A stretch of DNA of 41,650 nt from Bacteroidales bacterium. Its GTDB lineage: Bacteria; Bacteroidota; Bacteroidia; Bacteroidales; WCHB1-69. Positions 1 through 41,650 of this stretch are shown here, in pieces (the first letter of the stretch is position 1; each line of letters begins with the position of its first letter). The notes beneath the pieces are model-generated. The model ran no database searches and was not told the DNA's origin. It saw only the letters and a list, made by a program, of their open reading frames with translations. The translations under genes and the position numbers were made by a program. The stretch covers positions 1 through 41,650 of the forward strand of contig JAGCXN010000003.1 of NCBI GenBank assembly GCA_017961265.1. The letters are read 5' to 3'.

Positions 1-2310
1 GGCGTCGAGACGGATGATGAAGAAACCGAAATCGAGGCGCAGGCCTACTCCCGCGCCGAAACCGATTTCTTTGTAGAACCGTTTGAAACTGAATTCGGCG
101 TTGGGCATTTCCTCGTCCTTGTGGCTCAGCCAGATATTGCCAGCATCCACGAAAATTCCGTACTTGATGAACTTGTAGATGGTGCCGCGGTATTCCACGT
201 TCATCTCTAACTTGATGTCGCCAGTACGGATGTCGTGCTCAACCTCTTCCTCCGTAAAGTAGGAACCGGGGCCGAGGGAGCGGTAGTTCCATGCGCGCAT
301 ACTGTTGGAACCACCGAGGTAGAAGCTCTTCTCAAAAGGTAGCGTGGTGGCGTTCCACAGCGGAAGCCCGATGCCGAAATCGAAACGGGTAGCGACGGAG
401 TTGCCCTTGTTGATGGTGTAATAGTAGCGGAGGTCGATTTCCGCCCGCTCGTAATTACCGTAGGTGATTCCGCCGATGGTGTATTGGCCTTGGTCGTTTT
501 TCGGGGCTTTCACCAATGCGCAAATCGCACTGAGGAACATGCCCGACGATTCGGCACGGAGACGGGCGATGAAGGAGTTGCGCGGATTCTTCACCGGCTG
601 CGTGTAGGTGAGACCGTAATTGAACGAAAGCAGGAAGTTGTCTTGATATTTCTGACGGAAATCCTTGGAATAGAGAGACAGAACCTGATAGAACTCATCC
701 CCTTTCGGCGTAATATTGATGACAGAAAGGTCAATGGGGGCGATAGTATGGGTGAGATAACTCGTGTAAGCAAGGGAATAAACGATAGCTCCATTGTATA
801 ACCCTCTTTGATACAGTGAGTTGTTTTGAAAATGTGCACCGATCTTGATTTGCGTGCCATAGAAGTTGGCCTCGATTTTCTGTGTCTTTCGGAAGAAAAG
901 CAGACGGCGGAAATCCATAGAGATCTCGCCACCGACCTCCTCACTTTCGAGAATGAACTTCGCACTCTCCTCCGCCGTTTTTGACTTGATGTAGAAACCG
1001 AGACTTCCGTAAACATTAATGTTGAAATATTCTGCACTGCGGAAAAGATTGCGATTGGTGTAGGTAAGCGACAGACTCGCTTTGTCGCTGCGGGCCTCCA
1101 ATTGTGCCGCCAAAGAGTGCAACTTGTTACGCGACAGCCGATAGACTGTGTTCAAAAGTCCCGTTTTGTTGATGGTGTCGCGTCCGCTGACCGCTTCAAC
1201 AACGTCAATATCAATATAGTTGAAGTTTTTTAAACCATTCAGTTTGGAACGGGAACGGGAAATCAGAGACTGCGAATAAGGAAGACCGCTCTTACTTAAA
1301 ATATTATCTGTCAATATTCTGGGACGAATGTCCGCAATGGGCTTGTTTTTTCGGGTGGCGTTGGAGTCGGGAGGAGTGGTAATGATATAATAACGGGTGT
1401 CATCCTTGCGCTTGCGGTAGGTGATGCGTTCAGAACTCTGGTTGTAGTTGTGGGTGATGTTGTAGTTTGGATAGATATAGACGTTGTTGAAAAAGAATTT
1501 GTAGGCGTGCCGTTCGCGGATTTCTTTGTCCTTTATTTTTGAAAAATTAATTAAGATATTGATTCTCAATGTTTTATTGCCTTTGGCATCCAAATGCCTT
1601 TCTGAATTCAATGTGTCAATCTCGAAAGAGACGATGTCATTGGAAACGTAATAGTAGCCGTTGTCACGGATATGGTTCACGATACGGCTTTGTTCGTCAA
1701 GAAGATTGTCGGCATTGTATTGGTCCCCGACCTTGAAGAGGCGGTTTGCCGTATCCTTCAGAATAATGCGTTTGTATTCGAAAATATCAATGTAATACTT
1801 GATTTCGCGGATGTAGAAGGCTTCGTTGGCCGTGACGTGATAGGTGACTTCGGCCTTGTGTCGCCTCGGATGTAACTTGTTGGGATCCTTGTATTTGATT
1901 GTCGCATAAGACTCGGCGTTGAAGTAGCCGTATTTCTTCATTGCAATCCGGATCTGGTCGAGCGAGTAGGTGATAAGTGTGGTGTCCAACAGCACTGGCT
2001 CTTCACCGGCGGCACGCATCCTTTTCATCCATTTGGTGTCCTTGATGACGTTCCCCAACGAGTCGGTTTTGGGTAAGTTGTTTACATAACGACTTGTTTT
2101 TATGGGGAATACATCCAAAAATTTCTTGTTGGTGATGGGGCGTACCGTATAAATCAGATTGTCGAACTCAATCCCCTTCTTGTCTTCCACCTTCACCGTG
2201 TTTTTGGTGAGCATATACTCCCCGTCCTTCAGGTATTTGGAAGGGTTGCAGGCCGCAAGCAGCCATGCAAAGACCGAAAAAACAAGAAGTTGGACGAGGA
2301 AGCGTCGCAT
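1..2310 (-). CDS. tamL: TamL-type outer-membrane lipoprotein of the Omp85 superfamily (partial, C-terminus beyond window)
   Basis: An Omp85 outer-membrane barrel protein, likely a TamA-like assembly factor that helps insert proteins into the outer membrane. The visible 770 codons stay open to the window edge. The N-terminus is a lipoprotein signal with lipobox LLAAC (Cys21), the hallmark of the Bacteroidota variant TamL. POTRA-like sequence follows (about residues 25-330), then a barrel. Near residue 672 is GGSNSMRAW, the loop-6 arginine motif, and the last visible residues (GLRLDFGFFIIRLD) are a typical late barrel strand. Only the last strand or strands are missing. The start ATG lies 1 base after the lolA stop codon, so it is co-transcribed with rfbD and lolA. 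Family known; the precise substrate is inference. Confidence 0.9.
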   Translation of the reverse strand, partial: MRRFLVQLLVFSVFAWLLAACNPSKYLKDGEYMLTKNTVKVEDKKGIEFDNLIYTVRPITNKKFLDVFPIKTSRYVNNLPKTDSLGNVIKDTKWMKRMRAAGEEPVLLDTTLITYSLDQIRIAMKKYGYFNAESYATIKYKDPNKLHPRRHKAEVTYHVTANEAFYIREIKYYIDIFEYKRIILKDTANRLFKVGDQYNADNLLDEQSRIVNHIRDNGYYYVSNDIVSFEIDTLNSERHLDAKGNKTLRINILINFSKIKDKEIRERHAYKFFFNNVYIYPNYNITHNYNQSSERITYRKRKDDTRYYIITTPPDSNATRKNKPIADIRPRILTDNILSKSGLPYSQSLISRSRSKLNGLKNFNYIDIDVVEAVSGRDTINKTGLLNTVYRLSRNKLHSLAAQLEARSDKASLSLTYTNRNLFRSAEYFNINVYGSLGFYIKSKTAEESAKFILESEEVGGEISMDFRRLLFFRKTQKIEANFYGTQIKIGAHFQNNSLYQRGLYNGAIVYSLAYTSYLTHTIAPIDLSVINITPKGDEFYQVLSLYSKDFRQKYQDNFLLSFNYGLTYTQPVKNPRNSFIARLRAESSGMFLSAICALVKAPKNDQGQYTIGGITYGNYERAEIDLRYYYTINKGNSVATRFDFGIGLPLWNATTLPFEKSFYLGGSNSMRAWNYRSLGPGSYFTEEEVEHDIRTGDIKLEMNVEYRGTIYKFIKYGIFVDAGNIWLSHKDEEMPNAEFSFKRFYKEIGFGAGVGLRLDFGFFIIRLDA

Positions 2311-2311
2311 G

Positions 2312-2950
2312 TTATCTCATATCATTGGTTTCAACTCCGGGGTGCTTGGCTGCATCGAAAACGAACTGGCTGTCGTTGATAGCCGCGTTGCTGACAAACT
2401 TGTCAAAATAATAGGTATAGATGGTATTGTCCTTTTCATAAACAGCGCAGCGGACAATCTCTTTTTTATTCTTGTCAATAAAAAGACGGATTTTGTAATA
2501 GGATTGTCCTTTCTTTGGTGTCAAGTCAATGATTTGCAGGGATTTGCCTGCTTCTACTTCCTCTCGGATGAATTTGGCGGTATAATCCTTTTGCCAGTTT
2601 CCTAACATCTTGGCTGGATTGAGGATGTCATCGTCAGATTCGTCGTATGTGTAAACAGAAACTTCGTTGCTGCTTTTTTGGTAGTTCCACATCGTGGTAC
2701 CATCGCAGTAAAAAGTTTGGTCATCAAAGGTCATATAGTATTTTTTTCCTTTGATGGCGACTTTTCCCGTCAGTGTGGCGATAGTTTTCTTGTCCTTCAC
2801 CGCCTTGTACGTGTAGTCGATATTCATGGAGGTAAGTGCCTGATATTTTTTTGCAAGGGACTGCAAAATGGGGGTGGCTCCGCCATCAGTGTCTTGCGCC
2901 GCCAGTGTGCCACCAAATAGAAGGAGAATCAGGAAAATATAACGTTTCAT
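2312..2950 (-). CDS. lolA: LolA-like outer-membrane lipoprotein carrier
   Basis: Periplasmic chaperone of the LolA family, which carries lipoproteins from the inner to the outer membrane. 212 residues, close to the usual size. Residues 1-19 form a signal peptide ending in LAAQ. The rest has the family pattern of alternating hydrophobic strands, with the segment around FYCDGTTMWNYQ matching the LolA 'S/CDGxTxW' signature, and a lysine-rich exposed face. It lies 16 bases downstream of rfbD and 1 base upstream of tamL, an arrangement suggesting that lipoprotein delivery and the TamL lipoprotein are expressed together. LolA sequences diverge strongly in this phylum, so the call rests on length, signal and pattern. 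Confidence 0.82.
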   Translation of the reverse strand: MKRYIFLILLLFGGTLAAQDTDGGATPILQSLAKKYQALTSMNIDYTYKAVKDKKTIATLTGKVAIKGKKYYMTFDDQTFYCDGTTMWNYQKSSNEVSVYTYDESDDDILNPAKMLGNWQKDYTAKFIREEVEAGKSLQIIDLTPKKGQSYYKIRLFIDKNKKEIVRCAVYEKDNTIYTYYFDKFVSNAAINDSQFVFDAAKHPGVETNDMR

Positions 2951-2966
2951 TTGTAATCTTTTTTTA

Positions 2967-3851
2967 TTAGAGGATGTTATGTTCGTAATTGTAAATGATT
3001 TCCGGAAGCACCTTTGTCAGGCTTTCCTTCCAGTCAGGAATTGCAAAGATGGCTTCGGATTCGTTCAGGTCGAGAACCGAAAAGGCCGGGCGTGTGGCGG
3101 GAGTGGGGTAGCTGCTGGTAGGAATGGGGCGTACGGGGCAGCTCTTTCCTGCCTGACGAATGATTTCGCTGGCAAAATCGAACCAAGTAATGCGCCCTTT
3201 GTTCGTGAAATGGTAGTATTTCAGCTGGTTTGCTGTTCCGTCGTGTGCGATGACTGCCATCAGGAAACGGGCAAGGTCGAGGGCGAGGGTGGGGCAGCCG
3301 GTTTGGTCGCTGACCACACTGATGGAATCCTTGGTGTCGGCGAGCCGTAGCATCGTTTTCACGAAGTTGTTGCCGTAGGGGGAGTAGAGCCACGCCGTGC
3401 GGACGACCGCGCCCCGGCATCCCGACTGGACGATGGCAGTTTCTCCCGCCAACTTGGATTTTCCGTAAACGGAGGTCGGCCCCGTCGGATCACCAATACG
3501 ATAGGGAACGGATGACTTCCCGTCGAAAACGTAGTCGGTGGAGAGATGGATGAAGAACGCGTTGTTTTCTTTCGCAACGGTGGCAAGGTTGGCGACGGCC
3601 GTTTCGTTCAGCAGATAGGCGCGTTCAATGTCGCTTTCGGCTTTATCAACAGCCGTGTAGGCCGCCGCATTGATGAGAATATCCACTTTTTCGGTTGTCA
3701 CTATCCGGCGCAAAGCCGCGATGTCGGTGATGTCCAAGGTATCCACATCCGTGAAAAGGAAGCGGTATTGCCCGTCGTAATCAGGTGCAATCTGTTGTAA
3801 ACTCTTACCTAACTGACCGTTAGCGCCAGTAACCAAGATGGTTTTCTGCAT
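2967..3851 (-). CDS. rfbD: dTDP-4-dehydrorhamnose reductase
   Basis: Last enzyme of dTDP-L-rhamnose synthesis: NAD(P)H-dependent reduction of dTDP-4-keto-rhamnose for cell-surface polysaccharides, in the cytoplasm. 294 residues, normal for RmlD/RfbD. The Rossmann motif GANGQLG is at residues 9-15, INAAAYTAVDKAE is the conserved RmlD segment, STDYVFDG carries the catalytic Ser/Thr region, and YGKSK supplies the YxxxK pair. The usual partners rfbA, rfbB and rfbC are not in the window. First gene of the rfbD-lolA-tamL operon, with a TAnnTTTGC promoter directly upstream. Confidence 0.94.
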   Translation of the reverse strand: MQKTILVTGANGQLGKSLQQIAPDYDGQYRFLFTDVDTLDITDIAALRRIVTTEKVDILINAAAYTAVDKAESDIERAYLLNETAVANLATVAKENNAFFIHLSTDYVFDGKSSVPYRIGDPTGPTSVYGKSKLAGETAIVQSGCRGAVVRTAWLYSPYGNNFVKTMLRLADTKDSISVVSDQTGCPTLALDLARFLMAVIAHDGTANQLKYYHFTNKGRITWFDFASEIIRQAGKSCPVRPIPTSSYPTPATRPAFSVLDLNESEAIFAIPDWKESLTKVLPEIIYNYEHNIL

Positions 3852-3875
3852 AATACCACATTAAAAATCAAGGTT

Positions 3876-3884
3876 GCAAAGGTA
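3876..3884 (-). promoter_or_regulatory. Bacteroidota -7 promoter element (TACCTTTGC) for rfbD-lolA-tamL
   Basis: GCAAAGGTA on the plus strand reads TAnnTTTGC on the minus strand, 25 bases before the rfbD start codon. It fits the sigma-ABfr consensus of this phylum. Confidence 0.75.
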
Positions 3885-3900
3885 CATCAAAATTTTTGAC

Positions 3901-4818
3901 TTACAGCCAACTTTTGAGGTTTTCGGCGATGATGTCGGCGCGTTTCTCGAAAGCTTGTGCGGTGGCGAAGGCGACGTGCGGAGTGACGACCGTGTGGGGA
4001 AGGTGTGCCAACTCGTAGTCGGTGGGTATGGGCGGCTCCATGTCGAACACGTCGATGCCGGCTCCAGCGATACGGTTCGCGCGGAGGGCTTCCACCAATG
4101 CCGGGGTATCGACCACGCCGCCGCGGGCTGTATTGATGAGGAACGCCGTCGGCTTCATCAGCGCGATCTGTTCCTTTCCGATGAGGCCGCGGGTGCTGTC
4201 ATTCAGCGGTGTGTGAAGCGACACGATGTCGCAGGTGCGGAGCAGCGTCTCCATGTCCGTGAGCGTCACGCCAGGGTAGGGACGGGGCGTGCGGGTGTAG
4301 GCATATACTTCGCAGCCGAAAGCGTTGGCGATGTCGGCCACCCGTTTCCCGATGGCACCGAGCCCAATGATACCGAACTTCTTGCCCGCCAGTTCGAAGC
4401 CGACGAGTCTGTTCTTGGTGCCTCCGTTGCGGCAGGCGGTGTCGCAAGCGGGGATGTTGCGGGCAAGCGACAGTACCAGCCCGAAGACGAGGTCGGCGAC
4501 GGCCACGGTGCTGTAGCCAGCGCAGTTCTTCACCTCGATGCCCCTTTCGGCGCAGTAGGCGAGGTCGATGTGGTCCATCCCCGTGAAGGCCACGCAGATC
4601 TTCTTCAGGTCCGGACATTTCTCGATGACGTTTTTGCGGTACGGAATGTTGGAAAGCACCACGATGTCGGCGCCAGCGGAACGTTCCACGAGGGAGGCCT
4701 CGTCCTCACGGCGGTCATCGAACAGCACCAACTGGTGCGAAGTCCCGATTCTGTCTGTTATTTTCTTGAGTAAAAGTTCTTTTGAGATGCCAAGCGGCTC
4801 TAAAATATGGATGTTCAT
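3901..4818 (-). CDS. D-isomer-specific 2-hydroxyacid dehydrogenase
   Basis: NAD(P)-dependent oxidoreductase of the D-2-hydroxyacid dehydrogenase family (glycerate, phosphoglycerate and related dehydrogenases). About 305 residues. The NAD-binding motif GLGAIG follows FGII near the middle. The catalytic triad is visible as Arg in NTARGG, Glu in DVFDMEPP and His in VVTPHVAF. The N-terminal substrate domain contains the typical FTGMDHIDL and CAGYSTVAVADL segments. I chose the ATG at 4818 (MNIHILEP) rather than the upstream one at 4842, because the promoter element at 4839-4847 covers the latter. The substrate cannot be told from sequence; no ACT domain is present, so it is not a long-form SerA. 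Confidence 0.88.
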   Translation of the reverse strand: MNIHILEPLGISKELLLKKITDRIGTSHQLVLFDDRREDEASLVERSAGADIVVLSNIPYRKNVIEKCPDLKKICVAFTGMDHIDLAYCAERGIEVKNCAGYSTVAVADLVFGLVLSLARNIPACDTACRNGGTKNRLVGFELAGKKFGIIGLGAIGKRVADIANAFGCEVYAYTRTPRPYPGVTLTDMETLLRTCDIVSLHTPLNDSTRGLIGKEQIALMKPTAFLINTARGGVVDTPALVEALRANRIAGAGIDVFDMEPPIPTDYELAHLPHTVVTPHVAFATAQAFEKRADIIAENLKSWL

Positions 4819-4838
4819 TGTGGTTGGTTTTTGAGGTT

Positions 4839-4847
4839 GCAAAGGTA
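4839..4847 (-). promoter_or_regulatory. -7 promoter element (TACCTTTGC) for the hydroxyacid dehydrogenase
   Basis: GCAAAGGTA on the plus strand, 21 bases upstream of the chosen start. It decides the start codon, since the more upstream ATG lies inside the promoter. Confidence 0.72.
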
Positions 4848-4937
4848 CGAAATAGTTCGGATTCTTTCAGGTTTTATAGTTAGTCAAGTTCTGCACATTT
4901 TTCTCCTAAAATCCTGCACGTTTTGGGTAAAAAATTG

Positions 4938-4946
4938 TAATTTTGC
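4938..4946 (+). promoter_or_regulatory. -7 promoter element (TAATTTTGC) for hpt-adk
   Basis: TAATTTTGC lies 34 bases upstream of the hpt start, in a spacer divergent from the dehydrogenase. Confidence 0.75.
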
Positions 4947-4980
4947 CATCCTTAAAAATTAAAACCAAAGTCTCAAAAAG

Positions 4981-5520
4981 ATGAGCGACATAATTACCAT
5001 TGATGATCGGCAGTTTGTCAAGTATATTTCTGAAAAAGAGATTGATGCGGCTATAGATGCCGTAGCGGAAAAAGTCAACAGAGAGTATGCGGACGATGTC
5101 CCCCTTATCCTGATTGTGCTGAACGGCGGTATCGTTTTCGGCTGTGACCTGATGAAACGCCTGACCGTCCCGTGCCAGCTCGGCTGCATCCGTGTCAAGT
5201 CCTATTCCGGCACCAAAACGACCGAGAAAGTGCGTGAAGTTGTTGGCCTTGAAGAAAGTGTCGAAAACCGCCGCGTCCTCATTGTGGATGACATCATTGA
5301 TACCGGCAACACGATGGAGTACTTGGTGAACCTGTTCCTATCGAAAAAGGCGAAGGATGTGAAAATCGCCGCTCTCACCTACAAGCCGGAATCATACCGC
5401 AAATCCTTCCCGTTGGATTTCATCGGTCTGGAAATCCCCAACAAGTTTATCGTCGGACGCGGTATGGATTATAACGAATTGGGAAGAAATCTTCCTGATA
5501 TTTACCAAGTTACAGAATAA
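4981..5520 (+). CDS. hpt: Hypoxanthine phosphoribosyltransferase
   Basis: Purine salvage enzyme that joins hypoxanthine or guanine to PRPP, giving IMP or GMP. 179 residues, normal for bacterial HPRT. The phosphoribosyl-pyrophosphate loop VLIVDDIIDTGNTM is clear, the early NGG loop is in LIVLNGGIVFGCDL, and the flexible loop VKSYSGTKTT follows. It is the first gene of a two-gene purine operon; adk follows after 17 bases, which links base salvage to adenylate balance. Confidence 0.95.
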   Translation: MSDIITIDDRQFVKYISEKEIDAAIDAVAEKVNREYADDVPLILIVLNGGIVFGCDLMKRLTVPCQLGCIRVKSYSGTKTTEKVREVVGLEESVENRRVLIVDDIIDTGNTMEYLVNLFLSKKAKDVKIAALTYKPESYRKSFPLDFIGLEIPNKFIVGRGMDYNELGRNLPDIYQVTE

Positions 5521-5537
5521 TCAAAAAGTAATCAGAT

Positions 5538-6119
5538 ATGGAAAAATTCAACATTGTGATGCTGGGTGCGCCCGGCTCAGGCAAAGGCACGCAGGCCAAA
5601 ATCCTTGCGGAAAAATTCAATCTGGCCCACATTTCCACGGGTGACCTGTTCCGTAAACAGATTTCTTCCGGAAGCCCTCTAGGCTTGGAGGCGAAATCGT
5701 ACATCGACCGCGGTGCCTTATGTCCCGACTCTTTGACCATCAATATGTTGCACGACTTTCTGACAAAATTGCCCGATGTGAAAGGTCATATTTTCGACGG
5801 AGTTCCGAGAACGGTGCAGCAGGCACAAATGCTCGATGGTGTCGGCTTCCCGACGGTGCTTCCCCTGCATCTTGTCCTCAACCTTAATGTTGACGCAGAG
5901 GAGATCTCCCGTCGCCTTCTGAAACGTGCCGAAATTGAAGGTCGCAGCGACGACACCCCTGAAATCATCGAGAAGAGAATCCAGAACTATTTCGCCCAGA
6001 CCAAACCATTGGAAGACTATTACGAGAAAAAGGGTATCCTCCGCCAAATCAACGGAATAGGTACGGTAGAAAGCATTTTTGACGAACTCTGCAAGGTGGT
6101 TGCCGCAGAAATGAAGTAA
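5538..6119 (+). CDS. adk: Adenylate kinase
   Basis: Catalyses ATP + AMP to 2 ADP in the cytoplasm. 193 residues, the short bacterial form without the zinc-type LID insertion. The P-loop GAPGSGKGTQA is at residues 9-19; HISTGDLFR binds AMP; FDGVPRTVQQAQML is the conserved adenylate kinase signature. It follows hpt and ends at a terminator that overlaps its stop codon. The DGVPRT variant of the usual DGFPRT is a conservative change. Confidence 0.96.
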   Translation: MEKFNIVMLGAPGSGKGTQAKILAEKFNLAHISTGDLFRKQISSGSPLGLEAKSYIDRGALCPDSLTINMLHDFLTKLPDVKGHIFDGVPRTVQQAQMLDGVGFPTVLPLHLVLNLNVDAEEISRRLLKRAEIEGRSDDTPEIIEKRIQNYFAQTKPLEDYYEKKGILRQINGIGTVESIFDELCKVVAAEMK

Positions 6120-6153
6120 CGGGCTGTTATGGCTGTCCGTTATTTCTTTTTTT
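6117..6153 (+). terminator. Intrinsic terminator after adk
   Basis: The arms TAACGG (6117-6122) and CCGTTA (6137-6142) enclose a 14-base loop, followed by a T-rich tract. The 5' arm begins in the adk stop codon and the T tract encodes the Lys-rich end of the convergent hydrolase. The stem is short. Confidence 0.55.
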
Positions 6154-7060
6154 GCTTATAGATTTGTCCGGGCTTGATGTGCGTCCACATGGTCGATTTC
6201 ACCGTCCCGTCATACAGTTCCTCATCAATTTGGAGGAACTGTTTTTGTTTTACGTATTTGGTTATAAACCAATCGGTTATATCGAGGTTGTGCGTCATCA
6301 TGCCAGCCACTTCGTGCCCCAGACCCTCGTAACGGCGGAAGAAGTAGGCATAGTCGTACTTTTCAAATTGTTTGGCGATTTTGGAACTCCCGAAGAAGCC
6401 GAGATTGGCGAAGCGGATGGATTTGTAGGGCACCAACCGGTCGCAGATGCCGTGCATCAAGAAGGTGGGGGCGGGTGTCTCCTTGTACTTCACGCGGCCA
6501 TGGTGTGAGTAGATGGCGCCGGAGAAGGAGATGACACCGGCGTAGTGAAAATTGTCGGGAAGGACTTTCGCGATTGCGGTGCGATTGCACAGTTCATAGT
6601 CAGCCTGGAGCACCGTAATGGCGCCGGCGCTGCTCCCGCAAAGGATGATGCGGTCGGGCGAGATGTCGAACTCGTCAGCATTTTTTAGCAGGAAGGCGGT
6701 GGCATCAAGGAGATCTTCCGCCGCCATCTGGACGGCTTTGTCCAAGGCCTTGACGATTTTCAATCCGCTGAGGTCCACCCCTTTCAGTCCGAGACGGTAG
6801 TCGATGCAGGCTACTGTATAGCCTAGTTCGGTCAGCTGTTTTGCGTACTCCACATGTTCGGGGGAATTGCGCTGCCCCGTGATGAAGCCGCCGCCGAACA
6901 CGAAGACGATACAGTAGTTGTCAGGTTGGGGCGAGGCGGGCCGGTACAGGTCGAGGAACAGGCTGCCCGTGTCACGCTGGACGTACGGATAGGTGATGGA
7001 CTGCGCCGATAGGTTGAAAATTAACGTGATAGCGATGACGAAAGTAAAGATTCTTTTCAT
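6140..7060 (-). CDS. Secreted alpha/beta-hydrolase (carboxylesterase-like)
   Basis: A predicted exported esterase of the alpha/beta-hydrolase fold. 306 residues. A signal peptide covers residues 1-19 (ending LSAQ). The oxyanion-hole segment FVFGGGFITGQ corresponds to the HGGG motif of the hormone-sensitive-lipase/BD-FAE group, with Phe-Gly in place of His-Gly. The nucleophile elbow is GSSAG, the acid is likely Asp in HGICDRLVP, and the catalytic His is in YEGLGHEVAG. Its substrate could be an esterified polysaccharide side group or a short-chain ester; the sequence alone does not decide. Convergent with adk and a single gene; no clear TAnnTTTGC motif upstream. Confidence 0.8.
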   Translation of the reverse strand: MKRIFTFVIAITLIFNLSAQSITYPYVQRDTGSLFLDLYRPASPQPDNYCIVFVFGGGFITGQRNSPEHVEYAKQLTELGYTVACIDYRLGLKGVDLSGLKIVKALDKAVQMAAEDLLDATAFLLKNADEFDISPDRIILCGSSAGAITVLQADYELCNRTAIAKVLPDNFHYAGVISFSGAIYSHHGRVKYKETPAPTFLMHGICDRLVPYKSIRFANLGFFGSSKIAKQFEKYDYAYFFRRYEGLGHEVAGMMTHNLDITDWFITKYVKQKQFLQIDEELYDGTVKSTMWTHIKPGQIYKQKKK

Positions 7061-7174
7061 ATCTAAATATAGTGGAGATATTTGAACGCTTTATGTATTC
7101 TTTTAAGAAATCGGGGTATAGCTTTTTCTGCGTAATTCTGCACGTTCTGTAGGAGAAATATCCTGCGGAATACC

Positions 7175-8416
7175 TTAGAACTCCTCCGTCACTAACGTTT
7201 TCTTATACACCTTGTCGCCCCGCCGCACGACCGTGTCTGTGGCGATGGAACAAATCTGCCCCTTCACCGCACGGGGCACCGGATCCACCTCAAGGCGCAG
7301 TTCCGTCACCACCGTCTCGTAAACGCCCGTGGTCGGACCCTCGATGACAAGCGTGTCACCGACGGCAATCTCGCCGGTCTCTACGGTGATTTCCGCCACG
7401 CTGAGCTTCCCGAAGAAGTTCGTTACCTTGCCGATGTGCGTCCGGACGGTAGTCGCCTGCGAGCCGTACCGCTCCGACCATTCGCCCATCGTGCGGCCCA
7501 GGTAGTAGCCGTCCCAGAAACCGCGGTTGAAGACGCTCCGCAGCCTCTCCGTCCACGCAGCCACCTTCTCTTTGGTGAACGTGCCTTTCTGCACCGCCTC
7601 CACTGCCTCGTGGTAGCACTCCGTCGTCACCTTGACGTACTCCGCTGAACGGCCTCGCCCCTCAATCTTGAGGATGCTGACACCGGCCTTCAATAGTTTG
7701 TCCAAGAAACCGATGGTACACAAATCCTTCGGTGACATAATGTATTGGTTGTCAACCTCCAGTTCGAGGTCGGTCTCCTTGTCCTTCACGATGTAGCCGC
7801 GGCGGCACGGTTGCAGGCACGCGCCGCGGTTAGCGGGAAAGTTGTAGTTGTCGAGACTGATGTAGCACTTGCCGGAAACGGCCATACACAAGGCCCCGTG
7901 GACAAAAACTTCAATACGCACCAGTTCCCCTTTCGGTCCGCAGATGTTCTCTTCCCGTATTTGACGGGTGATTTCCGCCATCTGCGCCAACGGAACCTCG
8001 CGACCCAAAACCATCACATCGGCAAACTGCGAAAAGAAGCGCACGGCTTCGATGTTGGTGATGTTGCACTGCGTGGAGATGTGGATTTCCAGCCCGATCT
8101 GGCGGCAGTAGTTCAGCACGGCGAAGTCGGAGGCGATGATGGCCGACACTTGGCACTCCTTGGCAAGGTCGAGCAGCCGCTTCACCTCGTCGAGCTCGTG
8201 GTTATAGACGATGGTGTTGACCGTCAGGTACGACTTGACGTTGTGCTGGCGGCAGATGTCGGTGATCTGGCGCAGGTCGTCGAAGCTGAAGTTGGCGGCG
8301 GAACGCGACCGCATGTTCATCTTGCCCACGCCGAAATAGACTGAACCCGCGCCCGCCTGGATGGCAGCGGCTAACGATTCGTAAGAACCGACCGGAGACA
8401 TTATCTCAATTTCCAT
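7175..8416 (-). CDS. U32 family protein (TrhP/YegQ-like, tRNA hydroxylation)
   Basis: Member of peptidase family U32. Characterised relatives such as TrhP (YegQ) take part in making 5-hydroxyuridine at tRNA position 34 with prephenate-derived chemistry, rather than acting as peptidases. 413 residues. The N-terminus has the family start MSPVGSYESLAAAIQAGAGSVYFG. The cysteine signature is seen around SGKCYISLDNYNFPANRGACLQPCRRGY, with three of the four conserved Cys; the fourth is probably in the following SPKDLCTI. The C-terminal third is a beta-barrel-like domain. Last gene of the minus-strand set with the AKR-like lipoprotein and cysteine desulfurase. Which U32 subfamily is inference. Confidence 0.85.
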   Translation of the reverse strand: MEIEIMSPVGSYESLAAAIQAGAGSVYFGVGKMNMRSRSAANFSFDDLRQITDICRQHNVKSYLTVNTIVYNHELDEVKRLLDLAKECQVSAIIASDFAVLNYCRQIGLEIHISTQCNITNIEAVRFFSQFADVMVLGREVPLAQMAEITRQIREENICGPKGELVRIEVFVHGALCMAVSGKCYISLDNYNFPANRGACLQPCRRGYIVKDKETDLELEVDNQYIMSPKDLCTIGFLDKLLKAGVSILKIEGRGRSAEYVKVTTECYHEAVEAVQKGTFTKEKVAAWTERLRSVFNRGFWDGYYLGRTMGEWSERYGSQATTVRTHIGKVTNFFGKLSVAEITVETGEIAVGDTLVIEGPTTGVYETVVTELRLEVDPVPRAVKGQICSIATDTVVRRGDKVYKKTLVTEEF

Positions 8417-8453
8417 AATGGATTTTTTTCTGATTTTAGATGGTTATATGGAA

Positions 8454-9440
8454 TTATTTGGCTGAAGTTGGCTCGTTCTCTTCGTCCGGTTCAGGCTGTA
8501 TCAGTTCGAGCGTGAAATCCTTCTCCTCGTCCGAAGCGCTGAGGTAATGCAGGTCGCGGGCAAGTTCTTCAATATTGGAAGCGTTTGACAGAATACTGAC
8601 TACGCCAGGGCGTGTCAGTGCAAAATGCATCTGTTGCATCCGCGAGAACTTCGCAGGGGCGGCTTTGCCGTTGTTGTTGTACATTGTAATGATGGCAATA
8701 TTGTATTCCTTGCAGTATTCGTATAGCCGTGTCCGCATGGTGTCGGCAGTAGCGAGAAGCTGCGCAACAGCCGTGGAGTCTTCGGTGTCAAAATCTGCTG
8801 GAATCAAATCCGTGGCGGGATTGACACGGAAGGCCAACACTTCAATTATCCCGCTTTGGAGGGCTGCGTAGGCAGCATCCACATTGCTGCAGACGAGGCC
8901 GAGCCGCTTGATCTTTCCTTCCTCTTTCAGCTGCTCAAGATACTTCATGTAGGAACTTTTCATGATTTTCTGCCATTCCGCCTTGCTGTTGATGTTTTCG
9001 AGCATCCCGACGTTGAGGTAGCCGGTACCGAGACGGGTGAGCAGGTCGTCTAAATCAGCTTGGCATGCTTTCGCATCGCGGGTGCGGGTGTGGCGGCTGT
9101 CTTTCCAGCAGTTGCCAATGGGACCTTGGATAAGCATCTGGTTCCGACGTCCTTTCAGGGCGAAGGCGATATTGTTCAGCGTGGCCGTATCCGCGCCGCA
9201 CAGGTCGATATAGTTGATGCCCTTGCGCAGGACAGAATCCATGAATCCGTAGGCTTCGGTCGTATCCATCTTTGCGAAGCCGCTACTGCTGATGCCGATG
9301 ATGCCCACGTCAAGGTCGCCCATCTTGCGGAATTCCATGTGCTCGTCGATGCTGTCGAAGCCGGCCTTGTCGTTAATGGAACTTTTGCAGCCGAAGAACG
9401 CTATCAGGAGAGCCAGAAGTGGAAGAAGAAGTTTTTTCAT
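8454..9440 (-). CDS. Aldo/keto reductase-like lipoprotein with degenerate catalytic tetrad
   Basis: A 328-residue protein with the aldo/keto reductase TIM-barrel layout but an exported, probably lipidated N-terminus: hydrophobic segment and Cys18 in IAFFGCKSS. The AKR pattern is recognisable from EFRKMGDLDVGIIGISSSGF, through GINYIDL (Asp79, the tetrad Asp), ALKGRRNQMLIQGP and a YLNVGML segment. At the expected tetrad positions, however, Tyr, Lys (usually ATK, here IQG) and His (usually QIH/IHN, here MLE) are missing. The C-terminus is acidic. The start was set at 9440, after the terminator at 9456-9488; the longer frame runs into the next gene. It may be a binding or scaffold protein, not a reductase. 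Confidence 0.72.
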   Translation of the reverse strand: MKKLLLPLLALLIAFFGCKSSINDKAGFDSIDEHMEFRKMGDLDVGIIGISSSGFAKMDTTEAYGFMDSVLRKGINYIDLCGADTATLNNIAFALKGRRNQMLIQGPIGNCWKDSRHTRTRDAKACQADLDDLLTRLGTGYLNVGMLENINSKAEWQKIMKSSYMKYLEQLKEEGKIKRLGLVCSNVDAAYAALQSGIIEVLAFRVNPATDLIPADFDTEDSTAVAQLLATADTMRTRLYEYCKEYNIAIITMYNNNGKAAPAKFSRMQQMHFALTRPGVVSILSNASNIEELARDLHYLSASDEEKDFTLELIQPEPDEENEPTSAK

Positions 9441-9455
9441 TTTGGTGTTTTGATG

Positions 9456-9488
9456 AAAAAAGGGGAAATGGCGTGTTCCGATTTCCCC
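9456..9488 (-). terminator. Intrinsic terminator between the cysteine desulfurase and AKR-like genes
   Basis: Perfect 8-bp stem GGGGAAAT (9462-9469) with ATTTCCCC (9481-9488), 11-base loop, then six T on the minus strand. It lies only 15 bases upstream of the AKR-like start codon, so expression of that gene needs readthrough or a promoter inside the hairpin region. Confidence 0.75.
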
Positions 9489-9514
9489 ATTATAATAATG
9501 TATGATGTCAACTT

Positions 9515-10675
9515 TTAGTTTTTCATCGCGGCGATGTCGCGGACAGCTTCGATGGCGGTGTTCACATCCTCTTCGGTGGTGAAGGCGCCGATGCTGAGGC
9601 GGACGGTGCCGTGTATATCGATGGTGCCGATACCGACGTGCACTTTCGGGGCGCACTGGAGGCCGGTGCGGCAGGCGATGTCGTAGTCCACATCGAGCAT
9701 GGTTCCCACGTCGCCGGCTTCCCAACCGTTGATGTTGAAGGAGAGGACGGGGTTCTGGTTCTCCGTGGAGGTAGCGCAGTAAATCTTCACGCCCTTGATG
9801 TCGCGGATGCCGTCACGGAGTTTTTCCCAAAGTGCCATCTCACGATGATGGATGTTCATGATGCCTTCCTTGGTGATCCACTTCACACCGGCGTTGAGTC
9901 CGGCGATGCCGAGCAGGTTGATGGTGCCGGCTTCGAGACGGTAGGGATACTCTTCCAGATGTCCAGGGACAGCGGAACGCACGCCAGTGCCGCCGAAACG
10001 GGTCTGCCCGATTTCGATGCCTTCGCGCACGTAAGAACCGCCGATGCCGGTGGGTCCCATCAGACATTTGTGCCCGGTAAAACAGTAAACGTCAATGTTT
10101 TGAGCCTGCATGTCCAAATCCACAGCACCTGCGCCCTGGCTGCCGTCCACGACGAAGATGATGCCGTGTTCGTGGCAGATGCGGCCGAGGTCGGCCAGCG
10201 GCTGGATGGTGCCGATGACGTTGGAGCAGTGGGTGCAGACCGCGAACTTGGTATTGGGGCGGATGGCCTTGCGGAAATCGTCGGGATTGACGTAACCGCG
10301 TTCGTCAAACGGGAGGTAGGTGACGGTGATGAGGCCGCGCTGTTCCATCACGTACAGCGGACGGAGTACGGAGTTGTGCTCCAGCATGGTAGTGATGACG
10401 TGCGCTCCCGGGTTGGCGTAGGCCAGACCTTGCAGGATGATGTTCAGTGAGTCGGTAGCGTTATAGCTGAAAGTCAGACGGTTGGGATCTCCGCCGCCGT
10501 TGAACAGTTGGGTGAGCATTTTGCGGGTGTCGGAAACCAGTTCGCCGGTCTCAATGGCGGCGTCGAAGCCTGAACGGCCGGGGTTGACACCGTGGGTGCG
10601 GTAGAAGTGGTCCATAAAATCGTAAACCTCGGTCGGTTTCGGATAAGATGTTGCAGAATTGTCTAAATAAATCAT
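9515..10675 (-). CDS. Class V aminotransferase / cysteine desulfurase
   Basis: PLP-dependent enzyme of the NifS/Csd type, which removes sulfur from cysteine as an enzyme persulfide. 386 residues. The Schiff-base lysine is in TGHKCLMGPTG (Lys203), the cofactor Asp is in VVDGSQGAG, and the likely persulfide cysteine is Cys341 in CRTGLQCAP. This motif marks a Firmicutes/Bacteroidota subgroup separate from IscS and SufS. No iron-sulfur scaffold or tRNA thiolation gene is adjacent, so the sulfur acceptor is unknown. Its own promoter lies at 10713-10721 and a terminator follows its stop. Confidence 0.9.
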   Translation of the reverse strand: MIYLDNSATSYPKPTEVYDFMDHFYRTHGVNPGRSGFDAAIETGELVSDTRKMLTQLFNGGGDPNRLTFSYNATDSLNIILQGLAYANPGAHVITTMLEHNSVLRPLYVMEQRGLITVTYLPFDERGYVNPDDFRKAIRPNTKFAVCTHCSNVIGTIQPLADLGRICHEHGIIFVVDGSQGAGAVDLDMQAQNIDVYCFTGHKCLMGPTGIGGSYVREGIEIGQTRFGGTGVRSAVPGHLEEYPYRLEAGTINLLGIAGLNAGVKWITKEGIMNIHHREMALWEKLRDGIRDIKGVKIYCATSTENQNPVLSFNINGWEAGDVGTMLDVDYDIACRTGLQCAPKVHVGIGTIDIHGTVRLSIGAFTTEEDVNTAIEAVRDIAAMKN

Positions 10676-10712
10676 AGTATTTTCAATTTGTTTTATTTCA
10701 AAAATTGAGGCG

Positions 10713-10721
10713 GCAAAGATA
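10713..10721 (-). promoter_or_regulatory. -7 promoter element (TATCTTTGC) for the cysteine desulfurase
   Basis: GCAAAGATA on the plus strand, 38 bases upstream of the start, in the short gap after mpl. Confidence 0.72.
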
Positions 10722-10733
10722 CGATTTTTCCGT

Positions 10734-12089
10734 TTATCTTTTCAGCAGCTTTTCAGCCAATTCTTCAAAGATGATGCCGCCGAAATTGCCGGAACTCATC
10801 ATTAAGAATACGGTTTTCGGATTGCGGATGTCAAGCAATGCCTGCTGCAATGGCTCTGTCTCGTTGAAAATATGCAGGTCGCGACGGGCGAATGCGTCAT
10901 AGACCATCTCGGATGTGATGGGCGGCAGCTTCTTGTGCGCCACCGCGTGGTGGTCGAAGAAAATTATTGCGTCGTCCGCTGCATCCATTACATGGGCGTA
11001 TTGCACCAGAAACTCTTTCGACAAACTGCTGAAGGTGTGCAACTCCATACAGGCCACCAAGTGCCAGTCGGGATACTGCTCCCGGACGGCTTCGATGGTG
11101 GCGTTCAGTTTTGATGGAGAATGGGCAAAATCCTTGTAAACAACCGTGTTATTGTCGCGGTTGACCAGTTCCAGACGTTTGGAAGCCCCCTTGAAAGTAC
11201 GGATTGCCTCATAGAATTGTTCGTCGCTCACTCCGACCTCACGGCACGCTAACCGCGCCGCGTTGAGGTTCGCCATATTGTGCCGTCCAAAAATCAGCAT
11301 CGGAATTTCGCCGCCATCGGTGAGCAAGTGGGTGATGCCGTCACGAATTACATACGGATGGACCGTGTAAGGCTCCTTGTTCACCCCTTGAATTTCTTCG
11401 CCGAGCATACGCACATTTTCATCATCATTGCAATAGATGAAGGTGCGGTCAATCATCTTGGCGAAGGTGCGGAAGGTATCGACATACTGTGGGAACGTCG
11501 GGAAGACGTTGATGTGGTCCCATGCTATCCCACTGATAATTCCGACGTTGGGTCTGTATAAATGGAATTTGGAGCGGCGGTCAATGGGGGAGGTGAGGTA
11601 CTCGTCGCCCTCCATTACCATTATTTTGGCTTCGTGCGACAGCTTCACCATCACTTCGAAACCCTCTAATTGCGCTCCTACCATATAGTCGCAGTCGATG
11701 TGACAGTGTTGGAGCACGTGCAGGATCATCGCCGTGATGGTGGTCTTGCCATGGCTGCCGCCCACTACGATGCGGAGCTTGTCCTTGCTCTGCTCGTACA
11801 GGAATTCAGGATAGGAGAAAACCTTGATTCCCAGTTCTTTCGCTTTCAGAAGTTCCGGATTGTCCTCGCGGGCGTGCATACCGAGGATGACAGCATCCAA
11901 GTCGGGAGTGATTTTGTCGGGATTCCAGCCGATGCTATCGGGCAGGAGACCATATTTTTCCAGACGGCCCTTCGCCGGATTGAAGATCTCATCGTCCGAG
12001 CCAGTGATTTCATAACCTTTCAGATGAAGGGCAATGGCGAGGTTGTGCATGGCGCTGCCGCCGATGGCGATAAAGTGGATTTTTTTCAT
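10734..12089 (-). CDS. mpl: UDP-MurNAc:L-Ala-gamma-D-Glu-meso-DAP ligase
   Basis: Peptidoglycan recycling enzyme that attaches the recovered tripeptide to UDP-N-acetylmuramate. 451 residues. MurC-like N-terminal Rossmann start HFIAIGGSAMHNLAIAL (Mpl has GGSAM where MurC has GGIGMS), ATP loop GGSHGKTTITAMI near residue 111, then central and C-terminal Mur ligase domains with HSPSKLNATIEAV (the DDYAHHP equivalent). The presence of a true MurC at 25286-26611 supports the Mpl call. It implies meso-DAP peptidoglycan and scavenging of muropeptides, which fits the LD-carboxypeptidase at 13843-14802. Confidence 0.92.
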   Translation of the reverse strand: MKKIHFIAIGGSAMHNLAIALHLKGYEITGSDDEIFNPAKGRLEKYGLLPDSIGWNPDKITPDLDAVILGMHAREDNPELLKAKELGIKVFSYPEFLYEQSKDKLRIVVGGSHGKTTITAMILHVLQHCHIDCDYMVGAQLEGFEVMVKLSHEAKIMVMEGDEYLTSPIDRRSKFHLYRPNVGIISGIAWDHINVFPTFPQYVDTFRTFAKMIDRTFIYCNDDENVRMLGEEIQGVNKEPYTVHPYVIRDGITHLLTDGGEIPMLIFGRHNMANLNAARLACREVGVSDEQFYEAIRTFKGASKRLELVNRDNNTVVYKDFAHSPSKLNATIEAVREQYPDWHLVACMELHTFSSLSKEFLVQYAHVMDAADDAIIFFDHHAVAHKKLPPITSEMVYDAFARRDLHIFNETEPLQQALLDIRNPKTVFLMMSSGNFGGIIFEELAEKLLKR

Positions 12090-12099
12090 ATTAGTAACA

Positions 12100-12128
12100 A
12101 GTTCATCAAGTTTATAAAGTTTATCAAG
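12100..12128. repeat. Three 9-bp tandem units upstream of mpl
   Basis: GTTCATCAA, GTTTATAAA and GTTTATCAA follow each other directly, between the mpl start and the GAGACG palindrome. Short and degenerate; it may be leader sequence of mpl. Confidence 0.45.
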
Positions 12129-12154
12129 TAGAGACGCACGGCCGTGCGTCTCTA
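12129..12154. repeat. GAGACG palindrome, copy 1
   Basis: A perfect 26-bp inverted repeat: TAGAGACGCACGG followed at once by its reverse complement. The outer arms TAGAGACG/CGTCTCTA are shared with elements at 20927-20948, 25236-25264 and 29729-29757. It sits between dut and mpl. Confidence 0.85.
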
Positions 12155-12188
12155 ATCAAATCGTACCCTATTCACTGTACTCTATTCA

Positions 12189-12623
12189 CTATTGTTTTCC
12201 GGTGCTGCCGAAGCCTCCGGCGGCGCGGTCGGTGGAGGAGAGTTCGTCGGTGGCTTCCCACTCGACGGTTTCGTGGCGGGCGACGACCATCTGGGCGATA
12301 CGGTCGCCGGGGCAGATGGTGAAGGGTACGTTGGAGAGGTTGATCAGTCCCACCTTCACTTCACCGCGATAGTCGGCGTCGATGGTGCCGGGGCTGTTGA
12401 TGACGGTGATGCCGCTTTTGACGGCGAGGCCGCTGCGTGGACGTACCTGCGCCTCGTATCCCCGGGGCAGTTCAATGAAGATGCCGGTGGGGATCAGCTG
12501 GCGCTCCATCGGCGCGAGGGTGACGGGCATATCCAGGTTGGCACGCAGGTCCATACCTGCCGACATCTCCGTGGCATACGACGGGGTCGGATTGCTGGAT
12601 TGGTTAACAATTTTGCATTTCAT
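12189..12623 (-). CDS. dut: dUTP diphosphatase (trimeric dUTPase)
   Basis: Hydrolyses dUTP to dUMP and pyrophosphate, keeping uracil out of DNA. 144 residues, typical of the trimeric family. All five motifs are visible: AGMDLRA (1), [11 protein letters not shown] (2), [10 protein letters not shown] with the catalytic Asp (3), GDRIAQMV (4) and the C-terminal [12 protein letters not shown] (5), which closes over the active site. Own promoter at 12645-12653. Confidence 0.97.
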
Positions 12624-12644
12624 AGGATGGTTCGATTAAAGGCT

Positions 12645-12653
12645 GCAAATTTA
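12645..12653 (-). promoter_or_regulatory. -7 promoter element (TAAATTTGC) for dut
   Basis: GCAAATTTA on the plus strand, 22 bases upstream of the dut start codon. Confidence 0.7.
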
Positions 12654-12722
12654 CGAAACTCTTTCGGCAAAACAAGCCGTAGCCAAGCTACTTTTTAAAC
12701 TGTAAGGAACTAACAACTTGAC

Positions 12723-13802
12723 TTACGCCTTCTTTTTGGTGAACGCCACTGAGTCGCCCCATGCGTTGTACAGTACCTCGTGCCCGATGGCCTTCATCCT
12801 AAGGTCGAGGCAGGAACGGCACTGCTCCGGTTTGTCGTTCACGCACGCTTTGTCTGGATAGATCAAGTAGTCTTCACGGTACGCATTGGGCGTCAGGTTC
12901 GGCATGATGACGTTGGCGCCGGCTTGGATGGCCTTTTCGCGTCCCATCGGGTCAACGGTCTCGTTGGCGGTGGCCGCCACCATATTGATTTCCGGCATCA
13001 TCAGCCGCAGGATGGCGATCATCTTGAGAGTGAGGCGCATCCGTTCCTCTGGGGCGGGAATTTGGTTTGCGAATGTGTAGAGCGGGGTGTCGGGGTGCGG
13101 GATGTACGGCCCCATACCCACCATCGCCACATCCTTGCTTCTGAAAAAGAGGAGGTCATCGGCGAGGTGGTCGAGGGTCTGGAACGGCAGCCCCACCATC
13201 ACGCCGGTCCCCGTCTGGTAGCCGATGTCCAGCAGTGTATCGATGCACGCCAGCCGCTTGTGGAAGTCGTGCCGCTCGTCGTGGGGGTGAATCTTGTAAT
13301 ACAGCGCCTCGGTGGAGGATTCGATACGGAGCAGGTAGCGGTGTGCGCCTGCATCAAACCACTGGCGATAGACTTCCTCGCTCTGCTCACCCAGTGAAAG
13401 CGTGATTCCGAGGGATCCGCCGTCAATCTTCTTGATCTTGCTGACCAAACGAGTGATACGGTCGGTGAATTCGCGGTCGCTGCGCTCGCCGCTCTGGATG
13501 GCCACTGAGCCGTAGCCTAACTGATGAGCCAGACGGGCACATTCCAGTACTTCGTCGTCGGTCAGGGAGTAGCGTTCTACGCGGTCGTTGCCACTGCGCA
13601 CGCCGCAATAGAGGCACGACTTCCGGCAGATATTGCTCAACTCAATTAGCCCACGCAGGTGGACTTTGTTGTCCAAAACGGACAATTTTACTTCCGAAGC
13701 CCTTTTTAAAAGTTGCTCGTATTCGTCGCCTTCTGCAGCCAGAAGCTGGAGGATGTCCTCTTTTTCAAGAAAATCTTTTGTTAGAAGGTCTTTTATATTC
13801 AT
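12723..13802 (-). CDS. hydE: [FeFe]-hydrogenase maturase HydE (radical SAM)
   Basis: Radical-SAM enzyme that helps build the diiron subcluster of [FeFe]-hydrogenase. 359 residues from the ATG at 13802; a longer frame up to 14054 would run into the neighbouring gene and has no family similarity. The 4Fe-4S motif CxxxCxxC is C59-RKS-C63-LY-C66, after the HydE segment LIELSNIC. ITLSLGEQS, HRYLLRIES and MVGLPFQT follow as in HydE. Three more cysteines (C320, C328, C331) have the C-x7-C-x2-C spacing of the optional second cluster of Thermotoga HydE. HydF, HydG and a hydrogenase are not in the window. The gene starts 40 bases after the LD-carboxypeptidase stop and may share its transcript. Confidence 0.9.
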   Translation of the reverse strand: MNIKDLLTKDFLEKEDILQLLAAEGDEYEQLLKRASEVKLSVLDNKVHLRGLIELSNICRKSCLYCGVRSGNDRVERYSLTDDEVLECARLAHQLGYGSVAIQSGERSDREFTDRITRLVSKIKKIDGGSLGITLSLGEQSEEVYRQWFDAGAHRYLLRIESSTEALYYKIHPHDERHDFHKRLACIDTLLDIGYQTGTGVMVGLPFQTLDHLADDLLFFRSKDVAMVGMGPYIPHPDTPLYTFANQIPAPEERMRLTLKMIAILRLMMPEINMVAATANETVDPMGREKAIQAGANVIMPNLTPNAYREDYLIYPDKACVNDKPEQCRSCLDLRMKAIGHEVLYNAWGDSVAFTKKKA

Positions 13803-13842
13803 TACAAATGTTATTATTCTGACAATTTTTTTAAGAGATTGT

Positions 13843-14802
13843 CTATTTTTCAAATAGAATGGAGCAGCTGTCCGTACCGATGGACAGCTTGGCGGTGCGT
13901 CCGAGTGGAAGAGCATAGTTTTGTCCGCCGTGTCCAGCAGGAAAATCAAAGCAGACAGGGTAGTTGTATTTGTCGCACACCTCCAGAATAACTTCCTCAA
14001 CGGTGCTATTGGTGTAGTAGTCATCGAACTTGATCTTGCGCATGCTGCCCACAACTAAGGCCTTGAGGTTTCGCAGTTTGCCGGCGCGGTCGAGCGCCAC
14101 CAGCATCCGGTGTATATGGTAGATATTCTCGCCCACATCTTCAATGAAGAGAATTTTGCCGTCGGTGCTGATGGAAGATTCTGATTCGAGCATGGAGTAG
14201 AGGAGTGAAAGGTTGCCGCCGACTATGGGTGCGGTCACGGTGCCAAGGCGGTTATAGGGGTTGGGTTGGAAATTATATAGAAGTTCTTCGCCGCGCAGGG
14301 CGCTTATCATGGAGAGGTTGTAAGTATTGTTGAGGTCTTCCTCGTGGATGGTGACGGGCATCACGCAGTGCAGGGTGGGGAAGCCCAGTGTGTGAAGGTG
14401 TGAGTGGAGGGCGGTGACATCGCTGAAGCCGCAGATCCATTTCGGATGCTTGCGGAAAGCTGAAAAGTCGAGACTGTCAAGTAGGCTGACGGCGCCGTAG
14501 CCGCCACGGGCGCAAAGGATGGCTTTGATGCCGGGGCGGTCAAGGAACTGCTGTAGGAGGGTGGCGCGATGGGAGACGGTTCCGGCAAAACCGTTGTGCT
14601 CGGTCCATAGGCCGTCGGGCACTATGACGACGAAACCCTGCTCTTGAAGGAACTGCACGGCAGGTTGCACCTGTTCGGGCAACACTTTGGCGGAAGGAGC
14701 GACGAGGGCGATAGTGTCACCTGCAGCGAGGCGTGGCATCTTTTGGGCAGAAAGTGTCATCCCAAAAGTCAACAGGATGAACAGAAAAGTTGTTTTTTTC
14801 AT
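13843..14802 (-). CDS. Exported LD-carboxypeptidase (S66 family)
   Basis: Murein LD-carboxypeptidase, which trims the terminal D-Ala from tetrapeptides during peptidoglycan recycling. 319 residues. It carries a signal peptide (residues 1-19, ending LSAQ), whereas the E. coli enzyme LdcA is cytoplasmic, so it probably acts in the periplasm. Family signs: GDTIALVAPSAK at the N-terminus, CARGGYGAVSLLDSLD, the nucleophile Ser in CGFSDVTALH, the acid region LFIEDVGENIYHIHRML, and the catalytic His in FPAGHGGQN. Likely first gene of a pair with hydE, although the functions are not related. Confidence 0.9.
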   Translation of the reverse strand: MKKTTFLFILLTFGMTLSAQKMPRLAAGDTIALVAPSAKVLPEQVQPAVQFLQEQGFVVIVPDGLWTEHNGFAGTVSHRATLLQQFLDRPGIKAILCARGGYGAVSLLDSLDFSAFRKHPKWICGFSDVTALHSHLHTLGFPTLHCVMPVTIHEEDLNNTYNLSMISALRGEELLYNFQPNPYNRLGTVTAPIVGGNLSLLYSMLESESSISTDGKILFIEDVGENIYHIHRMLVALDRAGKLRNLKALVVGSMRKIKFDDYYTNSTVEEVILEVCDKYNYPVCFDFPAGHGGQNYALPLGRTAKLSIGTDSCSILFEK

Positions 14803-14820
14803 AGGATAGGGTTCAAGACT

Positions 14821-14829
14821 GCAAAAGTA
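14821..14829 (-). promoter_or_regulatory. -7 promoter element (TACTTTTGC) for the LD-carboxypeptidase
   Basis: GCAAAAGTA on the plus strand, 19 bases upstream of the start codon. Confidence 0.72.
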
Positions 14830-14855
14830 TGCATTAAAGGGAAGATGGCCGCAAC

Positions 14856-15431
14856 CTACTTTACAATCTTGAAACCGAGGGAGGCTCCTATAAGGTTCTG
14901 TTTCCAGAAAGTGTCGGATTCGTAGTTCTTGAACTTGCTGGCGGAGATGTCGTAGCTGAAATCAAGGGTGAATCGCCAGAAATCGATGCCGATGCCCGCA
15001 CGTCCGCCCCATTGTGCATATCCGAGCAGACTGTCAATGTCGCTGTAACTGCTACCCACGCGCAGTCCCACCCGCGGTCCGAGAAAGATGCGGAGGTTGA
15101 AATTCTCCTTGTTTACAATTTTGACACCGAGGAACAGCGGTATGTCGATGTAATGTTCATGCATGTCAATATTTTGTTGGACTTCATCCACCATATCATT
15201 GAGCGTGGAGGTGCGGAATGAGTACAGCACCTCTGGTTGGAAGTACAATCGCTTTCCTGCACGTAGAAAGATACCGGCATCCGCACCTGGCTCCAAATTG
15301 CTTTCGGAGATGTAGTTACTGAAATTAACCCCGGCTTTGATACCTAAACTGAAAGAGGATTGTGCCTTTGCACCAAAAACCAGCAGAATGGCTAGCGCCA
15401 TCGTGAGGGTTATTTTTGCAAGCTGTTTCAT
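14856..15431 (-). CDS. Outer-membrane beta-barrel protein (PorT-like, porin family)
   Basis: A small outer-membrane barrel protein of about 191 residues, function unknown. Signal peptide about residues 1-24 (ending AKAQ), then FSLGIKAGVNFSNY, the common opening of the Bacteroidota 'outer membrane beta-barrel' families (OMP_b-brl_2 type). Repeated amphipathic strands with GXRAGIGIDFWRF-like ends and a hydrophobic C-terminal strand GASLGFKIVK support an 8- or 10-strand barrel. I started at the ATG at 15431 because the signal peptide begins there and a promoter lies just upstream; the longer frame to 15578 overlaps the divergent gene. Confidence 0.82.
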   Translation of the reverse strand: MKQLAKITLTMALAILLVFGAKAQSSFSLGIKAGVNFSNYISESNLEPGADAGIFLRAGKRLYFQPEVLYSFRTSTLNDMVDEVQQNIDMHEHYIDIPLFLGVKIVNKENFNLRIFLGPRVGLRVGSSYSDIDSLLGYAQWGGRAGIGIDFWRFTLDFSYDISASKFKNYESDTFWKQNLIGASLGFKIVK

Positions 15432-15456
15432 GGAATTTTTGTTAGAATTAAGCGGG

Positions 15457-15465
15457 GCAAAAGTA
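15457..15465 (-). promoter_or_regulatory. -7 promoter element (TACTTTTGC) for the small barrel protein
   Basis: GCAAAAGTA on the plus strand, 26 bases upstream of the 15431 start. Confidence 0.72.
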
Positions 15466-15513
15466 CAACTATTTTTCATTATTTTTAACTCTGTTTTTTG
15501 CTTACTATTTTTG

Positions 15514-15522
15514 TATTTTTGC
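15514..15522 (+). promoter_or_regulatory. -7 promoter element (TATTTTTGC) for the lipoprotein at 15556
   Basis: TATTTTTGC lies 33 bases upstream of the ATG, back to back with the promoter at 15457-15465. Confidence 0.7.
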
Positions 15523-15555
15523 CGCCCGTTTTTCAACCGAGCCCATTCACGTTCA

Positions 15556-16410
15556 ATGAAAATAAAAAAATCTTTCATCTTATTGTGTGTCTGTTTGTTG
15601 GTAGTTGGCTGCCATCGTCATAAAGCTGCTATTACGATTGTACCCGATTGCGCAAAAAGCCACCTTCAGCGCGAACATATCTACGGGAATGTGCGGACTA
15701 TCACCGACAGTATGTACTACTCTCCCGACGGTTCCGATACCGTCAGATCAGAATATCTGGCTGCGGTTACCCATTACCGATATAGTGCAGATGGATGGCT
15801 CAATCAGGTGGTGAAGATGAATGCCGATGGGGACACTATGTCGAATAGAGTGATGTATTACGACGATGCGGCTAAACTGGTGAAGGACGAGCTTTTCGAC
15901 AGTATCGGTGTCTGTATTGAACATACTATTTATGAAAATGATGAGCATGGCTATCGGGTGAAGGAGGAACGCTATTACGGTGATTCATTGATACAAACTC
16001 TTTTGTATCAGAATGATGCTTTCGGGAACCTGGTGGGAATGACGGTTGTGCTCTCCGAATATACCCTGACCCGCAAGTATAGCAACAATGAGGTGGGGCT
16101 GGCCGTTCGGGTGGATGAGTTCGACCCTGATGGAAAGCTTTTCAAGTACGTGACGTTAGAGTACGACAACTACGGAGACCTTGTTAACCGCAATGTGCAC
16201 CGGGATGACGGCCAAATTCGGGAGTTTACCCACACCCAGTATGCGGATAATGGGCAGCTGCTGAAAACGGTCTATGAGAACAAGCTGTCGCGGGCTAACG
16301 AAGTGACGGAGTACGCTAATCACGACACCCAGAGGAACTGGACCCGCAGTCTTCGCAAGTCTGGTGGCCGAACTTATTATGTTATCAATCGCAAAATTGA
16401 ATACTATTAA
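15556..16410 (+). CDS. Lipoprotein with YD/RHS-like beta repeats, function unknown
   Basis: A 284-residue predicted lipoprotein: signal sequence and lipobox LVVGC (Cys19). The mature part consists of about ten short strands with repeating Y-x-x-DG/Y-x-N-x-x-G patterns (YSADGWLNQVV, YENDEHGYRVKEE, YQNDAFGNLVGM, YDNYGDLVN). These resemble the YD repeats of RHS and YwqK-type proteins, and suggest an elongated beta-sheet surface. No catalytic residues can be named. The start at 15556 is set by the lipoprotein signal and the promoter at 15514. DUF5606 follows 19 bases later, probably on the same transcript. Confidence 0.72.
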   Translation: MKIKKSFILLCVCLLVVGCHRHKAAITIVPDCAKSHLQREHIYGNVRTITDSMYYSPDGSDTVRSEYLAAVTHYRYSADGWLNQVVKMNADGDTMSNRVMYYDDAAKLVKDELFDSIGVCIEHTIYENDEHGYRVKEERYYGDSLIQTLLYQNDAFGNLVGMTVVLSEYTLTRKYSNNEVGLAVRVDEFDPDGKLFKYVTLEYDNYGDLVNRNVHRDDGQIREFTHTQYADNGQLLKTVYENKLSRANEVTEYANHDTQRNWTRSLRKSGGRTYYVINRKIEYY

Positions 16411-16429
16411 CCACAAATATTTTTGAATT

Positions 16430-16858
16430 ATGGATTTAAGCAAAGTATTGTCAATTACTGGAAAAGGAGGCCTTTTCTTGTTAGTGTCAAAAGGAAACAA
16501 TTGTTTTATTGTTGAGTCGCTGGCAGATGGCAAGCGCTTCCCCGCATTCTCGCACGACGGCGTGGCCAATCTGGAAAATATTTCAATATTCACTGAAGAG
16601 GAAGATGTTACACTCCAATCAGTTCTTCAAGCCATCTATAAAAAAGAAAATGGAGGCTTGTGTAATGTCAAGATGAGCGACAACAACGCCCTGAAGGCCT
16701 ATTTTGCTGAAGTGCTTCCCAACTATGACAAAGAGCGCGTGTATGTCTCCAATATCAAGAAGGTGCTGGCATGGTACAACATCCTTGTCGAACACAAGCT
16801 GATTGATCTGGAAGAGGCGCCGAAACAGGAGGAAACAAAGCCGGAAAGCGCGGAATAG
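16430..16858 (+). CDS. DUF5606 protein
   Basis: A 142-residue conserved cytoplasmic protein of the DUF5606 family, found mainly in Bacteroidota. The N-terminal half (MDLSKVLSITGKGGLFLLV, FIVESLADGKRFPAF) looks like a small beta-barrel and the second half (AYFAEVLPNYDKERVYVSNIKKVLAWYNIL) is helical. The tail is acidic and low in complexity. The function of the family is not known to me. It ends at a strong terminator. A TATTTTTGA match at 16418 is too close to the ATG to serve as its promoter. Confidence 0.85.
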   Translation: MDLSKVLSITGKGGLFLLVSKGNNCFIVESLADGKRFPAFSHDGVANLENISIFTEEEDVTLQSVLQAIYKKENGGLCNVKMSDNNALKAYFAEVLPNYDKERVYVSNIKKVLAWYNILVEHKLIDLEEAPKQEETKPESAE

Positions 16859-16889
16859 CCCCGCCAATTTTCCAAAATATTGAATAACA

Positions 16890-16952
16890 ATTACCCGTGA
16901 ATGGAAATATCTATCTGTAAGTATTTGAATTTCACGGGTAATATTTTTTTTT
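16890..16952 (+). terminator. Strong intrinsic terminator after DUF5606
   Basis: Perfect 12-bp stem ATTACCCGTGAA (16890-16901) with TTCACGGGTAAT (16931-16942), a 29-base partly paired interior, then nine T (16944-16952). Confidence 0.85.
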
Positions 16953-16981
16953 GAGAATCCAATTTTCTAAATAAAAAATCG

Positions 16982-16990
16982 TACTTTTGC
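16982..16990 (+). promoter_or_regulatory. -7 promoter element (TACTTTTGC) for trxA and tRNA-Leu
   Basis: TACTTTTGC lies 25 bases upstream of the trxA start, directly after the DUF5606 terminator. No further TAnnTTTGC motif occurs between it and the tRNA. Confidence 0.78.
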
Positions 16991-17015
16991 ACGCTTCATT
17001 CTAAACACCAACGTT

Positions 17016-17330
17016 ATGGCATTACAAATCAATTCTGGCAATTTTGAACAAGTCATCAGCAGTGACAAATTGGTCATTATTGACTTCTGGGCGACGTGGT
17101 GCGGTCCCTGCCGTGCTCTCTCTCCGATTATGGACGAACTGGCAGAAGAATACAAGGATGAAGTGGTTATCGCCAAGTGCGACACCGAAGAGAACAACGA
17201 AATCGCCATGCAGTTTGGCGTGCGCAATATCCCGATGCTGGTCTTCATGAAGAACGGCGAAGTGGTGGACACGCGGGTCGGTCTGCAACGCAAGGGCGAC
17301 CTCGTCAAGATGATTGACGAACTGAAATAA
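17016..17330 (+). CDS. trxA: Thioredoxin
   Basis: Cytoplasmic thiol-disulfide reductase, 104 residues, the standard size. The active site is WATWCGPC, followed by the structural segments KCDTEENNEIAMQFGVRNIPMLVFMKNG with the conserved cis-proline (NIPML) and a C-terminal helix. No signal peptide. Its stop codon is only 5 bases from the first base of a tRNA-Leu, so the mRNA and the tRNA are most likely made as one transcript. Confidence 0.97.
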   Translation: MALQINSGNFEQVISSDKLVIIDFWATWCGPCRALSPIMDELAEEYKDEVVIAKCDTEENNEIAMQFGVRNIPMLVFMKNGEVVDTRVGLQRKGDLVKMIDELK

Positions 17331-17335
17331 ACCCT

Positions 17336-17416
17336 GCCCGGGTGGCGGAATGGTAGACGCGCTCGTTTCAGGTGCGAGTGTCGAGAGACGTGCAAGTTCG
17401 ACTCTTGTCCCGGGCA
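17336..17416 (+). tRNA. tRNA-Leu (anticodon CAG)
   Basis: 81 bases. Acceptor arms GCCCGGG and CCCGGGC pair fully, with discriminator A and no encoded CCA. The anticodon stem CTCGT/GCGAG holds the loop TTCAGGT, giving anticodon CAG for CUG codons. A long variable arm, typical of class II tRNAs, and the T-arm loop TTCGACT are present. It starts 5 bases after the trxA stop. Confidence 0.95.
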
Positions 17417-17425
17417 CAAAACTTA

Positions 17426-17465
17426 AACGGCTTTGAAGTGATTCAAGGCCGTTTTTCTTTTCCCA
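17426..17465 (+). terminator. Intrinsic terminator after tRNA-Leu
   Basis: 12-bp stem AACGGCTTTGAA (17426-17437) with TTCAAGGCCGTT (17442-17453), one G-T pair, tetraloop GTGA, then a T-rich tract. Confidence 0.88.
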
Positions 17466-17539
17466 TATCAGGCGATTTTGTAAATTTGGGCTGTTTATAA
17501 CTATTTCCGAAAGCGGCTGCCCGTCTCTGAAATCAGCTG

Positions 17540-17548
17540 TATCTTTGC
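17540..17548 (+). promoter_or_regulatory. -7 promoter element (TATCTTTGC) for the barrel protein at 17569
   Basis: TATCTTTGC lies 20 bases upstream of the start codon. Confidence 0.75.
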
Positions 17549-17568
17549 ACGTTTTAAACTTTTTAGAT

Positions 17569-18120
17569 ATGAAAAAGATTTTTACTGCTGTCACGATTCT
17601 AATGCTGTCATTGTCCGTCTCTTTTGCTCAGACCCGTTACGACGCCGCACCCTACGATTTTAGTGTCGGTGCAAATGTTGGCTTTATTAATGGCTTTACT
17701 TTCAAGTTCTTCCCGACCAATAATTTGGGTGTGCAGTTGGACTTGGGTTATCGCTTCTTGTGGGATTATCAGTACCATTATATCCCTACCATCCTTTCGT
17801 TCAACCCAAATTTAATGTATGAGGCTTTTGCAGGGAACGGCTTCTACTGGTTCGTCGGTGGCGGTTTGAATATCGGTGGCTCGCTGCCAAAATACTCTTA
17901 TTATTCCGAGACCCATGACCGCTACATAGGGCATCATGCCAATTTCGTCTTTGGCGTGAACGCTATCGGCGGAGTGGAGTACAAGTTCGCCAAAATTCCG
18001 CTCTCCCTGCAGGTGGATGCACGCCCCGGCTTCTTCCTTTTCGCCAACAACAGATGGCACGATCCGTATATCCTTTTTGATTACAACTTTATCAACCTTA
18101 CGGCAAGATATACTTTTTAA
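17569..18120 (+). CDS. Small outer-membrane beta-barrel protein
   Basis: 183 residues with a signal peptide (1-20, ending SFAQ). The mature part shows regular amphipathic strands rich in Gly, Tyr and Phe (DFSVGANVGFINGFTFKFF, LGVQLDLGYRFLW, YWFVGGGLNIGG, FVFGVNAIGGVEYKF) and ends in INLTARYTF, a terminal aromatic barrel signal. An 8-strand outer-membrane barrel is likely. No specific function can be assigned. The next gene starts 15 bases after its stop, so they may be co-transcribed. Start taken at MKKIF, after the promoter. Confidence 0.78.
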   Translation: MKKIFTAVTILMLSLSVSFAQTRYDAAPYDFSVGANVGFINGFTFKFFPTNNLGVQLDLGYRFLWDYQYHYIPTILSFNPNLMYEAFAGNGFYWFVGGGLNIGGSLPKYSYYSETHDRYIGHHANFVFGVNAIGGVEYKFAKIPLSLQVDARPGFFLFANNRWHDPYILFDYNFINLTARYTF

Positions 18121-18135
18121 GTGCCTGTAAATCAA

Positions 18136-18975
18136 ATGAAAACGAACTACCATACGCATTGCACCTATTGCGACGGCAAGGAACCGATTGAGCATTTTGT
18201 AAACAAAGCTCTTGAACTCGGATATGACCAGCTTGGTTTCTCCTCGCACGCGCCCGTCCCTTTTGAGAACGACTTCGGCATCAGGGAAGAACAGATTCCC
18301 GAATATACGAAGGAGATTGACGGCTTCAAGGCGCAATGCCCGTCACTGCAGCTGTTTTATGGATTGGAGTGCGACTTCATTCCCGATATGACGAAGCCTT
18401 TTTCGTTCTTCAAAAACCAGTTCGGCCTTGACTACATCATCGGCGGCGTGCATCTGGTGCGGCCCGAAAATAGCGACGACATCTGGTTCATCGACGGCTC
18501 TAAACGGGAAATCTATGATAACGGCCTGCGTGACTTCTTCGGCGGCAACGTGAAGAAAGCGGTCACCCGTTTCTGGGAACAGAGCTTTGAAATGATTGAA
18601 ACCGAGCAGTTTGACATCATCGCTCATTTTGATAAAATCAAGATGCACAACCAGAAACGCTACTTCACCGAGGAGGAGGATTGGTACAAGCTTTTGGTGG
18701 ACCACTGCATCGAGCTGATCCGCCGCAAGCAGCTGATTGTGGAGATCAACACTCGCGGTATCTACAAGGGGCGCTGTCCCGACTACTATCCGTCGGATTA
18801 CGCCCTCGCGCAAATCGCCAAGCACCGCATCCCGATGGTGGTCAGCACAGACGCCCATAAGTCGGAGGAACTGGCGGAAGGGCGCGATGCCGCCATTGAG
18901 CATCTCAAATCTATGGGAATCAAATATTTAATGTACAGAAAAAACGACCAATGGGAAGAATACGCTATTGTCTGA
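18136..18975 (+). CDS. PHP-domain histidinol-phosphatase (HisK type)
   Basis: Metal-dependent phosphoesterase of the PHP family, most similar in layout to HisK/HisJ histidinol-phosphate phosphatases that act late in histidine synthesis. 279 residues from the ATG; a GTG 15 bases earlier is possible. Metal-binding motifs: NYHTHCTYCDG near the start, GFSSHAPVP, YGLECDF, IGGVHLV, DIIAHFDK, and VSTDAHKSEEL at the C-terminus. No other his genes are in the window, so the substrate is inference. It overlaps the next gene by 25 bases. Confidence 0.85.
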   Translation: MKTNYHTHCTYCDGKEPIEHFVNKALELGYDQLGFSSHAPVPFENDFGIREEQIPEYTKEIDGFKAQCPSLQLFYGLECDFIPDMTKPFSFFKNQFGLDYIIGGVHLVRPENSDDIWFIDGSKREIYDNGLRDFFGGNVKKAVTRFWEQSFEMIETEQFDIIAHFDKIKMHNQKRYFTEEEDWYKLLVDHCIELIRRKQLIVEINTRGIYKGRCPDYYPSDYALAQIAKHRIPMVVSTDAHKSEELAEGRDAAIEHLKSMGIKYLMYRKNDQWEEYAIV

Positions 18976-20270
18976 CGGCTTTGGCCGTCTTTTTTTGTGC
19001 CTTCTCGAACGGGATGGCACAGGACTCCAATTACGTGCGGAAGAACATCGCCGCACTGACCTCCCACGACATGTACGGACGCGGTGGATCCCATGACGGA
19101 GAGCTGAAGGCGGCGACCTACATCCGTGAGCAGCTGGTGGCTGTCGGTGCGATGCCGCTGGGCGAAAACGGTTTCCAGAAGTGGACGACCAAAGCCCACA
19201 AGATGGAAGGAAACGTGTCTGTGTCGGTGAAAGGTAAGGAGTTGAGCCCGTTCTGGGACTACCGTATTGCGCCGTACTCCAACTCGCTCGACCGCGATGA
19301 CATCCCTGTTGTCCACGTCGATGCCTCCCTGCTGGTGGACACGCCCGCGTTGGAAAACTTCGTCACTGCCAATCTTGCCAAGCTGAAAGGCAGCCTCGTT
19401 TATATCGACGGGGTGAAGTGGAAGGGGATGAAGAAGATTCCCGCTGCCAAAATCCAAAGCGCTCTCCGCGCCCTGACCTTCAACAACCCGTTCCAAAGTG
19501 CGGGTATTCTGGTCGGGGTGGATAAAGACCTGCCCGTCTGGGGCTTGAGTAATACTGACTTCCGTCGCAACTACGCCTATATCTATGTGGTTCGCAGCAA
19601 GTTTCCGAAAAGCGTGAAGACGGTATCCATCCACTTCCACAACGAGTTTTATCTGAAACATACGCAGAATGTCTGCTTTGCCATTGAGGGGACGACGCAC
19701 CCCGACGAGTACGTCATCCTGACGGCCCATTACGACCACCTCGGCTGTATGGGCGACTCCGTCATCTTCTTCGGGGCTCACGACAACGCGGCAGGGACAT
19801 GTGCTGTTATGGACTTCGCCCGCCATTTCAGCAAGCAGCCGCTACGCTACACTACGATTTTCCTCCTTTTCAGCGGGGAGGAGAGCGGTTTGAAGGGTTC
19901 CAAATATTTCGTCGAGCACCCGCTGGTGCCGTTGGAAAAGGTGAAGATGGTGGTCAACATTGACATGTTCTGCGGTGGCGACGAAGGCATCACCGTGGTC
20001 AATTCCGATAGCGAAGGGACGAAGGAACTTTATGATAATATGGTGAAAATCAATGAGGCAAAGCACTATATCGCGCAGGTGAAGCCGCGTACGAATGCCG
20101 CCAACAGCGACCATTACTTCTTCTCGAAGCACTGTCCTGCCATCTTTATCTATACGATGGGCGGACAATATGGTGGTTATCATCACTTTACAGACACGTG
20201 CGACCGTTGTGGCCTCGGCTGCTACAACAATCTTTTTTTGCTGATTAAGGAAGCGTTGGAGCAATTATAG
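18951..20270 (+). CDS. Secreted M28 family zinc aminopeptidase
   Basis: Exported peptidase of family M28 with two zinc ions. 439 residues with a signal peptide (about 1-24, ending GMAQ). Likely ligands and catalytic residues: His260 in TAHYDHLG, bridging Asp278 in GAHDNAAG, Glu310/311 in FSGEESGLKG, Asp338 in NIDMF, His411 in YHHFTDT. A protease-associated-like insertion fills residues 120-220. It probably releases N-terminal residues from peptides in the periplasm or outside. The start codon lies inside the end of the PHP gene, so translation is probably coupled. Confidence 0.9.
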   Translation: MGRIRYCLTALAVFFCAFSNGMAQDSNYVRKNIAALTSHDMYGRGGSHDGELKAATYIREQLVAVGAMPLGENGFQKWTTKAHKMEGNVSVSVKGKELSPFWDYRIAPYSNSLDRDDIPVVHVDASLLVDTPALENFVTANLAKLKGSLVYIDGVKWKGMKKIPAAKIQSALRALTFNNPFQSAGILVGVDKDLPVWGLSNTDFRRNYAYIYVVRSKFPKSVKTVSIHFHNEFYLKHTQNVCFAIEGTTHPDEYVILTAHYDHLGCMGDSVIFFGAHDNAAGTCAVMDFARHFSKQPLRYTTIFLLFSGEESGLKGSKYFVEHPLVPLEKVKMVVNIDMFCGGDEGITVVNSDSEGTKELYDNMVKINEAKHYIAQVKPRTNAANSDHYFFSKHCPAIFIYTMGGQYGGYHHFTDTCDRCGLGCYNNLFLLIKEALEQL

Positions 20271-20300
20271 CCCCATAATCTTTTAAGCTTTTAATCTAAC

Positions 20301-20912
20301 CTACTTGTTCCGGTTGTCGTGGCAATCGCAGGTAGAGGTGTATTTTATATCGGTATAGGGGAGTTGCGCCTCCATCCTGTCCAATTCGTCATTATGCAGA
20401 TCGATTTGTCTCAAATCAATGGTTTTGAGTGTGTGCTGTAGTTCAGTGATGCTTTCAGGAAAAACGTATAACGGATTTTCCCAGGCGTCTATATAGGTCA
20501 GCTTTTTCAGATTACCGATGCTTTCGGGTAGTGCCTCAATCAAGTTTCTGCAGATGACCAAGGTCTTTAGATGGATTAAATTGCCAATACTTTCGGGCAG
20601 TCGGACCAGATGGTTTCCCATGACATTCAGGTATTCGAGATGGGTGAGTTTTCCAATATTCTGGTTTAGCACATTCATCTTGCAGCGGGCAGCTGTAAGT
20701 TCCTGAAGGTTGGTTAATTGGAAAACTTCTTCCGGCATGGAGTCCGCTTTGAACTTCAGCTTCAACCGATAGACTTGCTCCGGATTCTGCAATGCCTCCT
20801 CTAACGAGGTGAAGACAGGCTGCTGCTTCAACGCCTCCTCCGAAAGCGGCTGCGCCTTCACGGCTGATATCGCCATCATCAAAAATAATATTCCGACGAT
20901 TCTATGTGTCAT
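20301..20912 (-). CDS. Exported leucine-rich repeat protein
   Basis: 203 residues with a signal peptide (about 1-20, ending VKAQ). The centre has about five LRRs of 23 residues: LTNLQELTAARCKM, LTHLEYLNVMGNHLVRLPESIGN, LIHLKTLVICRNLIEALPESIGN, LKKLTYIDAWENPLYVFPESITE and a final half repeat. The LxxLP.SIGN consensus is that of the bacterial/plant 'LPxSIGNL' class. It probably binds a protein partner at the cell envelope. Cys pairs near the C-terminus (STCDCHD) may form a disulfide. Last gene of a likely yigZ-recG-unknown-LRR transcript. Confidence 0.8.
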   Translation of the reverse strand: MTHRIVGILFLMMAISAVKAQPLSEEALKQQPVFTSLEEALQNPEQVYRLKLKFKADSMPEEVFQLTNLQELTAARCKMNVLNQNIGKLTHLEYLNVMGNHLVRLPESIGNLIHLKTLVICRNLIEALPESIGNLKKLTYIDAWENPLYVFPESITELQHTLKTIDLRQIDLHNDELDRMEAQLPYTDIKYTSTCDCHDNRNK

Positions 20913-20926
20913 TATTGTTTATTTTT

Positions 20927-20948
20927 GAGACGCGGTACACCGCGTCTC
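20927..20948. repeat. GAGACG palindrome, copy 2
   Basis: A 10-bp perfect stem GAGACGCGGT/ACCGCGTCTC around AC, between the LRR gene and the unknown gene at 20954. Arms as in the other copies. Confidence 0.8.
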
Positions 20949-20953
20949 TACAA

Positions 20954-22429
20954 TTATTCATATCGTATTTTATTCAGGAAAAAGACAAAACGTTTTGCCT
21001 TTGCGCCTTTCCCTTTGTTTACAATATATTGGTATCCCGAAACGAGGTAGTAGTCTTTGTACCAATGTTCCAGTTGCGTGTCGATGTTGTAATCTACCAG
21101 ATCTTGGGAACGGCTGGTCTCAATGGAGAAGTAGTTGCTTTTTTCGATGACCTCATTGCCGTTCACCATGGTGTAAAATATGCGGTTGGCTTTGGGGTAG
21201 TAGATGAGTGCATCCTCGCCGATGTAGTGCACACACACACGTTTGTATAGCTGTTGAGTGATGATGCTGTTTAATGGCAAATAGTTGTCCCATAATAATT
21301 TGCCGTTTTTGTCAAAAGTGGTGACGTAAGCATTGACGAAACGATAACCGGCAAAGGTCTGTTGCGGGACACTGGTATAGCCTCCGTAGTAGTCGTTGTA
21401 GCCAGTGTACGTATAGTCGTATTCGGGGTAAAATACTTCCGTAATGAAACTGAATTGGTTGCCGTTGTGACCGATATTGCCGATAAGGAGCTGCAGGTTC
21501 AAGTTGTTAGCCGACGTTGTGCTTTCATTTTTGGCCGCTTTCAGGTTTGTATAGTTGTAAAAACTTGCGGTATCCAAATTTAAATGATGTTCTAGAATTG
21601 TGTAAACTCCAGAGTGTAAATGAATTGAACTTCTGTCTTGCAAAGTGTTGAAAGTTCCCATAATCAAAGTGGAGTCTTGATTCAGGACCACTGCTCGTGC
21701 GGAGTTGTACAGGTAATCCCCTTTGGTTGGGCTTGCGGAAATGAAGGATCGCACATTCACTTTTTTTCCGAAATAGTCATACTGGCAGAGGAAAATCTCA
21801 CCGTCGGTATTGCCTTTGAATTCCTTCAGGCCGAAAAGCCATCGGTGATTGAATGTGTCGGCCACGCAGAATTCCATCTTGTAGGGGAATATGTCACCAA
21901 GGCTCAAAGCATCGGACTCCTGACAATGGTAAAAGAAAATGCTGTCTTGCTTATTTGCGGATGATGCAATGGCAACAATATGATTGTCAATGGCGTAGAT
22001 GTTATTGATGTCGCCATTCTGGAAATCGGGAATTGCTTCTGTCTTATATAGATTGGTCTGCAAATCCACTGTAATAAGATATGTCTGCACCGGCTCTTTT
22101 TTCGGGAATGATTTTTGCAGAAGAAGATAGTAAAAGTTGTCGGTGACGGCACTGCCCGCGTAAGCTGTATAGACGGGCAGGGTGACGGTGAAGTGATAGT
22201 TCTTGTAAAGGTTTGTGTCATAATGGAGGCATACCCATTCGGCGGAGTCCGGATTTTGCGAAGTTCCTTCGTAGGAGACGAAAACGCCATGTTCTCCTGC
22301 TGCATTATAATGGAAGTCCTGGTGGTCCTTCAGCGTTTCAAGTTCGATGCGGAGGGGGGCATCATACTGCGCCGTTAATCGCAGTGAGATAAGCAATAAG
22401 TTGATTGTCAGTATGATGATTCTTTTCAT
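20954..22429 (-). CDS. Exported protein of unknown function
   Basis: 491 residues, signal peptide about 1-20 (ending LTAQ). I do not recognise a family. The mature part is rich in Tyr, Asp and beta-strand patterns (FYYLLLQKSFPKK, GEIFLCQYDYFGKKVNV, ALIYYPKANRIFYTMVNGNEV) with spacing like a propeller or other repeated-strand fold, and has a Tyr/Gly-rich stretch around YTYTGYNDYYGG. No lipobox and no T9SS sorting domain. It starts 3 bases after the recG stop codon, so its expression is tied to recG, although no link in function is visible. Confidence 0.7.
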   Translation of the reverse strand: MKRIIILTINLLLISLRLTAQYDAPLRIELETLKDHQDFHYNAAGEHGVFVSYEGTSQNPDSAEWVCLHYDTNLYKNYHFTVTLPVYTAYAGSAVTDNFYYLLLQKSFPKKEPVQTYLITVDLQTNLYKTEAIPDFQNGDINNIYAIDNHIVAIASSANKQDSIFFYHCQESDALSLGDIFPYKMEFCVADTFNHRWLFGLKEFKGNTDGEIFLCQYDYFGKKVNVRSFISASPTKGDYLYNSARAVVLNQDSTLIMGTFNTLQDRSSIHLHSGVYTILEHHLNLDTASFYNYTNLKAAKNESTTSANNLNLQLLIGNIGHNGNQFSFITEVFYPEYDYTYTGYNDYYGGYTSVPQQTFAGYRFVNAYVTTFDKNGKLLWDNYLPLNSIITQQLYKRVCVHYIGEDALIYYPKANRIFYTMVNGNEVIEKSNYFSIETSRSQDLVDYNIDTQLEHWYKDYYLVSGYQYIVNKGKGAKAKRFVFFLNKIRYE

Positions 22430-22432
22430 AAC

Positions 22433-24547
22433 TTAAGAAATCATGCCCCAGAACTTTTCCCGTTTCATCAGTTCGTGGAGGCGAGTGGCAATGATTTGGT
22501 TTTCGGGTTTGGTGAGGTTTGGATCCGCGTCAAGGATAGTTCTGGCGAGGTTGCGGGTGTAAGCTACTAATTTTTCGTCTTTTACGATGTCGGCTATTTT
22601 GAAGTCGAGGATGCCGCTCTGGCGAGTGCCTTGCAGGTCGCCGGGCCCACGCAGTTTCAGGTCGAAGTTGGCGATCTCGAAGCCGTCATTGGTGCTGACC
22701 ATCGCGTGGAGCCGCTGCCGTCCCTCGGTCGAAAGCTTGTCGCCCGACATCAGGATGCAGTACGACTGTTCGCCGCCGCGTCCCACGCGCCCACGCAGCT
22801 GGTGCAGCTGCGACAGCCCGAAACGCTCGGCATTCTCGATGACCATCATTGTGGCGTTGGGGATGTCAATGCCCACTTCAATCACCGTGGTTGAGACCAA
22901 GATGTTTGTCTCTCCCTTGCTGAAACGGTTCATTTCATAGTCCTTCTCCTCTGGTTTCATCTGCCCGTGCACCATTCCTACAGCGTAGTGCGGCAGCGGG
23001 AAGGCATGCGACATCGCTTCGAAACCGGCCTGCAAATCAAGCAGATCCAGTGTTTCCGACTCCTTGATGAGGGGATAGACGACGAATACCTGCCGCCCGT
23101 GGTCGATCTGCTGCTTCATCAGTCCGAAAAGGCGGAGACGGTCGCGCTCGAACAGGTGCATGGTGATGATGGGCTTGCGGCCCTTCGGTAGTTCGTCAAT
23201 TACCGAAACGTCCAGGTCGCCATAGACGGTCATGGCGAGGGTGCGGGGGATGGGGGTGGCGGTCATGACGAGGATGTGCGGGGGAGGGGAGTTCTTCTTC
23301 CATAGCTTGGCCCTCTGTTCCACACCGAAACGGTGCTGCTCGTCGATGACGGCCAAGCCGAGATTCTGGAATACAACGTCGTTCTCAATCAGGGCGTGGG
23401 TTCCGATGAGGATGCGGATGGTACCGTTCTGGATGCCCTCGTGGATTTCGCGCCGCTCCGCCGTCTTGGTGGAACCGGTGAGCAGCGCCACGCTGACGGG
23501 CATGTCGCCCAGCATCTTGCGGATGTTCTCATAGTGCTGGGTGGCTAAAATTTCCGTCGGGGCCATTAGGCATGACTGAAACCCGTTGTCGTTGGCGATC
23601 AGCATCACCAGAAGGGCAGTGATGGTCTTGCCGCTGCCGACATCGCCCTGTAGCAGGCGGTTCATCTGGCGGCCGCTGCCGAGGTCGGCGTAAATCTCCT
23701 TGATGACCCGCTTCTGTGCACCTGTCAGTTCAAATTTTAACCGATTGTGATAGAAATAGTTGAATGTGCTTCCGATATGCGAGAAGATATGTCCCCGATA
23801 TTTTCGTTCGGTCAATATCTTCAGTTTCAATAATTTGAGCTGGGTGTAAAAAAGTTCATCAAATTTCAGACGAAGCGTTGCTGCTGCCAATTTTTCCTGA
23901 TTTTCCGGAAAATGGATATTAAAAAGGGCTTCTTTTAGCGATAAAAGATGATGGTTTTCAATCAGTTCCTTTGGAAGATGTTCTGGGAAGATGCTGTATT
24001 TGTGCTGGATGAGCAGTGCCGCCGTCAGTTTGGCCACCCCTTTGGAGTCGAGTCCCGACTTTTTCGCCTTGTCGGAAGTGTTGTATAGCGGGAAGAAGTG
24101 GTCGGGAATGTTGGTCTCATTTTTGGCGGATGGGTCAATGATTTCGGGATGGCTGATGTTCCAGCGGTTGTTGAAAAGGGTGGGCTTTCCGAAAATGGTG
24201 ACGTTGCTGTGGCGTTGTTTCAACACATCCTCAATCCATTTGATACCGTTGAACCACACTAATTCGATCGTGCCGGTGCCGTCGGTGAATTGGGCTGCAA
24301 GCCGTTTGGTGCGCTGTTCGCCCAGAATCTGGTATCCGGTGATGTCGCCCTTGAAGAGCATATAGTTGCCCTCCGTCTGGATGTCGCAGATCTTATAGAC
24401 GGTGGATTTGTCCACGTGCCGGAAGGGGAAGTAGTAGAGCAGGTCGTTGTAGGTGAAGATTCCGAACTCACGACGGAGCACCTCCGCCCGCTTCGGGCCG
24501 ACGCCTTTCAGGTACTCAATCGGTGTCTTTAAGAAATCTTCGTTCAT
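22433..24547 (-). CDS. recG: ATP-dependent DNA helicase RecG
   Basis: Branch-migrating helicase that rescues stalled forks and processes Holliday junctions. 704 residues, normal length. An N-terminal wedge/OB domain begins with TPIEYLKGVGPKRAEVLRRE; helicase motifs follow: LLQGDVGSGKT (Walker A), MAPTEILATQHYE, AVIDEQHRFGVEQR (DEQH box), MTATPIPRTLAMT, VSTTVIEVGIDIPNA, and LRGRVGRGGEQSYC. It lies between yigZ (24-base gap) and the unknown exported protein. Confidence 0.97.
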   Translation of the reverse strand: MNEDFLKTPIEYLKGVGPKRAEVLRREFGIFTYNDLLYYFPFRHVDKSTVYKICDIQTEGNYMLFKGDITGYQILGEQRTKRLAAQFTDGTGTIELVWFNGIKWIEDVLKQRHSNVTIFGKPTLFNNRWNISHPEIIDPSAKNETNIPDHFFPLYNTSDKAKKSGLDSKGVAKLTAALLIQHKYSIFPEHLPKELIENHHLLSLKEALFNIHFPENQEKLAAATLRLKFDELFYTQLKLLKLKILTERKYRGHIFSHIGSTFNYFYHNRLKFELTGAQKRVIKEIYADLGSGRQMNRLLQGDVGSGKTITALLVMLIANDNGFQSCLMAPTEILATQHYENIRKMLGDMPVSVALLTGSTKTAERREIHEGIQNGTIRILIGTHALIENDVVFQNLGLAVIDEQHRFGVEQRAKLWKKNSPPPHILVMTATPIPRTLAMTVYGDLDVSVIDELPKGRKPIITMHLFERDRLRLFGLMKQQIDHGRQVFVVYPLIKESETLDLLDLQAGFEAMSHAFPLPHYAVGMVHGQMKPEEKDYEMNRFSKGETNILVSTTVIEVGIDIPNATMMVIENAERFGLSQLHQLRGRVGRGGEQSYCILMSGDKLSTEGRQRLHAMVSTNDGFEIANFDLKLRGPGDLQGTRQSGILDFKIADIVKDEKLVAYTRNLARTILDADPNLTKPENQIIATRLHELMKREKFWGMIS

Positions 24548-24571
24548 TATAACCTGCTGGTTTTATTGTAA

Positions 24572-25177
24572 TTATACTATTTCAATCGTTGCTCCGTCAA
24601 CTTTCCGTAACGCATCCAGAAGGTTGTCGGCATCCCGTTTTTGCACGGTGAAGTTTATGATGCAGTCGGCTTCGTACGCTTGCCCGGTGATTTTCACTGT
24701 CTCTCGCTTCAGCAGCTGCATCACCTTGTTCATCCCGAGCGGCGGAAAACGGACGCTGTAGTTCTCCTCCACGAACCTTTCGACGACAGTGTTGTTGTCG
24801 AGGGCGTCCTTGGCGGCGGTCTTATAGGCGTTGATGAGGCCGCTCACGCCGAGTTTAATGCCGCCGAAGTAGCGCACCACGATGATGAGCGTGTCGGTCA
24901 CGTCCTTCGATAGCAGCTGCCCGTGGATGGGACGTCCGGCGGTACCTGACGGCTCCCCGTCATCGTTGAGGCGGTAAGCATCCTTGTTGGGTCCGAGGAT
25001 GTAGGCGTAGCAGTGGTGACGGGCATCATAGTACTTCTTTTTTATTTCCGCAACCTTTTGTTTCACATCCTCTTCCGTCTTTACAGGAAAGGCCAACGCA
25101 ATAAACTTGCTGCCCTTTTCGCGATAGACACCTTCGGATTCGCCGGCGATGGTATGGTAGGTGTAGTCAAACATCAT
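24572..25177 (-). CDS. YigZ/IMPACT family protein
   Basis: 201 residues of the UPF0029/IMPACT family. The hallmark is GEPSGTAGRPIHGQL, within the N-terminal domain that starts with EKGSKFIALAFPV; a DUF1949 ferredoxin-like domain makes up the C-terminus. The eukaryotic relative IMPACT binds GCN1 to modulate translation stress; the bacterial role is not settled. First gene of the yigZ-recG run, with a promoter at 25197-25205. Confidence 0.9.
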   Translation of the reverse strand: MMFDYTYHTIAGESEGVYREKGSKFIALAFPVKTEEDVKQKVAEIKKKYYDARHHCYAYILGPNKDAYRLNDDGEPSGTAGRPIHGQLLSKDVTDTLIIVVRYFGGIKLGVSGLINAYKTAAKDALDNNTVVERFVEENYSVRFPPLGMNKVMQLLKRETVKITGQAYEADCIINFTVQKRDADNLLDALRKVDGATIEIV

Positions 25178-25196
25178 TTGATAATAGAAACGAGCC

Positions 25197-25205
25197 GCAA
25201 AGATA
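25197..25205 (-). promoter_or_regulatory. -7 promoter element (TATCTTTGC) for yigZ-recG
   Basis: GCAAAGATA on the plus strand, 20 bases upstream of the yigZ start. Confidence 0.74.
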
Positions 25206-25217
25206 CAATAAATTTTA

Positions 25218-25264
25218 TAGAGACGTCATAATTATGTAGAGACGTCATAATATGGCGTCTCTAC
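25218..25264. repeat. GAGACG palindrome, copy 3, with a duplicated left arm
   Basis: The full element is 25236-25264: a 29-base inverted repeat with arms GTAGAGACGTCAT and ATGGCGTCTCTAC. Its left part, TAGAGACGTCATAAT, also occurs 19 bases earlier at 25218-25232 as a direct repeat. It lies between murC and yigZ and differs at 3 of 29 positions from the copy at 29729-29757. Confidence 0.85.
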
Positions 25265-25285
25265 ATAATTTTGTGTTTCTATACA

Positions 25286-26611
25286 TTATTCCAACCCTGC
25301 CTTGATTTCCGGCACCAGCCGGTCGATGTCGCCCGCGCCGACGGTGAGCAGCACCTGCGGGCGATTTTCGCAAAGATACGGAACCAGCATCTCCTTGCTG
25401 ACCAGTATCTTGCTCTTGGATGAAATCTGTTCCAAAAGCCACTGCGACGTGATGCCTTCGATGGGAAGTTCCCGAGCCGGGTATATGTCAAGCAGGATGA
25501 CGTGGTCGGCGAGGGAGAGCACTTCGGCGAACTGTGGCCCGAAGTCGCGGGTGCGGGTGTAGAGATGCGGTTGGAAAATCACCGTGAGTTCCTTGTCTGC
25601 ATACAGTTTCTTCACCGCTGTGACGATGGCGCGGATCTCTTCCGGATGGTGGGCGTAGTCGTCGATGAAGACGAGGTCGTTGCGGCAGATCTGGTAGTCG
25701 AAGCGCCGTTTTACGCCGTTAAATGTCTTCATCTGGCACTGAATCTGCGTTTCGGTGAACCCCAGCAACAGCCCGACGGCGCAGGCTGCGGCGGCATTGG
25801 TGACATTGTGCATCCCGGAAACCCCAATGGAGAAGAGATGTGCGGTTTCCTTTTTTTCTGTGAGGGTGAAGCGGGCGGTTGTCGGTTCCATCTCCACATT
25901 GCTAATTCGATAGTCGCAGCCGTCATCGGTGCCATACACCAATTTATGCGGGTGCGTAATCAAGTCCGCCACTTTTTCGTGAATGACCAGAAATCCGTCT
26001 TTATCGACTTGGTTTGCAAAGAGTTGAAAAGACTCAATAAGATGATTGCGGTCACCGTAAATGTCCAGATGGTCGGCATCCATGGAGGTGATGACGGCTA
26101 TGTTCGGGTATAGTGTAAGGAAGGAACGGTCGAATTCGTCCGCCTCCACTACCGCTGTATCGAAATCTTTGTTAATGACGATGTTGCTGTCGAAATTCTT
26201 GGCAATACCACCGATGAATGCGGTGATTTTACGGTAAGGGTCCAGCAGGTGGGCCAGCATCGACGTGGTGGTGGTTTTTCCGTGGGTACCGGCCACCGCC
26301 ACCGTGAAATGCCCCTTCGTCAGAAGTCCCAGTACTTCGGAACGCTTGTAGATAGGAATGTTATGTTCTTGAAAATAAAGATATTCCTTATGGTTTTTGG
26401 GAACTGCAGGAGTGTAAACCACATATTCTACATCATCAGGAATTTGGGTTATATCCTCTTCGAAATGGAGGATGGCACCGGCTCCCTGAAGCTGCTCCGT
26501 GAGAAAGGAAGGGGTGCGGTCATAGCCATAAACTTTTTTCTCGCATTGCAGAAAAAAGCGGGCGATGGCGCTCATCCCGATTCCACCGATTCCAATAAAA
26601 TAGACGGACAT
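25286..26611 (-). CDS. murC: UDP-N-acetylmuramate-L-alanine ligase
   Basis: Adds L-Ala to UDP-MurNAc, the first amino acid of the peptidoglycan stem. 441 residues. Starts with YFIGIGGIGMSAIARF; the ATP loop is AVAGTHGKTTTTSMLAHLL; the central domain has VVEADEFDRSFL and SMDADHLDIYGD; the C-terminal domain has FIDDYAHHPEEIRAIV. It follows murG by 3 bases, the normal dcw order, but ftsQ, ftsA and ftsZ do not follow. Confidence 0.96.
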   Translation of the reverse strand: MSVYFIGIGGIGMSAIARFFLQCEKKVYGYDRTPSFLTEQLQGAGAILHFEEDITQIPDDVEYVVYTPAVPKNHKEYLYFQEHNIPIYKRSEVLGLLTKGHFTVAVAGTHGKTTTTSMLAHLLDPYRKITAFIGGIAKNFDSNIVINKDFDTAVVEADEFDRSFLTLYPNIAVITSMDADHLDIYGDRNHLIESFQLFANQVDKDGFLVIHEKVADLITHPHKLVYGTDDGCDYRISNVEMEPTTARFTLTEKKETAHLFSIGVSGMHNVTNAAAACAVGLLLGFTETQIQCQMKTFNGVKRRFDYQICRNDLVFIDDYAHHPEEIRAIVTAVKKLYADKELTVIFQPHLYTRTRDFGPQFAEVLSLADHVILLDIYPARELPIEGITSQWLLEQISSKSKILVSKEMLVPYLCENRPQVLLTVGAGDIDRLVPEIKAGLE

Positions 26612-26614
26612 GAC

Positions 26615-27724
26615 TTACAGTTCCAGAATGTTTTCAACGATTTTCTCCACTGCGTCAGGTTGGGCGAACAGCTTCATTGCTTCTGACATCTCCTCACACT
26701 TGCGGCTGTCACTGAGCAGGTCGGTAAGGGCGGGCATCAGTGCGAACGAAACCTCGCTGTCCTTCACGAGGATGGCGGCGCCTTTGTCGGAAAGTGCGAG
26801 CGCGTTCTTGGTTTGGTGATCTTCCGCTGCGTACGGGAACGGCACGAGAATGGTTGGAGCTCCAACAATGCCCAGTTCTGCAATGGCTAATGCACCGGCA
26901 CGGGAGATGATGAGGTCGGCAATGCCGTATGCGTCATTCATGTTCCGGATGAAGGGGACGATTTTGATCTCATCATTCTGCATCATTGACAGTGCCATTT
27001 CGTTTTGTTTGTAATAGCTTTCCCCCGTTTGCCAGATGACTTGAATGCCTAACTGTTTGATCTTTCCAATGTTGGAAAGCATAACTTGGTTGATACTTTT
27101 GGCTCCGAGACTGCCGCCGATGACCAACAATGTTTTTTTGTCGGGATTAAGGCCGAAGAACTGGTAGGATTCAGGGCGTTTCTTTTCCAACTGAAGGATT
27201 TGTTTGCGGATGGGGTTGCCGGTTTTGACGATTTTCTCTTTCGGGAAGAAGCGTTCGAGACCGTCGTATGCCACGCAGATGCGGCGCACTTGGCGAGACA
27301 GGATTTTGTTGGTGACACCAGGGTAGGAGTTCTGCTCCTGAATGAGAGTTGGGATGCCCAAGGCGTTGGCAGCCTGAAGGGCAGGGCCGCTGGCAAATCC
27401 GCCGACTCCGATGGCGACATCAGGCTGGAAATTGCGGATAATCTCCTTGGCACGGCGCAACGCCTTCATCGTAACAAAGGGAAGTTTCAGGTTCTTCCAG
27501 ATTCCTTTGGCGGAAAAATCGCGGGACATTCCGTAAATGCGAAGCCCTTCGATTTTGTAACCCGCATCGGGAACGCGGCGCATCTCCATTTTGTCGTCCG
27601 CACCGATGAATAGGATTTCAGCATCCGGAACCACGGCCTTGATCCGGTCTGCGATGGCAACGGCAGGGAAAATGTGTCCGCCTGTTCCACCACCTGATAT
27701 CAGAAAACGTTTTTTGTCGCTCAT
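26615..27724 (-). CDS. murG: UDP-GlcNAc:undecaprenyl-PP-MurNAc-pentapeptide GlcNAc transferase
   Basis: Makes lipid II from lipid I on the inner face of the cytoplasmic membrane (GT28 family). 369 residues. Glycine loops ISGGGTGGHIFPAVAIAD and VGGFASGPALQAAN, then the donor-site motif VIGGSLGAKSINQ and ISRAGALAIAELGIVGAPTILVPFPYAAEDHQTKNA. First gene of the murG-murC pair, with a promoter directly upstream. Confidence 0.97.
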   Translation of the reverse strand: MSDKKRFLISGGGTGGHIFPAVAIADRIKAVVPDAEILFIGADDKMEMRRVPDAGYKIEGLRIYGMSRDFSAKGIWKNLKLPFVTMKALRRAKEIIRNFQPDVAIGVGGFASGPALQAANALGIPTLIQEQNSYPGVTNKILSRQVRRICVAYDGLERFFPKEKIVKTGNPIRKQILQLEKKRPESYQFFGLNPDKKTLLVIGGSLGAKSINQVMLSNIGKIKQLGIQVIWQTGESYYKQNEMALSMMQNDEIKIVPFIRNMNDAYGIADLIISRAGALAIAELGIVGAPTILVPFPYAAEDHQTKNALALSDKGAAILVKDSEVSFALMPALTDLLSDSRKCEEMSEAMKLFAQPDAVEKIVENILEL

Positions 27725-27746
27725 AAAAATTCATATTATAAAACCT

Positions 27747-27755
27747 GCAAATTTA
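27747..27755 (-). promoter_or_regulatory. -7 promoter element (TAAATTTGC) for murG-murC
   Basis: GCAAATTTA on the plus strand, 23 bases upstream of the murG start. Confidence 0.72.
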
Positions 27756-27831
27756 CAATGTATTGGATGATAGCGGGAATACTTTTGCATTTATTTGCTA
27801 ACCGCTGGCGGTTAATTCCCGATGAAATTTG

Positions 27832-27840
27832 TACCTTTGC
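27832..27840 (+). promoter_or_regulatory. -7 promoter element (TACCTTTGC) for the nucleotide-sugar dehydratase
   Basis: TACCTTTGC lies 17 bases upstream of the ATG at 27857, divergent from the murG promoter. Confidence 0.75.
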
Positions 27841-27856
27841 CGCCCAATTTGTAACT

Positions 27857-29743
27857 ATGAAGAACTTTATCAAATCGCTCGGTATCGTTTCGAGCGTGTG
27901 GATTTTCCTGATTGACATACTCTGCGTCTTTTTTGCCGGATTGTTGTCCATGTGGCTTCGTTCCGACTTCACCGGACTTCAGCCAGCACTCTTCGTGCCT
28001 GCCGACTATCTCGTTGTTCCATTGGTGATTGTCGCCGTTCGTGCCATTTTCTTTTTTCTTTTTAAGACCTATAAAACCATTGTACGCTACACCAATACGA
28101 AGGATGTTTTTCGCATTTTTTTCGCCACCCTTGCCGGTTCCGCCACTTTCGTCATCATCAATATAGTGTCGTATGTGATTACCGAGCGGTTCGTTGTGCC
28201 GCACTCCGTAGTAGTGATGGAATTTTTCATTACGATGATGGCGATGATTTTTTACCGTCTTACCTTCAAAATGCTTTATCTGGAAACGGTGAATCCCGCA
28301 AAAAACAAGCGGGATATTGTCATTGTGGGTGCCGGTGCCGCTGGTCTCACCACAAAGCGCGCCCTTGATCAGGATGCTCAGAGCAAATATAATGTGTTGG
28401 CCTTCTTCGACAGTGACCCGAACAAGGTGGGAAAGAAAATAGAAGATGTCGAAGTCTTTGACTATAATGCTCTTGATGATTACCTCTCAAAGCACCGAAT
28501 CAATTTTATGATTATTGCTATCCAGAACCTTCCCGCTGGAAAGAAAAACGAGATTACCGAAATAGGTCTGAAATACGGGACCAAAGTCCTCGTCGTTCCG
28601 CCAGTGGTAAAATGGATTAACGGTGAATTGAGTTTCAAGCAGATTAAGAAAGTGAAAATAGAGGAGTTGCTGGAACGAGGCCAAATCGTATTGGATACCA
28701 ATCTGATAGAAAAAGATTTGTGCGGACAGACAATCCTGATTACAGGTGCCGCTGGTTCCATCGGCAGCGAAATCGTGCGGCAGGTGATGAAGTTCGCTTA
28801 CAAACGCCTCATCCTCATCGACAATGCCGAAACACCCGTCTTTTTCCTTCGTAATGAATGTTATGCATCCAACGGGTTGAAAAACATTGATATAGAAATT
28901 GTGAATATCCGTGATATGGAAAAAATGGAGGCGATTATTGATCGTGAGCGTCCGTCCATCATTTACCATGCCGCTGCCTACAAGCATGTCCCGATGATGG
29001 AGGAGAATGTGGGGGCCGCCATTAAGACCAACGTGGAGGGGACACGCCGCCTCGCCGACCTCGCCGTAAAGTACGGTGTGCAGAAGTTCGTGATGGTCTC
29101 CACCGACAAGGCCGTCAATCCGACCAACGTGATGGGTGCGTCCAAACGAATTGCCGAAATTTACGTACAGTCGCTAAATTTCCAGCAAGATACCACCCGT
29201 TTTATCACCACCCGCTTCGGCAACGTCCTCGGTACCAACGGCTCCGTCATTCCCATTTTCCGACGTCAGATCGCCGAAGGTGGTCCCGTCACCGTCACCC
29301 ACCCCGACATCACCCGCTTCTTCATGACCATCCCCGAAGCGTGCCAGCTCGTCATCAATGCCGGTGCAATGGGGCAGGGGGGAGAAATCTTCATCTTTGA
29401 CATGGGCAAGCCCATCCGCATCTATGACCTCGCCGTCAAAATGATCAAACTGTCGGGTCTGACCCTCGGAAAAGACATCCAGATTGCCTTCACCGGCCTC
29501 CGCCCCGGCGAAAAGCTCTATGAGGAACTGCTTGCCAACAAGGAGAATACGATTGAAACGCCCAATCCCAAAATCATGATTGCCAAGGTCCGCACCTACC
29601 AGTACGAGGAGGTGGTGAAGGAAATCGACGACCTCATCGCCCTCAAAAACGGCGATCCCTTCGCCATCGTCCGCAAGATGAAGGAGATCGTCCCCGAATA
29701 CGTCAGCAAGAATTCGCAGTTTGCAGCTGTAGAAACGCCATAA
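27857..29743 (+). CDS. Membrane nucleotide-sugar 4,6-dehydratase (CapD/WbpM/PglF family)
   Basis: Large membrane-bound SDR that converts UDP-GlcNAc (or a similar sugar) into its 4-keto-6-deoxy form for surface polysaccharide or glycan synthesis. 628 residues: four N-terminal transmembrane helices (about 8-34, 48-70, 85-107, 115-135), a CoA-binding-like Rossmann domain starting DIVIVGAGAAG, and the catalytic SDR domain with ITGAAGSIGSEI near residue 295. STDKAVNPTNVMGASKR carries the catalytic Asp-Lys variant of the family. I take the ATG at 27857 (MKNFIKS), after the promoter. The last four codons and the stop lie inside a repeat palindrome. Confidence 0.93.
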   Translation: MKNFIKSLGIVSSVWIFLIDILCVFFAGLLSMWLRSDFTGLQPALFVPADYLVVPLVIVAVRAIFFFLFKTYKTIVRYTNTKDVFRIFFATLAGSATFVIINIVSYVITERFVVPHSVVVMEFFITMMAMIFYRLTFKMLYLETVNPAKNKRDIVIVGAGAAGLTTKRALDQDAQSKYNVLAFFDSDPNKVGKKIEDVEVFDYNALDDYLSKHRINFMIIAIQNLPAGKKNEITEIGLKYGTKVLVVPPVVKWINGELSFKQIKKVKIEELLERGQIVLDTNLIEKDLCGQTILITGAAGSIGSEIVRQVMKFAYKRLILIDNAETPVFFLRNECYASNGLKNIDIEIVNIRDMEKMEAIIDRERPSIIYHAAAYKHVPMMEENVGAAIKTNVEGTRRLADLAVKYGVQKFVMVSTDKAVNPTNVMGASKRIAEIYVQSLNFQQDTTRFITTRFGNVLGTNGSVIPIFRRQIAEGGPVTVTHPDITRFFMTIPEACQLVINAGAMGQGGEIFIFDMGKPIRIYDLAVKMIKLSGLTLGKDIQIAFTGLRPGEKLYEELLANKENTIETPNPKIMIAKVRTYQYEEVVKEIDDLIALKNGDPFAIVRKMKEIVPEYVSKNSQFAAVETP

Positions 29744-29757
29744 TATGACGTCTCTAC
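29729..29757. repeat. GAGACG palindrome, copy 4, covering the dehydratase stop codon
   Basis: A 29-base inverted repeat with arms GTAGAAACGCCAT and ATGACGTCTCTAC (two mismatches) and loop AAT. The TAA stop (29741-29743) straddles arm and loop, and residues VETP of the protein are encoded by the element. Confidence 0.82.
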
Positions 29758-29761
29758 TATT

Positions 29762-29815
29762 GCGGTGGTTTCGACAGGCTCAACCACCGCGGCGCCTGAG
29801 CTTGTCGAAGGCGCC
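29762..29815. repeat. REP-like double hairpin with complementary loops
   Basis: Hairpin 1: 9-bp stem GCGGTGGTT/AACCACCGC with the 11-base loop TCGACAGGCTC. Hairpin 2 follows at once: 7-bp stem GGCGCCT/AGGCGCC with loop GAGCTTGTCGA. The second loop is the reverse complement of the first at 10 of 11 positions, so the two are inverted copies of one REP-type unit. Confidence 0.82.
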
Positions 29816-29837
29816 CGCGGCACGGGCGACAGGTACG
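29811..29837. repeat. GC-rich direct repeat, copy A
   Basis: 27 bases, matching 30077-30103 at 26 positions. The similarity continues more weakly (AACACC ... GATGCCGC) for about 30 further bases. Confidence 0.75.
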
Positions 29838-29935
29838 AAAAAACACCTGCGGGTGATGCCGCGAAAAAGAAACAGCCGCGAATTACGCGGATGACGCGAA
29901 TTTGTTGATGACGAACCTATGGCGGAGTAGAGGAG

Positions 29936-29963
29936 ATTCCGACCGCCTGACGGCGTGCGGAAT
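29936..29963. repeat. Imperfect hairpin ATTCCG ... CGGAAT
   Basis: A 28-base inverted repeat: 6 bp, a 2-base internal mismatch, then CCGC pairs with GCGG-type arm around TGAC. Confidence 0.55.
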
Positions 29964-30076
29964 GGCGCTGTTTAGTTGAGTCGTTGTTCCTGCACAAGGA
30001 CTTCTTCCATTTTCTATACAACTACCCCGCACATCGTGCACCCCTTCTTTGGAAGAAGGGGAATATTCCCGTGCGC

Positions 30077-30103
30077 CCGCCCGCGGCACGGGCGACGGGT
30101 ACG
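30077..30103. repeat. GC-rich direct repeat, copy B
   Basis: Second copy of the 29811-29837 sequence, same orientation, 266 bases downstream. Confidence 0.75.
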
Positions 30104-30175
30104 GAAGAACACCACGGATGATGCCGCAGAAAAGTGAATGGAACGAATTCACGCGGGACAAAAACGGGACAAAAG

Positions 30176-30208
30176 AAAAACGCTGCCGTGGGATTTGGCA
30201 GCGTTTTT
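30176..30208. terminator. Bidirectional intrinsic terminator
   Basis: Perfect 12-bp stem AAAAACGCTGCC / GGCAGCGTTTTT with a 9-base loop, giving a T tract on both strands. It can end transcripts from the dehydratase (plus) and from the T9SS cargo gene (minus). Confidence 0.88.
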
Positions 30209-30295
30209 GTTACCTTGGTGTCCGCGACAACGATTGAAGCGGTTATGAGGACTTTAGGACGAAATTTGAGCGGAAAGCGTGCCCGGTCGCCCTAA

Positions 30296-33314
<3,019 letters not shown>

Positions 33315-33324
33315 GTCGATTCCA

Positions 33325-36300
33325 TTAGAACGGATAGCCTATGCTGAAATTGAGGCGCAGACCATCCAGAACAGAAGGCATATTGTAATATTTGGTGATT
33401 GGCCGCGTGAAATCCGTCTTGCCCTCCTTGGTGTATTTGTAGGTCTGGTAAGGAGCGTGGATGCCTACCCCTAAGTCCAGGCGGATAACGAGTCCGTCGA
33501 TGTCGAGGCGGAGTCCCGCACCGGTACCAAGGGCAATCTGCTTCGCGATATTGGGATTTCCGATAATTCCGTTATGCAGTTCTTCAGTTATCCCCATTCT
33601 CTCGACAAGCAACGCATATTCTTCATCACTCATAAATTCGGAGACGTCATACCAGTTCCATACGTTGCCGGCATCGAGGAATACGGAGCCATAGAGTTTC
33701 CAAACGATGGGGAAGCGCAGTTCGAAGTTTGCTTCGAGTTTTATATCGCCGGCATGGAAAAAGTTCTGGTTGTATTTGGTGCTATGGAAATTTCCCGGTC
33801 CGTAGGCGTATGGGGCGGCCGCACGCAAACTGTTGGGGCCGCCGGCATAGAAGGATTCGGAAAGCGGAGCAGACTCATAGGAGTTGCCCATCGGCAGATT
33901 GGCGCCTGCATAGAGACGCGTGGCGATGCATACCTTATCCGTCAGGTTGAACCGATTCCACAGTTCGGCCGTCACCTTGACGAACTGGTCGAAGGGGATA
34001 TTGCCAATCTCTTTGTCGTGCTCACTCCACTTGTGCCTGAAGATGCAATAGATGGCGTTCGTCAGGTTGCCGGATTCTTTGACCTCGAAGTCAAACATGG
34101 TGTTGACTTTCCGCTGGGTGCGGTAGTCACTGTAGGTGATTCCATAGCCGATGGAGGGGACGAACTCGTTTCCTGAAAGCAGTTTGAGGAGTTCTGGATG
34201 GTCGATCGCTTCCCGAAGCACATCTTGTGACTCAGCCTTCACTCTGACTATTGAAAGAGAGGCGGGCGTGAAGACATGCGTGACATAACGAGACGAGTGG
34301 ATGAAATACGAGAAGGCTCCGTAGAGCTTGTGAATTCCGTATCCGCCTGCTATGTTCTCGTACTTGTATCCTATCCTGTAGCGGGTATCGCCGTCGGGGT
34401 TGTTGTTTCCCACCCAGTGCAGATACGGAAAGACAAATGCGGCATCCACACCGAATTTGTAGGTGTTGGTCATTTTCGGATCTCCCGGCTGTCGTTTGCG
34501 CAGCGACCAATAGTATGCCCCATAGCCCTTGACCGTGAATGTCTCTCCCCGCCCTAAAAGGTTCTTTATTGAATGGGCAAGGATAATGTTAGGACCGAGA
34601 CTATTGTTGGAACGATAGGCGACATCCGCCTCAGCCGAGAAATTGTGTATGCGTATGATAGAGTCGCCCAATGAAGGCGCGAACCGGTTGAGCCTCCATT
34701 GCTTGGTGGCCGCCACACCTATGCCGGACTTAGTGAGCTCGCCTTCAAAGATGTTGTCATAATCGCGTTGCGAAAACGAGCGCAGAAAAACATTGCCTGA
34801 TGGGGTCAGTTTGAAGTCTGCGGATATAAGGCTGAGCAATCCATTGGCCTTATTGACCTCCGGATTGTCGGAGATGGTGGAGCCGACCGTGATGCGCATT
34901 TTATCATGGAACAGGGACTTGCTGATGGCAATATTCATGTCATTGGTCTTGCCGGACGCATGGTTGGTCTGTCCACTGCTGATATCAATATCTATTTTAT
35001 TCCCTATCTTGGAATTGGCCATCGCGGCATTGATACGGCTGTTGATGATGCTGTTCAGGGCATATCCGCTCTTTTGCGCAGCCACATTGCTTTCACCCAT
35101 ATACATTCCGGTGGTGAGCAATACAGCCGCTATGCCTTCACGGTTGTCTTCATCCAAAGAAGCGAGTTCATGAGTGATGGTTTCGTCATCCGGCGCCTCA
35201 AGGAAGAAACCTATGGCGTTAAGACCTACCGAATCAAGTACACCAGTTACTCGTACGCCAGTATTGAAGACCACACGTCGTGTCTCTTCGCCTTCCGATT
35301 GCACATCGGCTTTCACCTGTTGCGATGCGGAGACGTTCAGCATCGTCTGCCCTAAGGGGCCGTTGAAGGTGACGTTACTTCCTGAATCCACATGGAAGGG
35401 TATCATGGGATATAAATTGGGCGAATAGCGGACCAATCCTTCGTCTATATTGATCTTTCCGCCCAAGTTAAGTTCCCCGTCAGCAGTACCATACTGCACG
35501 TTGACCGTACCGTGAGGTTTGACTTGAGCCAGATTCTTCTTGTCGATGGGATAGGTGAGATCGGTGGAGGGCAGAATCGTGACATCGACATCAGCGAGGA
35601 GACTGTCTATCGGCCCAGTCACCCGTCCGCGGATACCGGTTGACAATTCACCATAGACAGGGAAAGGTCCGTTTTTTTCCAGTTGCACCGGGGCGAAATT
35701 ATCCGCAGACAAATCCACATCCACCAGCATCGTATTGATATCCAGGCCTCCGTTCAGCGCCAGATAGGAACCATTGGTGCTAATGATGCGCACGTCGTTG
35801 AGCTTTACCTTGTTGTGCTCCATCACGATAGGCGTTTCGCTCAGACTCATTTTCACATCGTAGGGCTTGTAGTGGGCGGTTACATCCAGCGGTTTCACTT
35901 CGGCGGAAAGGTCCATTTCTGCAGGCAGACCGTCTGCGGAAGCTTTAACTCTCGCAAAACCGTCTATGTCGATATCTTCCATATCGAGAATGTTGTTCAC
36001 CAGTTCAAGCGGAATGTCGTCCAACCGCACATCCGCCCGGACGGCATGGTCGAACTGCTCAGATGGCGTGATTCGGATGTCCACCGTTTGATCTCCAAGA
36101 TCCAATTCATCGTAGATGAGACTGTCCAATGCAAGGTGTCCCGTTCCCTTCAGCTCGCGCCCGTTCCGTTCCAGATTCAGCTGCAGCGCAGCATCGGTGC
36201 AGATGTCACGTACATCCATCACGCCGTCGGTAATGCTGGTGTTGGCCGTGAGCGCGGCGGTGGTCCTGCCTTCCGTCATGCTCACCCGCATGGCCGCCGT

Positions 36301-38130
36301 AGCAGCGGGCAGGCGCAGTCCCGTACTGTCGTCCGCATAGTCGAGATAGGGGATAGAAGCGTCCAAGGCTAGGTCGGATTGGAGAGAATCAGACGTTAGC
36401 GATAGTGTCAACTCATTTATATCCAATCCGTTTCGCTCGATAATGGCCTGAATGGGACTACCTTCTGTAAGCTGTATATCCGCCTGCAGGTCGGGTATGA
36501 GCCGTCGGAGCGTGTCCAGCATCGTCAGGTCTTGTAGCGAAGTAATGGACTGGAGAAACGTCGTATCTGCAACAAGATCCAGCAGCGGTTGCAAAGTATC
36601 AACCAGTTGAAGTGCCTGCATCGGGCTTTGTGCATCGATGACAAGTCCCTGTGTAGCAAAGTGCAACGATGTTGTGGAATCTGTGGTGAAGTCAAGGTTC
36701 AGAGAGTCGATATCAAAATTCTCACCCGCCACGTAGGCCACCACATTCTTCATCTGCGTATGGTAGTCCACAGTCATCTGTTCGGGTGTGAAAAAGTCTG
36801 ATACGCAGAACTGATGCTCCGTTTCCGCCTTCAAGCGCAGGTCGTTGTCCGTCATTTTAATCGGCAAATGCAGGATTCCTGTCGCGGTATTATTGGCCAG
36901 TTCGGCGTCGAGAATCAGGCCGGAAGCATTGATCTGATTATAGATGCAGTCGGTCAGGTTCATGGAGACTTTGCATCTCATCGCAGGCGAATGGGGATCC
37001 AGACCCTTTCCCTTCGCGTGTATTTCGCCGGCCAATACTGCGTGGACACTGTCTTGGATGAAAGGGCTCAGGTTCACTTGCATAACATTCGCCTGCATGT
37101 CATACACCTCATCATCAATATCATAGAAACCTTTCAAGTTCGCCTTATTGCCTTGATAATCGGCAATGCCAGACAAGTCCACCCGCATGGTCCCCAGATT
37201 CATCGTCGTGGCCTTCAAATTTGCTTTCGCTCCAAAGGCGTCGGAACGGACGTATAATCGGTTGGATGTAATCGAATCTGTGTTCAGATCCAACCGGGCG
37301 TCTCCATAAATCGTATCAAACGGTAGGTACAGGTCCTCGAGTGTAAGCGAAGACTCCCCGATATTCAGGCGGCGTGCATCGTAGATGTTGCCCCCGACAT
37401 CCGCCAGCACATTTGTGGACAGGGAGCGGGCGCGCAGATCCAGTCCCAAAGGATTGAGCACGAACCGCACATTGCGGAGCTCGCCATCCAGTATGTCGAA
37501 AGCCATCGGTGTGGAGGTGGTGTCCTCCTCAGTTTCCTCCTCGGTGTCGCGCAGTTCAATACCCACGTATGTATCCGCCAGTTGCAAGCCGTGCAGTGGA
37601 TAGTGCCCTTTCGCGATGTTGAGCCCCGGACTCGTTGTAAACAGATGCCTTCCGATAACGTCGATACCCACAGCGTCGATCAGGGTGTCGGAATGGACAG
37701 TCGCTTGCTCTAACAGCAGTTGGTCCACCACGATAGTGCGGGCCAGAAAATCATCGTTCGGTACGCCATCCCCAGGTTTTTCCAGGCAGCCTTCCAGACG
37801 CAAAGTATGCACGTATAGCAGCGTGTCTTTCCCGCGGTGACCGATAAAAAGACTGTCGATTTCGATACGCAGCGGCAGGTCTTTTTCGCCCTTGTAAGCG
37901 TGATAGAGAATCATCGGAGAATGATAGAAAGGGGAGAGGTAGAGCCGTCCCAGATCCACATCCAGGTCGGTCCGCTTATTGACTTCTTTCACGCATCTTT
38001 GCAGGACAGCCGACCGAGCCCCGGGCGTCACCAGAATAACCGTTACCGTATTCAATAGCAACAGTTCAATCCCCAAGATGACACCGAGAATGAAGCATGG
38101 TATTTCCCAAATCAGTCTCTTTTTGCTCAC
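33325..38130 (-). CDS. TamB-Omp85 fusion: TamB/DUF490 periplasmic protein joined to a TamA/BamA-type barrel
   Basis: 1601 residues in one open frame, start GTG at 38130 behind a purine-rich AAGGAAA. Residues 8-36 form an inner-membrane anchor, as in TamB. Residues about 40-850 are long, Asp/Thr-rich beta repeats with alternating hydrophobics (AsmA/TamB-like groove). Residues about 860-1146 match the TamB C-terminal DUF490 pattern: TDLTYPI, GELNLGGKINIDEGLVRYSP, FNGPLGQTMLNVSASQQV, and the late GIAAVLLTTGMYMGE segment. From about 1158 to 1601 the chain is an Omp85 barrel: NNSLGPNIILAHSIKNLLGRGE, loop-6 motif GGPNSLRAAAPYAYGPGNF (Arg1436), GDIKLEANFELRF, SVFLDAGNVWNW, GAGLRLDIDGLVIRLDLG and terminal LRLNFSIGYPF. 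No POTRA repeats are present. The barrel is clearly related to TamL at 1-2310. It would span both membranes and replaces the usual TamA-TamB pair by one chain. Promoter at 38236-38244. Confidence 0.9.
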   Translation of the reverse strand: MSKKRLIWEIPCFILGVILGIELLLLNTVTVILVTPGARSAVLQRCVKEVNKRTDLDVDLGRLYLSPFYHSPMILYHAYKGEKDLPLRIEIDSLFIGHRGKDTLLYVHTLRLEGCLEKPGDGVPNDDFLARTIVVDQLLLEQATVHSDTLIDAVGIDVIGRHLFTTSPGLNIAKGHYPLHGLQLADTYVGIELRDTEEETEEDTTSTPMAFDILDGELRNVRFVLNPLGLDLRARSLSTNVLADVGGNIYDARRLNIGESSLTLEDLYLPFDTIYGDARLDLNTDSITSNRLYVRSDAFGAKANLKATTMNLGTMRVDLSGIADYQGNKANLKGFYDIDDEVYDMQANVMQVNLSPFIQDSVHAVLAGEIHAKGKGLDPHSPAMRCKVSMNLTDCIYNQINASGLILDAELANNTATGILHLPIKMTDNDLRLKAETEHQFCVSDFFTPEQMTVDYHTQMKNVVAYVAGENFDIDSLNLDFTTDSTTSLHFATQGLVIDAQSPMQALQLVDTLQPLLDLVADTTFLQSITSLQDLTMLDTLRRLIPDLQADIQLTEGSPIQAIIERNGLDINELTLSLTSDSLQSDLALDASIPYLDYADDSTGLRLPAATAAMRVSMTEGRTTAALTANTSITDGVMDVRDICTDAALQLNLERNGRELKGTGHLALDSLIYDELDLGDQTVDIRITPSEQFDHAVRADVRLDDIPLELVNNILDMEDIDIDGFARVKASADGLPAEMDLSAEVKPLDVTAHYKPYDVKMSLSETPIVMEHNKVKLNDVRIISTNGSYLALNGGLDINTMLVDVDLSADNFAPVQLEKNGPFPVYGELSTGIRGRVTGPIDSLLADVDVTILPSTDLTYPIDKKNLAQVKPHGTVNVQYGTADGELNLGGKINIDEGLVRYSPNLYPMIPFHVDSGSNVTFNGPLGQTMLNVSASQQVKADVQSEGEETRRVVFNTGVRVTGVLDSVGLNAIGFFLEAPDDETITHELASLDEDNREGIAAVLLTTGMYMGESNVAAQKSGYALNSIINSRINAAMANSKIGNKIDIDISSGQTNHASGKTNDMNIAISKSLFHDKMRITVGSTISDNPEVNKANGLLSLISADFKLTPSGNVFLRSFSQRDYDNIFEGELTKSGIGVAATKQWRLNRFAPSLGDSIIRIHNFSAEADVAYRSNNSLGPNIILAHSIKNLLGRGETFTVKGYGAYYWSLRKRQPGDPKMTNTYKFGVDAAFVFPYLHWVGNNNPDGDTRYRIGYKYENIAGGYGIHKLYGAFSYFIHSSRYVTHVFTPASLSIVRVKAESQDVLREAIDHPELLKLLSGNEFVPSIGYGITYSDYRTQRKVNTMFDFEVKESGNLTNAIYCIFRHKWSEHDKEIGNIPFDQFVKVTAELWNRFNLTDKVCIATRLYAGANLPMGNSYESAPLSESFYAGGPNSLRAAAPYAYGPGNFHSTKYNQNFFHAGDIKLEANFELRFPIVWKLYGSVFLDAGNVWNWYDVSEFMSDEEYALLVERMGITEELHNGIIGNPNIAKQIALGTGAGLRLDIDGLVIRLDLGVGIHAPYQTYKYTKEGKTDFTRPITKYYNMPSVLDGLRLNFSIGYPF

Positions 38131-38235
38131 GCTTTGCCCGTTTCCTTAAATTGTGCTCCAGTGGTAACTACAAATTTCGACTGTTTGATTCGTAAAATCC
38201 TAGAACACAACACTATTGCCAAATTCAAAATTTCT

Positions 38236-38244
38236 GCAAAAATA
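38236..38244 (-). promoter_or_regulatory. -7 promoter element (TATTTTTGC) for the TamB-Omp85 gene
   Basis: GCAAAAATA on the plus strand, 106 bases upstream of the GTG start, divergent from the cupin promoter at 38336. Confidence 0.65.
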
Positions 38245-38335
38245 CTCGCTTTTTTTGAAATAAACAAATCCTGCTTTCACGTCAAACGTCATCTACGTAC
38301 GGGATTTCTTGCATCCTCATTAATGGAAAATGTCT

Positions 38336-38344
38336 TATTTTTGC
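38336..38344 (+). promoter_or_regulatory. -7 promoter element (TATTTTTGC) for the cupin gene
   Basis: TATTTTTGC lies 20 bases upstream of the start codon. Confidence 0.75.
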
Positions 38345-38363
38345 AGCATCGTTTGAATAAGTT

Positions 38364-38819
38364 ATGAACGCAACAGAATACATCCAAAAATTGGGCTTGG
38401 AGCCGCATCCGGAAGGGGGCTACTACCTCCAGCTGTTCGGCAACGACGAGACGGGAGAAAAGACCGTCTCCACCATCTATTACATGCTGACTGCCAACGA
38501 CATGTCGGCGTTCCATCGTCTGCACAACATGGTGGAAATCTGGTATTTCCACGCAGGCGAGCCGCTCAACATCTACGTCATTGATCCTGACGGTACGCTG
38601 ACCGTCCACCGTCTTTCCGAGCAGGACGAAATGCAGGTGGTCATCCAGCCGGAGCAGTGGTTCGCCGCCGACATCCCCTCCAAGCGCGGCTTCTGCCTCG
38701 TCGGCTGCGCCGTCGGTCCGGCCTTCCGTTTCGAGAACTTCGAGTTGGCCAAAAAGGAAGAACTGTTGAAGCTCTATCCCCAGCACGGTGAGTTGATTGA
38801 GAGGATGTGCAAAGAGTAA
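38364..38819 (+). CDS. Cupin protein of the DUF985 family
   Basis: 151 residues. A small beta-barrel cupin of the DUF985 (YML079w-like) family, known from structures but without a settled reaction. Visible family signature: LGLEPHPEGGYY near the start, STIYYML, FHRLHNMVEIWYFHAGEPL, DEMQVVIQPEQWFAA, and the C-terminal GFCLVGCAVGPAFRFENFELA. The His/Glu residues in HR..NMVEIW and the Gln in IQPEQW are candidate metal or ligand contacts. A single gene with its own promoter, followed by the repeat island. Confidence 0.92.
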   Translation: MNATEYIQKLGLEPHPEGGYYLQLFGNDETGEKTVSTIYYMLTANDMSAFHRLHNMVEIWYFHAGEPLNIYVIDPDGTLTVHRLSEQDEMQVVIQPEQWFAADIPSKRGFCLVGCAVGPAFRFENFELAKKEELLKLYPQHGELIERMCKE

Positions 38820-38823
38820 CAAG

Positions 38824-38840
38824 TCATGCCGGAGGCATGA
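38824..38840. repeat. GGA-triloop hairpin 1
   Basis: Perfect 7-bp stem TCATGCC/GGCATGA around GGA. Similar GGA or TCC triloop hairpins lie at 39016-39030, 40059-40073 and 40092-40108. Confidence 0.75.
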
Positions 38841-38863
38841 GACGCGCCGCCAGGCGCAATTAA

Positions 38864-38992
38864 CACCATACAAGCGCGATAGCGCGTAGTGTGGTGGACA
38901 CACAAGCGTAGCGCAGTATGGTGACACACCAGCGTAGCGTAGTGTGGTGCGACAGGCGCAAGTATGGTGGCAGCGATGGCGCAGTATGGTGC
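38864..38992. repeat. Degenerate tandem repeat with core AGTRTGGTG
   Basis: Five direct copies of AGTATGGTG/AGTGTGGTG begin at 38888, 38915, 38941, 38961 and 38983 (spacing 27, 26, 20, 22). Between them are variants of CACAAGCGTAGCGC. One inverted copy, CACCATAC, is at 38864-38871. Confidence 0.78.
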
Positions 38993-39015
38993 CAGCCGGG
39001 CACGGGTGCAACTAG

Positions 39016-39030
39016 CATCTCGGAGAGATG
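39016..39030. repeat. GGA-triloop hairpin 2
   Basis: Perfect 6-bp stem CATCTC/GAGATG around GGA, 7 bases from the transposase remnant. Confidence 0.7.
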
Positions 39031-39036
39031 TGACAA

Positions 39037-39162
39037 TCAGTCCTGAAGAAAGTACTCCTCCTTGATCTCAACGCCGTTCTCAACCAGAAAAGCCCGGTAC
39101 TCATCGGCAAAGGCCACACTATGATGGTGCTCTTTCTGCTTGGCGATATAACCCACTATCAT
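39037..39162 (-). pseudogene. Remnant of an IS200-like REP-associated tyrosine transposase (C-terminus)
   Basis: A 41-codon fragment, too short for usual gene calls, ending in TGA at 39037. It reads YIAKQKEHHHSVAFADEYRA followed by FLVENGVEIKEEYFLQD. This is the conserved C-terminal part of REP-associated (RAYT, Y1 transposase) proteins: an 'Y-I-x-x-Q-x-E-H-H' helix, then '(F)xxEY/FRxxLxxxGxExxExYL'. The catalytic HUH motif and tyrosine are absent; upstream in frame there is a stop codon about 12 codons away. Family known; that it is a dead remnant is inferred from its length. Confidence 0.72.
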
Positions 39163-39231
39163 GTCTCTGTCACTTTTCGTTGAAAATCAGTGATGAAATA
39201 CAACTTTGTGGAAATTCTTTTTAAAAAGATG

Positions 39232-39240
39232 TATTTTTGC
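39232..39240 (+). promoter_or_regulatory. -7 promoter element (TATTTTTGC) for the lipoprotein at 39277
   Basis: TATTTTTGC lies 37 bases upstream of the ATG and supports this start over in-frame ATGs at 39190 and 39229. Confidence 0.72.
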
Positions 39241-39276
39241 AGATTGAAATATTTCTCCTTCAATAAATCACAATCA

Positions 39277-40053
39277 ATGAAGAGAATCCTACTAGTATGC
39301 GCAGTTCTGTTGGTAGTTCTTCCCTCCTGCTTCCGCAAGATTGACAAGACGCACCACCACATAGAGACCGATGGCTACACCCTGACGGTCAGCGGGCAGC
39401 GCATCTTCAGTGACGAGCAACTGGCTGCCATTCCCAAGGATACCGGTAGTACATTCGGTGACACCGTGACTTTGCACAATGACGTGACTTGGGTGGCACT
39501 CCAGATGGAAATGCTTTCAGAAGATTGCTATATGTACAGCGACTCTGTCCATTTCAGAGGCGAGTACATACTTGACCTTGAACTCATTCATCATCCTGGC
39601 AGCGACCATGCAGCCAATGCCAGTGCGGCACTGGCAAACTTGCGCGATTGGGGTTACATCACCATTGACACCACCGACTGGCAGAAAGTCATCATTGTTC
39701 GCGAAGGAACATGCCTGAAAGATTACACGATTAAAAGCACCAGCAGTTATGATTATTCGCCATACGAAATATATGTCCCTGACGAACTGGCGTCAGACAG
39801 CATTGACAACGTTGCATTAGATCAATATATGTTTGGATTGATGGACTGGCCTCTCAGCCACCCCGATGAATTGTTCCAATTCCTTACCACCCACGGCTAC
39901 GACACCATCAATGCTGGTTTTTCGCATAGACAAATCTACCCTCATGCCACCCGAAGCTATGAAAATAGTATAACTATCTATGAAGGCAGCAAAACAGCAG
40001 CAAAATCAAAAAAGGCAGCAAGAAAGATTATAAAAAAGATACGATCTCTATGA
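39277..40053 (+). CDS. Lipoprotein of unknown function
   Basis: 258 residues. Lipobox LPSC with Cys18, so a membrane-anchored protein. The mature part is acidic to neutral with no family I recognise: segments such as YTLTVSGQRIFSDEQLAAIP, a DSVHFRGEYILDLELIHH strand pair and a STSSYDYSPYEIYVPDEL region. The last 20 residues are strongly basic (KTAAKSKKAARKIIKKIRSL), unusual for the rest of the chain and possibly a nucleic-acid or membrane contact. It is bordered by GGA-triloop hairpins on both sides (39016-39030 and 40059-40108). Confidence 0.72.
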   Translation: MKRILLVCAVLLVVLPSCFRKIDKTHHHIETDGYTLTVSGQRIFSDEQLAAIPKDTGSTFGDTVTLHNDVTWVALQMEMLSEDCYMYSDSVHFRGEYILDLELIHHPGSDHAANASAALANLRDWGYITIDTTDWQKVIIVREGTCLKDYTIKSTSSYDYSPYEIYVPDELASDSIDNVALDQYMFGLMDWPLSHPDELFQFLTTHGYDTINAGFSHRQIYPHATRSYENSITIYEGSKTAAKSKKAARKIIKKIRSL

Positions 40054-40058
40054 CAGTA

Positions 40059-40073
40059 CATGCTGGAGGTATG
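40059..40073. repeat. GGA-triloop hairpin 3
   Basis: Stem CATGCT/GGTATG (two G-T pairs) around GGA, just after the lipoprotein stop codon. Confidence 0.6.
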
Positions 40074-40091
40074 ACCTGCCCTGCGTGCGTG

Positions 40092-40108
40092 TCGCCTCTC
40101 CGAGGCGA
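40092..40108. repeat. TCC-triloop hairpin 4
   Basis: Perfect 7-bp stem TCGCCTC/GAGGCGA around TCC, that is a GGA loop on the other strand. The rest of the 40054-40286 spacer shows nothing more apart from the promoter. Confidence 0.7.
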
Positions 40109-40251
40109 TGCGGCAAACGATTCTGTCCGATATTTTCTTTGCGGTTTGGTTGGGAGGATATTGGCGATTAGGAAGAGGTATTATCGGATAAACATATAGT
40201 TTTTGAAATAACATTTCTGCACTGGAATTCATGACTACTTCAAAAAAGTTG

Positions 40252-40260
40252 TATTTTTGC
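40252..40260 (+). promoter_or_regulatory. -7 promoter element (TATTTTTGC) for the carbonic anhydrase
   Basis: TATTTTTGC lies 27 bases upstream of the chosen ATG at 40287; an in-frame ATG at 40257 overlaps the element. Confidence 0.74.
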
Positions 40261-40286
40261 ATTTAGTTTTCTGTTCTAAAGCAATT

Positions 40287-40829
40287 ATGATTGACCAAAT
40301 TATCGAATACAACAAGACATTTGTGGCGCAGAAGGGTTACGAGAAGTACCTCACCGACAAGTACCCTGACAAGAAACTGGCGGTGCTGTCGTGCATGGAC
40401 ACGCGGCTGACGGAACTGCTGCCCGCCGCACTTGGACTGAAGAACGGCGATGCGAAAATCATCAAGAATGCTGGTGGACTAGTGATCTCCGCCTTCGACT
40501 CCGCCATGCGCAGTCTGATTGTCGCCATCTACGAGCTTGGGGTTGAGGAGATTATGGTGGTGGCGCACTCGCATTGCGGCGCCTGCCACATGAGCTACGA
40601 CCACTTCCACCACGAGATGATTGCCCGCGGCGTGACAGACGAAACCCTCGACACCATCCGCAAATGCGGCATCGACCTTGACCACTGGTTGGAGGGGTTC
40701 AAAGACACCCCAACCTCCGTCCGCAAAACCGTCGAAACCATCTGCACCCACCCGCTCGTGCCGAAAGATATCGTGGTACGCGGTTTCATCATTGATTCGG
40801 AGACAGGATCATTGGAGGAGATAGAGTGA
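40287..40829 (+). CDS. Beta-class carbonic anhydrase
   Basis: Zinc enzyme interconverting CO2 and bicarbonate in the cytoplasm. 180 residues, of the short YtiB-like beta class. Zinc ligands: Cys36 in LSCMDTRL, His94 and Cys97 in AHSHCGAC; the Asp38-Arg40 dyad is present. KIIKNAGGLVISAFD is the usual substrate-pocket segment. Its stop codon lies 11 bases before the next ATG, so it probably forms an operon with the YdeI-like gene. Confidence 0.92.
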   Translation: MIDQIIEYNKTFVAQKGYEKYLTDKYPDKKLAVLSCMDTRLTELLPAALGLKNGDAKIIKNAGGLVISAFDSAMRSLIVAIYELGVEEIMVVAHSHCGACHMSYDHFHHEMIARGVTDETLDTIRKCGIDLDHWLEGFKDTPTSVRKTVETICTHPLVPKDIVVRGFIIDSETGSLEEIE

Positions 40830-40840
40830 GATTCGGAGCC

Positions 40841-41176
40841 ATGCCAATCACCAACCTGTTAGAATACACCACCCGTACCCAGCTCAGGCAGTGGCTCGAC
40901 GAGAACCACCATACCGCCAAGGAGTGCTGGGTGACGGTCAACCGCTGCAAGCAGCCGCGCACCGACTGCATCCCGTACGTGGAGGCGGTCGAGGAGGCCT
41001 TGTGCTTCGGCTGGATCGACAGCACCGTCAAGCGCCTGCCGGACGGGCGGTGCGCCCAACGCCTCTCGCCCCGCCGCAAAAACAGCCACTGGACGGAACT
41101 CAACCTGCAACGCTGCCGCAACCTGGCCGAACGAGGTCTGATGACCGAAGCGGGCATACAGGCCATGCCGGAATGA
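40841..41176 (+). CDS. YdeI-like (OmpD-associated) protein, short form
   Basis: A 111-residue protein matching the N-terminal part of the YdeI/OmpD-associated family: LRQWLDENHHTAKECWVTV, YVEAVEEALCFGWIDSTVKRL, and RLSPRRKNSHWTELNLQRCRNLAERGLMTEAG. Family members are usually about 190 residues; the C-terminal helical part is missing and a stop follows at ATPE-like AMPE. A GTG start at 40826 overlapping the carbonic anhydrase stop is also possible. The family is linked to peptide-antibiotic resistance in Salmonella and B. subtilis, but its mechanism is unclear. Confidence 0.85.
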   Translation: MPITNLLEYTTRTQLRQWLDENHHTAKECWVTVNRCKQPRTDCIPYVEAVEEALCFGWIDSTVKRLPDGRCAQRLSPRRKNSHWTELNLQRCRNLAERGLMTEAGIQAMPE

Positions 41177-41197
41177 GTGTGCAAAACGATATTTTTT

Positions 41198-41206
41198 TAT
41201 TTTTGC
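41198..41206 (+). promoter_or_regulatory. -7 promoter element (TATTTTTGC) for the symporter
   Basis: TATTTTTGC lies 29 bases upstream of the symporter start. Confidence 0.73.
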
Positions 41207-41234
41207 AGAAAATTAGAGATCTTAAGGTAGAAAT

Positions 41235-41650
41235 ATGAAAAAACTATCCCTCACTGCCCAAATCGGCATCGCCCTCGTGCTGGCCGTCATTGCCGGCATC
41301 CTCTTGGGCAACCACGCCGATTTCGTCAATACCTACATCAAGCCCCTCGGCATCATTTTTCTTAATCTCTTGAAATTCATCGTGGTGCCTCTGGTGCTGT
41401 TCTCCATTATGGCGGGCATCCTGTCAATGAACGATGTCTCGAAAGTGGGCAGACTGGGTCTCCGCGCCCTGCTCTACTTTATGGCGACCACCCTCTTTGC
41501 AGTAACGCTGGGACTGGTCGTTCCCAGTTTGCTGAGAGGCATCCTGCCGACCATCCACATCAGCACGGACGCCACAGCGGAAGCCATCGCCACCCCGCAT
41601 CTGTCGGTGATGGACCAGATTGTCAATATGTTCCCGAACAACATTCTTGA
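41235..41650 (+). CDS. Dicarboxylate/amino acid:cation symporter (partial, C-terminus beyond window)
   Basis: First 138 residues of an inner-membrane transporter of the DAACS (SLC1, GltP/DctA) family, which takes up glutamate, aspartate or C4-dicarboxylates with Na+ or H+. The visible part has three hydrophobic helices: LTAQIGIALVLAVIAGILLG, then IKPLGIIFLNLLKFIVVPLV (the family signature for helix 2, with IKMIVxPLVF-like pattern) and GLRALLYFMATTLFAVTLGL. The selectivity hairpins lie outside the window, so the substrate cannot be judged. Confidence 0.92.
   Translation, partial: MKKLSLTAQIGIALVLAVIAGILLGNHADFVNTYIKPLGIIFLNLLKFIVVPLVLFSIMAGILSMNDVSKVGRLGLRALLYFMATTLFAVTLGLVVPSLLRGILPTIHISTDATAEAIATPHLSVMDQIVNMFPNNIL

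Follow-up and report, generated by a model that had tools for sequence, protein, structure and literature searches.

A fused TamB2-TamL2 gene in Bacteroidales and its predicted built-in hybrid barrel

TAM of Escherichia coli is made of two chains, and the locus described here raises the question of how the TamB and the Omp85 parts of such a machine can be held in one protein, from which genes this protein arose, and what the join implies for its working. The locus lies in a stretch of 41,650 nucleotides of Bacteroidales DNA (the window), in which the sequence-only reading had reported a single uninterrupted frame of 1601 residues carrying both TamB and Omp85. This frame is confirmed at 33325-38130, and its strand is corrected to minus, many stops being present across 33325-38130 when it is read on the plus strand. 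The gene starts with GTG at 38130 and stops at 33325-33327; its product comprises a TamB half up to residue 1145, a linker of 18 residues and then a full TamL-type Omp85 barrel. Upstream of the GTG start, the element TATTTTTG (window 38131-38260, minus strand) resembles the consensus of the Bacteroidota -7 box. The features, all on the minus strand, are as follows.

33325-38130, minus: fused TamB2-TamL2 gene, 1601 codons and stop
38035..38091, minus: membrane anchor, about residues 14-32 (hydropathy; basic residues precede)
35551..38064, minus: TamB2-type periplasmic region, about residues 23-860 (profile-profile match)
34762..35541, minus: TamB/DUF490 domain, Pfam PF04357, residues 864-1123 (Pfam profile)
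34678..34998, minus: TamB C-terminal OMP-like ('pseudosubstrate') domain, residues 1045-1151 (AlphaFold2, TamB2 alignment)
34642..34695, minus: junction linker, residues 1146-1163, 18 amino acids (alignment of 37 fusions)
33328..34641, minus: TamL2-type Omp85 barrel, residues 1164-1601 (NF052279, Pfam, tree, AlphaFold2)
33823..33843, minus: loop-6 motif GGPNSLR, residues 1430-1436 (motif comparison)
1..2313, minus: canonical separate TamL, 771-residue frame cut by the window's start (tree, POTRA)

The TamB half and the barrel half

The N-terminal membrane anchor proposed earlier is supported by a hydrophobic segment in all 37 fusions compared. The best 19-residue hydropathy of the window fusion is 2.33 at residue 14; the value is at least 2.23 in 37/37 fusions as compared to at most 1.65 past residue 130, and at least one K or R directly precedes the segment in each of them. 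An uncleaved inner-membrane signal anchor is listed among the features of TamB (PMC4494059). Profile-profile comparison of residues 1-860 with TamB2 yielded a probability of 100 and an E-value of 3e-39 over 801 collinear columns, as against probabilities of 80 for canonical TamB, 5.1 for reversed TamB2 and 0.5 for TamL2. Over residues ~23-860, the periplasmic region lacks about 350 profile positions relative to TamB2, and the TamB half, measured to the last strand, is ~410-490 residues shorter than the TamB2 of G038, G025 and G030. Residues 402-1601 were modelled with AlphaFold2 from a 75-row alignment (mean pLDDT 77.5, pTM 0.45); the model is strand-rich, and the profile of the body is collinear with TamB2.

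Pfam PF04357 was recorded with 55.7 bits, against a gathering score of 22.4, when residues 811-1147 were scanned alone, and with 55.1 bits in the genome search; it was missed when the whole protein or residues 1-1147 were scanned. The match above the gathering score at residues 864-1123 confirms the DUF490-like region placed earlier at ~860-1146. The C-terminal OMP-like domain is homologous to the ends of TamB2, as evident from the alignment, and six strands are predicted by AlphaFold2 in residues 1045-1151, the first three with low confidence. W1145, which ends the last TamB strand, is invariant in 37/37 fusions. A profile search of solved structures returned no TamB structure at E 1; it returned BamA/TamA-type barrels over the barrel part, with a best E-value of 9.9e-8.

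In the barrel half, Pfam Omp85 was detected at residues 1382-1598 (E 2e-14), and the NCBIfam TamL profile NF052279 aligns at residues 1162-1601 to its positions 336-747 of 747 (E 2.5e-91, 307.3 bits). The match from position 336 up to the profile end shows that the barrel is complete and that the preceding part of TamL is missing. Three further fusions match NF052279 only from position 334-335, and the cut-off of 400 bits is missed by the 4/4 fusions scanned (304-316 bits); two separate TamL controls scored 697 and 771 bits over positions 2 to 747. Sixteen barrel strands of at least 8 residues and three shorter ones are predicted by AlphaFold2, with strand 1 beginning at residue 1156. The complete barrel, loop-6 Arg motif and terminal aromatic residue claimed from the sequence are thus confirmed: NF052279 is matched to position 747, the GGxNSxR motif occurs in 36/37 fusions (absent from L050), and the final F in 36/37, the exception, L049, running off its contig.

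The loop-6 region differs in detail between the groups. In the window (33787-33843, minus strand, residues 1430-1448), it reads RAxxPYAYGPG in the four fusions compared, while five of the six compared TamL2 carry a second R (RAFxxRxxGPG) and G025 has N at this place; the fusions have a Y-A-Y context. No lipobox was found by a simple pattern in the first 60 residues of the window fusion, and the pattern occurs in 2/37 fusions (L048 and G345) as compared to 15/20 TamL2.

Distribution and selection

When one genome was scanned for each species, 41 loci were obtained: 40 fusions and a separate TamL, L074. Thirty-three of the 40 are full-length, including L049, which was counted so though two residues short at its contig end; contig ends truncate a further six, and the frame of L071 is broken. 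The full-length fusions are 57-88% identical to the window fusion. Across the window's family the fusion is present in 24 of 104 genomes and 4 of 17 genera, as 20 full-length frames, three contig-end pieces and one broken frame. There is overlap between this sample and the named 40-locus set, and the two counts are not additive. In the window's genus, 3/13 genomes are carriers. An order-wide draw of 393 genomes contained at least five carriers, the window included, with at least two from the window's family; among other families of the order, the fusion was found in at least two genomes of family f101 and at least one of family f41. Of 395 genomes drawn across the phylum, six were matched at E 1e-40, and all six belong to the window's order; no fusion was found outside the order at this threshold, and among the six matched genomes the window alone carries a fused form. 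A ruminant host or stomach compartment is named in the titles of 17/40 fusion loci. The fusion of 40/40 named loci, along with its presence in 24/104 family genomes, excludes that the two parts are always separate genes in the relatives.

The whole-gene dN/dS, calculated with a counting script written for this analysis, is 0.09-0.20 in 8/8 fusion pairs, some dS values being above 1 (L062/L064). The TamB C-terminal domain displays the lowest ratio of the four large regions (0-0.08) in 7/7 computable pairs, one of the eight pairs giving no value for this domain. The fusion gene is kept under purifying selection.

An error of assembly or sequencing, or a gene in decay, could be suspected from the broken frame of one locus in 40 (L071, near residue 989) and from the titles of the named carriers, which describe metagenome assemblies. 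This explanation was rejected and is scarcely credible: the junction lies within one frame in 40/40 fusion loci (in L056 as far as ~residue 1174), identity goes down to 57% at a dN/dS of 0.09-0.20, and among the carriers are assemblies with a listed completeness of 99% in ~8 and ~20 contigs.

Several irregular loci were recorded besides. The break in L071 (G077:C64) falls near residue 989, at a distance from the junction, and leaves two frames. G079 holds two full copies on different contigs, and at G044:C30:2512-2982 (in L099; also in L057) a partial extra copy covering residues 37-192 directly precedes, on the upstream side, a full copy. In the pairs L036/L063 and L039/L060, the N-terminal 500 and 800 residues, respectively, are 76-94% identical in 100-residue blocks and the rest 96-100%, a step which reflects either intragenic recombination or chimaeric metagenome assembly.

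Relation to TamB2-TamL2 pairs

The origin of the two halves was analysed with labels given by gene neighbourhood, 'canonical' being used for TamL/TamB matches without a TamB2-TamL2-type neighbour. Twenty TamB2-TamL2 pairs from other families of the order were chosen among the matches listed; for 19 of them the criterion was a pair of nearby matches, one to each half, and for G189 a match to TamL only. This set is not an estimate of frequency. The genes of the chosen pairs are same-strand neighbours in 20/20, separated by at most 36 bases in 17, and in 13/20 the earliest start available to TamL2 overlaps with the end of TamB2. The same arrangement is described for TamB2-TamL2 of Flavobacterium johnsoniae (Fjoh_1899-Fjoh_1900; PMC12045153), and the present pairs are equated with those genes by their arrangement.

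The barrel tree comprises 62 sequences: 15 fusions, selected among the 37 so as to cover their spread, 26 canonical TamL, 20 TamL2 and one BamA. The fusions form one clade (100/100) that falls outside the canonical TamL clade (100/99), and an AU test, carried out on this tree only, rejects the grouping of the fusions with canonical TamL (p 0.000116). The TamB tree, of 41 C-terminal parts (15 fusions, 20 TamB2 and six canonical), again unites the fusions in a single clade (100/100), which a branch of 100/99 leaves on the side of TamB2. In each of the two trees, the TamB2/TamL2 pairs G038, G030 and G025 are nearer to the canonical proteins. Long-branch warnings apply to both trees, with fusion stems of 1.73 and 2.77 changes per column; owing to this long stem, the exact sister of the fusions within the TamB2/TamL2 group is unsure.

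Both trees and the profile comparison thereby indicate that the fusion derives from a TamB2-TamL2 pair and not from canonical TamB and TamL; the parents named earlier, TamA and TamB, are corrected to TamB2 and TamL2. A fusion of canonical TamB and TamL was rejected on the two trees, the profile comparison and the AU test of the barrel tree. The fusion shares with TamB2-TamL2 pairs the two proteins and their order, and trees and profiles place both its halves with these pairs. It differs in being one chain without POTRAs, whereas the pair has two genes, the second encoding a lipoprotein with POTRAs. Canonical TamB and TamL of Bacteroidota belong to the same superfamilies as the halves of the fusion, but they lie on the other branch of both trees, are encoded by separate genes and have POTRA in TamL.

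The same genome also encodes a canonical TamB, as a separate frame of 1557 residues on another contig (148 bits), besides the canonical TamL at the window's start. Since both are present as separate proteins, the fusion is an extra module of TAM2 type. A TamL2 query at E 1e-40 matched 58/104 family genomes, many of the rows being fusions; no separate TamL2 was found in the family among the four separate frames checked (L170-L173), all of which are canonical TamL. Two other Omp85 proteins were observed in the window's own genome: a frame of 1168 residues (L118:4268-7771, C14), which has WD40-like repeats (PD40), matches Omp85 with 31.5 bits and is probably of the known WD40-Omp85 class, and a 487-residue Omp85 protein without a POTRA match (L117:1903-3363, C11), like the published noNterm class.

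The junction and the predicted hybrid barrel

The distance from the invariant W to residue 1163 in the 37 full-length fusions is 8 residues in 3, 16 in 7, 18 in 25, 19 in 1 and 28 in 1. A POTRA has about 75-80 residues, and cannot therefore fit at a junction of 8-28 residues. Pfam POTRA was not reported in the fusion, either in the whole protein or in scans of sub-regions, while it was detected with 30.6 bits in the separate TamL of the same genome, and the AlphaFold2 model has no helix of at least 4 residues between 1039 and 1217. A hidden junction POTRA was accordingly rejected on these three grounds, and the absence of POTRA between the halves, as first read, is confirmed by the short gap in 37/37 fusions and by the Pfam scans. 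In one alignment the last POTRA of TamL2 is set opposite the last TamB strand, and some of the BLAST matches extend beyond the barrel start; both were taken as chance. Alignment with the separate proteins places the last OMP-like strand GELTKSGIGVAATKQW of the fusion with GEITQTGIGFLYRKQL of TamB2, and the resuming barrel strand 1, SAEADVAYRSNNSLGP, with VEANVASKSNSYLGP of TamL2; the TamB2 tail and the signal peptide, lipobox and POTRAs of TamL2 are dropped at the junction.

The variable length and poor conservation of the linker would also be expected if the single chain were cut there and then worked as an ordinary two-part complex. This is very improbable, as no conserved linker motif is visible by eye, and a barrel freed without POTRAs or lipobox would be left with strand pairing as its sole means of docking.

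At the seam, AlphaFold2 predicts a strand at 1130-1151, a turn of four residues and a strand at 1156-1173, a result that concerns secondary structure only. The confidence is 74-88 in ten-residue blocks from 1132 through the hairpin and 52 in the block before; it is 41-69 across the first three TamB strands. In the cryo-EM study of E. coli TamAB, the last strand of TamB pairs with strand 1 of TamA and the TamB strands lie inside the barrel; residue pairs 267/1258 and 269/1256 were crosslinked at the seam (PMC12800296). The equal sums of these pairs (267+1258, 269+1256) were read as a sign of antiparallel pairing, in which the TamB end is next to the beginning of strand 1. If these two ends were joined by a short loop, a hairpin would result, which is apparently what the fusion encodes; the same contact that is made between two chains in E. 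coli would become a hairpin in the fusion. By analogy, the join seems to lie near the presumed docking site of the separate proteins. The earlier proposal that the DUF490 end takes the place of the docking POTRA is upheld in so far as the POTRA is gone, and is modified in that the join also sits at the seam between the last TamB strand and barrel strand 1.

In the mechanism proposed, the anchor would stay in the inner membrane and the beta-taco of TamB would span the periplasm, while BAM would fold the barrel part into the outer membrane. The last TamB strand and barrel strand 1 would form the hairpin, and the reversible hybrid barrel of ordinary TAM would become a built-in barrel of ~22 strands, six from TamB and sixteen from the barrel. 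In E. coli TAM the POTRAs keep TamB attached to the barrel; in the fusion they would become dispensable, and the lipid anchor redundant. The model thus predicts, tentatively and with slightly more doubt than confidence, a single chain that crosses the envelope, with TamB strands as permanent staves of a ~22-strand barrel, i.e. a TAM locked in the hybrid state with its POTRAs dropped. The low confidence of the first three TamB strands lowers the probability of this reading and, together with the pTM of 0.45, makes the count of 22 strands insecure.

Hybrid barrels have been put forward for related systems. For the separate Bacteroidota pair, a 22-stranded TamL-TamB hybrid is predicted in section 12 of PMC12045153, where the last strand of TamL, and not the first, is named as the partner of TamB. 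The BamA-TamB hybrid of Borrelia, modelled with AlphaFold3 (PMC13382580), is alike in that six C-terminal strands of TamB complete an Omp85 barrel, but it consists of two chains and its BamA has five POTRAs. E. coli TamAB is likewise made of two chains, and differs from the fusion further in that a non-hybrid state coexists with the hybrid and the POTRAs contact TamB (PMC12800296). The barrel without POTRA is shared with the WD40, patatin, metallo and noNterm subfamilies of Omp85 (Heinz and Lithgow 2014, PMC4104836); none of the ten subfamilies in section 10 of that paper has a TamB, unlike the fusion.

The permanent bridge from inner to outer membrane and its cargo of lipids or barrel proteins, as envisaged in the earlier reading, are conjectural. 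Because the strand 1 position would be occupied by TamB's own strand, a fixed conduit appears likelier than an insertase, which needs strand 1 free for its client barrels. It is thus judged somewhat probable that the fusion is a one-piece TAM derived from TamB2-TamL2, with the hybrid barrel built in and the protein locked in the hybrid state or inclined towards it, and that it acts as a fixed hydrophobic conduit rather than an insertase; the cargo would be phospholipid or another hydrophobic substance. Against a conduit, the linker of 8-28 residues could let the TamB strand swing off. Against a lipid role of the canonical TamL stands its depletion in F. johnsoniae, in which the main outer-membrane lipids were not significantly changed (PMC12045153, section 15). 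In PMC11341756 it is described as unclear whether the TamB C-terminus departs from the barrel while lipid is transported, or is attached there only in the intervals of OMP assembly, from one stage to the next.

The fusion could instead be a cycling OMP insertase, in which the TamB strand peels off within reach of the linker, clients replace it and the tether speeds re-docking. The completeness of the barrel with its loop-6 motif and the variable length of the linker (8-28 residues) agree with this, as do the coexisting hybrid and non-hybrid states in E. coli (PMC12800296) and the assembly of OMPs by TAM in vitro (PMC11341756). However, in 3/37 fusions just 8 residues separate W and strand 1, which leaves little room. 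In the OMP-assembly model, moreover, the TamB C-terminus is released from strand 1 and POTRA movement is proposed to release TamB (PMC11341756), and these POTRAs are absent from the fusion. A cycling insertase is hence considered unlikely, though it deserves attention. A strut or tether between the two membranes, in which the barrel serves as an anchor and nothing is transported, would accord with the loss of POTRAs and lipobox along with the retention of the N-terminal anchor and barrel, and with the accessory nature of the gene (3/13 genomes of the genus). It is improbable nonetheless, since a strut should need neither the TamB C-terminal domain, the most constrained region in 7/7 pairs (dN/dS 0-0.08), nor the TamB2-like body, which is retained over ~800 columns.

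The fixed conduit in a one-piece TAM is thus the preferred reading. A TamB-Omp85 fusion was found undescribed among the matches listed in a search of the open-licence literature, with subscription papers and preprints outside its scope, and the words 'fusion' and 'fused' are absent from the main texts of the papers on TAM evolution and on TamL. The earlier statement that no such fusion had been described hence agrees with what was found in the open-licence literature, covered mostly as titles and the openings of abstracts.

The fusion family has the appearance of a natural experiment, in which the join falls close to the seam, the POTRAs are discarded and the product is kept under selection. 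The coupling of the machine, which is still debated, seems to have been made permanent in this family. If the protein is functional, a TAM locked in the hybrid state would suffice for at least one task, the cycling of TamB off the barrel would be unnecessary for the job of the fusion protein, and the roles of TAM in lipid transport and in OMP assembly could be separated with a single gene. The fusion also offers a one-chain construct for structural study of a transenvelope conduit.
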